The notes beneath the pieces are model-generated. The model ran no database searches and was not told the origin of the DNA. It saw nothing but the letters and a program-made list of their open reading frames with translations. The position numbers and the translations under genes were made by a program. From Oceanivirga miroungae (GTDB taxonomy: Bacteria > Fusobacteriota > Fusobacteriia > Fusobacteriales > Leptotrichiaceae): 64,000 nt of DNA. Shown here one piece after another: positions 1-64,000 of this stretch. The stretch covers positions 882,688 to 946,687 of the forward strand of contig NZ_CABWIB010000001.1 in NCBI RefSeq assembly GCF_902505095.1. Reading direction: 5' to 3'. Positions within the stretch are counted from its first letter, which is position 1. Each line of letters starts with the position of its first letter.

Positions 1-517
1 CTTGTGGTCTTGATTCTTTATATAAGCTTTTAACCATTTCTACATTATGATTTAACACATCTGGTTTTGCTTCTAGAATTACACGCAGAGCATCAATATT
101 CCCTCTTAAATCTGATATTAGTACTTCAACTGTAACATCTTTACAAATTCTTTTTATTTCTTTTATTGTCTGTGCCATATGGCTAGCTCCACCATCTTTT
201 AAATCATCTCTTGTAACTTGGGTTACAACAACATGTTTTAATTTAAGATATTTTGTAGCTATAGCTATATTACGTGGTTCATTTGAGTCTAGTGTTTCTG
301 TTCTTCCACAAGGTATATTACAAAATCCACAAGTTCTAGTACAAGTTTTCCCCATAACCATAAATGTAGCTGTTTTTTTCTTATAGCACTCCCCTAAATT
401 AGGGCAGTTTGCTGATTGACAAACTGTATTTAAACCAAGTTGTGCTAAAACTCCATCTACTGGTTGTACTGCTAATGAATTGTATTTAACCTTTAACCAC
501 TCTGGTTTTTTCTCCAT
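1..517 (-). CDS. lipA: Lipoyl synthase, 3' end outside window
   Basis: Radical-SAM enzyme that inserts two sulfurs into octanoyl groups on carrier lysines to make lipoyl groups. Only the first 172 residues are in the window; the gene runs off the left edge. The lipoyl-synthase cysteine pattern is visible: auxiliary cluster C33, C38, C44 (CX4CX5C) and radical-SAM cluster C59, C63, C66 (CX3CX2C). The ATG at 517 follows a GAGGAG ribosome site that lies in the end of the upstream lipoyl-domain gene, 3 bases away, so the two are co-translated. With lplA and the carrier gene it forms a lipoate operon; further genes probably lie beyond the edge. The identification is firm. Confidence 0.95.
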   Translation of the reverse strand, partial: MEKKPEWLKVKYNSLAVQPVDGVLAQLGLNTVCQSANCPNLGECYKKKTATFMVMGKTCTRTCGFCNIPCGRTETLDSNEPRNIAIATKYLKLKHVVVTQVTRDDLKDGGASHMAQTIKEIKRICKDVTVEVLISDLRGNIDALRVILEAKPDVLNHNVEMVKSLYKESRPQ

Positions 518-520
518 TTT

Positions 521-760
521 TTATTTCTCCTCTACGTATGCAATAAGTTGTTCTGATTTAACTACATCTCCTACTTCAATTAGTTTTTCTAATAATACTC
601 CGTCAAATTCTGCTTCAATTTGGTTTATAACCTTTTCTGTTTCTACTTCAAACAAAGGATCTCCTGCTTTAAATTCTTGGTTTTCTTCTACTAACCATTC
701 TACAAAAACAGCCTCTCTAGTTTCATGTCTTAAAACTGGCATTATAAGTTCTTTTTTCAT
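521..760 (-). CDS. Stand-alone lipoyl (biotinyl/lipoyl) carrier domain
   Basis: A 79-residue protein that is just one lipoyl domain. The usual hairpin-turn lysine is K43 in the context ETEKV, matching the E-T/S-D-K-A turn of E2 lipoyl domains, and the domain ends with the normal GDVV/LIAYV strands followed at once by a stop. There is no hinge, subunit-binding domain or acyltransferase domain, unlike an E2 protein of 400 or more residues, and it is shorter than a glycine-cleavage H protein (about 125). The start has a strong AGGGGG site. It sits between lplA and lipA, whose enzymes would load it. It may be a split E2 arm or a free lipoyl carrier; which is unknown. Confidence 0.85.
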   Translation of the reverse strand: MKKELIMPVLRHETREAVFVEWLVEENQEFKAGDPLFEVETEKVINQIEAEFDGVLLEKLIEVGDVVKSEQLIAYVEEK

Positions 761-770
761 TGTATTCCCC

Positions 771-1700
771 CTAAAAAATGTATTTATAAAATTTGTTATA
801 TTTTTTTGCTAGTGTTTCTTTTATTTTCTTATAATCTAAGATATGTCCATTTAATACTTCATCTAAGCCTGCTATATTAGGCTCTACTTTAAAATTATTT
901 ATAATGCCACCTACCGCATCATATTCTATACTATACTTTATGCCATTATCTGAAATATCTCTTTTAAAATGAAAATTAGGTGACTTTGAAAAAGTCCATT
1001 CCCAACTCTTATATTTTTCATCAGCAATTTTTTGTATTTTCTCTTTAGTTTCATCATCTAATTTTATCACACTAATATCTATTTCTTCTTTAATTTTAGA
1101 TAATAGTAAGTCCTTAAACTCAAATGATGATATATTTTTATTTTCATAAAAATCTTTAATATTACCAACCTTATATGGATTTGAATTAGGTGCTTTACTT
1201 ATATACGACATATTTTTACCATTTGCCATTATATATATATCTTCAAGATTAGTATTATATAATAAGGTTCCATGGTGCATTATTCTACCTTTTGCTATTT
1301 TTTGCGCTCCACCTGATATTTTATAATCCTCTATCTCTATACCACTTTTTTGTAAAATAGAACTATTTATACCTAATTTTTTTAGTGCTTTTATTATTAT
1401 ATTTAAAAAATATTCATAATTAGTTTTATCGCTTACATTTTTTATAAAGCTATAATTAATATTTCCTAAATCATGATATACTGTACCACCACCCGATGTT
1501 CTTCTTATTATTGCAACATCATTTTCAATGGCGTATATTAAATTAGCCTCTTCAAAAATATTTTGATATTTTCCACATACAATAACTGGTTTATTTATAT
1601 AAAAAAGTAAAATTTCATCTTCTTTATAATTTTCAAAAATATAATCTTCAAATGCTAGGTTATAATAAGGATCATTTGAATCATTTTCTATATAAATCAA
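771..1700 (-). CDS. lplA: Lipoate-protein ligase A
   Basis: Activates free lipoate (or octanoate) with ATP and joins it to carrier lysines in the cytoplasm. The LplA signature RRTSGGGTVYHD is present near residue 70, followed by the binding-lysine region KISGGAQK and HHGTLL, and a C-terminal accessory domain completes about 310 residues, normal for the family. I place the start at TTG 1700: the site GAGGTGAT lies just upstream with ideal spacing, and the protein then begins MIYIENDSNDP, like other LplA proteins. The in-frame GTG (1709) and ATG (1706) lie within or against that ribosome site. It is the first gene of the lplA-carrier-lipA operon, with its own promoter. Confidence 0.93.
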   Translation of the reverse strand: MIYIENDSNDPYYNLAFEDYIFENYKEDEILLFYINKPVIVCGKYQNIFEEANLIYAIENDVAIIRRTSGGGTVYHDLGNINYSFIKNVSDKTNYEYFLNIIIKALKKLGINSSILQKSGIEIEDYKISGGAQKIAKGRIMHHGTLLYNTNLEDIYIMANGKNMSYISKAPNSNPYKVGNIKDFYENKNISSFEFKDLLLSKIKEEIDISVIKLDDETKEKIQKIADEKYKSWEWTFSKSPNFHFKRDISDNGIKYSIEYDAVGGIINNFKVEPNIAGLDEVLNGHILDYKKIKETLAKKYNKFYKYIF

Positions 1701-1720
1701 TATCATCACCTCTTATTTAA

Positions 1721-1749
1721 ATTATATAATACTGATTTTTAAAAATCAA
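1721..1749 (-). promoter_or_regulatory. Sigma70-type promoter of lplA operon
   Basis: On the minus strand TTGATT (1749-1744), a 17-base spacer and a perfect TATAAT (1726-1721) stand about 20 bases before the lplA start. The geometry is canonical; no experiment supports it. Confidence 0.7.
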
Positions 1750-1817
1750 TTTTTATGCTTTTTTTACTAATAATTTTACTTTTTTTTCGCTTTTTTTTTA
1801 TTTTTTACCGTTATATG

Positions 1818-1855
1818 AAAAAGGTATATAAGTTTTTAGCTTATATACCCTTTTT
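1818..1855 (-). terminator. Intrinsic terminator after glgA
   Basis: A 10-bp stem (1823-1832 with 1840-1849) with a 7-base loop is followed on the minus strand by five T. It begins a few bases after the glgA stop. A/T tracts on both sides mean it could also act on plus-strand transcripts. Confidence 0.85.
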
Positions 1856-1857
1856 AT

Positions 1858-3249
1858 CTATGGTGTTGTTTTAGCAAACATGTATAAATTATAATATTCT
1901 TTAGCTGACCTTGTCCAAGAATTATCTATATTAAAATTCTTCTCAACTAATTTATTCCAAATATCTTTTCTATCAAAGAATATATGTTCTGAATATCTAA
2001 TTACGTTTAACATATCATCTGCATTAAAGTTAGTAAATGAAAAACCATTTCCTTCATTTGTTTGCATATTATATGCTGTAACAGAGTCTTTTAATCCACC
2101 TGTTTCTCTTACTAATGGTATTGCACCATATCTCATAGCTATCATTTGAGATAGTCCACAAGGTTCATATCTACTAGGCATTAAGAATAAATCAGAACCC
2201 GCATACATAAGATTTGCCAATTCTTCACTATACCCTATATATACTCTAAATTTATCTGGATACTTAATACATAGATTATTAAAAATTGACTCGTATTTAT
2301 AGTCTCCTACACCAAGTATTAGTATATTTACACTGTCATATCTTAATATTTCTTCTATTTTATCTATTATTAAGTCAAAACCTTTTCCTTCAACCATTCT
2401 ACTAATAACTGAAATTGTTAAATTATTACTATTTTTTAAATTAAATTTTTCTAATAAAAGTTCTTTGTTTTTTTCTTTAAATTCTAGATATTTATTATCT
2501 TCTAATGGAGCAAATGACTTATTATTTCTAGGATCATATACCGTATAATCTATTCCATTTAATATTCCAAATATTTTCCTAGATTTAATTGTATCCTCTA
2601 GTCCCTCTGCAAAATATGGATAATTTATTTCCCCTGCATATGTAGGACTTACTGTATTAACTACATCAGCATATTCTATTCCAATTTTCATGAAATTCAC
2701 ATATTCTTCATTTATATCATATCCTAAATTCTTTATTGCATATGAGTTATATCTACCTTGATACATTAAATTATGTATAGTGTATACTACTCTAAAATCA
2801 TAAAAGAATGGATCTGTTTTATATCTTTTTTTTAGAAAATATGGTAGTAATCCTGTTTGCCAGTCATTACAGTGAATGATATCAGCTCTCATTTCTAATT
2901 TTCTAATAAATCTTAAAGCAACTTCACAGAAATTAGCATATCTAATATCATCATCATTATCTCCATAAATATGACCTCTTTCAAATAGACTCATATTTTC
3001 TATAAATAAATATTCAATATTTTCATCTTCATATTTAACTAAGTTATATCTATCATAATTCATGTCAATACTATCTACAAATTTAATATCTTTTAAATAT
3101 TTCATATTTATTTTATCATATTTAGGGATAATAACGCTTACTTTATGTCCCATTTCGCTCATTTGTTTAGGAAGAGCATACATAACGTCTGCTAGTCCTC
3201 CTGTTTTAATAAATGGAAATGCCTCTGATGCTATATATATTATTCTCAT
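1858..3249 (-). CDS. glgA: Glycogen synthase (ADP-glucose type)
   Basis: Transfers glucose from ADP-glucose to growing alpha-1,4-glucan chains. The N-terminus carries the ADP-glucose binding motif KTGGLADV (residues 16-23) and the C-terminal GT-B half has the conserved PSRYEPCGLSQ stretch with the catalytic glutamate region. At 463 residues the length is normal for GT5 synthases. Its start overlaps the end of glgC by four bases (ATGA), so translation is coupled to the enzyme that supplies its substrate. No branching enzyme, phosphorylase or glgD is nearby, so the rest of glycogen metabolism must be encoded elsewhere. Confidence 0.96.
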   Translation of the reverse strand: MRIIYIASEAFPFIKTGGLADVMYALPKQMSEMGHKVSVIIPKYDKINMKYLKDIKFVDSIDMNYDRYNLVKYEDENIEYLFIENMSLFERGHIYGDNDDDIRYANFCEVALRFIRKLEMRADIIHCNDWQTGLLPYFLKKRYKTDPFFYDFRVVYTIHNLMYQGRYNSYAIKNLGYDINEEYVNFMKIGIEYADVVNTVSPTYAGEINYPYFAEGLEDTIKSRKIFGILNGIDYTVYDPRNNKSFAPLEDNKYLEFKEKNKELLLEKFNLKNSNNLTISVISRMVEGKGFDLIIDKIEEILRYDSVNILILGVGDYKYESIFNNLCIKYPDKFRVYIGYSEELANLMYAGSDLFLMPSRYEPCGLSQMIAMRYGAIPLVRETGGLKDSVTAYNMQTNEGNGFSFTNFNADDMLNVIRYSEHIFFDRKDIWNKLVEKNFNIDNSWTRSAKEYYNLYMFAKTTP

Positions 3250-4493
3250 TTTAATGTTTCTCCACTACCTATTTGTGCATGACTATCGATATCTTTTTCT
3301 GGGAATATTCTTACATTTCTTCCAATAGTTACATTCTCACCAACATGAACTTTTTTACCTAATACACTAATACCACTACTTAATAAGTCAGGTTTTTCAT
3401 TATTAGCCTTATAATCATCTCCGTGTCCAATTAAACTATATTTACCTACATATACTTTTTTATCAACAATTACTTTTTCTAAATGTGAATTTTCATCTAT
3501 ATATGTATCTTCAAATATTATACTATTTCTAACAGTTGATCCTGCTCTTACAGTAACATTTGGTCCTATAACTGAGTTTTCTACTCTTCCTTCTATCTTA
3601 CAACCATCACATACAAGCGAATTTAATATACTTCCAGTAACACCTATTCTAACAGGTGCTGCATTTTTACTTCTAGTATATATTTTCCAATTTTCGTCAT
3701 ATAAGTTTATTCCTACTTCTTCTGACTTTTTAATTAAGTCTATGTTAGCTTCTAAGTAACTATCATAAGTTCCTACATCTTTCCAGTAGCTGTCATAGCA
3801 GTGTAAGAAGATTCTTTCATTATCAGTTAACATTTTTGGTATAACATGTTTACCAAAATCAAGATCAGGAATTTCTTCATTTTCTATATATTTAATTAAT
3901 GTATCTGTATTGAATATATATATTCCCATAGAAGCAAAATTACTCTTAGGGTTTTCTGGTTTTTCTTCAAATGATAATATTTTTTTAGTGTCATCTACCT
4001 CAAAAATACCAAATCTATTTGCTTCTTCATAAGGAACTGTTTTCGCTGCTATTGTTAGAGCCGCATTATTTTTCTTATGTTCATCTAACATCCATTGATA
4101 GTTCATCTTATATATATGATCTCCACTTAATATTAATACGTATTTAGCATTACTATTTTTTATATATCTAATATTTTGTCTTATAGCGTCGGCTGTTCCT
4201 TTATACCAACTTTTATCTTCACTTGTTTCATATGGTTGCAGTAATGTTATGCTAGAATCCCTTCTGTCAAAATCCCATGGTCTACCAGAACCTATATGTT
4301 CATTTAATGATAGTGGTAAATATTGTGTTAATAACGCTACATTGTATATACCAGAATTACTACAGTTACTTAATGTAAAGTCAATTATTCTAAATTTCCC
4401 AGCAAAAGGTACACCTGGTTTAACTCTATGTGCAGATAATATATCTAACCTAGAACCTCTACCTCCTGCTAAAATCATTGCTAAAACTTCCAT
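3246..4493 (-). CDS. glgC: Glucose-1-phosphate adenylyltransferase
   Basis: Makes ADP-glucose from ATP and glucose-1-phosphate, the committed step of bacterial glycogen synthesis. The nucleotide-binding start AMILAGGRGSRLDILS is followed by the KPGVPFAGKFRIIDFTLSN motif, and the last 130 residues form hexapeptide repeats of the left-handed beta-helix domain, as in the family. The 415-residue length is normal. It has a good GGAGGG ribosome site, its own promoter-like sequence, and overlaps glgA by four bases. Confidence 0.96.
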   Translation of the reverse strand: MEVLAMILAGGRGSRLDILSAHRVKPGVPFAGKFRIIDFTLSNCSNSGIYNVALLTQYLPLSLNEHIGSGRPWDFDRRDSSITLLQPYETSEDKSWYKGTADAIRQNIRYIKNSNAKYVLILSGDHIYKMNYQWMLDEHKKNNAALTIAAKTVPYEEANRFGIFEVDDTKKILSFEEKPENPKSNFASMGIYIFNTDTLIKYIENEEIPDLDFGKHVIPKMLTDNERIFLHCYDSYWKDVGTYDSYLEANIDLIKKSEEVGINLYDENWKIYTRSKNAAPVRIGVTGSILNSLVCDGCKIEGRVENSVIGPNVTVRAGSTVRNSIIFEDTYIDENSHLEKVIVDKKVYVGKYSLIGHGDDYKANNEKPDLLSSGISVLGKKVHVGENVTIGRNVRIFPEKDIDSHAQIGSGETLK

Positions 4494-4524
4494 GTTTTTA
4501 TCCCTCCTAATTAATGTATAATAT

Positions 4525-4552
4525 ATTTTAACTTGAAAAAAACAATAGTCAA
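4525..4552 (-). promoter_or_regulatory. Candidate promoter of glgC-glgA
   Basis: Minus-strand TTGACT (4552-4547), a 16-base spacer and TAAAAT (4530-4525), about 30 bases before glgC and directly after the terminator of the preceding operon. The -10 is imperfect. Confidence 0.5.
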
Positions 4553-4578
4553 CAAAAAAGGGCCAAAAAGCCCTTTTT
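4553..4578 (-). terminator. Intrinsic terminator after the deoxyribosyltransferase gene
   Basis: Minus strand: an A-rich flank, GGGC stem, 5-base loop, GCCC and a run of T. It overlaps the stop codon of the upstream gene and closes the gap-pgk operon. Confidence 0.8.
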
Positions 4579-5011
4579 AATATTTTTTTAATTCTTTTAT
4601 AACTTCGTCAAATGAATAAACTAATACTCCGTGTTTTAGTATAGCTCCTAATACAAAGTGATTCATTGAATAGCTTGGTATTTCATATTTATTTGCACTT
4701 TTTAGCCTAATATCAGAATTTACTGCTATTATTTTTTTACCATATGCAATAGCCAATCCTAGCTCAACCATAACTCCAGCATCTTCATTAGTTACATCAA
4801 ATATACATACATCTGAATTAAATACTGCATTTTTATCGTTTGTATATATTGTTTCTGGTGTAGGTAGAGTTTGCTTATCTTCATTAAAAGGTTGTTCTAT
4901 TGGGTTAAATAATTCTATATCAGAAAATGCTTCTCTTAATAATTTACCTTCTTTTAGTCTTCTTTCAACTTCTGCTTCGTTAAATAAAGCTCCTGCTAAA
5001 TATACTTTCAT
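4577..5011 (-). CDS. Nucleoside 2-deoxyribosyltransferase family protein
   Basis: This family exchanges or hydrolyses the base of 2'-deoxynucleosides in purine and pyrimidine salvage. The protein has the N-terminal signature KVYLAGALFNEAE and the DAGVMVELGLAIAYGKKI segment, which holds the catalytic glutamate within E-L-G; 144 residues fits the family. It follows pgk by five bases and is last before a terminator, so it is co-transcribed with two glycolytic genes. The exact substrate (deoxynucleoside or a nucleotide such as dNMP) cannot be read from sequence. Confidence 0.85.
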   Translation of the reverse strand: MKVYLAGALFNEAEVERRLKEGKLLREAFSDIELFNPIEQPFNEDKQTLPTPETIYTNDKNAVFNSDVCIFDVTNEDAGVMVELGLAIAYGKKIIAVNSDIRLKSANKYEIPSYSMNHFVLGAILKHGVLVYSFDEVIKELKKY

Positions 5012-5016
5012 ATATC

Positions 5017-6222
5017 CTACTTTATATCAGCTATTGCTTCAACACCTGGTAATTTCTTACCACCTAAATATTCAAGTGATGCTCCTCCACCAGTTGAGAT
5101 GTGAGAGAATTTTTCAGCATATCCTAATTGTATAGCAGCTGCAGCTGAATCTCCTCCACCTATTATTGTGATAGCATCTTTAAGATTTGCTATAGCTTCA
5201 CATACACCTATTGTACCTTTTGCAAAGTTAGACATTTCAAATACTCCCATAGGTCCGTTCCATACAACAGTTTTTGCCCCTTCTAATTCTTTTGCAAATA
5301 GTTCTACTGTAGCAGCTCCTACGTCTAATCCCATGTCATCTTCTTTAATTTCGCTTATTGAAACTGTTTCAAATTTAGCATCATTATTAAATTCTTTAGC
5401 TACAACTGTATCTATAGGTAATACTAATTTAACTCCTTTAGCTTTAGCTTTTTCTATTATTTCTTTAGCTATTTCTAATCTATCTTCTTCTAGTAAAGAT
5501 TTACCTATGTTATATCCCATAGCTTTTAGGAATGTAAACATCATACCTCCACCAATTAAGATTTTATCAGCTTTTTCTATTAATTGTTCAATTATTTGTA
5601 TTTTATCTGAAACTTTTGCACCACCTAAAATAGCAACATACGGTCTATTTGGATTTTCAACAGCTTGTCCTATGAATTTAACTTCTTTTTCTACTAAGAA
5701 TCCTAGAGCTGTATTTTCACCTAAGTTACTTGCAATACCAACATTTGAAGCGTGAGCTCTATGAGCTGTACCAAATGCATCATTTACATACATATCTCCA
5801 AGACTTGCCCAGTATTTACCTAATTCAGGATCATTTTTAGATTCTTTTTTACCATCTAAATCTTCAAATCTTGTGTTTTCGAACATTAGAATTTCTCCAT
5901 CTTTTAATTCAGATATAGCTTTTTCTAATTCTTCTCCTCTTGTTGATGGTACAAATTTAACTTCTTTACCTAATACTTCTGATAATCTAACAGATACTGG
6001 TAATAAAGTTTTTGAAGCTTTATCTTCTTCAGCTTTAACTTTTCCTAAGTGTGAAAAAGCTATAACTTTTGCTCCATTACTTAATAAGTATTCTAATGTT
6101 TCTTTTGCTGCTTTTATTCTATTATCGTCAGTAATTACACCATTTTTAATTGGTACATTAAAGTCAACTCTTACTAAAACTTTTTTACCTTTAACATTTA
6201 AATCTTTAACTGTTTTTTTCAT
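5017..6222 (-). CDS. pgk: Phosphoglycerate kinase
   Basis: Glycolytic enzyme that transfers phosphate from 1,3-bisphosphoglycerate to ADP. The N-terminus [12 protein letters not shown], the SHLGK loop, the [14 protein letters not shown] segment and the C-terminal GGGDSAAA nucleotide motif are all present; 401 residues is typical. A GGAGGA ribosome site precedes the start. It lies downstream of gap; the 68-base gap between them contains a perfect 10-bp hairpin (see 6239-6262). Confidence 0.97.
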
Positions 6223-6238
6223 TTTTCCTCCATTAAGA

Positions 6239-6262
6239 AGGCTTCTAGTAAACTAGAAGCCT
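6239..6262 (-). promoter_or_regulatory. Intercistronic hairpin between gap and pgk
   Basis: A perfect 10-bp inverted repeat with a 4-base loop (core GGCTTCTAG / CTAGAAGCC) lies just before the pgk ribosome site. On the minus strand no T-run follows, so it is not a standard terminator. It could be a processing or stability element giving different gap and pgk mRNA levels; this is inference. Confidence 0.6.
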
Positions 6263-6290
6263 ATATTTTCATTATTTACTTGTTTTAAAT

Positions 6291-7298
6291 TTATTTAGAA
6301 ATTTCAACAAAGTGGTGTAATGTTCTTATTAATTGTGCAGTATATGACATTTCATTATCATACCATGCTACAGTTTTAACTAATTTTTTATCTCCAGCTT
6401 TAACTATCTTAGTTTGAGTAGCATCGAATAATGAACCAAATTGAATTCCAATTACATCTGTAGATACGATTGGATCTTCATTGTATCCATAAGATTCGTT
6501 AGCTGCTTCTTTCATAGCTGCATTTATTTCTTCTACTGTAACATCTTTTTTAAGTATAGTTACTAATTCAGTTAATGAACCTGTACCTACTGGAACTCTT
6601 TGAGCTGCTCCGTCTAATTTTCCTGCTAATTCAGGTATAACTAAACCAATTGCTTTAGCTGCTCCTGTTGTATTAGGAACTATATTTAAAGCTGCTGCTC
6701 TTGCTCTTCTTAAATCTCCTTTTCTGTGTGGACCATCTAATGTATTTTGGTCACCAGTGTAAGCGTGGATAGTAGTCATTATTCCACCTTCGATTCCAAA
6801 TTTATCTTCTAAAACTTTAGCCATAGGTGCTAAACAGTTAGTTGTACAAGAAGCTCCTGATAAGATTGTTTCAGTTCCATCTAATATATCATGGTTAACA
6901 TTATATACTACTGTTTTCATATCTCCTGTACCTGGTGCAGATATAACAACTTTTTTAGCTCCTGCTTGTATGTGAGCTTCAGCTTTTTCTTTTTTAGTGA
7001 AGAATCCTGTACATTCTAATACAACGTCTACACCTAATTCTCCCCATGGTAATTCAGCTGGGTTAGCGTTTGCAAATGATTTAATTTCTTTACCGTTTAC
7101 AACGAAAGCACCTTCTTTAACTTCTACTGTACCATCAAATCTTCCTTGAGTTGAATCGTATTTAAATAAATGTGCTAACATTTTTGCGTCTGTTAAGTCA
7201 TTTACTGCTACTACATCGAATTTAGGATCATTTATCATTAATCTTAATGCTAGACGACCAATTCTCCCAAATCCATTTATTGCTACTTTTACTGACAT
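6291..7298 (-). CDS. gap: Glyceraldehyde-3-phosphate dehydrogenase
   Basis: NAD-dependent glycolytic enzyme producing 1,3-bisphosphoglycerate, the substrate of the neighbouring pgk product. It has the Rossmann motif NGFGRIGR at the N-terminus, the active-site [12 protein letters not shown] with its catalytic cysteine, and the C-terminal WYDNEMSY stretch; 335 residues is standard. An AGGAGG ribosome site precedes the start. Codons look restricted, as expected for a highly expressed gene. It is first in the gap-pgk operon, behind a strong promoter. Confidence 0.98.
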
Positions 7299-7343
7299 AA
7301 TAATTACCTCCTATAATTTTTATAATTTTCATCTGTCAAACTC

Positions 7344-7371
7344 ATTATAGCATTTTTAAAAAAAAAATCAA
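7344..7371 (-). promoter_or_regulatory. Sigma70-type promoter of gap
   Basis: Minus-strand TTGATT (7371-7366), a 16-base A/T-rich spacer and perfect TATAAT (7349-7344), with a 5' leader of about 40 bases. The rest of the 213-base gap before gap holds only the ruvX terminator and A/T-rich sequence. Confidence 0.7.
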
Positions 7372-7470
7372 AGCACTTTTTTGTGAAAGTTTTAACAATA
7401 GGATATTTTTAAATAAATAAAGGGATAAAATATATATTTAATAATATTTTTTTTCTAGAATGCTTTTAAT

Positions 7471-7496
7471 AAAAAACACTTAAATTTAATTAAGTG
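7471..7496 (-). terminator. Intrinsic terminator after ruvX
   Basis: A 7-bp stem (7477-7483 with 7490-7496) and a 6-base loop followed by six T on the minus strand. It ends the long operon that begins near 18.9 kb. Confidence 0.8.
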
Positions 7497-7511
7497 CTCC
7501 TATATATTTAT

Positions 7512-7934
7512 TTAATTTTTAGTGAGACTATTTAAAAAAGTTTGTAATATAATAGTTGCAGCTATCATATCTACAACCTGTCTTTTTTCCTTAGCATTTT
7601 TTTTAGAAAAATTTCTTAAATAATACTCTGCTTCTTTTGTTGTATATCTTTCATCTACGTAAAATATTTCTATTCTACTGTCCATTTTTTTTAATTCTTC
7701 TGAAAATTTTTCAACTTTTTCAACTTGAATTTCGCTATTTCCATTTAATCTTAATGGTTTTCCCATAACTATCTTGTAAGTCATCTCTTCTTTGCAAATT
7801 TCAAGTATTTTTTTTATTGGATCTTCTTTTTCACGATTTATTGTAACAAGTCCTGTAGCTAATATACCTAAGGGGTCGCACTTAGCTACCCCTATTCTAA
7901 CATCACCTAAATCTATTCCTATATATTTTTTCAT
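7512..7934 (-). CDS. ruvX: Holliday junction resolvase-like nuclease (YqgF)
   Basis: RNase H-fold protein of the YqgF/RuvX family, linked to pre-16S rRNA 5' maturation and to recombination. The first acidic motif GIDLGDVRIGVA, the central DERYTT segment and the terminal aspartate in VDMIAA are visible; 140 residues is normal. Its ATG overlaps the alaS stop by one base (TAATG), so it is translationally coupled. The alaS-ruvX order is common in low-GC bacteria. Confidence 0.93.
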   Translation of the reverse strand: MKKYIGIDLGDVRIGVAKCDPLGILATGLVTINREKEDPIKKILEICKEEMTYKIVMGKPLRLNGNSEIQVEKVEKFSEELKKMDSRIEIFYVDERYTTKEAEYYLRNFSKKNAKEKRQVVDMIAATIILQTFLNSLTKN

Positions 7935-10531
7935 TATTTTGCCTTTATAAATTCTATAGTTTCTGATAAAGAAGAAGCTAATTTAGCTTGGTCTTTTCCA
8001 CCAGCTCTTGCAAAATCTGGTCTTCCTCCACCGTTTCCACCAGTTTTTGTTGCTATAAATTTAACAATTTCCCCAGCTTTATATTTCTTAGTTAAATTTT
8101 CACTAACTGTTGAAACAAACACTATATTTTCTTTATTTTTAGCCGCAAATAATATTACAACATTATCTAACTTTAATTTAGCTTTATCTGCTATTGTTTT
8201 TAAATCTTCGCTATCAACTTTTAATTCTTTAACAAGTATTTTAACACCGTTTACTTCTTCATACCCTTTTAATGTTTCGTTTAATTCAAGATCTATTAAT
8301 TTTTCTTTTAATCTTAATATTTCATTATCTTTTTCTTTTAATTCTTCTTTATTTTTATTTATTTGTTCTAATAAATTACTTTGATCAACTTTAAAAATTT
8401 GAGACATATCATACAGATAATCCATATTTTCTCTAGATTGCTCATATGCAGACATAGCTGTTATAGCATTTATTCTTCTAACCCCAGAAGCTTTTGATTC
8501 TTCTGACGTTATATAAAATGAACCAACAAGTCCTGTATGAGAACAGTGTGTTCCTCCACACAATTCAGCTGAGTAATCAACTATATCAACTACTCTTACA
8601 ATTTCTTTATATTTTTCACCAAATAAAGCAATAACCCCCATTTTGTCAGCTTCTTCTTGTGTTGTATATGTAACTTCCACTCTATTGTTATTTTGAATAA
8701 TTTCATTTACTCTTTTTTCTATTTTTAAAATTTCTTCTTTAGTTAATGCTTTGTTATATGTAAAGTCAAATCTTAATCCTTTATCAAATACTAATGATCC
8801 TGCTTGATTTACATAATCTCCTAACACTTCTTTTATTGCCTTATGTAGTATATGTGTTGCTGTATGGTTTCTCATAGTTCCTGCTCTAAATACCTTATCT
8901 ACTTCTAAATTAACTATGTCCCCAACTTGTGGCACACTACCTTCTAATATATCAATATAGTGCATGAATATATCAGATTTTTTAGCCATTTCTATAACTG
9001 AAGCCTTAAATTTATCGTTATAAATAATACCTTTGTCACTTACTTGACCACCTTGAGCTGAGTAAAATGGAGTTTTATCTAATATTAATTGAATACCATT
9101 CTCTGTTTTTTCAACACTTAAAACTGTTGCAGTATCAACTAATGTTTCATAACCTGTAAATTTAGTTTCTCCATGCTTTTTATAAAAGTCATCTATAAAT
9201 TCATCCTTAATCATGTCACTTAAAACTACTCTAGCATTTTTAGATCTATTAACTTGTTCTTGTAATTTTTCGTTAAATTCTTCTTCACTTACTTTTTTAC
9301 CATGCATATCGCTTACTAATTTTGTAAGTTCAAATGGGAATCCATATGTATCATACAACTTAAATGTAACATCTGAAGATAATTTATCTGTTTTTTCAAT
9401 CTTTATTTGTTCTAATAATAGTTCAGTTCCTGATTTTAAAGTTTTAGCAAATTTTTCTTCTTCTTCTTTTAAAACTTCTTTTACCATTTCTTTTTTATCT
9501 ACTAACTCTGGGTAAGCTTGTTTCATTGTATCTACTACTACATCAACTAATTTATGTAAAAATAAGTCTCCATTATTGAATACTTTTTCATTTTGAGTAG
9601 CACCTGTACCATAAGCACGACGAATTAGTTTTTTTAATATATATCCACGACCTTCATTACTAGGCATTACACCATCAGATATTAAAAACACAGAAGCTCT
9701 TATGTGATCTGCTATTATCTTAGAAGCTGTTGTATTTTCTTTTATATCTAATAAATTTTTTATTTCTTTTGTAATATTAGTAAATATATCTGTTTCAAAA
9801 TTATTTTCTTTATTTTGTATAACACTTGCAATACGTTCAAGACCTGCACCTGTATCTATATTTTTTTCAGGTAGTGGTACTAAACTTCCATCTTCTAATC
9901 TATTCCATTCAGTAAATACTAGATTCCATATTTCTAAATATCTATTACCTTCTTCACCAAATTTTAGATTTAATTCTTCGTTATTAGGCCCCATATTTCT
10001 TGTATCAAAATATATTTCACTACAAGGTCCACAAGATCCAATAGGTCCTGCTGCCCACCAGTTATCATCATCACCTAATTTAGCCATGTGAGATGGGTCT
10101 ATTCCTACTTCTTTAACCCATATATCATATGCTTCATCATCAGTATAGTGAACTGATATGTATAGTCTTTCTTTATCTAATTTTAATACTTCTGTAATGT
10201 ATTCCCAAGACCATTTTATAGATTCTCTTTTAAAGTAATCCCCAAATGAAAAGTTACCTAACATTTCAAAGAAAGTGTGGTGTCTAGGTGTTACTCCTAC
10301 ATTTTCTAAATCGTTTGTTCTTATACATTTTTGATATGTAGTTATTCTTTTATATGGAGCTTTTTTTTCGCCTAAAAAGAACGCTTTAAATGGAACCATC
10401 CCAGCAACTGTTAATAAAAGTGTTTTGTCTTCTGGTATTAAAGATGCACTTTCAAAATGTTTATGATTTTTTTGTTCAAAAAATTCAATAAAACTTTTTC
10501 TAATTTCATCACCTGTCATGTACTTGCTCAT
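7934..10531 (-). CDS. alaS: Alanyl-tRNA synthetase
   Basis: Charges tRNA-Ala. The class II core is at the N-terminus (the HHTFFEMLGNFSFGDYFK motif near residue 70), the editing domain is central with the zinc-type HNTATHILH-like (here HTATHILH) and CGGTHCSHTG motifs, and the C-Ala domain ends in GGGRPDFARAGGKD. At 865 residues it is full length. It has an AGGAGA ribosome site 13 bases after mutS. Confidence 0.98.
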   Translation of the reverse strand: MSKYMTGDEIRKSFIEFFEQKNHKHFESASLIPEDKTLLLTVAGMVPFKAFFLGEKKAPYKRITTYQKCIRTNDLENVGVTPRHHTFFEMLGNFSFGDYFKRESIKWSWEYITEVLKLDKERLYISVHYTDDEAYDIWVKEVGIDPSHMAKLGDDDNWWAAGPIGSCGPCSEIYFDTRNMGPNNEELNLKFGEEGNRYLEIWNLVFTEWNRLEDGSLVPLPEKNIDTGAGLERIASVIQNKENNFETDIFTNITKEIKNLLDIKENTTASKIIADHIRASVFLISDGVMPSNEGRGYILKKLIRRAYGTGATQNEKVFNNGDLFLHKLVDVVVDTMKQAYPELVDKKEMVKEVLKEEEEKFAKTLKSGTELLLEQIKIEKTDKLSSDVTFKLYDTYGFPFELTKLVSDMHGKKVSEEEFNEKLQEQVNRSKNARVVLSDMIKDEFIDDFYKKHGETKFTGYETLVDTATVLSVEKTENGIQLILDKTPFYSAQGGQVSDKGIIYNDKFKASVIEMAKKSDIFMHYIDILEGSVPQVGDIVNLEVDKVFRAGTMRNHTATHILHKAIKEVLGDYVNQAGSLVFDKGLRFDFTYNKALTKEEILKIEKRVNEIIQNNNRVEVTYTTQEEADKMGVIALFGEKYKEIVRVVDIVDYSAELCGGTHCSHTGLVGSFYITSEESKASGVRRINAITAMSAYEQSRENMDYLYDMSQIFKVDQSNLLEQINKNKEELKEKDNEILRLKEKLIDLELNETLKGYEEVNGVKILVKELKVDSEDLKTIADKAKLKLDNVVILFAAKNKENIVFVSTVSENLTKKYKAGEIVKFIATKTGGNGGGRPDFARAGGKDQAKLASSLSETIEFIKAK

Positions 10532-10544
10532 AATCTCTCCTTTT

Positions 10545-13127
10545 TTAAATTTCTATTTTATCACTAATTTCTTTTAGATTTTGTAATATATTTAATGCCT
10601 TTAGTGGTGTTAGGTTATTTATATCTATATCATCAATCTCATCTTTTAATACAGTTAAATTTTTAACTTTATCCTCTAAATTTTCTTCATCTTCTAAATA
10701 GTTTTTACTATCAAATAAAGATAATTGCCCTATATTTTCTGTTTTTTGTATTAGTATATGTCTTTTTTCTAATTTTTCAAGAAGCTTTTTTGATTCTCTT
10801 AGTATTTCATTAGGAAGACCTGCTAATTTTGCTACATAATTCCCATATGATTTATCTGCGCTTCCTCTTGAAATTTTTCTTAAAAAAATTACTCTTTGAT
10901 TTTTTTCTTCAACTTCTATTCTATAGTTTATTATTCTAGGATATCTATCTTCTAACTCATTTAATTCGTGATAATGTGTTGCAAAAATTGTTTTTGCCAT
11001 TATTTTATCATGTATATATGTAGATATTGAAGATGCTAGAGATAAGCCATCATATGTTGAAGTCCCACGTCCCACTTCATCTAATATTATTAAACTATTT
11101 TTTGTAGCATTATTTAATATATTAGAAACCTCTGACATTTCTACCATAAAAGTCGACTGACCTGTTATTATATCATCACTAGCTCCTATTCTTGTTAAGA
11201 ACTTATCTATTATTGAAATATTTGCTGACTTACAAGGTACATACATTCCTATTTGAGCCATTATACATATTAAGGCAATTTGTTTCATATATGTAGACTT
11301 ACCTGCCATATTAGGACCTGTTAGTATTATAAAGTTTTTATCATTATTTAAAATTACATCATTTTCAATAAAAGCATCGCTTATTATTTTTTCAACAACA
11401 GGGTGTCTTGAATTTATTAATTTTAAATCACCATTATCATTAAATGTTGGTTTTACATAAGAGTTATCAATACTTACAGTAGCATAAGATGCTATTACAT
11501 CTATATACGCTATAATATTTGATAATTCTATTAAATTATCTTTAAATCCTTTTATATATTCATTTAAATCTTGCAAGATTTGATATTCTAGTTCATTTAA
11601 TCTAGCTTTAGCATTTACTATTTTATCCTCATATATTTTTAATTCTTCTGTTATATATCTTTCTGCATTTGCTAGTGTTTGTTTTCTAATATATGTATCA
11701 GGTACATCTTTAATATTAGACTTACTGATTTCAATAAAATATCCAAATATCTTATTATACTTTATTTTTAAATTTTTTATACCTGTTTTTTCTTTTTCTC
11801 TTAATTCTATATCAATTAAAAATTTATTTCCGCTATGTAGTATTTGATTTAATTCCAATGTATCGCTAGAGTAATCTTTTCTTATCATATTTGCTTCTCT
11901 AACAGAAAAAGGAGGACTATCTACTATAGTTTCATCTATTTTTTTTATTATATCATGTATATAGTCTAAATTAATATCTAAAAACTTATTTTCCCATAAT
12001 TTTTTTATGTTTAAGTATTTTTTTAATGTTTTTGATATTGCAACTAAATCTTTTGCGTTACTAGAACCAAAAACTATCTTACTCAAAATTCTTTCTAAGT
12101 CATATATTTCTACTAATTCCTGCCTTAAATCGTCTTTTAGTATCATATTATTGATTAAATACTCTACATCATTTTGTCTTGATATAATTTCATTTTTATC
12201 TAGTAATGGATAATTTAAAAACTCTTTTATAAGTCTACTTCCCATAGATGATTTACATTTATCTATAATATATAAAAGTGAACCATAAGTAGTTTTATCC
12301 CTACCATTTTGAAAAATCTCTAGGTTTTTTGCACTTGTTAGATTTATATCAGCAAACTTTTCACTTTTCATAAGTGTTATTTTAGGAATTTCCAATTTTA
12401 CTGCTATTTGATGCTCTAGTACATAATCTAAAACTAAACTACAAACATCTACTAAGAAGCTATCTTTTATACCAAAACTATCTAAACTAAGTATATCAAA
12501 GTACTCACATAAAAATTTTTCTCCATTTTTTACTTTATCTCTTATTGAAACTAAAATATTTTGTGTATTTAAATAGTCTTCTAATTTATTGTAGTTTGAC
12601 TTTGTTAAAACTAGCTCCTTTATATCTAGTCTATATATTAAAGAATCCAGATTTGCTATATTTGAATATAGCGCTTTAAATGTATTTGTTGTTATATCTA
12701 TATATGCTATATACGCTTTATCTTGGTCTATACTAATTGACGCAATATAGTTATTCTTTTTTGCATCTAAGTTATCCACATCAATTACAGTACCACGACT
12801 TATTACTTTTATAACTTCTCTTTTAACTATACCTTTAGCTAAACTTGGATCTTCTACTTGCTCACATATAGCTACTTTATATCCAGCATCTACTAATTTA
12901 TTTATATATGAATTAGCGCTATGATACGGAATTCCAGCCATTGGTATTTCTACGTTTTTTTCTCTATTTCTAGAAGTTAGAGTTAAGCCTAAAATTTTTG
13001 ACGCTATTTTTGCGTCATCAAAAAACATTTCATAAAAATCACCAAGTCTAAAAAAAAGTATCTCTTCTTTATATTGATTTTTTATCTCTCTATACTGCTT
13101 TAATAGTGGTGTTTCTTTATCAGCCAT
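10545..13127 (-). CDS. mutS: DNA mismatch repair ATPase MutS
   Basis: Recognises mismatches and small loops and starts mismatch repair with MutL. The mismatch-binding Phe-X-Glu region is in FFRLGDFYEMF near residue 25; the Walker A TGPNMAGKSTYMKQ and the Walker B region LIILDEVGRGTSTYDG are present, followed by FATHYHEL and the helix-turn-helix dimer end. The 860-residue length is normal for MutS1. Its ATG overlaps the stop of a small membrane-peptide gene by one base (TAATG). mutL is not in the window. Confidence 0.98.
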   Translation of the reverse strand: MADKETPLLKQYREIKNQYKEEILFFRLGDFYEMFFDDAKIASKILGLTLTSRNREKNVEIPMAGIPYHSANSYINKLVDAGYKVAICEQVEDPSLAKGIVKREVIKVISRGTVIDVDNLDAKKNNYIASISIDQDKAYIAYIDITTNTFKALYSNIANLDSLIYRLDIKELVLTKSNYNKLEDYLNTQNILVSIRDKVKNGEKFLCEYFDILSLDSFGIKDSFLVDVCSLVLDYVLEHQIAVKLEIPKITLMKSEKFADINLTSAKNLEIFQNGRDKTTYGSLLYIIDKCKSSMGSRLIKEFLNYPLLDKNEIISRQNDVEYLINNMILKDDLRQELVEIYDLERILSKIVFGSSNAKDLVAISKTLKKYLNIKKLWENKFLDINLDYIHDIIKKIDETIVDSPPFSVREANMIRKDYSSDTLELNQILHSGNKFLIDIELREKEKTGIKNLKIKYNKIFGYFIEISKSNIKDVPDTYIRKQTLANAERYITEELKIYEDKIVNAKARLNELEYQILQDLNEYIKGFKDNLIELSNIIAYIDVIASYATVSIDNSYVKPTFNDNGDLKLINSRHPVVEKIISDAFIENDVILNNDKNFIILTGPNMAGKSTYMKQIALICIMAQIGMYVPCKSANISIIDKFLTRIGASDDIITGQSTFMVEMSEVSNILNNATKNSLIILDEVGRGTSTYDGLSLASSISTYIHDKIMAKTIFATHYHELNELEDRYPRIINYRIEVEEKNQRVIFLRKISRGSADKSYGNYVAKLAGLPNEILRESKKLLEKLEKRHILIQKTENIGQLSLFDSKNYLEDEENLEDKVKNLTVLKDEIDDIDINNLTPLKALNILQNLKEISDKIEI

Positions 13128-13297
13128 TATTTCTCCTCATTGTTATTATAGAAATCTTTTTCCCTAATATTAAAAGAATCAATTACACTTTGAGTTTTTA
13201 TATTAGATTTATACCTATAGTATTCATATTTACTATATGTATGATACATTAAGAAAAAAACTATTACTACAATTAATATCTTATAAATTTTTTCCAT
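13127..13297 (-). CDS. Small single-pass membrane peptide, 56 residues
   Basis: A short open frame fills the space between mtnN and mutS. It begins with ATG at 13297 inside the last codons of mtnN, preceded by AGGAAAG, and its TAA shares one base with the mutS ATG. The predicted peptide starts MEKIYK, then has a hydrophobic helix at residues 7-17 (ILIVVIVFFLM), then a tyrosine- and lysine-rich stretch and an acidic tail ending NNNEEK. Overlaps at both ends and protein-like composition support a real gene. I do not recognise a family. It may mainly couple translation of mtnN to mutS or be a small membrane protein. Confidence 0.7.
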   Translation of the reverse strand: MEKIYKILIVVIVFFLMYHTYSKYEYYRYKSNIKTQSVIDSFNIREKDFYNNNEEK

Positions 13298-13985
13298 TTT
13301 CAATAAACTTTCCTAATAATTTTAAAAGAAAGTCTTTAGAATTTCTACTAGCTAAATATACTAATTCATTGAATTCTATACCTGAATTGTCACCTAGTGA
13401 GTCTGATATAGATCTAATTATTAAATATGGTATATTAAGTTCTATGCAACTATGAGCAACTGCTGCTGACTCCATATCAACAGCAACCGCTTGAAATTCG
13501 TTATATATTCTTTCTTTTTCATTTTTACTATCAACAAATACATCGGCTGATGCAATTTTTCCATAATGTTTTTTTACATCTATTTCAATATCTTTTGTTA
13601 ATTCTAACATAGAGTAGTCTGCTTCTAAATCTCTTTTAGAAGTACCTGCTATTTGACCTAATACATAATTTCCTGCAGCTCTTACATCAAATGTATATTC
13701 TACAAATGAGTTAGCTATAACTATGTCTAATGCTTTTATACTGTCTACATTACTTCCAGCTACTCCACTGAATATTATTTTCTCTACATTAAATATTGTT
13801 TTTAAAAGTGTTGTTGTTATACTTGCTCTTACCATACCTACACCTGATTTTACGACAACTACATCAAGTCCTTTGTAATTAGCTAAGTAAAATGTTCTAC
13901 CGGCATAATTTTTTACTGTAACATCACTCATTTCAGATAAAATAACTGAAATTTCTTCTTCCATTGCCCCCATTATACCTATCAT
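13281..13985 (-). CDS. mtnN: 5'-methylthioadenosine/S-adenosylhomocysteine nucleosidase
   Basis: Hydrolyses MTA and SAH to adenine and a thio-ribose, recycling by-products of methylation and polyamine synthesis. The start IGIMGAMEEEI, the GVAGS loop, the VDMESAAVAH motif and the final catalytic aspartate in SISDSLG are all as in the Pfs/MtnN family; 234 residues is typical. Its start overlaps the upstream acyltransferase-fusion stop by four bases (ATGA). Confidence 0.96.
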   Translation of the reverse strand: MIGIMGAMEEEISVILSEMSDVTVKNYAGRTFYLANYKGLDVVVVKSGVGMVRASITTTLLKTIFNVEKIIFSGVAGSNVDSIKALDIVIANSFVEYTFDVRAAGNYVLGQIAGTSKRDLEADYSMLELTKDIEIDVKKHYGKIASADVFVDSKNEKERIYNEFQAVAVDMESAAVAHSCIELNIPYLIIRSISDSLGDNSGIEFNELVYLASRNSKDFLLKLLGKFIENGKNL

Positions 13986-16447
13986 TTATTCATATCCTCC
14001 TTGTATTTTTCAAATATATTATAGCACTCATCTACAATTTGTTCATAAGATTTATCCTTAGGACTAACCTCATCTAAAACATCAACTGTTATCTTTTTAG
14101 GCTTCGGAAAATAACTAAATCTATCATATGCCTCATAAGCTCCATTTATACCAATACATCTAACATCTACATCTAGTTCTTTTGATAAAATAGCAAAAAC
14201 TTTTTTAAATTCTTGTAAATTTCCATCCATAGTTCTACTTCCTTCTGGGAATACAAACACATTTTTACCTGATTTTAAAACTCCTGCTAACTTTTCTATA
14301 CTTTCTTTTATATTTTTTTCAATATCAACTGTAATTACATTTGAATTATTTGCAACAAATTTCATAAATGGTGATTTAAAATATTTTAATATTGCTAAAA
14401 AGAAAGTATTTTTTCTCATTTTAAATGGTATTGCATAACTTAAAAGTGGCGCATCTACAAAACTTTCATGGTTTGCTATAAATATTGTTGGTTTATCTTT
14501 TATTTTTTCTTTTCCTCTAACTTCAAATCTAAAGTAAAGCTTTGCTAATACCCACATAAATGGTCTTGTAATATACGGTAAAAACCCAACTTTTAAATTT
14601 AATTCTTTTGAATTTTTTACTATTTCATCTAATTTATTTAATGATTCTGTAAATCCGCTAGAATTAGTAGATATAAGTTCCGATAATAATAAAAGATTGT
14701 AGTGAGTTATAAATATGTCGTTTGCTAATTTAATATTAAAACTATTTTCTATATATGTTCTAAACTCAACTAAATCTAGCGAGTCCATAGCTAACTCTAC
14801 TTCTAAGCTAAATTCTGGATGAATATAGTCAATTTTTTTTAAATCCATTATATATTCTTTTAATTTAGCGTAGGCTATATTATTGGGTTCTTTCACTTCT
14901 TCTTTTTTAGTTTCTACTGCACCTTCAAAGATTTTAGGCAGCATAAATCTTCTTAATTTACCAACACGAGTTTTAGGAAGTTCTTCTTCAACTATTTTAT
15001 AGTTTAGTATTTTTTCATAATTATGTACATTTTTATTATATAACTGTATAACGTTTTTTACGTATGTTGATATATTTCCTATTTTTTTAGATCTTATATA
15101 TTCAAAATTTGGAACTACTATAGCAGCTAATTTATCATTGCTTCCAAATATACCAACTTCTTTTAATAAATCACTATCTTCTTTTATTAATTTATTTTCT
15201 AATTTTTCTGGATCTATATTTTTACCATTACTTAGTACAATCATAGCATTTTTTCTACCTATTATTGTCACATAACCTTCTTCATCTATACTTACTAAAT
15301 CTCCAGTCTTAAAATATCCATCTTCTGTCATTACTTCTTTTGTCTTTTCAGGATTATTATAGTAACCAAGCATTACCATAGGTCCTTTTACTAGAAGTTC
15401 TCCATCAACCACCTTTATACTAACACTTTCTACTGGTTTTCCTATCGTTCCTATTTTATAGTGTTTTGGAACTGACCCCATAAATACTGGACTTGTTTCA
15501 CTTAAACCATAACCTTCGCAGTATGTAAATCCTAGCACATTGAAAAATTCTATCATTTCAGGATCTGATTTAGCTCCACCTGCTATTATCGTACGAAGAC
15601 TTCCTCCAAATGTTTTATGAACTTTTTTAAATATTAGTTTTGAAAACTTTTTGTTATTTACTTTTTTGGCAAGTTTATACATTAATTTCGCTATACGACT
15701 AGCATTTATCTTATCATTTATTGATTTATAGAATAATTTGTATAGCCTTGGTACACTTGATAATATTGTTATATTATTTTCATCTAAACATTTTAATATT
15801 TCAGTTGAACTTAATTTTTTACAAAGCACCACTGAATTTTGATTTTCATAATAGAAAAAGTATAGTACTGTACTCATTAGTGGTAATATATGGTGAAATG
15901 GTAATATTGCTAATATTTGTTCATCATCATATGTAACATCAAAGTATTTTATAGCCTCAATTTCTTTTATTATATTATTGTGGCTTAACATAACACCTTT
16001 TGGACTTCCTGTTGTTCCACTTGTATATATCATAACAGCTAAGTCATCACCAGAATGTGTATTTAATTCTGTTTCGTCATCTTTTTCTAAAATCTCTATT
16101 TCATCTAGGTTATATATATTTATATCTTTTATACCTTCAACTGATTTCATTGTTTGATTAGTTACAATTACTGTGTGTGAATTTGCATTAGATAAAAAGT
16201 ATTCAATTTCTTCTTTTGTACTCAGTGCATCTATACATACAGGAACTGCATATCTATCCCATATAGCGAAAAAACTATATATCCATTCTATTCTATTTTC
16301 TGCTATTATTAAAACATTTTCTTTTTTGTTAATATCTTTATATATTTCTCTTGATAAATATTTTATCTTACTACACATCGTATCATAGTCAACTTTTTTT
16401 CCGTCCATATCAACTATAGCTAGTCTTTTAGATTTTTTTAGAAACAT
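13982..16447 (-). CDS. Acyl-activating ligase / ACP / lysophospholipid acyltransferase fusion (copy 2)
   Basis: Three domains in one 821-residue protein. First an AMP-forming ligase (residues 1 to about 500) with YTSGTTGSPKGV and EGYGLSETSP motifs. Then a carrier domain whose LAMDSLDLVE motif puts a probable phosphopantetheine serine at S556. Then a PlsC-type acyltransferase with H660-X4-D665 (NHESFVD) and FPEGSR. The expected action is ATP-driven loading of a fatty acid on its own carrier and transfer to a lysolipid or glycerol-phosphate. The start is ATG 16447: it aligns with copy 1 (MFLKKS) and follows GGGGAG; an upstream in-frame start would run into copy 1. Ligase and acyltransferase are in the opposite order to E. 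coli Aas. Confidence 0.88.
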   Translation of the reverse strand: MFLKKSKRLAIVDMDGKKVDYDTMCSKIKYLSREIYKDINKKENVLIIAENRIEWIYSFFAIWDRYAVPVCIDALSTKEEIEYFLSNANSHTVIVTNQTMKSVEGIKDINIYNLDEIEILEKDDETELNTHSGDDLAVMIYTSGTTGSPKGVMLSHNNIIKEIEAIKYFDVTYDDEQILAILPFHHILPLMSTVLYFFYYENQNSVVLCKKLSSTEILKCLDENNITILSSVPRLYKLFYKSINDKINASRIAKLMYKLAKKVNNKKFSKLIFKKVHKTFGGSLRTIIAGGAKSDPEMIEFFNVLGFTYCEGYGLSETSPVFMGSVPKHYKIGTIGKPVESVSIKVVDGELLVKGPMVMLGYYNNPEKTKEVMTEDGYFKTGDLVSIDEEGYVTIIGRKNAMIVLSNGKNIDPEKLENKLIKEDSDLLKEVGIFGSNDKLAAIVVPNFEYIRSKKIGNISTYVKNVIQLYNKNVHNYEKILNYKIVEEELPKTRVGKLRRFMLPKIFEGAVETKKEEVKEPNNIAYAKLKEYIMDLKKIDYIHPEFSLEVELAMDSLDLVEFRTYIENSFNIKLANDIFITHYNLLLLSELISTNSSGFTESLNKLDEIVKNSKELNLKVGFLPYITRPFMWVLAKLYFRFEVRGKEKIKDKPTIFIANHESFVDAPLLSYAIPFKMRKNTFFLAILKYFKSPFMKFVANNSNVITVDIEKNIKESIEKLAGVLKSGKNVFVFPEGSRTMDGNLQEFKKVFAILSKELDVDVRCIGINGAYEAYDRFSYFPKPKKITVDVLDEVSPKDKSYEQIVDECYNIFEKYKEDMNK

Positions 16448-16448
16448 C

Positions 16449-18905
16449 TTACTCCCCTTTGTATTTTTCAAATACTTTTTTACACTCAGATACAATTTCT
16501 GATACAGTTTTATCCTTTGTAGTTATTTCATCTAGCACTTCTACTACAATTTTTTTTGGACGTGGAAATTTATCAAATCTACTATATGCTTCATAAGCTC
16601 CACTTATACCAATACATCTTATATCTACATTTAATTCCTTTGCAAGTACTGCAAATAACGGCTTAAACTCATCTAACTTCCCATCTTTTGTTCTTCCTCC
16701 CTCAGGGAAAATAAAGACATTTTCATTGTTTTTTATAAGGCCAGAAACTTCTTCTATACTATTTTTTATATCTTTTTCAATATCTATTGTAACTACATTT
16801 AAACTTTTTGATACTAATTTCATAATTCCAGAACTAAAATATTTTTTAAGTCCTAAAAAATTTGTCTTATATCTTATACCTAGTGGTATAGCCAAACTCA
16901 TTAAAGGAGCATCAATAAAACTTTCGTGATTTGCAATAAATATTGTAACTTTATCCTTTATTTTATCTTTTCCTTTTATACTTACTCTAAAGTAAATTAA
17001 AGAGATTAGATGTACTAATATCGATGTAATAAATATTAATATCTTTGAGTGTTTTACTTCTTTAACTTTAGCCTCTTTTATTAAATCTTCAATCTTTTTA
17101 TTATTTACCTTATTAAAAGCTTTTTCCTTTTTACTTACGTATTCACTTAAAAGCATTAGATTATTATTTTCTATAAATATATCATCTTCTAATGTAATAG
17201 AAAAAGTTTCTTCTAAAAAGTTTTTAAATTCTACTAAATCAAGAGAATCCATACCAAGCTCAACTTCAAAACTATAATTTGGATTTACATTTTCTAATCC
17301 TTTACTATTTTTAATATACTCTTTTAAAAGCTTATATTCTTTTAATTCTGGTTCTTTTATTATTTCTGTTTTATTTTCAGCATTGTTAAATAAATCTTTA
17401 AATGTAAATCTTTTTAACTTCCCTACACGTGTTTTAGGTAATTCATTTTCTACTATTCTATAATCTAGTATTTTTTCATAATTATGTGCACTTGCATTAT
17501 ATATTTGGATAATATCTTTTATATGCGTTTTAATATTCCCTATCTTATTTTCAACTATATATTTTCTATTAGGGACTATTATTGCATTTAATTTATCATT
17601 TTGCGCAAAAATTCCAATTTCTAATATAAGGTTATTAGAATCTTCTAATATTTTATCTTCTAATTTTAGAGGATTTACATTTTTACCATTTGATAAAACT
17701 ATCATTTCATTTAGACGTCCTAATATTGTAATAAATCCATCCTCATCCACAATAGCTCTATCTCCTGTTTTAAAATATCCATCTTCTGTCATTACTTCTT
17801 TTGTTTTTTCAATGTTATTATGATACCCCAACATAACAACAGGGCTTTTTACTTGTAATTCTTCATTTAAAACTCTAATAGTAGCCCCTGTCATAGCCTT
17901 TCCTATTGTGCCTGCTTTATAGTTTGTTCTTCCACTACCAGCTACTACCGGACTTGTTTCACTAAGCCCATAACCTTCGCAGTATAAAAAACCAAGTGTG
18001 TTGAAAAATTCTATCATTTCAATATCTGCTTTTCCTCCACCAGATACCATGGTTCTAAGCTTTCCTCCAAATTTATCGTGTACTTTTTTAAATATAAACC
18101 TACTAAATTTAATATTATTTACTCTCTTAGCTAATTTATACATTGTTCTTGTTATAAAAGATGACATTATTTTATCTTTTATAGGCTTATAAAAAAGTTT
18201 ATAAACTCTTGGAACTGCTGATAATCCTGTTATTCTATTTTCATTTAAACATCTAAATATTTCGCTGCTTGTTAATTTTTCAAGCAAGACCACTGAATAC
18301 ATTTGTTCATGGTGATAAAAATATAGCCCTGTTGAAACTAGTGGGAAAATATGATGAAAAGGTAATATTGCCAAGGTTTGTTCATCATCAAAAGTAAATC
18401 CTAAACTTTTTATTCCCCTTACTTCATTTTCTAAATTATTAAAACTTAACATTACTCCCTTAGGTTTCCCTGTAGTTCCACATGTATATAGCATTAGTGC
18501 TAAATCATCATTTTCTGGATGATTTGGATTTCTATCGTTATTTATCACGCCAATTTTAATTTCGTCTAAGTTATATTTCACTATATTCTTATCTTCAACT
18601 AAATTCTTTGTTTTATTTGTGACAATGACAACACTAGCACCTGATTCAGTTAAAAAATAATCTATTTCTTCTTTTGTGCTTAGCGCATCAACTGGTACTG
18701 GTGTTGCATATCTATCCCATATAGCAAAAAAACTATATATCCACTCTAATCTATTTTCAGCTATTATTAAAACTTTATCTTCCTTATTTATTTTTTCATA
18801 AATTTTTTCACTTAAATACTTGATACTGTCAACCATTTCGTTGTATGTGATATGTTTACCATCAAAATCAACTATGGCTAATTTATCTGATTTTTTTAAA
18901 AACAT
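16449..18905 (-). CDS. Acyl-activating ligase / ACP / lysophospholipid acyltransferase fusion (copy 1)
   Basis: An 818-residue paralogue of the next gene, with the same order: AMP-forming ligase (1 to about 500), carrier (about 520-590, serine S554 in GMDSLDLVE), a short hydrophobic segment at 621-639, and PlsC acyltransferase (H660-X4-D665; FPEGGR at 733-738). Two motif differences stand out: the ligase P-loop reads YTCGTTGKPKG, with cysteine where serine is usual, and the acyltransferase block III is FPEGGRT, not FPEGSRT. The copies are colinear but clearly diverged, so the duplication is old and the two may differ in chain or acceptor. First gene of the operon; GGAGGG ribosome site and TATAAT promoter upstream. 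Membrane-surface location is inferred. Confidence 0.88.
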   Translation of the reverse strand: MFLKKSDKLAIVDFDGKHITYNEMVDSIKYLSEKIYEKINKEDKVLIIAENRLEWIYSFFAIWDRYATPVPVDALSTKEEIDYFLTESGASVVIVTNKTKNLVEDKNIVKYNLDEIKIGVINNDRNPNHPENDDLALMLYTCGTTGKPKGVMLSFNNLENEVRGIKSLGFTFDDEQTLAILPFHHIFPLVSTGLYFYHHEQMYSVVLLEKLTSSEIFRCLNENRITGLSAVPRVYKLFYKPIKDKIMSSFITRTMYKLAKRVNNIKFSRFIFKKVHDKFGGKLRTMVSGGGKADIEMIEFFNTLGFLYCEGYGLSETSPVVAGSGRTNYKAGTIGKAMTGATIRVLNEELQVKSPVVMLGYHNNIEKTKEVMTEDGYFKTGDRAIVDEDGFITILGRLNEMIVLSNGKNVNPLKLEDKILEDSNNLILEIGIFAQNDKLNAIIVPNRKYIVENKIGNIKTHIKDIIQIYNASAHNYEKILDYRIVENELPKTRVGKLKRFTFKDLFNNAENKTEIIKEPELKEYKLLKEYIKNSKGLENVNPNYSFEVELGMDSLDLVEFKNFLEETFSITLEDDIFIENNNLMLLSEYVSKKEKAFNKVNNKKIEDLIKEAKVKEVKHSKILIFITSILVHLISLIYFRVSIKGKDKIKDKVTIFIANHESFIDAPLMSLAIPLGIRYKTNFLGLKKYFSSGIMKLVSKSLNVVTIDIEKDIKNSIEEVSGLIKNNENVFIFPEGGRTKDGKLDEFKPLFAVLAKELNVDIRCIGISGAYEAYSRFDKFPRPKKIVVEVLDEITTKDKTVSEIVSECKKVFEKYKGE

Positions 18906-18936
18906 CTTCCCTCCAAAAATATTTCTTTTTCAAGAA

Positions 18937-18966
18937 ATTATACCATTTTTAAAGCTAATTTTGCAA
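18937..18966 (-). promoter_or_regulatory. Promoter of the acyltransferase-fusion operon
   Basis: Minus-strand TTGCAA (18966-18961), an 18-base spacer and perfect TATAAT (18942-18937), about 30 bases before the start of copy 1. It lies back to back with the DUF3800 promoter. Confidence 0.6.
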
Positions 18967-18974
18967 ATAAATTG

Positions 18975-19003
18975 TTGACAATGTGTAGTTTTAGTGGTAA
19001 TAT
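18975..19003 (+). promoter_or_regulatory. Strong sigma70 promoter of the DUF3800 transcript
   Basis: Perfect TTGACA (18975-18980), exactly 17 bases, then TAATAT (18998-19003), one mismatch from consensus. Transcription would begin near 19010, leaving a leader of about 150 bases before the coding start, far longer than for other genes here. Confidence 0.75.
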
Positions 19004-19009
19004 TTAAGT

Positions 19010-19150
19010 ACAGCAAGGAATTAACTTGACTGTCTAATTTTCGTGGTCACCGAATGTAAATTTAAGCGACTTGTAAAGTCGTCGTCCGTGAAGACTAAAT
19101 GTAGTATAAAACTTTACCCGTGTACCTAATAAGTTACGGGTTTTAATTTT
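19010..19150 (+). ncRNA. Structured 5' leader RNA upstream of DUF3800 gene
   Basis: The leader between the promoter and the ribosome site has visible pairing: UUCG/CGAA (19040-19043 with 19051-19054), CGACU/AGUCG (19067-19071 with 19077-19081, plus a G-U pair), and ACCCGU/ACGGGU (19116-19121 with 19136-19141) followed by a U-rich tract, like an attenuator. AACUU at 19110-19114 can also pair with AAGUU at 19131-19135, interleaved with the last stem, so an alternative fold or pseudoknot is possible. It is less A/T-rich than the rest of the intergenic DNA. Structured RNAs are known upstream of DUF3800 genes in other bacteria; membership in a named motif was not tested. Confidence 0.5.
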
Positions 19151-19163
19151 GAAAGGAAAAAAA

Positions 19164-19856
19164 ATGAATCTATATATATATTCTGATGAGTCTGGAGTTT
19201 TTGACAAGAAAACAAATGATTTTTTTGTTTTTGCTGGTATACTATTTACATCAAGAGATGATAGAAATAAGTTAAAAAGTAAATACTTAACTCTTGAAAA
19301 AAGTATTAAATATGACAAAGAAATATCACCTAAGGAAGAATTAAAAGCTTCTAATTTAGCAAATAAGACAAAAAAAAGACTTTATTCTTATCTAAAAGAT
19401 GTTATAAAGTTTTCAGTTATAATTGACCTTAGAAAGCTTTATGATTATAAAGGTAAGGATAATAAGCAAAGATATTTAGATTATGCCTTCAAAATTGGAC
19501 TTAAAAGAACTTTAAAAAAATTAGAGAAAAATAATATACTGAAGCTAAATGAAATTGAAAGAATATTTATAGAATGTGATGAACACACAATAGCTACCAG
19601 TGGAATTTATGATTTACGTGATACTATTTATAATGAATTTAAGTATGGTGTTGTAAACTTTAATCATAATGCTCAATATGGTGCTATTATTCCTGATTTA
19701 GTAGATGTTGAAGTAAAATATTTAGATTCTAAAAATAACGCACTTATTCGTTGCGCTGATATTGTATCAAACTTTGTTTATACTTCTTATAGAGACTTTA
19801 ATATAGCTAGAATAGAAAAATTAAATAATGAGGTATATATTGAACTGTTACCTTAA
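19164..19856 (+). CDS. DUF3800 domain protein
   Basis: A 230-residue protein starting MNLYIYSDESGVF. The hallmark DESG near the N-terminus, FVFAGILF, the central IFIECDEHT strand and the late RCADIVSNFVY segment match DUF3800, a family thought to have an RNase H-like fold with acidic active-site residues; no reaction is established here. The start is ATG 19164 behind AAAGGA; an in-frame TTG at 19149 lies upstream of that site. It is one of only two plus-strand genes, has its own strong promoter, a structured leader and its own terminator, so it looks like an independent cassette inserted between operons. Acquired origin and a defence or RNA-related role are guesses from context. Confidence 0.85.
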   Translation: MNLYIYSDESGVFDKKTNDFFVFAGILFTSRDDRNKLKSKYLTLEKSIKYDKEISPKEELKASNLANKTKKRLYSYLKDVIKFSVIIDLRKLYDYKGKDNKQRYLDYAFKIGLKRTLKKLEKNNILKLNEIERIFIECDEHTIATSGIYDLRDTIYNEFKYGVVNFNHNAQYGAIIPDLVDVEVKYLDSKNNALIRCADIVSNFVYTSYRDFNIARIEKLNNEVYIELLP

Positions 19857-19860
19857 AAAT

Positions 19861-19880
19861 AAGGCTATATGCCTTTTTTT
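19861..19880 (+). terminator. Intrinsic terminator after DUF3800 gene
   Basis: AAGGC stem, TATAT loop, GCCTT and a run of T, starting four bases after the stop codon. Confidence 0.85.
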
Positions 19881-19881
19881 A

Positions 19882-19910
19882 TTGACTTTGTTATTTAAAA
19901 ATGTTATTGT
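19882..19910 (+). promoter_or_regulatory. Candidate promoter of the CDF transporter gene
   Basis: TTGACT (19882-19887), 17 bases, TATTGT (19905-19910). The -10 is weak, but no better candidate was found in the 177-base gap between DUF3800 and the transporter. Confidence 0.4.
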
Positions 19911-19944
19911 TTACTAAGTTTTATGTACTAGAGAATTAATAACT

Positions 19945-20041
19945 ATGGCATTAAATTTCATTTATTTTACTTTTAATTGTAGCGTTTTTTTGGTTTATAC
20001 CTAATAAAAAAATTAAAGGATTGGAGGATAATTTTGAATAA
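19945..20041 (+). pseudogene. Frameshifted small membrane ORF before the CDF gene
   Basis: An ATG at 19945 opens a frame (MAL) that, if one A in the run at 19953-19955 is skipped, continues through a hydrophobic helix (ISFILLLIVAFFWF) into a polar tail ending KGLEDNFE, then stops at 20041, overlapping the first eight bases of the transporter gene. As written, the ATG frame stops after 19 codons and the membrane frame has no ATG. The helix-plus-charged-tail pattern and stop-start overlap look like a small coupled gene with a one-base shift. It could also be chance or a sequencing error. Confidence 0.35.
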
Positions 20042-20942
20042 TAAATCAGAGAAAAAAGCCTTATTATTTGGGGTTTTGATAAATATAATAATGGGGATTG
20101 CAGGTATTTATATGTATTTCATAACAGATATAGATGCTTTATTTCTAGATGGTAGCTTTAGTTTAATTTCAGCAATTGGTTGTATTTTTGCAATTATAAT
20201 CACTAAATACTCTAATGTTAAAACTAAAAGATTCCCATACGGTTTAAACTTTTTAGAGCCACTATATGCTAGTATAAAAGGAATTTTTATTTTATCTTTA
20301 ATAATAGCTGCAGGTATTTCAGCTATTACTAAGTTATATAATTTCTTTTTCTTAGATAAGGGTCAAATTCTAGAAATGGGAGAAGTATTAAATTACTCTT
20401 TATTAATGACCGTTTTATGTTTTTTACTAAGTTATATATTTTATTACTATAACAAAAAAATTGGCAGAAAAAGTATAATATTAACTACGGAGTCAAAAGC
20501 ATCTTTTGTAGATGGAGTTATTTCATTAGGACTTGGAGTAGCAATTTTATTAATATCATTTTTACCAAAGCAAGGTAACACTTTATTTGTATATTATATA
20601 GGGGATTCTTTAATAACTATAATTTTAATTGCTTTTACTACTAAAGAACCTTTAGATGCATTTAAAGAAAGTTTTACTGAACTAATGTATGGAACAATTA
20701 AAAAGGGTAAAATAAAAAATGATATAGAAAGTATAATATCTAAAAAAGATGACGCTTTTTATACCGTTAATATATCTTCTATAACTATTCATAAAGTTGG
20801 TAAGAAAATAGATGTTAATATATTTATAGATATATCTAATAAAAATGTTAAACTCGTTGAGATATATGAATTTAAAACTAAGCTTTTTGCAGAGCTAAAT
20901 AAGAAATATAGAAATATAGGATTAAATATTGTATTAGACTAA
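20034..20942 (+). CDS. Cation diffusion facilitator (CDF) family transporter
   Basis: Probable divalent-metal/proton antiporter of the inner membrane. About six hydrophobic helices precede a soluble C-terminal domain (from about residue 215). The metal-site aspartates are visible in helix 2 (ALFLDGSFSL) and helix 5 (SKASFVDGVISL), the usual two CDF positions, though the helix-2 first ligand is alanine where many zinc CDFs have H or D. The 302-residue length fits. The start is TTG 20034, placed six bases after GGAGG. The metal cannot be told; iron, manganese and zinc are all possible. Confidence 0.82.
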   Translation: MNNKSEKKALLFGVLINIIMGIAGIYMYFITDIDALFLDGSFSLISAIGCIFAIIITKYSNVKTKRFPYGLNFLEPLYASIKGIFILSLIIAAGISAITKLYNFFFLDKGQILEMGEVLNYSLLMTVLCFLLSYIFYYYNKKIGRKSIILTTESKASFVDGVISLGLGVAILLISFLPKQGNTLFVYYIGDSLITIILIAFTTKEPLDAFKESFTELMYGTIKKGKIKNDIESIISKKDDAFYTVNISSITIHKVGKKIDVNIFIDISNKNVKLVEIYEFKTKLFAELNKKYRNIGLNIVLD

Positions 20943-20943
20943 A

Positions 20944-20965
20944 GGGTGAGAATTATCTCACCCTT
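20944..20965. terminator. Bidirectional terminator between convergent genes
   Basis: GGGTGAG / CTCACCC stem with a 6-base loop; T-run on the plus side and a short A-run on the other. It lies between the convergent CDF and arsC-like genes and overlaps the stop of the latter. Confidence 0.85.
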
Positions 20966-21348
20966 TTTATTAAATCTAGTACTTTGACTTCTATTGTATT
21001 AATTATTTTAATAAATTCATCATCAGATTTACCACTAGGATCATCTAATCCCCAATCAAACTTTTCTACCTTATATGAAAAACTAGGGCAAACTACATTA
21101 CAACCCATAGTAATTACATAATCAACTTTTGGTATATCTTCTATTAATTTTGGCTTTTGAGAAACTTGCATATCAATATCATGAATTTTTTTCATAAGTC
21201 TTACAGCATCTTCGTTAATTTTATCTTTTAACATAGTCCCTGCAGAATAAACTTCTAATATATCTTTTCCATATTTTTTAGCTAAAGCTTCTGCTATTTG
21301 ACTTCTACATGAATTATGCACACATAAAAATACTACTTTTTTCTTCAT
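20953..21348 (-). CDS. arsC: Low-molecular-weight phosphatase-type arsenate reductase
   Basis: Belongs to the LMW tyrosine-phosphatase fold. The P-loop CVHNSCRS gives the CX5R motif near the N-terminus, and a second cysteine pair lies in TMGCNVVCP, as in thioredoxin-linked ArsC, which shuttles a disulfide through two further cysteines. DWGLDDPSGK carries the general-acid aspartate. The 131-residue length fits ArsC. No arsB, acr3 or arsR gene is nearby; it overlaps the upstream Nudix gene by four bases. A phosphatase role remains possible, but the extra cysteines favour arsenate reduction. Confidence 0.8.
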   Translation of the reverse strand: MKKKVVFLCVHNSCRSQIAEALAKKYGKDILEVYSAGTMLKDKINEDAVRLMKKIHDIDMQVSQKPKLIEDIPKVDYVITMGCNVVCPSFSYKVEKFDWGLDDPSGKSDDEFIKIINTIEVKVLDLIKRVR

Positions 21349-21800
21349 TTATTTTGTACCTTCCAATTATTTTCTGAAAACCAATGATAATTTTCTGAAA
21401 GATTATCATTTTCAAATACTTCAAACATTTCTAAAAAACCATCTGCTAGCTTATATTCTTTTAAACTACTTTTTTCAATCCAAAAAACTTCACCCTCACA
21501 AGAAGATTTTAACTCACCTTCATACTTATCTGTCTTATATAAAAAAACAATATAACGGTAATTTCCCATTTTATGCGTAAATTGTTTTAAACCACAAAGT
21601 TTTACATCTGTTATGGTAAGTCCTGTTTCTTCTTTTACTTCTCTAATTACTGAATCAACAAAAGATTCCTTAAACTCAACATGCCCTCCTGGAAATGTAA
21701 TACCATTCCAATCAGATTTTTTTCTATCTAATACTAATATACGATTTTCATCATATATCATACACATATTTGTTAAAATACAAACTTCTTCTCTTGCCAT
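21345..21800 (-). CDS. Nudix hydrolase
   Basis: Hydrolyses a nucleoside diphosphate linked to another group. The full Nudix box is present: GGHVEFKESFVDSVIREVKEE-TG, fitting GX5EX7REUXEEXGU, at about residues 35-57 of a 151-residue protein. The start is placed at ATG 21800 (MAREEVCIL), two bases after the stop of the upstream gene; an in-frame TTG at 21812 is the alternative. The family resembles MutT/YjhB-type 8-oxo-dGTP pyrophosphatases, but substrate cannot be decided. It overlaps the arsC-like gene by four bases. Confidence 0.85.
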   Translation of the reverse strand: MAREEVCILTNMCMIYDENRILVLDRKKSDWNGITFPGGHVEFKESFVDSVIREVKEETGLTITDVKLCGLKQFTHKMGNYRYIVFLYKTDKYEGELKSSCEGEVFWIEKSSLKEYKLADGFLEMFEVFENDNLSENYHWFSENNWKVQNK

Positions 21801-21801
21801 A

Positions 21802-22137
21802 TTACTTATCAACTCTAATATTAAACTCTAATATATTATCTTCATATGAAATTTTTGTATCATCTGCTAACATAAAAAGAAGTTCTAATTCTGCTTCTTC
21901 TGAATTTTCTCCTACCAATTCCCAGAAAAAGTCATATTCTAAATCTCTATGTATCTTATAATTTGAAAATATCTCTTCTAATTCATATTCACTAATATAT
22001 ACATCTGATTTTGCTTGTAAATAATAATGCTCACTATCCTCTTTAATATTAAGCGAAATATCTTTTCCATCTCTTTCAAGAAAATACTGAACTACCTCAT
22101 CTCCCATTTTAACTATCTTTTTCTTAACCTCTTCCAA
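21802..22137 (-). CDS. Acidic protein of unknown function, 111 residues
   Basis: I do not recognise the family. It is strongly acidic and has no signal peptide or membrane helix, with alternating strand-like and helix-like stretches (EHYYLQAKSDVYI, then ELEEIFSNYKIH). The start is a TTG at 22137 with GGAGG nine bases before it, lying inside the last codons of the DUF1576 gene (25-base overlap); an ATG ten codons later has a weaker site. It sits between DUF1576 and Nudix genes with no gaps, so these are one transcript. Confidence 0.7.
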   Translation of the reverse strand: MEEVKKKIVKMGDEVVQYFLERDGKDISLNIKEDSEHYYLQAKSDVYISEYELEEIFSNYKIHRDLEYDFFWELVGENSEEAELELLFMLADDTKISYEDNILEFNIRVDK

Positions 22138-23342
22138 TTTTTTATTCCTCCTCTTATTCCTAGTATTATTGGTAGATATACAGAAACTACTATACCTGCA
22201 GCTAATCCTGAATTATATAAATTTATTCCTCCATGTACCGTTCCTACACTTGTTACTGTTGCATAGAATAATATACCTGCTATTATTCCATTTATTACGC
22301 CAAATTTACCTGCTATAGGTGCTAATGTTGTTGATAAAAATACTGTTAGTAAAAATATTGTTATTGATATATCATGACTAAAAATATACTTTGATGCTAT
22401 TACACCTATTAGTATCGGGTATACATTTTTTAAATGTTTACCAAATCCACCAAAGGCGACTAGGGCAAATAGTCCTGTTAGAACTGGTCCGTTTAATCTT
22501 TGATAATATATGATAATTAAAAGACCTAAAACACCTAAAGTTCCCATATTAAATAATGAAATTTCAAGACCATCTTTTTGTATAAAATCACTTACTAATA
22601 TTCCTGTATGCTTGTATAAATTTAATAATTTTTTTATGAAATTTTTTCTAGTTCTAATATATCCTAAAATCATTAAAAATATAAAATACATTAAAAGTAG
22701 TATAAACAATCTATAGTCAAATTTGTCATAATATCCATTATTAAGGTCAAATTCTATTCCTGATGCTTTTACTACAGAATACAAAACTATTCCTATCATA
22801 CCACCTGCTAAGCCAGAGTTATACAAGCTATATCCACTATGAAAGTGAACAACGTGTTTTGTAACAAAGGGAAATATAAATGATATTATTATGGCTAATA
22901 TAAAGCCAATATAGGGTATAGAACTTACAACTGGAGCTAATGATGTTGACATTAAAGCACCGACTACCACACTTCTATAACTTTTTTTTAAAAATTTTGC
23001 ATGAAAATATGTACCTATATAAAAGGGGATAATATTTAAAAGAGTTTTCCCCATTAGTGCATAACCTAGCATTAAAAATATGGCAGTAATTATAAATCCA
23101 TTAATTCTTAAGTCTAATTTGTATAGTAATAGGATATTAAGTAATGTAATTACTGAAGCATTTATTAAAGCAGCTGAAGTTCCTGCAATATAAAAGTAGT
23201 CTGTAGTTAATATATTATTAGATTTTGTTATTATAACTAAACCTCTATATATATTTTCTAAGTCATCATTTAAAAACGCATATATCAACATAGCTATTGG
23301 CAAAATAGATATGATAATATAGTTTTTTGTTATATTTCTCAT
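22113..23342 (-). CDS. DUF1576 family multi-pass membrane protein
   Basis: A 409-residue inner-membrane protein with about a dozen hydrophobic helices. The two halves carry related motifs, HFHSGYSLYNSGLAGGMIG in the first half and HGGINLYNSGLAAGIVVS near the C-terminus, pointing to an internal duplication as in many transporters. It matches my memory of the DUF1576 family, whose substrate is unknown. The start has an AAGGAG site. It lies after the msrAB terminator and heads the DUF1576-unknown-Nudix-arsC group; no clear promoter was found in the 40-base gap, so read-through is possible. Confidence 0.75.
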   Translation of the reverse strand: MRNITKNYIIISILPIAMLIYAFLNDDLENIYRGLVIITKSNNILTTDYFYIAGTSAALINASVITLLNILLLYKLDLRINGFIITAIFLMLGYALMGKTLLNIIPFYIGTYFHAKFLKKSYRSVVVGALMSTSLAPVVSSIPYIGFILAIIISFIFPFVTKHVVHFHSGYSLYNSGLAGGMIGIVLYSVVKASGIEFDLNNGYYDKFDYRLFILLLMYFIFLMILGYIRTRKNFIKKLLNLYKHTGILVSDFIQKDGLEISLFNMGTLGVLGLLIIIYYQRLNGPVLTGLFALVAFGGFGKHLKNVYPILIGVIASKYIFSHDISITIFLLTVFLSTTLAPIAGKFGVINGIIAGILFYATVTSVGTVHGGINLYNSGLAAGIVVSVYLPIILGIRGGIKNWKRLRKR

Positions 23343-23363
23343 TTTACTCCTTTACATATAAAG

Positions 23364-23390
23364 AAAATAGCTAGAGATAACTAGCTATTT
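23364..23390 (-). terminator. Intrinsic terminator after msrAB
   Basis: A 10-bp stem (AAATAGCTAG / CTAGCTATTT) with a 6-base loop followed by TTTTCTTT on the minus strand; the msrAB stop codon lies within the stem. Confidence 0.8.
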
Positions 23391-24323
23391 ATCAAATATT
23401 TCTTTTAAATATCCGTATCCTCTTTCTTCCATTTCATCATATGAAACAAATTCAAGTGATGCACTATTTATACAATATCTAAGTCCACCTTTATCAGATG
23501 GTCCATCATCAAATACATGACCTAAATGAGAATTTGCTACTCTACTTTCAACTTCTATTCTTCTCATATTATAACTTAAATCCTCTTTATACTTAACAAC
23601 TTCAGTAGATATTGGCTTTGTAAAGCTAGGCCAACCACATGATGAGTTGAATTTATCAAGTGATGAAAACAAAGGTTCACCACTTGCTATATCTACATAT
23701 ATTCCTTTTTCAAACTTATCAAAGTATTCGTTATTAAATGCTGGTTCTGTTTCACCATTTTGGCTAACACTGTATTGAATATCACTTAGAGATTTTAGTT
23801 TTTTTTCATCATATTTAGAATATTTTTCTTTTTCTATTATTGGTTCATAGGCTAGATTTAAATCAATATGACAATATCCATTTGGATTTTTTTCAAGATA
23901 ATCTTGATGATATTCTTCTGCAATTATAAAATTAGATAATTTTTCTAATTCTATTGCTACTTTATTATTCTCATATTCTTTTTGAAGTTCATCTAATGAT
24001 TTTTTTATATCATTATAATCATTAATATCTGTATAATATATTCCAGTTCTATACTGTCTTCCTACATCTTCGCCTTGCTTATTTACAGATATTGGATCTA
24101 TAACTCTATAATAGTAATCAAGTAATCTACTAAGGCTTACTTTACTCTTATCATATGTTATTTCAATAGTTTCTGCATGGTCTGTAATTTTTAACATTTT
24201 ATAATTTGTTTCAGTAGTATTACCATTAGCATAGCCTGAAATTACTTTAGATACACCTTTTATTCTTGAAAAATACGCTTGCATTCCCCAAAAGCAACCA
24301 CCTGCTAAATATATTTTATCCAT
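23385..24323 (-). CDS. msrAB: Bifunctional methionine sulfoxide reductase MsrA/MsrB
   Basis: Repairs both stereoisomers of oxidised methionine. The MsrA domain (residues 1 to about 155) has the [10 protein letters not shown] active site near the N-terminus; the MsrB domain (about 175-312) has [17 protein letters not shown] and the catalytic RYCINSASL. The two CXXC zinc pairs of many MsrB proteins are absent ([13 protein letters not shown]), so this is the metal-free type. There is no signal peptide, so it is cytoplasmic. It is last in the pot-pepC operon, nine bases after pepC, and followed by a terminator. Confidence 0.96.
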
Positions 24324-24332
24324 AATATCACC

Positions 24333-25667
24333 TTATTTCATAAAAGCAAGTGATCCCATAGGATCCCAAGGTTTTAAAACTATTGGTTCTTTTTCTAATG
24401 ATTTTTTCATTTCTTCAGTTAAATACTTTTTATTTATTACAACTTGATATGTGTATCTATCCATCCAAGCATCTGTCATTAAAAAGTATCCTTTTTTACC
24501 TGGTTCTTCTCCCCAGCTATTTTCTACTTTCCAACGATTAGCAACACCATCTACTAAATTAACACCAGATAATACCATAGCATGTGTCATTAAACTATCA
24601 CAATAATCTAATGCTTCTTCTTTAGTCAAATCAAAGTTAATATTATAGCTATTATTAATATCAAAAATATCTAAATCCATAAGTCCTAAAACTCTATCTG
24701 AACTTTGACCTACATCACAACCAAACCATACTGTGTATCCATCTTGAAGTTGACTAATTGCTAGTTTTTTTAGTACATCCATAGGTACATTTAAGTATTT
24801 TACATCTCTTCCTGAAATTACATTACCTAAATATGAAACTGTAAACGTATTGTAATATGGTTTATCCTTTGTAGGTGCATTTATTATACTTACATAGTCA
24901 TCTAAATCAATTCCTACATATTTATCATAAAATTCTTTCGGTGTAATATTTGCATCTCTTACAAACTTACCATCTTTATCTTCAAATTCAAAATCAAAAC
25001 TTTTAGGAGGTTCTCCTAAACTTACTGCTAGGAATGAATAAATTTCATCTAGTATTAATTCTTTTTCTTTTACTAATTCTTCTAAACTTGCCTTATTTTC
25101 ATTTAACTTTCTTAATTTAACTGCAGCTTGTCTTAATTTTTTGTTAAGTAAACTATTTAATTTTACAGAACTTGTACTATGGAATACATCTGGCATAACA
25201 TATTTTGGAACGATCCCATATTTCTTTATAATCGATACTAACATATCCCATTGACCACCATCTTGTTGTGGAGTAGTTAATAGGAATCTAACTATTCTAG
25301 AGTCTATATCCTCATCTTTAGTTTTTATTATATTTTCTAAAAAATAGTTTGATTTTTCTAACTTATCCCAGAAAAATGTATATGTTTGAGATAATTCAAA
25401 ATCCAATATATTAAAATCCTTATTTAATTTATGTCTAAAATTATTTAATGCTGCAAACATCCAACATCTACCTGATTGTTTTTGGTTTGAAACTTTTCCT
25501 GTTTTAATATCTAGTGAATATATATGTTGATCTAATGTAGATGCTTTTGTATTAAATGTTGCATTATTTATTCCATTTTTTTGTACAGAATTTTGTAGTG
25601 TTTTTAAATTTCTTGTTTCATAATTTTTACTATATTTTTCTATATTATCTAAACTGATTTCTCTCAT
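24333..25667 (-). CDS. pepC: Aminopeptidase C (bleomycin hydrolase family)
   Basis: Cytosolic papain-like cysteine aminopeptidase of family C1B that trims peptides. The catalytic cysteine is in QKQSGRCWMFA near residue 70, the histidine in MTHAMVLSGV and the asparagine in KVENSWGEEPGKKGYF; 444 residues is the family length. AAAGGA precedes the start. It follows potC by 13 bases, so peptide breakdown and polyamine uptake share a transcript here. Confidence 0.96.
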   Translation of the reverse strand: MREISLDNIEKYSKNYETRNLKTLQNSVQKNGINNATFNTKASTLDQHIYSLDIKTGKVSNQKQSGRCWMFAALNNFRHKLNKDFNILDFELSQTYTFFWDKLEKSNYFLENIIKTKDEDIDSRIVRFLLTTPQQDGGQWDMLVSIIKKYGIVPKYVMPDVFHSTSSVKLNSLLNKKLRQAAVKLRKLNENKASLEELVKEKELILDEIYSFLAVSLGEPPKSFDFEFEDKDGKFVRDANITPKEFYDKYVGIDLDDYVSIINAPTKDKPYYNTFTVSYLGNVISGRDVKYLNVPMDVLKKLAISQLQDGYTVWFGCDVGQSSDRVLGLMDLDIFDINNSYNINFDLTKEEALDYCDSLMTHAMVLSGVNLVDGVANRWKVENSWGEEPGKKGYFLMTDAWMDRYTYQVVINKKYLTEEMKKSLEKEPIVLKPWDPMGSLAFMK

Positions 25668-25680
25668 TTTGTAATCCTTT

Positions 25681-26460
25681 CTACCCTAACATATATTTTT
25701 GTAATTTTCTACTGCTTAATGCAAGGACTAATGTTCCTATTATTAAAATAGTTGATAGGGCATTAATTGTTGGGCTTATTCCATATTTTAACATCGAGTA
25801 TATTTGTATAGGTAAGGTATCAGAACCTGGCCCTGTAACAAAGCTTGTTATTACATAATCATCTAATGATAATGTTAATGACATTAAAAATGCAGAAATA
25901 ATACCTGGTTTCATACTAGGTAAAATAACCTTTGTTAGACTTTGAAATTCTGTTGCTCCTAAATCTCTAGAGGCTTCAATTATTGAATAATCAAATTCGT
26001 CTAATCTAGACATTATTATGAATAGAGAAAAAGGAATATTAAAAGTTGTGTGTGCTATAAATATTGACATCATTCCAAGAGGTATCATTTTATTCATATT
26101 AAAGAATATTAAAAGTGAAACCCCTATTATTATATCTGGCAAAACTAAAGGGATATAGGCTAATAACTTAACATATCCTTTAATACGGTAGTTATACCAC
26201 TTAATACCAATGGCTCCTAATGTTGCTATTATTACAGCTATAAATGATGATGTTAATGCAATAATTATACTTCTAAAAAATGTGGCCCATAATTTAGGTG
26301 AACTTAAAAATAGTTCCTTATACCATTTAAGTGAAAATGCTTTCCACATATATGCTTTTGATTCGTTAAATGATAGCACTATCAACATTATTATAGGTAG
26401 GTATAAAAATACTATTACTGAAAAAAACACTATTTTTGAAAATCTATTGTTTGTCTGCAT
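25681..26460 (-). CDS. potC: Spermidine/putrescine ABC transporter permease PotC
   Basis: Inner-membrane permease of the polyamine importer, 259 residues, with six hydrophobic helices and the EAA loop EASRDLGATEFQSLTKVILPS, which contacts the ATPase. The DDYVITSFVTGPGSDTLP stretch is typical of PotC. It overlaps potB by 17 bases. Confidence 0.93.
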   Translation of the reverse strand: MQTNNRFSKIVFFSVIVFLYLPIIMLIVLSFNESKAYMWKAFSLKWYKELFLSSPKLWATFFRSIIIALTSSFIAVIIATLGAIGIKWYNYRIKGYVKLLAYIPLVLPDIIIGVSLLIFFNMNKMIPLGMMSIFIAHTTFNIPFSLFIIMSRLDEFDYSIIEASRDLGATEFQSLTKVILPSMKPGIISAFLMSLTLSLDDYVITSFVTGPGSDTLPIQIYSMLKYGISPTINALSTILIIGTLVLALSSRKLQKYMLG

Positions 26461-27289
26461 TTTTACCCCCTATTATTAAAGTAAATATTGTTATAATTAT
26501 AAATACTGTAGATATAGCTGCTGCACTTGGCCAATCACGAAGCACAAACATCTTATTAGCTATAATATTACCTAACATGATTCCATCAGTTCCACCTACT
26601 ATATCGGGAACTGCGTATGATCCAATTGCTGGGATAAATGTTAAAATTATCGCTGTTATTATTCCACCTTTAATTCCTGGTACGAATACTTTTAAAAGTG
26701 CCTTATTTTTAGTTGCTCCCAAATCTCTTGCAGCATCTATTAAAGAAAAATCAAATTTTTCTATAGCTGAATACAAAGGGAGTATTGCGTACGGCATAAA
26801 TATATACACACTAATTAGTATAACTGCAAATTTATTATATAACATAGGTATAGGGTTTTGTAAATTAAATACAGTCATAAAAAATCTATTTATAATACCA
26901 TTATTTCCAATAAGACCAACAACTGCAAAAATTCTAACTAGAAAGTTTGTCCAAAATGGTATTACAATTAATAATAACCATAAATTCTTATGTTTTGATC
27001 TTGATATGTAGTAAGCTGTTGGTATCGAAATTATTACAACTATAAACGTTATTATAATAGACATCTCCAGTGTTTTATATGTTATGTACATTAGTTCTGG
27101 AGTTAGTAATTCACGATATGCATCTAATGAAAAACTTGTATATGATTTAATACCTCCATAAACTCCTTTTTTTAATATACTAAAGTATACTATTATTAAA
27201 GTGGGTATCATAAAAAATATTGTAAGCCATATTGTAATCGGTAAGTAATATAGTTGTTTTAAATTTTTTTCCTTATATTTATTTTTCAT
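26444..27289 (-). CDS. potB: Spermidine/putrescine ABC transporter permease PotB
   Basis: Second permease of the importer, 281 residues. The EAA loop DAARDLGATKNKALLKVFVP and the following PGIKGGIITAIILTFIPAIG helix are characteristic; about six membrane helices. It starts three bases after potA and overlaps potC, so the three are co-translated. A PotD substrate-binding protein is not encoded in this operon. Confidence 0.93.
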   Translation of the reverse strand: MKNKYKEKNLKQLYYLPITIWLTIFFMIPTLIIVYFSILKKGVYGGIKSYTSFSLDAYRELLTPELMYITYKTLEMSIIITFIVVIISIPTAYYISRSKHKNLWLLLIVIPFWTNFLVRIFAVVGLIGNNGIINRFFMTVFNLQNPIPMLYNKFAVILISVYIFMPYAILPLYSAIEKFDFSLIDAARDLGATKNKALLKVFVPGIKGGIITAIILTFIPAIGSYAVPDIVGGTDGIMLGNIIANKMFVLRDWPSAAAISTVFIIITIFTLIIGGKNADKQ

Positions 27290-27292
27290 TTT

Positions 27293-28399
27293 CTACATCA
27301 CCTCTACAAGATAAGCATCTTCATAGTTCCAGTAGAAATACACCTTCTCTTTCCATTCAAATAATTCGTCTTGTTCTACAAACTCTCTATGTTGTTCAAA
27401 TGCTTTAAATATTTTATCTGAATTATCTAATTTAATAAATAGCTTACTTTGAAATCCGTTATATATTACTTCATCTACTATTCCTTCTAGTATTTTATAT
27501 TTATCATTTGGATTGTTTGGCATCTTATTATCAGCTAGTATCTTCTCTGGTCTTAATGTTAATTTAACTTTATTTCCAACTTTAACAGGCTTGTCTAATT
27601 CTACTTTAAATTCTCCTAAATCCTTTTCATAAGCTATAGCGTAATTATCATATACTTTTATAATTTCGCCTTCTAAAAAGTTTGTTTCTCCAATAAAATC
27701 AGCAACAAATGTATTAACTGGAGTTTCATATATTTCATTTGGTGTCCCTACTTGTAGTACATCCCCTTTATGCATTACAGCTATTCTATCAGATATACTT
27801 AAGGCTTCACTTTGGTCATGAGTTACAAAAACAAATGTGATTCCTACTTCATCATGTATAGTATCTAATTCTATTAAAAGCTTTTGTCTTAGCTTTGCGT
27901 CAAGTGCTGATAATGGTTCATCTAATAATAGCACTTCTGGTTTATTTATTAATGCTCTTGCTATTGCTACTCTTTGTTTTTGTCCCCCTGATAAGCTATC
28001 AGGATATTTATCACGATGTTCAGATAAACCTACTAAATCTAGGTACTTATGAACTTCTTTATCTATTGTATCTTTATTTGCTTTTTTTAATTTTAAAGAA
28101 AATGCAATATTATCATAAACTGTCATGTTAGGAAATAGAGCATAATTTTGAAAAACTGTATTTACATTTCTTTCGTTTGGCGCCAGATGGTCAATTCTCT
28201 CACCATTAACTCTTATTTCACCGCTATCTGGACTAATAAATCCAGCAATCATTTTAAGTAGGGTTGTTTTCCCACATCCACTAGGTCCTAAAATAGAGAA
28301 AAACTCTCCTTTTTTTATATCAAGGCTCACATTATTCAATGCCTTGTACCCATCTTTAAATTCTTTTGAAACTGAAATAATTCTTAATTCGTTTTCCAA
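27293..28399 (-). CDS. potA: Spermidine/putrescine ABC transporter ATPase PotA
   Basis: ATPase of the importer, 368 residues. Walker A GPSGCGKTT, signature LSGGQKQRVAIARAL, Walker B VLLLDEPLSALD and H-loop VTHDQSEAL are present, followed by the C-terminal TOBE regulatory domain (from about residue 240). AAGGAGG ribosome site. With no potD beside it, substrate (spermidine, putrescine or a related amine) is inferred from the family. Confidence 0.94.
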   Translation of the reverse strand: MENELRIISVSKEFKDGYKALNNVSLDIKKGEFFSILGPSGCGKTTLLKMIAGFISPDSGEIRVNGERIDHLAPNERNVNTVFQNYALFPNMTVYDNIAFSLKLKKANKDTIDKEVHKYLDLVGLSEHRDKYPDSLSGGQKQRVAIARALINKPEVLLLDEPLSALDAKLRQKLLIELDTIHDEVGITFVFVTHDQSEALSISDRIAVMHKGDVLQVGTPNEIYETPVNTFVADFIGETNFLEGEIIKVYDNYAIAYEKDLGEFKVELDKPVKVGNKVKLTLRPEKILADNKMPNNPNDKYKILEGIVDEVIYNGFQSKLFIKLDNSDKIFKAFEQHREFVEQDELFEWKEKVYFYWNYEDAYLVEVM

Positions 28400-28428
28400 T
28401 TATCTACCTCCTTAGTTTGTTTTTTTAT

Positions 28429-28437
28429 ATTATATCA
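28429..28437 (-). promoter_or_regulatory. Extended -10 promoter candidate for potA operon
   Basis: Minus-strand TGATATAAT (TGN plus perfect TATAAT) about 30 bases before potA, preceded by a run of ten A and eight T. The -35 at proper spacing (TATTAA) is weak. Confidence 0.4.
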
Positions 28438-28457
28438 AAAAAATTTTTTTTTTAATA

Positions 28458-29525
28458 CTATACATTCATTAAATTCTTTTTAGAAAGCTCTAAAAGATCT
28501 TTGCTCCTACTTTTTATCTTAGGAATTATTATTTTTATATTTTTATTTTTCTCTTTTATAAACCAAGTTTTAAGAATTTCTACCTCATCTAAAAATTCTT
28601 CATTTAATATTATCCGATTAGGTAATATGTTATCATTATAGTACATAGATATTATGTTTATTAAATTATCATCTTCTATAAATTCATTAAAAGTATAAAT
28701 TTTTTTATCTAGTACCTTCCCATTTATTACCTTTAAAATAGATGCATATACCTTATCATTTATTCTTTTTATATAAAAGACATCTTCAAATATTTTTGCA
28801 GTAGATTCTATAACTTGAGATACTGATAATCTAGAAAGTATTTCTAATTTTTCCTTTTCTATTATAGCTTTTTCAAATTGCATATTTTTAGTATAGGTCA
28901 TCATATTATTTTCAATACTTTTTAAAATACTTGTATCTTTATTTTCCAAAAACTTTATTAAGTTATTAAATGGCTTTTTGTAATAAGTTATGGTATCTAA
29001 AGACTTATTTACACATATTCCATTACACCTTTTTATATGATAATTCATACAAGGCTTATCATATATCTTATCTAAATTAGAATATCCACATTCATATATA
29101 TCAAATGATTTTAATAAAATAGAATGTAACTTTTTCTTATTCATATTTGGATATGGTCCAAAATACATAGACTTATCTTTTAATACTTTTCTTTCTATTT
29201 TTAATTTTGGTAAATTATCTTTTGTTATTTTAATATATGGATAAGTTTTTTCGTCTTTTAATAAAATATTATATTTGGGTTTGTACTTTTTTATTAAATT
29301 ATTTTCTAAAATAAAAGCCTCTAATTCATTATTACACAAGAAAAATTCAATATCTTTTATATTTTTTACTAATTTTTCTGTTTTTATATTATGTGCACCT
29401 ATAAAATATGAACTTACCCTGTTTCTTAAATTTTTGGCTTTTCCAATATATATTATTTTTTTATTTATATCCTTCATTAAATAAACACCAGCAGATTCTG
29501 GTATTTTTTGTCTATCTATTTTCAT
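28458..29525 (-). CDS. uvrC: UvrC-like protein lacking the C-terminal nuclease half
   Basis: The N-terminal half of excision nuclease UvrC. It has the GIY-YIG domain (GVYLMK at 13-18, IYIGKAKNLRNRV at 25-37), four cysteines C146, C159, C167, C171 spaced as the iron-sulfur ligands of UvrC, and a UvrB-binding UVR motif at about 200-233. It stops at residue 355 just after the LLELSKKN linker, where full-length UvrC (about 600) continues into the RNase H-like 5' nuclease and helix-hairpin-helix domains. The next 58 bases before potA contain no remnant. It may work as a Cho-like 3' incision enzyme, or be a defective UvrC. Overlaps the phosphatase gene by 14 bases. Confidence 0.85.
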   Translation of the reverse strand: MKIDRQKIPESAGVYLMKDINKKIIYIGKAKNLRNRVSSYFIGAHNIKTEKLVKNIKDIEFFLCNNELEAFILENNLIKKYKPKYNILLKDEKTYPYIKITKDNLPKLKIERKVLKDKSMYFGPYPNMNKKKLHSILLKSFDIYECGYSNLDKIYDKPCMNYHIKRCNGICVNKSLDTITYYKKPFNNLIKFLENKDTSILKSIENNMMTYTKNMQFEKAIIEKEKLEILSRLSVSQVIESTAKIFEDVFYIKRINDKVYASILKVINGKVLDKKIYTFNEFIEDDNLINIISMYYNDNILPNRIILNEEFLDEVEILKTWFIKEKNKNIKIIIPKIKSRSKDLLELSKKNLMNV

Positions 29526-30921
29526 TTTTATACTCTTTATATACAGTAAGAAGTGTTAAATCATCATCTAATTCATAGTCTTTTAAACTATGTTCTATTT
29601 TATCTATATTATGTCTGTCTTTTAAAAACTGTTCTTTTAAATTTTCTATACCGTATAGTTTATCATTTTTAATTGCTTCTGTAATACCATCAGTATAAAG
29701 TAGAATTACAGAATCATCTTTAAATTCTATTTGTTTTTCTTCAAATAAGACTAAATCTGAAAATTCCTTTTTTGAAAATAGTCCTAGAACTTGTCCTTCT
29801 GTTTCAAGTTCTATAACCTTGTTATTTTCAATAATAAGTCCTGGCTCCTGTGAAGCTTTTGTATACATTATTGTATTTTTATTAGTATCTATTATCATAC
29901 AAAAAAGACTCACAAACTTCCCACTTGGAAATACTTCTATAATCTTTTCATTTAAGCACTCGACTAACTCTTTAGTACTTTGATATTTGCCAACATATTC
30001 TCTTAAAAATACCCTTAACATTGAAGATAATAAAGCTGCAGGAATCCCATGTCCTGATATATCAGCAAATATTACTGCAATTTTATTATTTTCTAGAAAT
30101 ATCACATCACAATAATCCCCACCTATACCATTTGATGGTTTAAATAAATATGAAATATTATACCCATTAAAGCTTATATTATTTTTGGGTAAAAAACTTT
30201 GTTGTATATCTTTTGCTAAACTAATTTCATTTTCTATGTCATCTAACATCAATTTTAATCTATTATTAAGTTCTATATTTTCATATTTTAAATTAGTGGC
30301 ATTTGCTAATTTTTTTATTGTATTAATAAAAGATGTTATATTAACTGGTTTTTCTATAATTGCATCTACAAATTCAACCATTTTTAGAGCTTTTTCACGT
30401 GCTTTTACATCTATTACTAAAACAACCATAGTATCACTGTTTTTGTTTTTTATTTTCTTTATTTCTTCTTCTTTTTCAGATTTATAATTAGTAAAATCAA
30501 TAATATATATATCTTTTATTCTTGAATCATGTTCTTTATTAAAAAAGTTTGACTCATATCTTTCCTTTACTAAAAAAGAATTTTTCATAAGAGTTTCTTT
30601 TAAAAGATTTCTTAATTTTTCATTATTCATATATATTTTAGTTTGAAATGTACCATAAATCCCTAATTCTTTATATTCTTCATATGTTTTAAATATTCGT
30701 ATATACTTTTTTAAATCTATATCAAAATCACTATCCGATAAAAATATGATTTCTTTTTTTAAAATTTTACATAATCTAAATATATTAAGTAGTTCATTTA
30801 AAATGGATACTTCAATTTTTATATTATTAAGATCAACTATAAAAACATCATAGTCATTACTGTATCTTTTTAGTTTTTTTTCAACATCAACATAATTTGT
30901 ATATTTTAATATTTTCTCCAT
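29512..30921 (-). CDS. RsbU-type PP2C phosphatase with degenerate STAS-like and receiver-like domains
   Basis: A 469-residue cytosolic protein. Residues about 24-85 resemble a STAS domain (DVFIVDLNNI...KILKKEIIFL...FKTYEEY) without the usual phosphorylatable serine. Residues about 137-205 resemble a response-regulator receiver (IYIIDF, then VIDVKAR, ending IIEKP). After a coiled linker comes a SpoIIE/RsbU phosphatase with metal aspartates D269 (GGDYCD), D287 (ADISGHG), D411 (YTDGITEA) and the DDDLTLL end. Such phosphatases act on anti-sigma antagonist proteins. No anti-sigma kinase or antagonist lies nearby. Its ATG shares one base with the nusB stop (TAATG). The N-terminal fold calls are tentative. 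Confidence 0.8.
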   Translation of the reverse strand: MEKILKYTNYVDVEKKLKRYSNDYDVFIVDLNNIKIEVSILNELLNIFRLCKILKKEIIFLSDSDFDIDLKKYIRIFKTYEEYKELGIYGTFQTKIYMNNEKLRNLLKETLMKNSFLVKERYESNFFNKEHDSRIKDIYIIDFTNYKSEKEEEIKKIKNKNSDTMVVLVIDVKAREKALKMVEFVDAIIEKPVNITSFINTIKKLANATNLKYENIELNNRLKLMLDDIENEISLAKDIQQSFLPKNNISFNGYNISYLFKPSNGIGGDYCDVIFLENNKIAVIFADISGHGIPAALLSSMLRVFLREYVGKYQSTKELVECLNEKIIEVFPSGKFVSLFCMIIDTNKNTIMYTKASQEPGLIIENNKVIELETEGQVLGLFSKKEFSDLVLFEEKQIEFKDDSVILLYTDGITEAIKNDKLYGIENLKEQFLKDRHNIDKIEHSLKDYELDDDLTLLTVYKEYKNENR

Positions 30922-31337
30922 TAGTTTCCTTTAACTAATGCTGCTAAAATTCCGTTTATAAACTTTTTAGTTTTTTCATCTCCATATATTTTAGATAATT
31001 CTACTGCCTCATTTATTGCAATCTCAAATGCTTCATTTTTTATCTTTATTTCATAAAAAGACATCTTAAGTAAAACTCTTTCAACAGCACCCAATCTTTC
31101 AAAAGTCCAACCTTCTAAATTTTCTTTAATGATATCTATTACTTTATTTTCATTTTCTATATATGCCTTTATATAATTTTTTAAAAAGTCTTCCTTTGAT
31201 TTATTTAATACTTTTTCATTTTCAATTATGAAATCATCTACTCTTTTTAAAGTGTCACTTTCAAAAATCAGCTCATGTTCAAATAATATTTTGAAAATTT
31301 CTTCTCTTATTACCCTTATTTCTAATTTTTTTTGCAT
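30921..31337 (-). CDS. nusB: Transcription antitermination factor NusB
   Basis: RNA-binding antitermination protein for rRNA operons, working with NusE. The 138-residue all-helical protein has the family start region (REEIFKILFE), the WTFERLGAVERVLLKMSFYEI core and the conserved INEAVELSKIYGDEKTKKFINGIL helix. It is coupled by one-base TAATG overlaps at both ends, to amaP upstream and to the phosphatase downstream. The Asp23-AmaP-NusB order is common in low-GC bacteria. Confidence 0.95.
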   Translation of the reverse strand: MQKKLEIRVIREEIFKILFEHELIFESDTLKRVDDFIIENEKVLNKSKEDFLKNYIKAYIENENKVIDIIKENLEGWTFERLGAVERVLLKMSFYEIKIKNEAFEIAINEAVELSKIYGDEKTKKFINGILAALVKGN

Positions 31338-31906
31338 TAATTTTCTCCTACAAATTCTTTTTCTTGTATTTCTTCAATAGCTAATTCATCACTTATCATA
31401 ACCACTTTTAGACTAATTTTTTTAGGTTTAACACCTATCATTTTTTCTAAGTGTTCTTCTAACTCAACTTTTATTTTATCTAGTTTTTCATTTAGGTTTT
31501 GTGTTTTATAACATTCTATATCTATATTAATATCTGGAGTTTTTCTTGTAGGTATTATATTAACTTTAACTGTTTTTATAATATCCTTTACTTCTAAGAA
31601 ATTTTTTATAATATTTTCTAGAGTTTTAAAATTAACCTCTATTTTACCATTTTTTGTATTTGATAAAATTGTTTTTTTCTTTTTAAATAGCCCCTCTGTC
31701 ATTGATAATAGATATATTATAAAATATAGAGCTAATAAAACAATTGCTATTATGTGATATAAGTTATTATCAAAATTAGAAAGAAGCACTTCTAAAATTT
31801 CTTTAACCTTACTTGGATCTATTATTAAATAAATCATAAGTATTAAAAATAATATTTTAGCTACTAAACTAATAAGATAATTTAAAAATTTAAACATTTT
31901 CTTCAT
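31337..31906 (-). CDS. amaP: Asp23 membrane anchor protein AmaP
   Basis: A 189-residue protein with two N-terminal membrane helices (about 7-28 and 50-67) followed by a soluble Asp23-like region. In Firmicutes AmaP anchors Asp23 to the membrane. It directly follows the Asp23 gene with a 17-base overlap, which supports the call. MKKMFK has a second ATG three codons in; either could be the start. Confidence 0.85.
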   Translation of the reverse strand: MKKMFKFLNYLISLVAKILFLILMIYLIIDPSKVKEILEVLLSNFDNNLYHIIAIVLLALYFIIYLLSMTEGLFKKKKTILSNTKNGKIEVNFKTLENIIKNFLEVKDIIKTVKVNIIPTRKTPDINIDIECYKTQNLNEKLDKIKVELEEHLEKMIGVKPKKISLKVVMISDELAIEEIQEKEFVGEN

Positions 31907-32252
31907 CTCCTGTCTTAGTAGTTTCTACTTCTATTTTTTCGTAAGAAACCACAATTATATTTATTTCTTTTACAGTTATTTCAGTAAGCTTTTCAATATT
32001 TTCTTTAACTTTTTCTTGGATTTGGCTTGAAATATTTACAATATTTTTACCGTAAACAATAGAAATTTGCATATCAATAACACATTCACTATTTGTCATT
32101 TCTACTTCTAGACTATTTTGAAGATTTTTCTTAAAAAAATTCCCCTTATTTTGTTTAGCTATTCCTAAAACACCATCAATATCTTCTAGTGTTTGTACAA
32201 TTATTCGCTTTATAACATCTGGCGATATTAAAATTTTACCATTACTATTCAT
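31890..32252 (-). CDS. Asp23/Gls24 family envelope stress protein
   Basis: A small (120-residue) Asp23 protein with the typical ISPDVIKRIIVQTLEDIDGVLGI start and the VYGKNIVNISSQIQEKVKENI strand-helix pattern. Asp23 proteins polymerise near the membrane through AmaP and relate to envelope or alkaline stress; the partner gene is next door. Starts eight bases inside the end of the rluA-type gene. Confidence 0.92.
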   Translation of the reverse strand: MNSNGKILISPDVIKRIIVQTLEDIDGVLGIAKQNKGNFFKKNLQNSLEVEMTNSECVIDMQISIVYGKNIVNISSQIQEKVKENIEKLTEITVKEINIIVVSYEKIEVETTKTGDEENV

Positions 32253-33090
32253 ATTCCCAACTCCATTCTTGCATATCTTTATATAAAGGTATTTTTAATT
32301 CTATTACTTCTTCTTTTCTTGGATGTTTAAACTTTAAATAATATGCATGTAATAATTGTCTTCCTTTATACTTATTATTATCATTATATAACTTATCACC
32401 TAATATTGCGTGTCCTATATATGAAGTATGTACTCTTATTTGATGTGTTCTTCCTGTTAGCAAAGTACACTCTATTAAACTTATATCATTTTCTTTATTA
32501 TATGCCAATCTTTTTATTATTGTCTTAGCTTCTTGTCCTCTTTTGTCTATTATTCTTCTTAAATTGTCGTTATCTTTGTAAATTGGAGCATCTACAATGT
32601 ATTCTTTTTTTTCGAGTTTTCCCTCTACTATTGCCATATATTTTTTCTTTAGATCTCCAAATTTTTGTAAATAGCTTTGCGAAAAAGCATTTTTAGCAAC
32701 TACTATAAGGCCTGTTGTATCCATATCTAGTCTATTATAGAATCTAGGTACTGTATTTATATGAGCCACAACAAAATTAGCAAGTGTAAAATCTACTTTT
32801 TTTAAAGTGGGGTGTGTTACTAAATTATATGGTTTATTTATAACTAATATATCCTCATCTTCAAAAACAATATCTAATTCTTTTTTTATTGGCTTAATAT
32901 TTGTTTCTTTTTCTTTTTCATAAACTTTTAATATACCTGTACTAGGTAATTTTTTAGAAGCTTTTACTTTTTTACCATCTAAAAATATTTGTAAAGTTCT
33001 CATACTTCTACTAGAATAAGAGTGATATGTTTTTAAATACATAGACACTCTCATTCTTCTTGTACTACTATCTAATTTAAATTTTTTCAT
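32245..33090 (-). CDS. RluA-family pseudouridine synthase
   Basis: Converts uridine to pseudouridine in rRNA or tRNA. An S4-like RNA-binding stretch (about residues 10-60) is followed by the catalytic domain with RLDMDTTGLIVVAK, where the RLD aspartate is catalytic, and GRTHQIRVH. The 281-residue length fits RluA/RluC/RluD relatives; the exact target site cannot be assigned. Overlaps the fatty acid kinase fusion by four bases (ATGA). Confidence 0.93.
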   Translation of the reverse strand: MKKFKLDSSTRRMRVSMYLKTYHSYSSRSMRTLQIFLDGKKVKASKKLPSTGILKVYEKEKETNIKPIKKELDIVFEDEDILVINKPYNLVTHPTLKKVDFTLANFVVAHINTVPRFYNRLDMDTTGLIVVAKNAFSQSYLQKFGDLKKKYMAIVEGKLEKKEYIVDAPIYKDNDNLRRIIDKRGQEAKTIIKRLAYNKENDISLIECTLLTGRTHQIRVHTSYIGHAILGDKLYNDNNKYKGRQLLHAYYLKFKHPRKEEVIELKIPLYKDMQEWSWEYE

Positions 33091-35597
33091 AATAACTTAG
33101 GTACAACTAAAACCCCTGATACAGGTCCAGCGTGAGTTCCCACTGTAGGCCCTATTTCAACAATTGGTTTTATTATACTTGCCTTTCTATTATAGTTAGA
33201 AACTTGACTTCCCAATTTATTTATAAACTCAAGTTGTCCTCTTGTTCCACCATAAGCTAATACTACATAAGTGCTTTGATTTTTGTATATATCGTATACG
33301 TTTCTTTCTACATATTTTATAATAGAACTTTCTCCACCTAATACTTTTTTCTCTACACTTAAAGTTCCATCAACCATAGTAATAATTGGTTTCATATTGA
33401 AAAAATCACCTATTTTTTGACTTGTTTTAGATATTCTTCCACCTTGTTGTAGATATTTTAATGTATCTATCATTATATACAATTTAGATCTATCTCTAAC
33501 TTTTATTAAGTGCTCTACTATTTCATCCATTTCATAGTTATTATTTACTTTTTTTACTGCTTCTTTTACAAGGTAACCTTGAAGTAGTGAAACAGCCTTC
33601 GAATCAAATATTTTAACTTCTTTTTCTTTTTTTGATATTTCACGTGCTAATTTTAATACTTGATGTTCTCCTGATAATCTACTTGAAATTGGAATAACTA
33701 ATACCTTTTTATATCCCTTCATAAATTGCTCTAGGTATACATTAACAATTTCTTTTGGACTTGGTTGTGCTGTTTTAAATGTCTTGTTTTCATTGATTAA
33801 CATATTCCAAAATTCTTCTTTTGATAAATTAACTCCATCTTTATAGCTTATAGAGTCATTATCTACTAATCTAATTGGGATTACAACAATATCTTGTTCT
33901 TTTATTTCTTTTTCAGATAAATCAGCTGCTGAATCTGTGACAATAGCAATATCTTTCATATTCTTATCTTTATTTTCAATTAAAACATATAAATCATAGT
34001 TTGCCATATCAGAATCTATTATTTTTGTATCTTGTACTAACTTATCAATAGATTTTAAAGCTTTTATTTCTTTTTCATTTTTATTTGCACCAACTACTAT
34101 AGTAAGTGCTATTGATAGATCATTTATATACTCATTTTTAATAATATCTACTAATTCAGATAAATTACTACTTGCGTTTTTTATCTTAGTATTTACTAAT
34201 AATAGATAATCATCTTTTTTTATCTCTATTCCATCATTTTTTGTATCTCTAACTGCTTTTGTGATTTCAATAGAACTTGCTCTTTTTAGCATTTCATCTT
34301 TTTTATCTATATCTGTGTAGTTGTATTTTAAGTATATAATTCCTTCTAACATTGTCTTAGTTGGTATAACTATTACAGTTCTCTCTGTTTTCTCACCTGC
34401 TAATTTAGCAGTTGATATTATATTCTTATTATTTGCAAGTACATATATATGTTTTTTAGTATCATCTAACTTACTTATTGCGTCTAAAATATCTTTAACA
34501 CTAGGGTTTTGACTTTGTCCACCTAATATTACAACATTTGCACCTAATTCTAAGTAGTAATCTTTCAATTTATCAGTATCTGCTACAGCTATATACGCAA
34601 TATTAGATAATTTATCTTGATTTTTGTTTATAAATATCTTTGTAGTATTCTTTTCGTTTTCTAATACACCTTCATTTTGAAGTTTCATATTTTCAATTTT
34701 AATATTTTTCAAATCACCAATTTTAGCGGCAATTTCTATTGCTAATCCTGGGTTATTTGTATGTATGTGAGTTTTGAATTTCTTACTTGATTTTGCAAAT
34801 ACTGCAGAATCTCCAATATCAAGTAAATCCTCTTTTAATTTATCTTCATCGAAATCTGAGTTTAAAATTATAAATTCTGTACAGTATTTATATTTAATAT
34901 CATAAGCATTGTGGTCTATATCTAATATAGTTCTATCAAAATCCTCTTCTACAACAGATGCTTTTGTTATTAAATCTATTTCAGTTAAAACTTTCCCCAT
35001 ACCTTCAAAAAAGTAAAATAAACCTTTACCACCTGAGTCTACAACATTTGCTTCTTTAAGTTTTTCTAATAACTCTGGTGTTTCTTCTACTGCTTTATTA
35101 GCTGCTATTACAAGTTCATCTATATATTCATTGAAAAACTCATAATCTTTTATTTCTTCACTTCTTTCATAAATTCTTCTAATAACAGTTAGCATTGTTC
35201 CTTCAACTGGATTACTAACTACATTATATGCTAGCTCTTTCGCTTCTTTTAATGCTATTGTTATATCTGCTGGTACTAGTCTTTTTTTACCACCAATACC
35301 TTTTAAAAATCCATTTATAATTTGTGATAATATTGTACCTGAATTTCCTCTAGCTCCAATTAAAACTGCTTCTTCTACAACTAAACTTAAATCTTCCATA
35401 CTAGTTTTGTCATTAGTGTTTTCTTCAATTTCACTTATCATGGTCTGAACTGTCATACACATATTCGTTCCAGTATCGCCATCTGGTACTGGATAAACAT
35501 TTAACTCATTTAGATAAGCTTCGTATTTTTGAAGCCACTTTGCTCCACCTATTAAAACACTACGAAGTCTTTTTGCATTTATATATTTTATACCCAT
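33087..35597 (-). CDS. FakA-FakB fusion: fatty acid kinase with fused DegV acyl-binding domain
   Basis: Residues 1 to about 200 are a DAK2 kinase domain (VYPVPDGDTGTNM, ARGNSGTILSQ), then the FakA middle region, and from about 555 a complete DegV/FakB domain (IVTDSAADL, TAQPSP, LSGEHQ, ending GPVSGVLVVPKLL). In Firmicutes, FakB holds a fatty acid while FakA phosphorylates it, feeding acyl-phosphate to PlsX/PlsY. Here both are one 836-residue chain. The start is ATG 35597 (MGIKYINA), correctly spaced after GGAG; an in-frame TTG upstream overlaps that site. The DAK2-DegV fusion is, to my knowledge, seen in Fusobacteria. It fits with the acyl-activating fusions elsewhere in the window. Confidence 0.88.
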   Translation of the reverse strand: MGIKYINAKRLRSVLIGGAKWLQKYEAYLNELNVYPVPDGDTGTNMCMTVQTMISEIEENTNDKTSMEDLSLVVEEAVLIGARGNSGTILSQIINGFLKGIGGKKRLVPADITIALKEAKELAYNVVSNPVEGTMLTVIRRIYERSEEIKDYEFFNEYIDELVIAANKAVEETPELLEKLKEANVVDSGGKGLFYFFEGMGKVLTEIDLITKASVVEEDFDRTILDIDHNAYDIKYKYCTEFIILNSDFDEDKLKEDLLDIGDSAVFAKSSKKFKTHIHTNNPGLAIEIAAKIGDLKNIKIENMKLQNEGVLENEKNTTKIFINKNQDKLSNIAYIAVADTDKLKDYYLELGANVVILGGQSQNPSVKDILDAISKLDDTKKHIYVLANNKNIISTAKLAGEKTERTVIVIPTKTMLEGIIYLKYNYTDIDKKDEMLKRASSIEITKAVRDTKNDGIEIKKDDYLLLVNTKIKNASSNLSELVDIIKNEYINDLSIALTIVVGANKNEKEIKALKSIDKLVQDTKIIDSDMANYDLYVLIENKDKNMKDIAIVTDSAADLSEKEIKEQDIVVIPIRLVDNDSISYKDGVNLSKEEFWNMLINENKTFKTAQPSPKEIVNVYLEQFMKGYKKVLVIPISSRLSGEHQVLKLAREISKKEKEVKIFDSKAVSLLQGYLVKEAVKKVNNNYEMDEIVEHLIKVRDRSKLYIMIDTLKYLQQGGRISKTSQKIGDFFNMKPIITMVDGTLSVEKKVLGGESSIIKYVERNVYDIYKNQSTYVVLAYGGTRGQLEFINKLGSQVSNYNRKASIIKPIVEIGPTVGTHAGPVSGVLVVPKLL

Positions 35598-35610
35598 ATT
35601 TTTCTCCAAT

Positions 35611-37407
35611 CTAAACCTCAGTTATCATAGTTAAAATCATTGGTGCTCTTTTTGTTTTCTTGTATAAATAATCAGAAACTTTTCTTCTTATTATTTGTTT
35701 AACTTTTGATATTTCTAAGATGTTTTGACTTTCTAAATTTTTAAGTTCTAATTTTATTAAATCTTTTGCTTCGTATAAAAGTTCTTCAGCATTTTTAACA
35801 TAAACAAAACCTCTTGTAGCAAGCTCTATTTGTTCACCGTAAGTTCCGTCTTTGTATAAAGGTATACTTACAACAAAAATTCCATCATCTGCTAAACTTT
35901 GTCTATCTTTTAATACAGCATTTCCTACATCTCCAATAGATCCACCATCTATTAAAGTAAGTCCTGCTGGTACTCTTTCAGCTAGTACCCAGTTATCTTT
36001 CATTAAGCCTATTTTATGTCCATTTTCTGCTATTATTACATTTTCCTTTTTAACCCCAGTTTCAACTGCAGTTTCACCATGCTTTTGTAACATTGCGTAT
36101 TCACCATGTACTGGCATAAAGTATTTTGGTTTTACTAAATTTAAAAGTAATTTTTGTTCATCTTGGCTAGCATGTCCTGATACGTGTACACCTACTGATC
36201 TTTCAAAGATTACATCAGCCTGTTTTTTTAAGAGTTGATTTACATTTTTAGTAGTCGCTTTTTCATTTCCAGGAATTGGAGTTGATGATATGATTACTGT
36301 ATCACTTTCACGAAGCGTTATAAACTTATGATTAGAGTTTGCTATTCTACTAAGAGCTGCTAGTGGTTCTCCTTGTGTTCCAGTACATAATACCATAACT
36401 TTATCTTCTGCCATTTTTTCAGCTTTTTCGATATCTATTAAAATATTTTTAGGCATATCTAAATAACCTAATCTTTTACATATATCAAATGTTTTTAACA
36501 TTGATTTTCCATCTATTGCAATTTTTCTTTTATATTTTTTAGCTACATTTATTATTTGTTGTATTCTATGTACATGAGATGCAAAGGCTGCTATTATTAC
36601 ACGTCCTTTGGCTGTTGATACTGCTAGGTCTATATTCTTACCTACTGTTCTTTCTGATGGTGTATATCCTTGTCTTAATGAGTTTGTAGAATCAGACATT
36701 AATAAGTCTACTCCTTCTTCTCCTATTTGTGCCATTCTTAAAAAGTCAAATCCTTCACCTGATACTGGAGTTAAATCTATTTTAAAATCTCCTGTGTGAA
36801 CTATTGTAGCGCTTGGTGTTTTTATCTTTATTGCAGTTGAATCTGCAATACTGTGTGTTACACTTACAAATTCAGCTGTAAAGTATTTTGATATTTTAAC
36901 TTCTTTTCTTGTTTTTACTACATTAAACTTAGGCTTTTTTACTTCCTTTTTCTCAAATTTAGACTCAACAAAAGCCATACTTAATTTTGTTCCATAAACA
37001 TCCATAACATTACCTAATTTTTCATAAATGTATGGGATAGCTCCTATATGGTCTTCATGCCCATGCGTTACAAGTAATGCTTTTAATTTATCTTTATTAT
37101 TTTCTAAAAAAGCTAGATTAGGTATTATTATATCTATTCCTAAATGTTCATCTGATGGGAATGCTAGTCCTGCATCAACTAAAATCATTTCATCTCTATA
37201 TGAGATTATATTCATATTTTTACCAACTTCTTCTAATCCACCTAAAGGTATTATGTAAGTTGGATAGAACTCCTCGTTTAGCTTCTTATTTTTTAAATTC
37301 ACTTTACTTTTTTTATTATTACTCTTATTATTTTCTTCATTATTATTCAACTTTGGCATCGCTGTTAGGCTTTGAAGCCTTTTGGATACCTTTATCTTCT
37401 TTTCCAT
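35611..37407 (-). CDS. rnj: Ribonuclease J
   Basis: Metallo-beta-lactamase/beta-CASP ribonuclease with 5'-3' exo- and endonuclease activity in mRNA decay and rRNA maturation. The zinc motif THGHEDHIGAIPY, THSIADS and HTGDFKID lie in the first half, and GHASQDE and VHGEYAML are in the beta-CASP part. I take the start at ATG 37407 (MEKKIKVSKR), with AAAGGAA at good spacing; earlier in-frame ATGs at 37413 and 37425 are alternatives. This leaves a lysine/asparagine-rich N-terminal tail of about 45 residues before the catalytic fold and a 65-base overlap with the PBP2 gene. Confidence 0.93.
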   Translation of the reverse strand: MEKKIKVSKRLQSLTAMPKLNNNEENNKSNNKKSKVNLKNKKLNEEFYPTYIIPLGGLEEVGKNMNIISYRDEMILVDAGLAFPSDEHLGIDIIIPNLAFLENNKDKLKALLVTHGHEDHIGAIPYIYEKLGNVMDVYGTKLSMAFVESKFEKKEVKKPKFNVVKTRKEVKISKYFTAEFVSVTHSIADSTAIKIKTPSATIVHTGDFKIDLTPVSGEGFDFLRMAQIGEEGVDLLMSDSTNSLRQGYTPSERTVGKNIDLAVSTAKGRVIIAAFASHVHRIQQIINVAKKYKRKIAIDGKSMLKTFDICKRLGYLDMPKNILIDIEKAEKMAEDKVMVLCTGTQGEPLAALSRIANSNHKFITLRESDTVIISSTPIPGNEKATTKNVNQLLKKQADVIFERSVGVHVSGHASQDEQKLLLNLVKPKYFMPVHGEYAMLQKHGETAVETGVKKENVIIAENGHKIGLMKDNWVLAERVPAGLTLIDGGSIGDVGNAVLKDRQSLADDGIFVVSIPLYKDGTYGEQIELATRGFVYVKNAEELLYEAKDLIKLELKNLESQNILEISKVKQIIRRKVSDYLYKKTKRAPMILTMITEV

Positions 37408-39265
37408 TCTCATTTCCTTTCCCATAGTATTCTTCAATAAATTTTTTGGCCTGCCTACCGGCTGCAATTGCACCATATCCACCTTCTTCTACAAAGGATA
37501 CAAATACAACTTCAGGGTCTTTTGAAGGGAAATAACCTGCTATCCATGAGTGGTTATTTATATTACTATTTTGTGCTGTCCCTGTTTTAGCTGACACATC
37601 TACATAGTCTAAATTTAATACATGTGCCGTCCCATGTTTACCTTTTACAGGTAACTCTAGTGATTTTTTTAATATTTCTAAATTTTTAGAATCAATTTCT
37701 AATTTTCTTAAGACTTCCGGCTTTATTTCTATAACTTTATCATTACTATCTACAAATTTAGATACTAAACTTGGTTTCATTTGTACTCCATTATTAGCTA
37801 TTGCTTCATAAATCATTAAAACTTGTATTGGAGTTAATAATAAATATCCTTGTCCTATTGACATATTTATAGTATCTCCTGGTAGCCATATATTTAATTT
37901 TCTATTTGAAAATCTTCTTTTCTTCCACTCAGGTGTTGGTAGTAATCCACTATTTTCACCTGGTATATCAATTCCTGTTTTTTTCCCTACACCAAACTCT
38001 GATGCAACATCTAAAAAGTCAGATCTAGGTATTTTTAATGATAAATCATAAAAATATGTATTTACAGATTCTTCCATTGCCTTATTAAAATTTGTAAGAC
38101 CATGTCCTAATCTATGTGAATCTTTAAATGTAACTCCCCCATATTCAAATCTGCCTGTTGACAAAATCTCTAAATCAGGTGATACATTAGCTTCTAATAT
38201 TGCAAGCCCTGTTACTGGTTTAAATGTAGATCCTGGTGGGTAAAGTCCAGCTATTCCTTTATTTAGTAAGGGAGTCATTTTAGAATTTACAATTTCACTC
38301 CATTCCTTGCCATTTATTTTTGAACTTAATTTATTTGAGTCAATTTCAGGTGATGATATAAATGTGATTATTTTACCAGTTTTTACATTCATTGCTATAA
38401 AAGTTGCAGATGTATCTTTCATATACTCTGTCATTTTTTTCTGTATATTCTTATCAATACTAAGATAAACATCATTTCCTTTTACTGGCTTTAGCTCATT
38501 TACTATATCAATAATATTTCCTTTAGCATCTATTTCAACTAAAGTTTGTCCTTCTTTTCCTTTTAATTCTAGATCATATTGTTTTTCTATACCCTTTTTA
38601 CCAATCAAATCATCTGGTGCATATCCTTTATCTTTTAATTCTTCGTACTCATCGTCACTAATATTTTTAACATAACCTACAACATGTGATGCAAGGTCAT
38701 CTTCTACATATTTTCTTTTACTATATTCAACTATATCAATATTTTCTGAATCAATATTTTCAGCTTGTATTAAAGCTTTTTTTACATCAATATCATCTTC
38801 TATTATTATTTCGTGAGTAAATCTATTTGGGGTTTTACTATAGAATATTTCTAGTACTTTTTTATAGCTTAGGTTTGTCATTTCTGATATTTTTAATATA
38901 TCTTTGTATAACACTTTTATTTTATTTGTTTGTTCCTCTAAATTAAGCTCATTATCTTCTAATTTAGATAATATATTTCTCTCTTTTCTACTAATTTCTG
39001 GAGTATTTTTATATACCAACTTGTATCCAGTACGATTATCAGCTAATAATTCACCATTTTTATCGTATATTTTCCCTCTTGTTGGTTTTAAAATTTCCTC
39101 TCTAAAGCTGTTTTTTATTACTTTCTCTTTATAATAATCTTCTTTTAGTATTTGTAAATAAAATAGTCTAATAATTAAAAGAGAAAAAATAAAAGCTACA
39201 ATAAGTATAAAGCTAATATATCTTTTACTTTCATTTTCTTCATCTATTTCTCTTTTTAAATTCAT
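37343..39265 (-). CDS. mrdA: Penicillin-binding protein 2 (class B transpeptidase)
   Basis: Crosslinks peptidoglycan during cell elongation with RodA. A cytoplasmic tail and a single membrane helix (about 18-38) come first, then the PBP dimer domain beginning with EILKPTRGKIYDKNG, and the transpeptidase with its nucleophile S346 in GSTFKP, ESVNT, and SAKTGTAQN. At 640 residues the length is typical. The C-terminal tail is polar and overlaps the rnj start. No rodA or mreBCD is adjacent in the window. Confidence 0.95.
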   Translation of the reverse strand: MNLKREIDEENESKRYISFILIVAFIFSLLIIRLFYLQILKEDYYKEKVIKNSFREEILKPTRGKIYDKNGELLADNRTGYKLVYKNTPEISRKERNILSKLEDNELNLEEQTNKIKVLYKDILKISEMTNLSYKKVLEIFYSKTPNRFTHEIIIEDDIDVKKALIQAENIDSENIDIVEYSKRKYVEDDLASHVVGYVKNISDDEYEELKDKGYAPDDLIGKKGIEKQYDLELKGKEGQTLVEIDAKGNIIDIVNELKPVKGNDVYLSIDKNIQKKMTEYMKDTSATFIAMNVKTGKIITFISSPEIDSNKLSSKINGKEWSEIVNSKMTPLLNKGIAGLYPPGSTFKPVTGLAILEANVSPDLEILSTGRFEYGGVTFKDSHRLGHGLTNFNKAMEESVNTYFYDLSLKIPRSDFLDVASEFGVGKKTGIDIPGENSGLLPTPEWKKRRFSNRKLNIWLPGDTINMSIGQGYLLLTPIQVLMIYEAIANNGVQMKPSLVSKFVDSNDKVIEIKPEVLRKLEIDSKNLEILKKSLELPVKGKHGTAHVLNLDYVDVSAKTGTAQNSNINNHSWIAGYFPSKDPEVVFVSFVEEGGYGAIAAGRQAKKFIEEYYGKGNENGKEDKGIQKASKPNSDAKVE

Positions 39266-39268
39266 TTA

Positions 39269-39583
39269 CTATAGTTCCTCGTATAATCCATCTAAATCAT
39301 AGTATTCTCTAGCGTCTTTTGTAAAGATTGATACTAATATATCAGCTGCATCTATTAAAACCCACTCTGCTTCTTTTTGTCCTTCAACAGATTTTAACAT
39401 ATCTATATTTTCTTTAACTGCGTCTAATATAGCTAGTACATTTCTTGTTGAACTTCCTGTACACATAACCATATAGTCATAAAATGCAGTTTTCCCTTCA
39501 ACATTATATACCTTAATATCTGATGCTTTTTTATCTTCCATTATACTTACTATTTTTTCTACTCTATATTTTGCTTCTAACAT
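39269..39583 (-). CDS. rsfS: Ribosome silencing factor RsfS
   Basis: Binds ribosomal protein uL14 and blocks subunit joining when nutrients are low. The 104-residue protein has the conserved KASDIKVYNV start and the FYDYMVMCTGSSTRNVLAI core, ending YYDLDGLYEEL. AGGAGA ribosome site. Lies three bases before PBP2 in the same operon. Confidence 0.96.
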   Translation of the reverse strand: MLEAKYRVEKIVSIMEDKKASDIKVYNVEGKTAFYDYMVMCTGSSTRNVLAILDAVKENIDMLKSVEGQKEAEWVLIDAADILVSIFTKDAREYYDLDGLYEEL

Positions 39584-39591
39584 TTGTTCTC

Positions 39592-40569
39592 CTATCTATT
39601 TGTTGTTATCACTATTTTATTTTCTAATGAACTATCTTTTTCTAATCTTGCACTTGGAACTAATGATAATAACTTATGTGCTATTACAAAATCCTCTGGA
39701 TTATATTTTATAGTAACACCCACTATTGTGCTTGATTCTTTCGCTTTATATATCTTAGGTGTGTATTCTGATAATTGATCTTTTAACTCTGAAACTCCAG
39801 TTGTAGAATATATATTAACTGCATATTTTACCTTTTTGTCATTACCAGTTATTATTACAACATCAGCATCTGGTCTTAAACTTGGATCTTCTTTTATCTT
39901 TATGTATTTTAAACCAATACTATTAACAAATTTTAAGAATTCATCTTCATTTAATTTATGGTTTACTACATATGACATATCTGATCTTGATCCATAGTTA
40001 TCTGCATTATAGTTCATATCTAAATTATTTTTAAATGCTTCACCTAATTTTTTTGCAAATCCATTTATACCATTTGCATTTAATACATCAACTGTTTTTC
40101 CCTCAAGTGATACTTCTGGGTCAATTTGGTTACTTGGTTTAATTTCTACTATATCAGATGTATTATCAACTATAAGTAAAGCCTTACCATCTTCACCTGA
40201 TAAAATATTAGCTAGTTTTATACTGTCAATTATATATTTCCCATCTAAATCCATAGTAGGTACTTCTACTACAGTATCTGGTCTATTTTTACTTATTACT
40301 ACATCTTGTATACTATGTGGGAAATATTTTGATAAGTCTGATATCAATAACTTTTCATCCTTTACATGAGCACCAAAAAAGTTAAAGAAGTAGTCTTCAA
40401 TTTTTTTATCTTTAGTAATATATGACCCTCTTGTGATTTCAACTACTTCATTATCATAATAAACATAGTAGTTACCATCTACATACGCTAGTCTATTTAC
40501 ACTTTTATCTTCTTCTTTCCCACAAGCAAAAACTGAAAGCATTGCTAATGTGATTATTATTTTTTTCAT
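39592..40569 (-). CDS. Lipoprotein with LytR C-terminal-like domain
   Basis: A 325-residue exported protein. The signal peptide MKKIIITLAMLSVFAC ends in a lipobox-like VFAC, so it is probably lipid-anchored at C16. The middle holds a VDVLNANGINGFAKKLGEAF segment characteristic of the LytR_C domain (found at the end of LytR-CpsA-Psr proteins), and a second copy of this fold may follow (about 235-325). No LCP catalytic domain is present. Wall attachment or wall sensing is plausible from its place before rsfS and PBP2, but not shown. First gene of the operon with an extended -10 promoter. Confidence 0.7.
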   Translation of the reverse strand: MKKIIITLAMLSVFACGKEEDKSVNRLAYVDGNYYVYYDNEVVEITRGSYITKDKKIEDYFFNFFGAHVKDEKLLISDLSKYFPHSIQDVVISKNRPDTVVEVPTMDLDGKYIIDSIKLANILSGEDGKALLIVDNTSDIVEIKPSNQIDPEVSLEGKTVDVLNANGINGFAKKLGEAFKNNLDMNYNADNYGSRSDMSYVVNHKLNEDEFLKFVNSIGLKYIKIKEDPSLRPDADVVIITGNDKKVKYAVNIYSTTGVSELKDQLSEYTPKIYKAKESSTIVGVTIKYNPEDFVIAHKLLSLVPSARLEKDSSLENKIVITTNR

Positions 40570-40620
40570 ATTGACTCCTTGTATATTATATTATTTTATT
40601 TTTCCATACCATTCATAGTT

Positions 40621-40629
40621 ATTATACCA
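40621..40629 (-). promoter_or_regulatory. Extended -10 promoter for the envelope operon
   Basis: Minus-strand TGGTATAAT (TGN plus perfect TATAAT) about 50 bases before the lipoprotein start; the -35 region is poor. The 168-base gap otherwise holds only the terminator of the Fic operon and A/T-rich sequence. Confidence 0.5.
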
Positions 40630-40701
40630 TAAATATTAGTTTTTTTATACATTTTAATGCTATAAAATTTTGTAAATAGATTTTTTTTAATAAAATCAAT
40701 A

Positions 40702-40731
40702 GAAAAATAGAGATAAGCTAGTACTTATCTC
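40702..40731 (-). terminator. Intrinsic terminator of the Fic operon
   Basis: GAGATAAG / CTTATCTC stem with a 6-base loop, then TATTTTTCT on the minus strand, six bases after the stop of the unknown gene. Confidence 0.85.
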
Positions 40732-40737
40732 GTATTT

Positions 40738-41574
40738 TTAAGCTATATAATTGTCTATTACATCCATTATTTTTCCATTTTCAAAACATATGATTCTTTT
40801 TTCGTTTTCAAGCGTTAATTTACCACAATTAGCCAATATTTTTTTACTAATATAATATTCGGATTTAACTGGTTCAACTCCTAAAAAAACTTCTTCTGAG
40901 TATGATCCAAATATATATGCTACTCCAAAGAAATATTCTTTTGTTTTTGTATTTTCGGTAATTTCATATCCTAATTCATCAACTATATAGTCAATTCCAT
41001 AATATCTAAAATATTCTTCCTCTGTTTGATTTAAAGTTATGGACTCAGAATTAAGACCAACAGCTAAATGTATATATTGATTTTCATAATTAAGAATTTC
41101 TAATCTTTCATCAGCCTCATCCCATATATCTAATTTTTTTTCATCTAAATTGTTTATTCCAAAAGAGATTCTATGCCTTTTTTCATCTGGTTCTATATTT
41201 ACTTTAACACAATACATCCCATCAGTATTAATTGTTCTAATTGTTTTTTCTATAGGTACTACCTCATAATTAACCTCAATACCATCTAAATATACCTTGA
41301 ATTCTCCTATTGGGCTTATTAACTTATTATCTATAATATCATTTCTATATTCATATTTTTTTAACTTTTCTATTTCACTTATTTTTATTCTTACTGCCCT
41401 ATTTAATATTATATATTCATCATGTAAATCAGTTATTCTTCCAATTCTAAAAGCTTTATTTGAAATCTTATAATCATATTTTTTATTTTTATAGCTAATA
41501 AAACTTGCCAGTTTATATGGGTATTTAATTTTAACTATTTCTCCTAAATATTTTTCAACATTTTCTCTTTTCAT
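40738..41574 (-). CDS. Unknown protein, 278 residues, co-transcribed with Fic
   Basis: I do not recognise a family. There is no signal peptide or membrane helix. The N-terminal part is strand-rich and reads like an SH3- or Lsm-type barrel (GEIVKIKYP, then RIGRITDLHDEYIILNRAVRIKISEIEKL). The rest mixes short strands and acidic loops, with several aromatic-rich stretches. It starts 28 bases after the Fic gene with no terminator between, and is followed by a strong terminator, so the two form a two-gene unit. It could be a regulator, substrate or antidote of Fic, or unrelated. Confidence 0.7.
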   Translation of the reverse strand: MKRENVEKYLGEIVKIKYPYKLASFISYKNKKYDYKISNKAFRIGRITDLHDEYIILNRAVRIKISEIEKLKKYEYRNDIIDNKLISPIGEFKVYLDGIEVNYEVVPIEKTIRTINTDGMYCVKVNIEPDEKRHRISFGINNLDEKKLDIWDEADERLEILNYENQYIHLAVGLNSESITLNQTEEEYFRYYGIDYIVDELGYEITENTKTKEYFFGVAYIFGSYSEEVFLGVEPVKSEYYISKKILANCGKLTLENEKRIICFENGKIMDVIDNYIA

Positions 41575-41602
41575 ATACTTTACTCCAAAATTACATAATC
41601 AT

Positions 41603-42751
41603 TTATATAAACGTTCCTTCTGAAAGAATATCAACATATTCTTTATATACATATTGTCTATATCTTTTTTTATCACTCACAAGCTCAAGTATCCCCATCT
41701 CAACTAAATTTGCTAAAAGTTTGTTAATTGTTGGTGTAGATACATTTAAAACTTCTTTTATATCTTCTGAATAAACAAATGGGTGTTTTAATAGATAATC
41801 ATATATTAAAATTAAATTTGATGTATTGGTACTCGAAAAGTTTTTAATCTTATCTATATCATTTTTTTTAAGATTAGCAATTCTTTGTATTGAATAAATT
41901 GCATCCTTTGATATTTCACAAATACCTGTTATAAAAAATTTAATCCAGTTTTCAAACTCACCTTTAAAACGAACATTATTAAGAAGCTCATAATATCTAT
42001 CCCTATTTTTTTTAAAATAATAACTCAAATAAAGAACTGGATATTCTATTAAGTTTTTTTCCTTCAAGTATAATATTATTAAAAGTCTTCCCATTCTACC
42101 ATTACCATCTAAGAATGGGTGTATCGTTTCAAATTGATAATGAATTAAAGCTATTTTTATTAAATTAGAAATATTGTCATCTTCATTTATGTATTTTTCT
42201 AAATCACTTAAACAAACATCCATCTCATAAGGGGCTGGTGGAATATAGCTTGCATTTTTTAAAGTTGAACCAGCATATCCTATCCAATTTTGTGATTTTC
42301 TAAATTCACCAGGCATTTTTTCATTACCTCTAACTTCAGATAAAAGGATCGAATGTGTTTCTTTAATAAGCCTCATGCATAAAGGAAATTCTTTGAGTCT
42401 TTTAAATGCATAATTAGTCGCTTTAACGTAATTTACAATTTCTTCTGTTTCTTTAATTTTTTCATTCTCATTATCTTTTTGTAAAATATCAACAAGAGAA
42501 GCTTGTGTCCCTTCAATTTGAGAACTTATAACTGCTTCTTTTTGAACATACATAGATACAAAAAGAGAAATATCTGGTAAAAGCATTGCCATACCATCTA
42601 ATCTTCCAAGCAATAAGTATGCTTTATTTATTAAAACATTCATTTCATCATCTATATTTAGTTTTATATCTTTTAAATTATGAGGAACAAAACATTCATA
42701 ATCACTTTGCATTCTATTTAATTTACCTGCTCTATTATTTTCTAATTTCAA
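41603..42751 (-). CDS. Fic domain protein with internal inhibitory helix and winged-helix end
   Basis: Probable AMP-transferring (or de-AMPylating) enzyme, 382 residues. The catalytic loop HPFLDGNGRMGR is at 211-222 and intact. An inhibitory helix of the S/T-X3-E-G/N type is present N-terminally (SSQIEG, 76-81), making it a self-inhibited class II Fic. Residues about 305-375 form a winged helix-turn-helix (VYSEDIKEVLNVSTPTINKL). The start is TTG 42751 with AGGTGGTGAT upstream. The DNA-binding end, together with the tandem operator-like repeats before the gene, suggests autoregulation. Chromosomal cassette-like position; targets unknown. Confidence 0.92.
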   Translation of the reverse strand: MKLENNRAGKLNRMQSDYECFVPHNLKDIKLNIDDEMNVLINKAYLLLGRLDGMAMLLPDISLFVSMYVQKEAVISSQIEGTQASLVDILQKDNENEKIKETEEIVNYVKATNYAFKRLKEFPLCMRLIKETHSILLSEVRGNEKMPGEFRKSQNWIGYAGSTLKNASYIPPAPYEMDVCLSDLEKYINEDDNISNLIKIALIHYQFETIHPFLDGNGRMGRLLIILYLKEKNLIEYPVLYLSYYFKKNRDRYYELLNNVRFKGEFENWIKFFITGICEISKDAIYSIQRIANLKKNDIDKIKNFSSTNTSNLILIYDYLLKHPFVYSEDIKEVLNVSTPTINKLLANLVEMGILELVSDKKRYRQYVYKEYVDILSEGTFI

Positions 42752-42790
42752 AATATCACCACCTAAGCTAAATTTGTTTTGCTTAAAACA

Positions 42791-42819
42791 AGTATATATA
42801 TTTTAAGTAAAATTTTCAA
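42791..42819 (-). promoter_or_regulatory. Sigma70 promoter of the Fic operon inside the repeat array
   Basis: Minus-strand TTGAAA (42819-42814), exactly 17 bases, TATACT (42796-42791). The first palindromic repeat core (42801-42812) lies wholly within the spacer, so a protein bound there would block RNA polymerase. Confidence 0.65.
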
Positions 42820-42980
42820 GTGTTTTTTTTACTTAGAATTTCGTTTATACTTTTAAGTAAAATTTTTAGTTGTTTTTTTTATTTAGAATTTTAAAAACAG
42901 TTTTAAGTTAAATCTTTTTTACTTAGAATTCCATTCATACTTTTAAGTAAAATTTTTGGCTATTTTTTTTACTTAGAAAA
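42801..42980. repeat. Four-unit tandem repeat array, operator-like, upstream of fic
   Basis: Four units begin at 42801, 42851, 42901 and 42941 (periods 50, 50 and 40). Each starts with TTTTAAGTAAAA (third unit TTTTAAGTTAAA) and has, 14 to 15 bases on (4 in the short unit), TTTTACTTAGAA (second unit TTTTATTTAGAA). AAGTAAAA and TTTTACTT are inverted copies, so every unit offers a pair of opposed half-sites. The sequence between differs from unit to unit while the half-sites are kept, which suggests selection for protein binding. The array sits between the rsmE terminator and the fic start, and the unit nearest fic overlaps the promoter. Confidence 0.75.
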
Positions 42981-43011
42981 AATACCCGGTAAACTTTTTT
43001 GGTTTACCAGG
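42977..43011 (-). terminator. Intrinsic terminator after rsmE
   Basis: GGTAAAC / GTTTACC stem extended by C/G pairs around one mismatch, 7-base T-rich loop (plus strand), followed on the minus strand by TATTTTTT. Overlaps the rsmE stop. Confidence 0.82.
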
Positions 43012-43711
43012 CATTAGCTATTATCGAACTAATCACAATTGCAGCTGTTTCTGCTCTTAGTATTCTTTTACCTAAGCTTATTTCTATCATTTCTTTATTT
43101 CTCATATATTCTACTTCTTTTTCTGTAAATCCACCTTCAGGCCCTATTATACATAAAATGTTTCTATCACTTTTTTTAATTATTTCATGTATTTTTTTAT
43201 TCTCTTGTGAGTTTTCATACAGGAAGAATACTTTATCGTATTTAGTTAAATCTAATTCTTTTAAATACTTAATGTCTTCTACATTAGTTTTTCTAACAGC
43301 TCTACATTGTTTCATAGCTTCTTTTACAGTATCAGTCCATACATCTTTTTTTTCATTTATTTTAACTACTACTCTTTCCGTTTTTAAGGGTATTATACTA
43401 TTAACTCCAATTTCAGTAAGTTTTTTTATAGTTAATTTCATATTATCATTTTTAATAATTCCCATAGCTATGTCTATTTTAATATCTAAAGAATAATTAT
43501 CTTCTTTTTTTTCTACTATTTCACTTAATACTTCTTTTTTTGAGATTTTAACTATTTTAGTTAAGTACTCAAACTCTCCATCGACTACTCTTATCTCATC
43601 TGAAATATTTAATCTATATACATTAACTATATGAGTTATATCACTTTTATCATTTATTAAAATATATTTATTATCTAATACATTTTCTTTTTCTACTACT
43701 ATACTAAGCAT
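43004..43711 (-). CDS. rsmE: 16S rRNA (uracil1498-N3)-methyltransferase
   Basis: SPOUT methyltransferase that modifies U1498 of 16S rRNA. The conserved C-terminal knot motifs [12 protein letters not shown] and [13 protein letters not shown] are present, with a PUA-like N-terminal part; 235 residues is normal. I place the start at ATG 43711 (MLSIVVEK), after TGGTGG; an ATG at 43723 is also in frame. It overlaps the ruvB end by a few bases and is last in the pcrA operon. Confidence 0.95.
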
Positions 43712-44711
43712 TGCTACCACCATTTAATCCTAAGTGTCTATATGCTTTTTCTGTTACCATTCTACCTCTACTTGTTCTTTTTATTAAACCTTGTTTTATT
43801 AAGTATGGTTCATAGACTTCTTCAACTGTTCTTTTATCTTCACCTAATAAAAGTGATAAAGTTTCAAGTCCAACTGGACCTCCGTTATAGTTTTCTATTA
43901 TTTTATACAAAATATTTCTATCCATAGAATCTAGCCCAAACTCGTCTATCTCTAGCATTTTTAGTATTCCTTTAACACTTTTTTCATCAATTATCATATC
44001 TCCATTTATCATGGCATAGTCTCTTGCTCTTTTTAATAGTCTATTAGCTAATCTTGGAGTCCCACGACTTCTTTTTGCCATTATATCTATAGCTTCATCA
44101 TTGTAATCAATGCTAAGTATATTTGCTCCTCTTTTAATAATAGTAGAAAGTTCTGCTTCTGTATAGAATTCCATTCTATGAGTTATTCCAAATCTATCTC
44201 TTAAAGGTCTACTTAATTTTCCAGCATTTGTAGTTGCTCCTATTAATGTAAATTTAGGTAATTCTATTCTTATGCTCTTAGCTGCATGACCTTTACCTAT
44301 TAAAATATCTATTTCCCCGTCTTCCATTGCTGGATACAATATTTCTTCTACATTCGTATTTAATCTATGAATTTCATCAATAAATAGTACGTCTCCATCT
44401 TCTAGTGAAGATAAAATAGAAGCTAAGTCTCCAGATTTATCTAGTACAGGCCCTGATGTTATTTTAATATTTCTTCCCATTTCATTTGCTACAACATAAG
44501 CTAAACTTGTTTTACCCAATCCTGGTGGGCCGTATAAAAGAATATGGTCTACATTTTCGTTTCTTAATTTAGCAGCTTCTATATACATTTTCATAGCAGA
44601 TTTTAACTTTTCTTGACCTATATACTCATCAAAATTTTTAGGTCTTAAGTTATTTGTCATACTGTCTTCTAAATGCATATTAAGATCTGTAAATCTTTCT
44701 TCATTATTCAT
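43704..44711 (-). CDS. ruvB: Holliday junction branch-migration ATPase RuvB
   Basis: AAA+ motor of the RuvAB complex. The [15 protein letters not shown] start, Walker [11 protein letters not shown], Walker [10 protein letters not shown], the arginine-finger region LRDRFGI and the C-terminal winged helix ending [17 protein letters not shown] are all typical; 335 residues is standard. ruvA and ruvC are not in the window; ruvX at 7.5 kb is a different protein. Confidence 0.98.
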
Positions 44712-44728
44712 TATTTTCTCCTATTTTA

Positions 44729-46144
44729 TTAGGCATCTGATCTTGCAAATCCATTTTTCATATTACAACTTGCAACATATAGTACATCTTGTAATAATTT
44801 ATCAGTTTCTTTTTTAGCTATATTAGCTACTTCTTCATTTGCTTTTTCTAATACTTTTTTATCTTTTGTTTCAAGATAAATCTTATCGTATTTATTTATA
44901 ACACTATTACCTAATTCTTGTAATTTTAATTGGTATCTTTCTATTAAATTAGCTGTATCAGAATAATTAGCATCAGCTAGTGCTGCTATTATTCTATTTG
45001 ACCAATAAAAATCACTTGTTACAACATCATCACTTGTTTTAGATAAATAATCTGGAGTTGTATCAACCATAGCATATTGAGGTATTTGTGCATTAAATGT
45101 ATTAGATCCAACTGCAATCCACTCTATACTTTTAATATCATCTGGCATATACGGTCTTATTTGTACTAAACCATATACATTATTTCTATTTATCCCTATT
45201 GGTCTAAACATTGCTTTTTTTAATGGGTCTGAATGTTTACTGTATGGATCATAATCTGTTCCTTGGAAATGTAATGATAGTACTCTTTTTACATCTTCAT
45301 TTGTTATTTTTCTATTTGGTTTCATACTCCAAGCTATATTATCTGATACTGGAGATTGAATAACATCTTCATTAAAGAATTTTTGTATTATCCAAGCTCT
45401 TGGAGTATTGTATATGTGATCAGCATCACTATTACTTCCAAATGCTAATCTTGGATTAAATTTATCATCTAGGTTTAAATTTAAGTGATTATTATCAATA
45501 AAGTCTTTTAAATCAGATGAACAAATATGATTTTTCATTTCACCAAAAGCATCTTCTAAATCAAAATCATCTATACCTAATTGGTTAGGCATAACAACAT
45601 AAGCATCATCTGGTACTCTTTTAGCTATAAAGTGATGTCCTCCTATAGTTTCTAACCACCATATTTCATTTTCATCTTGAAATGCTATACCATTCATTTC
45701 ATATGTTCCGTATTCTTCTAGTAATTTACCTAATCTTACTACTCCATCTCTTGCAGATTTGATATATGGTAAAGTTATTGTAACTATATCTTCTTCACCA
45801 ATTCCACCTTCAACTAATGGATCAGCTGCTAACACTCTTTCATTAGATGTTATAGTTTCAGTAGCTGTCATTGATATATTTAATTCATTTACACCAAATG
45901 CTCCCCATATTCCTTCTTTTTCATATACAGCATTAGGATAAGCTGTATACTTTAATGGATTATCAGGTAATGATATTTTCACTTTTGAAATTTTAGATAC
46001 ATATTCTCTTGGTTGTTCTTCTTTTTTTACTACTACAAATTTTTTAGGTGTGAACACTTTTGATGGTGAATCTTCATTTCTAGCAACTAAAGTTGAACCA
46101 TCATATGATACATTTTTACCTACTAATATTGTTGTACAAGCCAT
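44729..46144 (-). CDS. pepD: C69 family dipeptidase
   Basis: N-terminal nucleophile-type dipeptidase of broad specificity. The start MACTTILVGKNVSYDGSTLVARNED shows the catalytic cysteine C3 and the family signature; NELNISMTATET and the ARDGVVRLGKLLEEYGTYEM region follow. At 471 residues it matches Lactobacillus PepDA-type enzymes. No signal peptide, so it is cytosolic. Its ATG overlaps the ttcA-type stop by one base. With pepA next door and pepC at 25 kb it reflects peptide-based nutrition. Confidence 0.92.
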   Translation of the reverse strand: MACTTILVGKNVSYDGSTLVARNEDSPSKVFTPKKFVVVKKEEQPREYVSKISKVKISLPDNPLKYTAYPNAVYEKEGIWGAFGVNELNISMTATETITSNERVLAADPLVEGGIGEEDIVTITLPYIKSARDGVVRLGKLLEEYGTYEMNGIAFQDENEIWWLETIGGHHFIAKRVPDDAYVVMPNQLGIDDFDLEDAFGEMKNHICSSDLKDFIDNNHLNLNLDDKFNPRLAFGSNSDADHIYNTPRAWIIQKFFNEDVIQSPVSDNIAWSMKPNRKITNEDVKRVLSLHFQGTDYDPYSKHSDPLKKAMFRPIGINRNNVYGLVQIRPYMPDDIKSIEWIAVGSNTFNAQIPQYAMVDTTPDYLSKTSDDVVTSDFYWSNRIIAALADANYSDTANLIERYQLKLQELGNSVINKYDKIYLETKDKKVLEKANEEVANIAKKETDKLLQDVLYVASCNMKNGFARSDA

Positions 46145-46986
46145 TATTTTCCCTCCTTGTTTATAATAACTGTATAGTTATCATACACACTTATTTTATC
46201 TTTTTTATACTTAAACGCTAATATTTTTTCAATATTTACATTAAATACACTTTGCATTATTCTTTTTTTTATATCTTTATCTTTTTCTTCTAAACTAGCA
46301 ATTAGTTCTTTTATTTCACGTCTTTTACTTTCAATTATTCCGCTAGCTACCTCACAACCACAATTCATTGCATATATTTCATTATGTTTCATAAATCTTT
46401 TAATATTTTTTTCTTCAATATAGAATAAAGGTCTTATTAACTCTATATCAAAATTATCTGCTTTTAATTTCGGTAGCATTGTTTCAAATTTTCCCATGTA
46501 CAGCATACTCATCATAGTTGTTTCAACAACATCATCCATATGATGACCTAGCGCTAATTTATTACACCCAAGACTAGTCGCCTTTGTGTATAAACTTCCA
46601 CGACGAAGCCTTGCACACATATAGCATGGTTTTTTTGAATTTCTTAAATCTGACATTTTTTTAGCTATTTCAAATACATTGTCATCATATATCTCACAAT
46701 CTATTCCCATATTTTTTAAATTACTTTTCATATTTTCTAAATTCATTGTAGAAAATCCTGGGTTCATAGATATAAAGAAAACTTCAAAATTAACATCACT
46801 TATTCTTTTTAATTCTTGAAATAGTTTAGATAAAAGTAAAGAATCTTTTCCACCAGAAACTGCTACTGCAATTCTATCTCCTTCTTGTACCATGTTAAAT
46901 TCTTTTAGTGCATGTATAAAAGGGGTAAAAAGTTCTTTTCTAAACTTTTTTTGAAGTGACTTTTCAATTTCTTCAATACTTTTCAT
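46144..46986 (-). CDS. TtcA-like tRNA thiolation PP-loop ATPase
   Basis: PP-loop enzyme that adenylates a tRNA base for sulfur transfer; TtcA makes 2-thiocytidine-32. The P-loop VAVSGGKDSLLL is at about residue 42, a CXXC pair in KPCYMCARLRRG near 120, GHHMDDVVET near 147, and another cysteine pair in MNCGCE near 207, matching the cluster-binding cysteines of TtcA. At 280 residues it is near family length. One-base TAATG overlaps couple it to pepA and pepD. A related tRNA-thiolating specificity is possible. Confidence 0.85.
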   Translation of the reverse strand: MKSIEEIEKSLQKKFRKELFTPFIHALKEFNMVQEGDRIAVAVSGGKDSLLLSKLFQELKRISDVNFEVFFISMNPGFSTMNLENMKSNLKNMGIDCEIYDDNVFEIAKKMSDLRNSKKPCYMCARLRRGSLYTKATSLGCNKLALGHHMDDVVETTMMSMLYMGKFETMLPKLKADNFDIELIRPLFYIEEKNIKRFMKHNEIYAMNCGCEVASGIIESKRREIKELIASLEEKDKDIKKRIMQSVFNVNIEKILAFKYKKDKISVYDNYTVIINKEGK

Positions 46987-48395
46987 TATTTATCTTCTTT
47001 TAATAGGTAATAAAGTGTTTTAACATGAACTCCTGTTGCACCTTTTGGTAAGTATGAATTAGCACTTGATAAAAATGCTGTTCCTGCTATGTCTAAATGT
47101 ACCCATGGTAAGTCATTTATAAATTCAGAAATAAATAGACCTGCAGTTATTGTTCCACCTAGTCTACCACCAGAGTTTTTAATATCTGCTACATGAGATT
47201 TATTTAATTTTTTAAACTCTTTATCATATGGTAATTGCCATATTTTTTCTCCAGCTTTATATGAAGCTTCTAAAAGATTATTATAGAATTCTTGATTATT
47301 AGTTAAAGCACCTGTGTATACTTCACCTAATGCTACTAAACAAGCACCTGTTAAAGTTGCTAAATCTATTACTTTTGTAGCATTTTTAAATTTAGTTGCA
47401 TAATAAACTGAATCTGCTAATGTAACACGACCTTCAGCATCAGTATTATCTACTTCTATAGTTTTACCTGATAAGCTTCCTATTATATCTCCTGGCTTAT
47501 ATGAATGACCTGATACAGCATTTTCACAAGCAGCTACTACACCTACTACATTTGTTTTTACCTTATTTTTAGCAAGAGCTAATATTGTTCCTATAACACT
47601 AGCTGCTCCTCCCATATCACAAAACATTGTTTTCATAGAATCACTTGGTTTTAATGAATATCCACCTGCATCATAAGTTATACCTTTTCCTACTAATGCA
47701 ATTTTTTCATTTGAGTCACTATTATTATCATATTCCATTACTATTAATCTAGGTTCATTATCAGACCCTTTACCTACTGCATAAAAAGCTTCCATTCCCA
47801 TTTTTTTTATTTCTTCTTTTCCATATATGCTAACCTTAACACCTAATGGGCTTAAAAGTTCTTGGGCATTTTTAGCTAAAGTTTCTGGGTAAATGTAATT
47901 TGATGGTAAATTTACTAAATCACGAGTTTCAAATACAGCTGACATTAAATTTTCTAAATCTTCGACTTCTTTTATTTGTTTTTCAGTAGCTTTATTTAAA
48001 TTAACTACTAATTCATATTTATCATTTTTATCAGATTTAAATCTATTAAAATCATATTCACTTTGTATAAATCCTTCTGTTATTCCTGTTACTATACCTT
48101 CCTCACAAATGTTTTCTAATTTAGGTAATTCTATTTGAACTTCTTCTACTTTTTTAGCTTTTAATTCATTTGCTAATTTAAAGAATATTTCTCTTAGATT
48201 ATCCACTTCTAATTCTTCTTTTTTACCTAAACCTACAAAGCATGCACCGTTATATATATCTAAATATATTTCACCACTTTTTTTAGAAAATATTTTCTTT
48301 TCTACTAATTTACTAAATACATCGCATTTTAGTGCTGAATCCTCAAACATTAAATGTACTAATAGTCCTTTTTCATTATTAAAATTAAATTTCAT
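46986..48395 (-). CDS. pepA: Leucyl aminopeptidase (M17)
   Basis: Dizinc cytosolic aminopeptidase. The metal and active-site motifs VGKGITYDAGGYSLKP and NTDAEGRVTLAD are intact in the C-terminal half; the N-terminal macro-like domain is less conserved. At 469 residues the length is normal. It lies 18 bases after the phosphate transporter gene and is coupled to the ttcA-like gene. Confidence 0.95.
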   Translation of the reverse strand: MKFNFNNEKGLLVHLMFEDSALKCDVFSKLVEKKIFSKKSGEIYLDIYNGACFVGLGKKEELEVDNLREIFFKLANELKAKKVEEVQIELPKLENICEEGIVTGITEGFIQSEYDFNRFKSDKNDKYELVVNLNKATEKQIKEVEDLENLMSAVFETRDLVNLPSNYIYPETLAKNAQELLSPLGVKVSIYGKEEIKKMGMEAFYAVGKGSDNEPRLIVMEYDNNSDSNEKIALVGKGITYDAGGYSLKPSDSMKTMFCDMGGAASVIGTILALAKNKVKTNVVGVVAACENAVSGHSYKPGDIIGSLSGKTIEVDNTDAEGRVTLADSVYYATKFKNATKVIDLATLTGACLVALGEVYTGALTNNQEFYNNLLEASYKAGEKIWQLPYDKEFKKLNKSHVADIKNSGGRLGGTITAGLFISEFINDLPWVHLDIAGTAFLSSANSYLPKGATGVHVKTLYYLLKEDK

Positions 48396-48413
48396 TTTTC
48401 CTCCTAATTTTTA

Positions 48414-50042
48414 TTATATTTGATCGTTTAATACCTTTTCATTTATATTTCTAGCATGATCACAAATTCTTGTAAAGTGATTAATTACATCTACGTAATA
48501 TAGACCTGCTTTTATACCGCATTTACCATCATTCATTCTAGATATATGTTTTTTTCTAACTTTCTTTTCATATACATAAATTCTATTATGTATATCTAGT
48601 GCCTCTATAGCCATATTTTTATCATTTTTTTCAAGCGATATTATTGTTTTTTGTAACATTTCATTAGCAATACTATGAAGTATTACAACTTCTTCTCTTG
48701 CACTATCTGAAAAATCTAGTTCTTTTTTTACTTGATATTTAACATCATTAACTAAACCTATAGCGTGATCTCCTATTCTTTCAATATCTCTTGTTGAATC
48801 TAATATACTTGATATTATTTCACTATTTTTTTCAGACATAGGTTGTTTGAATAAGTCAGTTAAATATGTTGTTATATCATGATCTAAATTATTTATTTCT
48901 TCTTCTCTTGTAATTGCTTTTTCAGCTAATTTAGGGTTTCTAGTATCAAAGTATTCACTAGCACGATTTAAATTTGCTATTGATTTTTTAAGCATTACAA
49001 TAACTTCTTTTTTAGCTTGTGATAATGCTAATATTGGAGCTGATTCAAGTAAATTTCTATCTAAATATTCTGCTTGATATACTTTTTCATCTTCTTTTTC
49101 TGGTATTATTTTAGTTACAATATATGCTAAAAGACCTATAAATGGAAACTGTATAAGTACATTAACTATATTAAAACTTCCATGAGCAAATGCTATTGTT
49201 AACTTCGGTGATAAATGCAATAAAACTTGCATATATTCAATAAAGTATGCAAATGGTGTTAAAAATATTACAAATATTACAGTACCTATTAAGTTAAATA
49301 ATACGTGTGATAGTGCTACTCTTTTAGCAATATTCGTAGAACCTATACACGCTAATATAGCTGTTATAGTTGTTCCAATATTGTCTCCAAATAGTATTGG
49401 AAGTGAGGCATTTAAAGGTATTAAGCCTTCTTGATATAGCCCTTGTAGTATACCTATTGTAGCTGAGCTTGACTGTATTACAACAGTTAAAAAAGTACCT
49501 ACAAAAACACCTAAAATAGAGCTGTGACTTAAATTTACCATCATATCCATAAAAACTTGTGAACTTCTTAATGGTACAAATGAACCCGACATTAATTTTA
49601 AGGCGTAAAATATTCCACCAAACCCAAATAAGACTCTACCTATGTTATTTAATCTTTCATTTTTTACAAAAAATAGTAAAACTGATCCAATAAAAATTAT
49701 AGGTAAAGCGTAAGCTGATAAGTTGAACCCAATAATAAAGCTGGTTACTGTAGTCCCTACATTAGCACCCATTATTATTCCTATAGCTTGTCTTAAACTT
49801 AAAAAACCAGCTGCTACTAATCCTATTGTTATAACGGTAGTTCCTGAACTTGATTGTATTAAAGCTGTAACTAATATTCCTGTTAAAACCCCTAAAAAAG
49901 GATTTGTAGTGTATTTATCCAATATGTACCTAAGTTTATCACCAGCTGCTAGCTGTAAACCATCACCCATATATTTGATACTGAATAAAAATAATCCTAA
50001 TCCACCTAAAAATGGAAACAAAATCGCAGAATAATTCATCAT
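48414..50042 (-). CDS. Na/Pi cotransporter with PhoU-like C-terminal domain
   Basis: NptA/PNaS family: two inverted sets of membrane helices carry the paired QSSSGTTV and QSSSATIG motifs (about residues 65 and 190), typical of sodium-phosphate cotransport. From about residue 335 a PhoU-like helical bundle follows (ISSILDSTRDIERIGDHAIGL), probably for regulation. 542 residues, as usual for this fused form. Membrane protein. AGGAGG ribosome site; eight bases after pth. Confidence 0.92.
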   Translation of the reverse strand: MMNYSAILFPFLGGLGLFLFSIKYMGDGLQLAAGDKLRYILDKYTTNPFLGVLTGILVTALIQSSSGTTVITIGLVAAGFLSLRQAIGIIMGANVGTTVTSFIIGFNLSAYALPIIFIGSVLLFFVKNERLNNIGRVLFGFGGIFYALKLMSGSFVPLRSSQVFMDMMVNLSHSSILGVFVGTFLTVVIQSSSATIGILQGLYQEGLIPLNASLPILFGDNIGTTITAILACIGSTNIAKRVALSHVLFNLIGTVIFVIFLTPFAYFIEYMQVLLHLSPKLTIAFAHGSFNIVNVLIQFPFIGLLAYIVTKIIPEKEDEKVYQAEYLDRNLLESAPILALSQAKKEVIVMLKKSIANLNRASEYFDTRNPKLAEKAITREEEINNLDHDITTYLTDLFKQPMSEKNSEIISSILDSTRDIERIGDHAIGLVNDVKYQVKKELDFSDSAREEVVILHSIANEMLQKTIISLEKNDKNMAIEALDIHNRIYVYEKKVRKKHISRMNDGKCGIKAGLYYVDVINHFTRICDHARNINEKVLNDQI

Positions 50043-50049
50043 TCCTCCT

Positions 50050-50601
50050 CTATTTATTATTATACTTAGTCTTTATTTTTTCTAAGTCTACTTCATTTAT
50101 TATATCATCAATTAAAGAATTTATTATTTTTTTCTTAGAATCTATAACTTCCATCTCTTCTTTATCAAATTTTCCTAAAACATAGGATATTGTATCATAT
50201 TCTTTTTTAGATCCAATACCTACTTTTATTCTAATAAAGTCATCACCTACATTACTAAGTATATTTTTTATACCATTATGCCCGGCACTAGAACCTTTAT
50301 CCCTTATTCTAATTTTACCTAAATCTATATCTTTATCATCGTATATTACATAAATATCTTTTGATTTTAGCTTATAGAAATTCATGATTTCTCTTATAGA
50401 GGTTCCACTTAAATTCATATATGTAAGTGGTTTTAAAAATATTACATCATCTTTTTTTACATACTCTGCCTTAAAACCTTCTCTTTTGAATCTGTGTAAA
50501 TTTTTTTCTTCTAGGTAAGAATCAATGAAGATAAAACCAATATTATGTCTTGTGTTTTCGTATTCTTGCCCTTTATTACCTAAACCTACAATTAATTTCA
50601 T
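50050..50601 (-). CDS. pth: Peptidyl-tRNA hydrolase
   Basis: Releases tRNA from prematurely dropped peptidyl-tRNA. The IVGLGNKGQEYENTRHNIGF start carries the catalytic histidine (H19/H20 region), and FLKPLTYMNLSG and DDKDIDLGKIRIRDKGSSAGHNG are conserved. At 183 residues the length is normal. Overlaps the upstream papain-like gene by four bases (ATGA). Confidence 0.97.
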   Translation of the reverse strand: MKLIVGLGNKGQEYENTRHNIGFIFIDSYLEEKNLHRFKREGFKAEYVKKDDVIFLKPLTYMNLSGTSIREIMNFYKLKSKDIYVIYDDKDIDLGKIRIRDKGSSAGHNGIKNILSNVGDDFIRIKVGIGSKKEYDTISYVLGKFDKEEMEVIDSKKKIINSLIDDIINEVDLEKIKTKYNNK

Positions 50602-51161
50602 TTTTCTCCTTTTATATCTACAACATAAAAATTTTTACCTGCATTTAAAAAATCTTCTGGTAATAAAAACTCTGTATTATGAGGGAAAATAGTTGTATCT
50701 GTCTTATTTATTTTTTCATATAAGTCATATACTAATTTAGAACAATAACTTATATGCATATTATCTGTTCTTGGAAGTATTAGACTATATTTGTAATTTA
50801 TATTTTCATATATATTTTTTAAAAATTCTTTTTCAAAATTACTGTCTTTATGTTTATACCTTAGCACTATAATATCTCTATTTTCAATATATGTCATTAA
50901 TTTTAATGGCATTTCTCTAAATCTAATGCTTGTATTTGGCATATCTAACATTTTATTATTTTCAACAATAATTGCAATATGTCCAAATATAGATTGTATT
51001 TTATCGTATTCTGGTTTAAATAAAAGAATATCTCCTACTTCTAATTTATCCTGATTTAAATATATTTCATACGTGTTAGTATAAAATTTTTCATTAACAT
51101 CTTTAAATTTTAATGAAAAACTAATTATTGGGAAAAATAGCATTATAATTAACTTTTTCAT
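50598..51161 (-). CDS. Exported permuted papain-like (YiiX/C92-type) hydrolase
   Basis: A 187-residue protein with an N-terminal signal peptide (MKKLIIMLFFPIISFS). The body has GDILLFKPE followed by IFGHIAIIV, with a likely catalytic histidine, and further on ISYCSKLVYDLY, with a likely catalytic cysteine. This histidine-before-cysteine order is that of circularly permuted NlpC/P60 enzymes such as YiiX/YaeF. Such enzymes act on peptide, amide or acyl bonds in the envelope; the substrate is unknown. It lies between pcrA and pth. Confidence 0.72.
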   Translation of the reverse strand: MKKLIIMLFFPIISFSLKFKDVNEKFYTNTYEIYLNQDKLEVGDILLFKPEYDKIQSIFGHIAIIVENNKMLDMPNTSIRFREMPLKLMTYIENRDIIVLRYKHKDSNFEKEFLKNIYENINYKYSLILPRTDNMHISYCSKLVYDLYEKINKTDTTIFPHNTEFLLPEDFLNAGKNFYVVDIKGEK

Positions 51162-51162
51162 A

Positions 51163-53262
51163 CTATATCAAGAACTTATCTGCTAAATTAGCAGCAATTC
51201 TTTTTTCTCCCACCGAAAATTCAACTGTAATTGCCTTATCATCTACTTTTTTTACTTTACCTTTACCGTATGATTTATGAATTACTATTTGTCCTATTTT
51301 ATATTTTGAATCATTTTTAATTTTCTTTAAAGGATTAAAGTTTTCTACATTTGACGCAGGTTTTTTATATGGATTTTCAATCTTATTTATGTGATTTATA
51401 TAGTTTTTATCCATATCATAGAAAAATTCACTAACCATTTTATTATATATAGTAACTCCATTTACCATTCTAGATTTTGAATAAGTTAAGTAAAGTTCTT
51501 TCTCTGCTCTTGTTAGTGCTACATATAGAAGTCTTCTTTCTTCTTCTATTTCGTTTTCATCTTCTAATGATTTAGAATTAGGGAATAGTCCTGATTCAAA
51601 TCCTGCTAGAAAAACTGTTTCAAATTCAAGTCCTTTTGAACTATGAATAGTCATAAGTTTTACAACACTATTATCACTCATATCATCTAAACTTGATGAT
51701 AAAGATATAGTTTGTATATATTCATCTAGTTTTAAATCTGTATTATTTTTTTCAATTTCTATTATTGAGTTATATAGCTCTTGTATATTTAATACTCTAT
51801 CTTCATAATTATCTTCTTTTTCAATATATGCTAGATATTCTGTTTTGTCTATAATTTCTTGTAATAGTGAAGATATATTGTTATTTTCACTAAAATCTAT
51901 TAAATACTCCATTAAATTTTTAAATTCTTTTAATTTAGCTGTATTATTTACATCAAGCGCTTCTATATAGTTTAAATTATTTTTATTAGCATACTCAACT
52001 ATATCTGCAATTGTTTTTGCACCTATTTTTCTTTTTGGATTTGTTATAGCTCTTTCAAAATTTACACTATCGTTTGGATTATTTATTAAAATTAAATATG
52101 ACATTAAATCTTTTATTTCTTTTCTTGAATAAAATGATAATCCTCCATAAACTTGAGATTTAATTCCTTCAGCTAATAATTCTTGTTCTATTATTCTAGA
52201 CTGATAGTTAGTTCTATATAGTATTGCAAACTCATTTAAATTTCTATTTGATAGTTTTATAACCTTCGCTATATATCTAGCTTCCTGGTATGGAGTTTCT
52301 GCATCAAATAAGACTATTTTTTTTCCTTCTTCATTTGTTGTCCAAAGTTTTTTACCTAATGATGTCATATTATTTTTAATAACAGAATTTGCTAAATTCA
52401 AAATATTAGATGTTGATCTGTAATTTTGCTCAAGCCTTATTATATTTACATTATCATAATCTTTTTCAAAATTTAATATGTTACTTATATCAGCTCCACG
52501 AAAGGCATATATACTCTGGTCCTCATCTCCAACTACCCAAATGTTTTTGTATTTAGATGCTAAGTTTTTAATAATAGCATATTGTAATTTATTTGTATCT
52601 TGATACTCATCAACTAATATATATCTATATCTATCTTGAAGAATTGGTAATATTCTTTTGTTTTCTGTTAATTTTTTTGTATAGTATAAAATATCACTAA
52701 AATCCATGCTATTACTTTTTTTCAGTTCATCTTGGTACTCTTTATATATATCATAAAACTCTCTATTTGCATTTATTGATATATTGACCATTTTTTCATA
52801 ATCTTCTGGCATTATTTCATCTTCTTTTAGTTTAGAAATTTTAGCTAAATATGCTCTTGGTGTTAACTCATTTCTTAATACTAATTTTTTTATTATTTTT
52901 TTAATAATAGACATGCTATCATCTGTGTCATATATATTAAAGTTAGAAGTAAATCCAATATTACTACCATACATTCTAAGTAGTTTTACACCAAATGAGT
53001 GAAATGTTGATACTTGCATATCTGCTGTATTTTCATTCATCAATTTTTTTATTCTTTCTTTCATTTCATTTGCTGCCTTATTAGTAAATGTTAAAGCCAG
53101 TATATTTTCTTTCTCTATACCCATTTCTTTTACCATATAAGCTATTTTGTATGTTATAGTTCTTGTTTTCCCACTTCCAGCACCTGCTAGTATTAATCCA
53201 GGCCCTTCTACAAGCTTTGCTGCTTTTTTCTGCATATCGTTTAAATTATCTAAAATACTCAT
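51163..53262 (-). CDS. pcrA: UvrD/PcrA-type DNA helicase
   Basis: Superfamily 1 3'-5' helicase for excision repair, replication restart and removal of RNA polymerase. Motifs in order: LAGAGSGKTRT (Walker A), LTFTNKAANEM, DEYQDTN, GDEDQSIYAFRGA, LEQNYRSTSNIL, MTIHSSKGLEF and VALTRAEKELYL. The end (IGQIVIHKSYGKGKVKKV...) is the Tudor-like RNA-polymerase-binding domain of PcrA/UvrD. 699 residues. First gene of the long operon ending at rsmE; AAAGGTGA ribosome site. Confidence 0.96.
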   Translation of the reverse strand: MSILDNLNDMQKKAAKLVEGPGLILAGAGSGKTRTITYKIAYMVKEMGIEKENILALTFTNKAANEMKERIKKLMNENTADMQVSTFHSFGVKLLRMYGSNIGFTSNFNIYDTDDSMSIIKKIIKKLVLRNELTPRAYLAKISKLKEDEIMPEDYEKMVNISINANREFYDIYKEYQDELKKSNSMDFSDILYYTKKLTENKRILPILQDRYRYILVDEYQDTNKLQYAIIKNLASKYKNIWVVGDEDQSIYAFRGADISNILNFEKDYDNVNIIRLEQNYRSTSNILNLANSVIKNNMTSLGKKLWTTNEEGKKIVLFDAETPYQEARYIAKVIKLSNRNLNEFAILYRTNYQSRIIEQELLAEGIKSQVYGGLSFYSRKEIKDLMSYLILINNPNDSVNFERAITNPKRKIGAKTIADIVEYANKNNLNYIEALDVNNTAKLKEFKNLMEYLIDFSENNNISSLLQEIIDKTEYLAYIEKEDNYEDRVLNIQELYNSIIEIEKNNTDLKLDEYIQTISLSSSLDDMSDNSVVKLMTIHSSKGLEFETVFLAGFESGLFPNSKSLEDENEIEEERRLLYVALTRAEKELYLTYSKSRMVNGVTIYNKMVSEFFYDMDKNYINHINKIENPYKKPASNVENFNPLKKIKNDSKYKIGQIVIHKSYGKGKVKKVDDKAITVEFSVGEKRIAANLADKFLI

Positions 53263-53287
53263 TTTTTCACCTTTCCTTATTAGCTAA

Positions 53288-53296
53288 ATTATATCA
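53288..53296 (-). promoter_or_regulatory. Extended -10 promoter for the pcrA operon
   Basis: Minus-strand TGATATAAT about 25 bases before the pcrA start, directly after the clpB terminator. No good -35. Confidence 0.4.
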
Positions 53297-53310
53297 TAAC
53301 TTGCTAGTAA

Positions 53311-53343
53311 AAAAAAGAAAAAATCCTCCATAAAGAAGGATTT
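53311..53343 (-). terminator. Intrinsic terminator after clpB
   Basis: AAATCCT / AGGATTT stem with a 9-base loop followed by a long T-rich run on the minus strand. Confidence 0.85.
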
Positions 53344-53350
53344 ATATATT

Positions 53351-55837
53351 TTACTTAACTATATATGATAACTTATCATCACCAGCTACATAATCTACTA
53401 GTATATTCATATTTTTACTTATTTCATTTTTAATTATCATCATAGATAATTCAGTTTCTATATTTTTTTGTATATATCTTTTTATTGGTCTTGCTCCATA
53501 TTCACTGTTATACGACTTATTAGAGATATATTCTATAGCATTTTTTGTAAACTCTATTTTTATCATTCTATCTTCCAATAGTTTATTTATTTCTTCTAAT
53601 TCTTTTTTAACTATCTTTTCTATATCTTTCATATCAAGACTATTAAATTCACAAATTTCATCAATTCTATTTAAAAATTCTGGCTTAAATTTATACTTTA
53701 AATCCTCATTTTTTAAGTTTGATGTCATTATTATTATTGTATTTTTAAAGTTTACAGTTTTTCCTTTATTATCAGTTAATCTTCCATCATCTAAAACTTG
53801 AAGTAATAGATTAAATACATCAGGATGTGCTTTTTCTATTTCATCAAATAGTATTACAGAATATGGCTTTCTTCTTATTGCTTCTGTTAATTGTCCACCT
53901 TCTTCATAACCAACATAACCAGGGGCTGCTCCTATTAATCTACTTACACTAAATTTATCCATGTACTCACTCATATCAATTCTAACTATATTATCCTCAT
54001 CATCAAATAAGTTGTATGCTAGCGTTTTTGCTAAATATGTTTTACCAACTCCTGTTGGTCCTAGGAATATAAACGAACCAATAGGACGGTTTGGATCTTT
54101 TAAACCAGCTCTACTTCTTAATACGGTTTTGGCTATTTTTTCTACAGTTTCATCTTGTCCTACCACTCTACTTTCAATATTTTTTTCTAAGCTTAAAATC
54201 TTTTCTTTTTCTCCTTCTAATAATTTAGATACTGGGATATTAGTCCATTTAGCAATTATTTCTGTAATTTCATCTTCTGTAATCATTTGTTTTATTAATT
54301 TTGTTTGTTCGCTATTTTCTTTTATATTCTTAATTTTTGATTCTAATTCTGGTATAGTTTTATATTGAAGTTCTCCTGCTTTTGCATAATCTATATTTTT
54401 AAAGCTATACTCTTCTAATTTTCTTTTAGCTTCTTCTAAATCACCTTGTAGCTTTTTAATATCTTCTATTTTCTTTCTTTCAAGTTCCCAAACACTTAAT
54501 AGTTGTTTTTGTTTTTCTTTTTTATTTCCCAATTCTTCTTCTAAAAATTTTAATCTTTTTATACTAGCATCATCAGATTCTTTTTTTAATGAGGACTTTT
54601 CAATTTCTAATTGCGCAATTTGTCTTGATATTTCGTCTAATTCTGTTGGCATAGAGTTTATTTCTGTTTTTAATTTAGCACTAGCTTCATCTACTAAATC
54701 TATTGCCTTATCAGGCAGGTATCTATCGTTTATATATCTTGAACTTAGTTTTACAGCAGAAACTATTGCATTATCTGTTATTCTTATACCGTGAAATTGT
54801 TCAAACTTTTCCTTTAAACCTCTTAATATTGAAATACTTTCATCTATACTCGGTTCTGTTACCATAATAGGTTGAAAACGTCTTTCTAGAGCAGCATCTT
54901 TTTCTATGTATTTTCTATATTCATCTATAGTGGTAGCCCCTATTACTTTTATTTCACCTCTTGCTAACATCGGTTTTAATAAATTAGAAGCGTCCATCGC
55001 TCCTTCTGTTGCTCCTGCTCCTACAATATTGTGAATTTCATCTATAAAAAGTATTATATTACCATTACTTTTATCAAGTGTATCAATAACAGCTTTTAAT
55101 CTTTCTTCAAATTCACCTCTATACTTAGCACCACTTATTAAAGCCCCCATATCAAGACTAAATATTATCTTATTTTTTAAACTTTCAGGCACATCATTTT
55201 TAAATATTCTATGTGCAATTCCTTCTACTATAGCAGTTTTACCTACTCCTGGCTCACCTATTAATATCGGATTATTTTTATTACGACGGCTTAAAATTTG
55301 TATAGCCCTTCTTATTTCATCGTCTCTACCTATTATTGGATCAATTTTACCATTTTTAACTAATTCTACTAAATTTTTACCATATTTATTTAAAACATCA
55401 TATAAGTCCTCTGGATTTTCTGTTGTAACTTTTGTATTACCTCTTAATTTTTTTAATTCTTCTACAAATTTACTCTTGTTAATATCAGTATAGCTAATAC
55501 TTGCTAAAAATAAATGTTCTACACTAATATACTCATCACCATACGATTCTTTTATATTATTAGCTTCATTTAATACAGTTACAAATTCCTTACTAAATTT
55601 CATATTAGATGTATCACTTACTTTTGGAAACTTTTCTATTTTTTCTTTTAATACATCTATCTTATCTTTCGCACTTATTCCCATTTTATTTAGTATTGTC
55701 GGTATTAATCCATCTGCTTTTGACAATAATGCTAGCAACAAATGTTCCACCTTTACTTCTGAATTTTTATAGCTCGTTGCAAAATCAACTGCCTCTTTTA
55801 TAGCTAAATTTGCCATATTTGTATATTTATTATCCAT
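53351..55837 (-). CDS. clpB: ATP-dependent disaggregase ClpB
   Basis: Hsp104-type chaperone that rescues aggregated proteins with DnaK. An N-terminal Clp repeat domain is followed by AAA-1 ([26 protein letters not shown]), the long coiled-coil middle domain ending in the ClpB-type [13 protein letters not shown], and AAA-2 ([29 protein letters not shown]). At 828 residues it is slightly shorter than E. coli ClpB (857). The coiled middle domain and lack of a ClpP-binding loop argue against ClpC/ClpA. A single-gene unit with CIRCE operator, sigma70 promoter and terminator. Confidence 0.96.
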
Positions 55838-55856
55838 ATTATCACTCCCATTCTTT

Positions 55857-55883
55857 TTAGCACTCGCAATACTTGACTGCTAA
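55857..55883. promoter_or_regulatory. CIRCE operator (HrcA site) of clpB
   Basis: TTAGCACTC, nine bases, GACTGCTAA: the CIRCE inverted repeat with a single mismatch (consensus right arm GAGTGCTAA). It sits exactly at the predicted transcription start and before the ribosome site, where HrcA repressor binding would block transcription until heat stress. hrcA itself is not in the window. Confidence 0.92.
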
Positions 55884-55890
55884 TAACTGT

Positions 55891-55919
55891 ATTCTATACC
55901 TAATTTATCTATATGTCAA
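55891..55919 (-). promoter_or_regulatory. Sigma70 promoter of clpB
   Basis: Minus-strand perfect TTGACA (55919-55914), 17 bases, TAGAAT (55896-55891). The start of transcription falls at the edge of the CIRCE element. Confidence 0.85.
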
Positions 55920-55928
55920 TACTTTTTT

Positions 55929-55958
55929 AAAAAAAAATCAACTATTTAAAATAGTTGA
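55929..55958 (-). terminator. Intrinsic terminator after the exonuclease gene
   Basis: TCAACTAT / ATAGTTGA stem (55938-55945 with 55951-55958), 5-base loop and nine T on the minus strand; closes the tdk-to-exonuclease operon just before the clpB promoter. Confidence 0.85.
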
Positions 55959-55959
55959 C

Positions 55960-56556
55960 TTATACATTAGTGCTTATATTATTCACTACAAAATCATTAA
56001 TCCTTTTTTCTGTTAAAAAGTAATTTCTCATTCTATAAAATACTCTTGCCATGATTTTTACGTCATAGAGACTATTATGAAGTTCATTCTCTTCTAGTGG
56101 AACTTTATAGTAGTCTGCACACTCTAGTAATTTTGGCCATTTTGCGCTAACTATCATTACATTTTCTAACATTGTATCAAATTGGTATTTTAATAAATCC
56201 TTTGGTAAAAACTTTCTATCAAATCTAATATTATGAGCTATAAAATGTGTTGCTCCATCACAGAACCTAAGAAAAGAATCTATATCATCATAAAAATATT
56301 TTGGATAATTTATTTTACTTTCCATTCTTCTTTTTTCTATACACTCATCTGTTAGCCCATTTACTTTAATAGCTCCCTCATTTATTTCTTCGCCTTCTTT
56401 TCTAAAGTAATATCTATCATACTCATCTATAAATTCCATTTTCTTATTTTCTGTATCATATGTTAATTTCATAGCTGATAAAGATAGTAAAGAAGCGCTA
56501 TTAGGATCTACTCCATTTGTTTCAGTGTCAAAAAAGATTAATTTTACTATTGCCAT
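55960..56556 (-). CDS. DnaQ-like 3'-5' exonuclease (DEDDh)
   Basis: A 198-residue single-domain nuclease. ExoI motif FFDTETNG (D10, E12), ExoII in HFIAHNIRFDRKF and ExoIII HNSLYDV give the DEDDh set. It lacks polymerase or helicase domains, so it could be a proofreading subunit or a small-molecule or RNA trimming exonuclease. It follows lepA by three bases and precedes a terminator. Confidence 0.85.
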   Translation of the reverse strand: MAIVKLIFFDTETNGVDPNSASLLSLSAMKLTYDTENKKMEFIDEYDRYYFRKEGEEINEGAIKVNGLTDECIEKRRMESKINYPKYFYDDIDSFLRFCDGATHFIAHNIRFDRKFLPKDLLKYQFDTMLENVMIVSAKWPKLLECADYYKVPLEENELHNSLYDVKIMARVFYRMRNYFLTEKRINDFVVNNISTNV

Positions 56557-56559
56557 ATT

Positions 56560-58362
56560 TTATACTTCTCCTAGTTTTAAAACTGCTAAGAAAGCTTCTT
56601 GAGGTATTTCAACATTACCAATAGCTTTCATTCTCTTTTTACCTTCTTTTTGCTTTTCTAATAGTTTTTTCTTACGAGTAATATCTCCACCATAACATTT
56701 TGCTAATACATTCTTACGAAGTGCTTTTATAGTTGTTCTCGCTATTATTTTAGTTCCTAATGCTGCTTGTATTGGAATTTCAAACTGTTGTCTTGGTATT
56801 ACATCTTTTAGCTTTTCTGCTATTAAACGCCCTCTTGTATACGCGTTATCACTGTGAGCTATAAATGAAAAGGCATCTACCGGCTCTCCTGACACTAATA
56901 TATCTACTTTAACTAGATTAGATTCTTTGTATCCAGTAAATTCATATTCAAAAGAAGCATATCCTTTTGTTTTAGATTTTAGTTTATCATAAAAATCTAT
57001 AACAATTTCTGCAAGAGGTAAATCATATTCTATCATTACACGATTCTCATCAATGTAACTCATGTTTAAAAAAGTTCCTCTTTTTTCTTGGCATAACTCC
57101 ATAACATTTCCTACATAATCTTTTGGAACCATTATTGTCCCTTTTATATATGGTTCTTCTATTATTTTTCTACCATCTTCAAATTCCGCTGGGTTATCAA
57201 TAACTTTTGTTTCAGTGCTTCCTTCCATTGTTACATAGTATTTAACAGAAGGTGCTGTTGAAATTAAGTCTATCTCAAATTCTCTTCTTAGTCTTTCTAT
57301 TATTATTTCCATATGAAGTAAACCTAAAAAACCACATCTAAATCCAAATCCAAGAGCTACCGATGTTTCTGGTTGATAAGTTAAAGAGGCATCATTTAAT
57401 TGTAATTTTTCAAGAGCTACTTTTAAATCTTCATAATCATCTGTTGATATTGGGTAAATTCCAGCAAAAACCATGCTAAGTGCTGGTCTATATCCAGCTA
57501 GTGGACTACTAGCTCTATTATTTACTAATGTTATTGTATCTCCCACTTGCGTATCTTTTATTTCTTTAATTCCTGTTACTATATACCCAACAGATCCTGC
57601 TTGCAGCTCATCTGTTTCTTGCATTTTAGGTACAAATCTTCCAAGTTCTAGCACTTCAAATTCTTTGTTTGTTGACATTACTACAATTTTATCACCTTTT
57701 TTAATGCTACCGTCCATTATTCTAATATATGTAATAACACCTCTAAAATCATCATAGTGAGAATCAAATATTAATGCTTTTAGTGGTTTATTTTCGTCAC
57801 CACTAGGAGCTGGCAAGAAATTCACAATTTTTTCTAAAAGTTCGTCTATTCCAAATCCTGTTTTTGCCGATACTAAGGCTGCATTATCTGTAGGCAGTCC
57901 TATTACATCTTCAACTTCTAATAAGACCTTATCTGGATCAGCTGATGGTAAATCTATTTTATTTACAACAGGTAATATTTCCAAATCATTTTCTAGTGCT
58001 AAATAAACATTGGCTAAAGTTTGTGCTTCTATACCTTGCGCTGCATCTACTACAAGTAATGCTCCATCACATGCAGCAAGTGATCTACTAACTTCGTATA
58101 TAAAGTCAACGTGTCCTGGTGTATCAATTAGGTTTAACTCATAAGTGTTGTTGTCCTTTGCAGTATAATGAAGTGTCACTGCTTGTGCTTTAATTGTAAT
58201 TCCTTTTTCACGTTCTAAATCCATGCTATCTAATATCTGGCTTTTCATTTCACGGCTAGTTACAGTATGTGTCATTTCTATAAGTCTATCTGCTATTGTA
58301 GATTTACCATGATCTATATGCGCTATAATAGAAAAGTTTCTCTTATATTTTTTATCTATCAT
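56560..58362 (-). CDS. lepA: Elongation factor 4 (LepA)
   Basis: Ribosomal GTPase that helps in 30S assembly and stalled translation. G motifs: [17 protein letters not shown] and [10 protein letters not shown]; the EF4-specific C-terminal domain ends in the basic [16 protein letters not shown] and [15 protein letters not shown]. The start is ATG 58362 ([11 protein letters not shown]), five bases after GGAG; an in-frame ATG 30 bases earlier lies in the tcdA coding end. 600 residues, normal. Overlaps tcdA by 11 bases. Confidence 0.97.
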
Positions 58363-59068
58363 CTCTTCTCCTATAATTAATTTTAATATCAAGTAATCTT
58401 CTTACTACATAAGAAGCTACAGTTATGCCTGCTACAGGTGGTACAAAACTTGTACTTCCTAGATTATCGTTGTCATGTCTTATTGCAAATTCTTCAGAGT
58501 AAATAACAGGTAATTCCCTTGCTGAATTTATATTTTTTAACTCTCTTCTTAGTTTTCTTGCAAAAGCACAAAATCTTGTATCATATAACTTTGTTATTTT
58601 TACCTTTGTTGGATCTAGCTTATTAGCCATTCCCATTGATGATACTATTTTAATCTTATTCATTAGACAATGTCTTATTAAGGTAAGTTTTGCACTTATA
58701 TCATCTATTGCATCTATTACATAGTCATATTCTTTTAAGTTAAATTCATCAATGTTTTCTATCATTAACTTCTTATCTATCTTAAAAACTTTGCATTCAC
58801 TATTTATATCTTTTATTCTATCATACATTACATCTACTTTTTTTCTTTTTATTGTAGAATTTAGTGCTACTAATTGTCTATTTATATTAGATATATTTAC
58901 TATATCATAATCTACTATAGTAATGCTACCTATAAAACTTCTAGTTAAGGCTTCTGCCGCAAATGATCCTACACCACCTAAACCAAATATTATTATTTTA
59001 GAGTTTTTTAATATTTCTAAATTTTTATCTCCAATTAAATACTCTAATCTCTCACTGTTTTTACTCAT
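58352..59068 (-). CDS. tcdA: tRNA threonylcarbamoyladenosine dehydratase
   Basis: E1-like enzyme that cyclises t6A37 of tRNA to ct6A with ATP. The nucleotide-binding [14 protein letters not shown], the [14 protein letters not shown] motif with its catalytic arginine, YVIDAIDDI and the late SFVPPVAGI stretch match TcdA/CsdL rather than MoeB or ThiF. The start is ATG 59068 ([11 protein letters not shown]), with GAGTGA five bases before; a GTG at 59077 is the alternative. 238 residues. Sits between the ABC exporter genes and lepA. Confidence 0.9.
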
Positions 59069-59069
59069 T

Positions 59070-61883
59070 TTATTCACTCATTTTTAAGGATTCTATCATA
59101 TTTATGTTTCTTATTTTAAATTTTAGTATAAATAGGACTATAAACACAAATATTAGTGGTATTATGAAGCTATATAGTAATAAATATATATTAAAGTTTA
59201 ATACTAATATTAACGATTCTCTAAATTGATAAGCTACAAGTCTTATAAGTAGATTACCTAAACCTATTCCTAAAATAATGGAAATAATAGCAAGAATTAT
59301 TATTTCTCTAAATATGTATAAATCCAACTCTCTTTCTTTATATCCAAGAACTTCTAATGTAGAAAGTTCTCTTCTTCTTTCAATTATATTTATGTTAGCT
59401 AAATTGTATGTAACTAAAATAGCTAAAACTCCTCCTAAAACAACCATAAATATCACTATTATATCTAAACTTGATACTTGGTCATTAAAATATTTTCTAA
59501 CATTATTCAAATTATTTATACTGTATACTATATCAGATTCTAAATTTATACTCTTATTTTTATCATTAAATCTAATATATATGGCATTTGTTTTTGCTTT
59601 TTTATTTTTAGTATATATGTATTGTGAAATGTAGTTTTTAAAACTTTTTGATATACTTATATCATACAAGATATTATACATATCATAGTAAACTAATTTA
59701 TTAGTTTCTTTTAATTTTAATATATCATAAAGACTTTCACTTATTGCACTTTTATTTTCATCTAATTTAAAATTTAAAAAGCTTTCATAATTGTCATCAA
59801 TTATTTCTACTTTTTGAACCTCTACTTCTCTTAATTTATTTTCAACTTTAATTGAGTCTATTTTTACTCTTAATATATCAACATTTTCTAGATTATTAAT
59901 ATATTTATTTATTTCATCTTGAGTAGCATTTGGTTTAAAAAATACCTTCGCATCAAATTTTTCAACATCCGTATACTGTTTTTTAGCTATATCTTTAATT
60001 GAATAACGAAGTCCGACTCCTAGATAAATTAAAGATGTACATAATCCTATTCCTAAAAGTGTCATAAAAAGTCTTAACTTATATTTTAAAAGATTTCTTA
60101 TAACTATATTTTTTATTTTAAAATTAACCTTATCATCCTCATTACCAGATAATAGTGTTATAACTTTTTCAGACAAAATCTTTTTAAGTATAAATATTAT
60201 AGTTAGAACTATAACAATAATTAATAAACTTAAATTTAGAAATATTGATAAAAGTTCTCCTCTTACTGTATATTTACTAAATATATCGATTGTTGATGTA
60301 AAAAAGCTAGGATATATTATGCTTGGCACAAAATATGTACCCCCTACCGTACCTATAACTATACCTAAAATTGCAGGAATTAATGCATATATCATAAATT
60401 TAGAAATTATTTTTAAATTACCATATCCTAAAAATTTATATGTCCCTATTATATTTCTTTGTTCTATTGAAAATCTAATAATTGTTGTTGAAACTATAAA
60501 TAGACTTATCAAGAAAAATAGACTTGTAAATACAAAAGATATCAAAAACATTGAATTGTAGTTATTATATAAGGCTTGGTAATCTAGGTTATCATATATA
60601 GAAGAAACTGCGTATAAAGGCTTAATAACTTTAGATTTTAATGATATTAGCTCTTTTCTTTTTTCTTCTAACTCTTGTCTTTTATCAGCCAAGATCTTGT
60701 GTGAAGCTTTAATTTGTTCTCTACCTTCATTTAATTTATTTAAATTTTTCTTGTACTCTAACTCATATTTATTTTCTTCTTTTTCAAGCAAAAGCTTATT
60801 TTTTTCTATTTCTTCTTTTGCTTTTTTGATTTCATTAAACCCATTTTCTATTTTTTCTCTGTTTTCTATCAATTCTTTTCTTGTTTTAAAAGTATCATCT
60901 ACTATCTTTTTATTTTTATCTAACTCCTCTTTATATTTTTCATATTTAGATACAGATAAAAATATACTATCTTTTTTATTTTCTAATTTTTTATACCCTT
61001 CACGAAGTTTACCACTAGACACTAGAAGTTCAGGTAATTTTTCATTTATCTTTTTTAAACCCTTATTTATTTTTTCTTTATTTAATTCTAATTCTTTTTC
61101 CTTATTTTCTAATTCACGATTAGCTTTTTTTAACTTCCTTTTATTTTCTTTAAAAACTTTTTTAGCCTCTTCTAGCTTTAGCTTGTTTTCGTTTACTTCA
61201 TCTAATTTTTCATTTAATAAAAGTTCATTTTTACTAATTTCAATAAAAGCATTGTCTATTTCTAATATACCTTCATTTATTTCATTTACTATTTCTTTTT
61301 TTCTAGCTTCAGGTCTATTTCTAAACAAGCTTCTTAACTCATGTTTTTTTTCTTTTATATATCTTAAATATTTTTTTGAAAATAAGTCAAATTTATACGG
61401 TCTATCAAAGTATATTAAAACTACATTGGGCTTTTTAGAATCATTACTATTCTCATAATACACCTTATTTACTTCTACACCATTTTTTATTATATTTTTA
61501 CTTATATATGATATTGAATAGTATTTAGAATCTTTATTTGAGTTTTTAAGTTCTACTTTTTTTGACTTTTCTAAATTTTTGTTTTGTATTATTAGATTAT
61601 TATTATCATCTATTGTTTCATTAAGCTTAACTATTTTTTTTATTCCATCTAATCCATTTATTAAATCAAAATCACTATCACTAAGCTCTATATATGACTC
61701 TAATCTTAAATCATAAATATCATTTTTTTCTAATACCATATTAACATTTTTATTTATATTATATGTTGTAGTACTTAATCCAACAAAAACTAGAGTACCT
61801 AAAAGTACTATTAAAAGTATAGATAAAAATCTACTTTTTGATTTCAGAATTTCTCTTAAAATATCTTTAGTTGATGCTCTCAT
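59070..61883 (-). CDS. FtsX-type ABC exporter permease with long extracytoplasmic coiled coil
   Basis: A 937-residue membrane protein with two FtsX modules: an N-terminal helix (about 20-38), a core of helices near 445-570, a second module with helices near 620 and the last four helices at the C-terminus. Between the first helix and the core lies an external region whose part from about 190 to 420 is almost entirely heptad-like Lys/Glu/Leu sequence, a coiled coil of some 225 residues. This resembles MacB/LolC-type mechanotransmission ABC proteins, which move lipoproteins, toxins or peptides or control wall enzymes without carrying solute across. The start is ATG 61883 after GAGTGG. The partner ATPase ends two bases upstream. 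Confidence 0.85.
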   Translation of the reverse strand: MRASTKDILREILKSKSRFLSILLIVLLGTLVFVGLSTTTYNINKNVNMVLEKNDIYDLRLESYIELSDSDFDLINGLDGIKKIVKLNETIDDNNNLIIQNKNLEKSKKVELKNSNKDSKYYSISYISKNIIKNGVEVNKVYYENSNDSKKPNVVLIYFDRPYKFDLFSKKYLRYIKEKKHELRSLFRNRPEARKKEIVNEINEGILEIDNAFIEISKNELLLNEKLDEVNENKLKLEEAKKVFKENKRKLKKANRELENKEKELELNKEKINKGLKKINEKLPELLVSSGKLREGYKKLENKKDSIFLSVSKYEKYKEELDKNKKIVDDTFKTRKELIENREKIENGFNEIKKAKEEIEKNKLLLEKEENKYELEYKKNLNKLNEGREQIKASHKILADKRQELEEKRKELISLKSKVIKPLYAVSSIYDNLDYQALYNNYNSMFLISFVFTSLFFLISLFIVSTTIIRFSIEQRNIIGTYKFLGYGNLKIISKFMIYALIPAILGIVIGTVGGTYFVPSIIYPSFFTSTIDIFSKYTVRGELLSIFLNLSLLIIVIVLTIIFILKKILSEKVITLLSGNEDDKVNFKIKNIVIRNLLKYKLRLFMTLLGIGLCTSLIYLGVGLRYSIKDIAKKQYTDVEKFDAKVFFKPNATQDEINKYINNLENVDILRVKIDSIKVENKLREVEVQKVEIIDDNYESFLNFKLDENKSAISESLYDILKLKETNKLVYYDMYNILYDISISKSFKNYISQYIYTKNKKAKTNAIYIRFNDKNKSINLESDIVYSINNLNNVRKYFNDQVSSLDIIVIFMVVLGGVLAILVTYNLANINIIERRRELSTLEVLGYKERELDLYIFREIIILAIISIILGIGLGNLLIRLVAYQFRESLILVLNFNIYLLLYSFIIPLIFVFIVLFILKFKIRNINMIESLKMSE

Positions 61884-61885
61884 AA

Positions 61886-62569
61886 TTACCACTCTATTTC
61901 ATCTACTGATAACTTTTTCTCATTAATATTTATGCTTTTTACTTTTGAATCAGATATTTCTATTATTTTATCAGCTATTTTTGCAATTTCTTGATTGTGA
62001 GTTATTAAAATAACTGTAGTTTTTGTTTCACTGCATATTTTTTCTAGTAGTTTTAATACTTGCTTCCCTGTATTGTAATCAAGTGCTCCTGTTGGTTCAT
62101 CACATAAAAGAATTTTTGGATTTTTAGATATTGCTCTTGCTATACTTACTCTTTGTTGTTCACCTCCACTTAGTTCATATGGAAAATTGTTTTCTCTTTT
62201 TTCTAAACCAACTAAGCTAAGGGCTTTTACAGGTTCAATTCCACCTTCTACTAAGTCATATGCTAACTTAACATTTTCTAATGCTGTTAAGTTAGGAATT
62301 AAATTATAGAATTGAAAAACAAAACCAACTATGTTTCTTCTATACATAGTTAGTTTTTTATTATTATATTTAGTTATATCTTCACCATCTATTAAAACAG
62401 AGCCACTTGTTGCTACTTCAATACCACCTAATATATTAAGTAAAGTTGATTTCCCCGCTCCAGAAGCTCCTAATATTACTACAAATTCACCATCATCTAT
62501 TTTAAAGCTAATATCATTATTTGCAGTTATAAAGTTATATTTTTTATATAAATTTTTAACTTCTATCAA
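61886..62569 (-). CDS. ABC transporter ATPase (LolD/MacB type)
   Basis: A 227-residue ATPase driving the permease encoded next. Walker [15 protein letters not shown]-loop [18 protein letters not shown], signature [15 protein letters not shown], Walker [13 protein letters not shown] and H-loop LITHNQ all fit the LolD/MacB/FtsE group. The start is TTG 62569, eight bases after AAGAAGG in the end of the lipoprotein gene. Confidence 0.94.
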
Positions 62570-62570
62570 T

Positions 62571-63089
62571 TTAAATACCTTCTTTTAATTCATTAAGTCT
62601 ATCTATTACTCTATTTACTCTTTCTTTAAAAATTTTAACTGCATCACGTTTTATTATTTCTTTTTTTATAGCGATTGCTACATATATATTTTCGCCTTCT
62701 TTAAATTTACCTAATTCTCTACTTTCTCTTGTTCTTAAATCAGCAATTTCATTAGCAAATTTTTCCATTTGATATTTATCAAACCCAGGTCCGTTTAAGT
62801 TAGAATCATTTAGCATAATCATCAACTCTTTATATGCATAATCACTAATTGCTTTGTGCATTCTAGATTCTGCATTTACTTTAGCTGACATTTCAGAATG
62901 ACTTTCTTTTGATGCTACAGCTATATCTTTATCATAGTCATATCTTCCTTGCAAGTTAGCTTCAATCACTGATTTCCCTAAATGTGCTTCATGAAAAGAT
63001 CTATCGCTTGTTAATAAAACAGCATTACTACAACTTAGTATACTTATACTTAGTACAAAAATCCCAATATATTTTTTCATATTTTTCAT
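62571..63089 (-). CDS. Lipoprotein, LPP20-like
   Basis: A 172-residue exported lipoprotein: signal MKNMKKYIGIFVLSISILSC with lipobox ILSC. The mature part is helical and ends with GENIYVAIAIKKEIIKRDAV, reminiscent of the LPP20 family of outer-membrane lipoproteins, but I am not certain. A strong GGGGGA precedes ATG 63089. It stands one base before the exporter ATPase, so lipoprotein, ATPase and permease form a three-gene unit; it may be cargo or an accessory of the exporter. Confidence 0.75.
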   Translation of the reverse strand: MKNMKKYIGIFVLSISILSCSNAVLLTSDRSFHEAHLGKSVIEANLQGRYDYDKDIAVASKESHSEMSAKVNAESRMHKAISDYAYKELMIMLNDSNLNGPGFDKYQMEKFANEIADLRTRESRELGKFKEGENIYVAIAIKKEIIKRDAVKIFKERVNRVIDRLNELKEGI

Positions 63090-63098
63090 TTTTCCCCC

Positions 63099-64000
63099 TT
63101 ATATTAAGTACTCTTTTGCACTTAAATTACATTTATTTAATAAAAATAGAGTTGTCATCATTGAATTTTCTATATTAAACTCTTTTTTGGCATATACTAC
63201 TATATTGCATAATTTACTATACTCTTTCATAAGATCTATTATTGTATAATTACCTTCTATTTTTTTAGAAACACTTTCATTAGAAAAAATTATTATTTTT
63301 TTATGTACCTGTCTTAAATCATTTATTTTATCTCTAATTTCTGAAACTTTTAAACTTGTATCCAGCTTATATACATAATAATCTTTTTTAATATTTTCAT
63401 CTAATTCAGATGAATTTAAGCTTATTACAAATTTTAATTTTAGATTTGCATATTGTCTTTTTCTTACTATATGGTGCATTCTACAACGAGCTTCATAGTT
63501 CTCAACACTACCTATCGAAACTAAAGGGTCATCTTCAAATGCAGGTTCTCCATTTATTAGTCTTTGACTAGAATATGCATTTTTCCCACACACCATACAA
63601 ATAGCTTTTAATTTTGTAACATCATCTGCTAGTGCCATAAGTTCTGGTAATGGTTTAAATGGTTCTGCTCTAAAATCTTGGTCAAGACCTGCTACTATTA
63701 CTCTTTTACCTAAGTCAACATATTTTTTACAAAGTTCTACTATTCCCTCTGGTAAAAATTGTATTTCATCTATTCCTATTACTTCAACATCAATATTTTC
63801 TTGTAATATTTTTTCCATTTGTTCTAAACTACTTACAGAGTATGCTGGGACTGTATTTTTATTATGAGAGTATATTCCGTTTTCACCGTATCTATTATCT
63901 ATGCTAGGACTAAAAACTAAAATTTTTTGTTTTGCATAATTAGCTCTTCTTAATCTTCTTATAAGTTCTTCACTCTTACCTGAAAACATACTTCCTGTTA
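63099..64000 (-). CDS. tdk: Thymidine kinase with C-terminal extension, 5' end outside window
   Basis: Type II thymidine kinase that phosphorylates thymidine in salvage. The visible part begins inside the Walker A (GSMFSGKSEE); about ten residues lie beyond the edge. The VIGIDEIQFLP motif carries the catalytic glutamate, VIVAGLDQDFRAEPF follows, and zinc ligands are CMVC, then CRMH with histidine in the fourth position. The TK core ends near residue 180 (counted from MFSGKS), yet the frame goes on to 296, giving about 115 extra residues of alpha/beta character (KKIIIFSNESV, NIVVYAKKEF). Typical TK enzymes are about 190-200 long. The extension is unrecognised. Confidence 0.92.
   Translation of the reverse strand, partial: TGSMFSGKSEELIRRLRRANYAKQKILVFSPSIDNRYGENGIYSHNKNTVPAYSVSSLEQMEKILQENIDVEVIGIDEIQFLPEGIVELCKKYVDLGKRVIVAGLDQDFRAEPFKPLPELMALADDVTKLKAICMVCGKNAYSSQRLINGEPAFEDDPLVSIGSVENYEARCRMHHIVRKRQYANLKLKFVISLNSSELDENIKKDYYVYKLDTSLKVSEIRDKINDLRQVHKKIIIFSNESVSKKIEGNYTIIDLMKEYSKLCNIVVYAKKEFNIENSMMTTLFLLNKCNLSAKEYLI

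Follow-up and report, generated by a model that had tools for sequence, protein, structure and literature searches.

On the plus strand of the window (the whole 64,000-nucleotide stretch of Oceanivirga miroungae DNA that was analysed), a promoter, a small structured RNA and a gene for a DUF3800 protein follow one another in a cassette. The promoter of the RNA consists of TTGACA (18975-18980), a 17-nt spacer and TAATAT (18998-19003), with 10 of 12 hexamer positions matching, and is followed by a predicted DUF3800-I small RNA transcript (19010-19150) which would extend from A19010 (+1) to a U-tract. An RBS-like AAAGGA (19152-19157) lies ahead of the ATG at 19164, from which a protein of 230 aa is encoded as far as the stop ending at 19856, and a terminator-like stem (19861-19875) with a T-run (to 19880) stands 3' of the gene, in keeping with the terminator of its own that the original prediction had given it. 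That prediction also placed the cassette between minus-strand operons, which holds for the upstream genes but not for the downstream side, where the next gene, of the cation efflux family (20034-20942), is again on the plus strand. The cassette is surrounded by ordinary chromosomal genes, with no recognisable prophage. In a relative from the same genus (G001), the neighbouring acyl-CoA synthetase is present and both the cassette and the cation-efflux gene are absent, so that only one flank can be compared and the boundaries of an insertion cannot be set. A close relative of the cation efflux gene is absent from 10 of the 11 family genomes searched (there was one weak partial match), and so this neighbour is likewise lineage-specific.

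The RNA belongs to a known Rfam family, DUF3800-I (RF02969, held in Rfam under the entry type Gene; sRNA), as a divergent member. The match at 19003-19152 covers the model from end to end (1-115 of 115) at 49.3 bits against a gathering score of 44.2 (E 7.9e-07), and it is the sole DUF3800-I match across the genome. A cmscan of 18950-19250 found nothing besides RF02969 up to E 1, the abiF motif RF03085 included. The comparison with described DUF3800 RNA families that had been suggested for this leader thus ended in a family assignment, and the structured RNA claimed for it is confirmed. Because the -10 box ends at 19003, the predicted start, A19010, coincides with the first base of stem P1, which comprises 8 pairs (ACAGCAAG / CUUGACUGU, 19010-19033) and is paired in 96.9% of cells in homologues. 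The P2/P3/P4 core (19040-19092), with the conserved UUUAAGCG and a UGUAA loop, is built from P2a (19040-19045 with 19087-19092), P2b (19051-19052 with 19083-19084), P3 (19053-19055 with 19060-19062) and P4 (19066-19071 with 19077-19082). The terminator of the RNA (19116-19150) is formed by a CCCGU/ACGGG stem (19117-19121 with 19136-19140) and a U-rich tail; the equivalent of this stem, helix 7, is paired in 94.2% of cells in homologues, and a simple terminator scan misses the hairpin because its loop is too long. Stems P1, P2a, P3 and P4 as well as the terminator stem can each be formed by the window sequence. This copy resembles the family in sequence, helices and adjoining DUF3800 gene, but differs from it in having only 2 of the 4 P2b pairs and about 24 additional bases between P2 and the terminator (19093-19115 in the alignments), which are foreign to the family consensus and displace the terminator.

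The folding energy of the window RNA on its own is not unusual (z -0.61) and was therefore set aside as evidence, so that proof of structure comes from comparative covariation; folded as the family consensus, this RNA lies 13 kcal/mol above its predicted minimum. The comparative set was assembled from 11 seed proteins, with bacterial genomes contributing 80 loci and viral contigs another 60. Scanning the viral contigs with a single protein gave no relatives, whereas an alignment-based scan did detect them. Searching 163 sources with a covariance model made from 8 of the RNAs then gave 155 matches. In an alignment of 96 of these matches, standard pairs occupy 94.2% of pair cells, compared with 69.7% for shuffled and at most 43.4% for slid structures, and in 30 of the 34 pairs both partners have changed. 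As this alignment had been fitted to the structure, 28 RNAs were in addition aligned by MAFFT alone and folded unguided. Here the P1, P2, P4 and terminator helices were recovered, with both partners changed in 18 of 27 pairs; the short P3 did not appear in this fold. The lack of covariation among homologous leaders that had been named as refuting the original prediction was looked for, and very strong covariation was found instead. Among the 96 homologues, nested helix pairs account for all 23 of the most strongly covarying column pairs, and no pseudoknot, interleaved or alternative antiterminator pairing shows covariation in this set. The interleaved alternative pairing in the original prediction is accordingly unsupported.

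Linkage between the RNA and the gene is very tight. In 131 of the 135 loci tabulated the RNA adjoins the DUF3800 gene on the same strand, and in the other 4 the gene or contig is cut off near the expected RNA site. The RNA was found in every one of 50 whole genomes with the protein, in 49 of them as a single copy. The RNA lies upstream of the gene at 101 loci and downstream at 29 (one, with an uncertain start codon, was left unassigned), and a tree of 117 proteins shows one switch of side. The upstream layout typically leaves about 13 nt between the RNA and the start codon, apart from one locus (L107) with 3.7 kb between the RNA and a truncated gene. With a median of 13 nt, most upstream-layout members have too little space for the gene to have a promoter of its own, and it is presumably transcribed by read-through. 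In the Streptococcus phage Javan73 (L007:2619-3681), a Cro/CI-type HTH gene overlaps the start of the DUF3800 gene and the RNA is downstream, a layout also seen in Javan110 (L015).

Within the window, promoter-pattern sites are found at chance level (22, compared with 20.4 expected from shuffles), and a comparative promoter test was used in place of the pattern alone. At least 9 of 12 hexamer matches occur at the fixed promoter position in 89 of 113 related RNAs and in about 0.5% of nearby controls, so that the promoter proposed at 18975-19003 is upheld and its position is conserved. In the upstream and downstream layouts alike, the last base of the -10 box falls on the first model position and the -35 box starts 28 bases upstream of that position; when the RNA lies downstream, its promoter often reaches into the end of the gene. 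Since the RNA is equipped in both layouts with a terminator and a fixed-position sigma-70-type promoter of its own, DUF3800-I is, by comparison, an independent small RNA gene, with a transcript of probably about 105 nt in relatives and about 140 nt in the window.

The protein (PF12686, E 3.9e-14) has PF12686 as its only Pfam family above cut-off, and neither PADLOC nor NCBIfam returned a match; a sequence search of the PDB gave nothing convincing. A candidate HEPN_AbiU2 domain (Pfam) was rejected at 17.3 bits, below the cut-off of 26.8, and the predicted fold lends it no support. Based on 93 aligned proteins from the window and the loci, an AlphaFold2 model reached a mean pLDDT of 93.7 and a pTM of 0.90. 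When it was compared with the PDB using Foldseek, the first 20 matches were all RNase HII or RNase H2 chains, the best being the RNase HII 1eke (E 2.3e-05, probability 1.00). A nuclease-like protein with an RNase HII-like fold is thus predicted, and an RNase H fold has also been assigned to DUF3800 in a published prediction (PMC10910872). Residues D8, D139 and D199, all present in the window protein together with E9, are invariant across the 93 proteins, with E or D at position 9, and their positions in the modelled fold would fit an RNase H-type acidic site. The likeness to RNase HII lies in the predicted fold and the acidic active-site pattern. Identity in the ten best structural matches is, however, 11-15%, and DUF3800 has DESG and a linked RNA gene, whereas the RNase HII motif is DEAGRG. 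Most family proteins end in LP or FP; this conserved Leu/Phe-Pro C-terminus, present at 19856 in the window and in relatives, is also seen where no promoter overlaps the gene end.

Relatives of the cassette occur on a Streptococcus satellite phage, in prophages and on plasmids with phage genes. In plasmid-borne prophages, the cassette has the lysis genes on one side and the integrase or the end of the element on the other, and the commonest neighbouring domain families are integrase and endolysin. On viral contigs of at least 20 kb, it lies within 3 kb of a contig end in 20 of 26 cases, compared with 4.3 expected. The hosts named belong to Bacillota, Actinomycetota, Pseudomonadota, Spirochaetota and Mycoplasmatota, including some metagenome bins that are perhaps misassigned, and the RNA is present in 11 of the 98 genomes of the window's phylum in the collection. 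The cassette is mobile phage and plasmid cargo carried in an accessory position.

The RNA and the gene are not lost equally. This asymmetry was surveyed in 399 genomes drawn with the same settings, 98 from the window's class and 301 from one Lactobacillaceae-type family. Intact family proteins numbered 12, with the RNA adjacent in 11. The remaining locus (L264) encodes a distant, divergent DUF3800 relative beside which the RNA is not detectable, in a genome with a complete cassette elsewhere. The same genomes hold 25 RNAs, 11 with an intact gene, 3 with a broken gene and 11 with none. Pattern scans of viral contigs added 3 more independent orphan RNAs (L208/L215, L217 and L232), and in the L232 phage only the first codons of the gene remain. 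The orphan RNAs retain their structure and most retain a promoter-like sequence. That the protein is lost and the RNA kept, and hardly ever the other way round, is the trace expected of a toxin and its antitoxin; it is suggestive rather than proof, and decay of the gene may alternatively be the plain loss of a useless one.

From this comparative pattern, we consider it somewhat more likely than not that the cassette is an RNA-protein toxin-antitoxin or abortive-infection pair, in line with the RNA-protein partnership that had been put forward for this locus, with an RNA-controlled toxin or defence among its options. The RNA would be transcribed from its sigma-70-type promoter and stopped by its own terminator, and in the window layout the nuclease gene just behind that terminator would be transcribed by read-through. 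With the gene reached by read-through alone, the RNA would be expected in large excess. The folded RNA would then bind the RNase HII-like protein in trans and keep it inactive, until this balance is upset, for instance by a phage shutting off host transcription, and the freed nuclease stops growth or phage multiplication. In the downstream layout the gene and the RNA have separate promoters, so a ratio set by read-through could not be general. Further points against the pair are the window's setting among ordinary chromosomal genes, the lack of a detectable RNA beside L264, and the lower stability of the window RNA in its consensus fold. A wider proposal, offered tentatively and at a little less than an even chance, is that DUF3800-I RNAs are the antitoxins of an unrecognised toxin-antitoxin or abortive-infection class, with an RNase HII-like toxin, an RNA on either side of its gene and RNA-alone decoys on phages and other elements.

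Two known kinds of system offer precedents for such a pair. In phage phi027 of Clostridioides difficile, an RNA of about 100 nt, RCd22 (RF03085), has a SigA promoter and a terminator just before the abiF gene, lies in the lysis module, and binds AbiF in trans and counteracts it (PMC12373285). The layout is nearly identical to that of the cassette and the prophage lysis-module setting is similar, but AbiF/RCd22 has its own RNA family and an Abi_2 protein, whereas the cassette combines RF02969 with PF12686 and its RNA can also lie downstream. Type III toxin-antitoxin systems (ToxIN, CptIN and TenpIN) have the order promoter, RNA, terminator and toxin (PMC5086642), and the window repeats it with a nuclease-like gene in the last place; both are phage-linked. 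Type III RNAs are, however, tandem repeats, whereas no tandem repeat array is present in the window RNA (a single 17-nt pair matches at 71% only); their toxins are of the ToxN/CptN/TenpN type rather than RNase HII-like as predicted here, and the order of parts in the cassette is reversible, as the relatives with a downstream RNA show. Since the repeats and toxins of type III are lacking, the locus is proposed to act like type III systems and AbiF/RCd22 while being a member of neither.

The RNA family itself is already known, as one of several DUF3800 RNA families in Rfam. No description of the function of DUF3800-I was found in the literature searched, nor was a functional case uniting the gene-order switch, the RNA's own promoter, the RNase HII-like partner and the orphans. 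The comparative evidence turns a structured RNA upstream of DUF3800 into a testable proposal of an RNA gene paired with a nuclease. If this is true, the RNA-antitoxin systems would gain both a toxin fold and an RNA fold that are new to them.

The tight linkage would fit equally well if the RNA activated or guided the nuclease. The main rival, unlikely but deserving serious consideration, is that the RNA is not an inhibitor and serves instead as cofactor or guide, an obligatory part of a defence nuclease that depends on RNA. Beyond the near-obligatory linkage, this fits an RNase H-type fold, the fold class of many RNA-dependent nucleases, and the finding of DUF3800 proteins with Cas12a2 systems (PMC10910872). 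However, the RNA has no variable guide-like segment, being nearly all paired with conserved loops, and RNA without protein is far commoner than the reverse, which would be odd for a cofactor unless the orphans are decoys. A cis-acting leader (an attenuator, riboswitch or autoregulatory element) governing DUF3800 expression would account for the RNA standing before the gene in the window and the upstream-layout relatives, with its terminator usually just ahead of the ribosome site. Yet in 29 of the 130 relatives whose side is assigned, the RNA and its promoter lie behind the gene, a place that rules out an mRNA leader or attenuator; geneless RNAs exist, and the alternative pairing is without covariation, which leaves this reading highly improbable. 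The hairpin before the ribosome site, originally taken for an attenuator, is the RNA's terminator, and control by a ligand or protein finds no support, although some control by read-through may come in secondarily, as with RCd22. Least probable of all is a processing role for the nuclease, with the RNA going on to act elsewhere: the RNase HII-like fold and the constant partner RNA would suit this, as would orphans able to work alone, but those orphans would be left without a processor, and the whole structure is conserved, terminator included, with no hint of a shorter conserved product.

For the toxin-antitoxin reading, a further parallel is pseudo-ToxI, an antitoxin-like RNA mimic carried by a phage that has no toxin (PMC3475682). 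Orphan DUF3800-I RNAs are similar in being phage-borne in the absence of the toxin gene, and one might speculate that they act as decoys in the manner of pseudo-ToxI. The viral orphans L217:3638-3743 and L208:935-1044, one directly behind an endolysin gene and one about 1.4 kb from an integrase, are candidate RNA decoys. Other orphans have different neighbours. In three related genomes (L016, L018 and L019; RNA at 1501-1610), the RNA's own DUF3800 gene is absent and the RNA lies directly ahead of a small operon made up of a 64-aa ORF and a gene for a GNAT-like protein, a possible swap of partner. In two other related genomes (L017:625-737 and L026:1501-1613), an orphan RNA is upstream of a 354-aa RelA_SpoT-domain protein (PF04607, E 1e-17), and a further orphan (L021:1501-1621) is flanked by an HTH/ImmA-type pair and a phage-type integrase.
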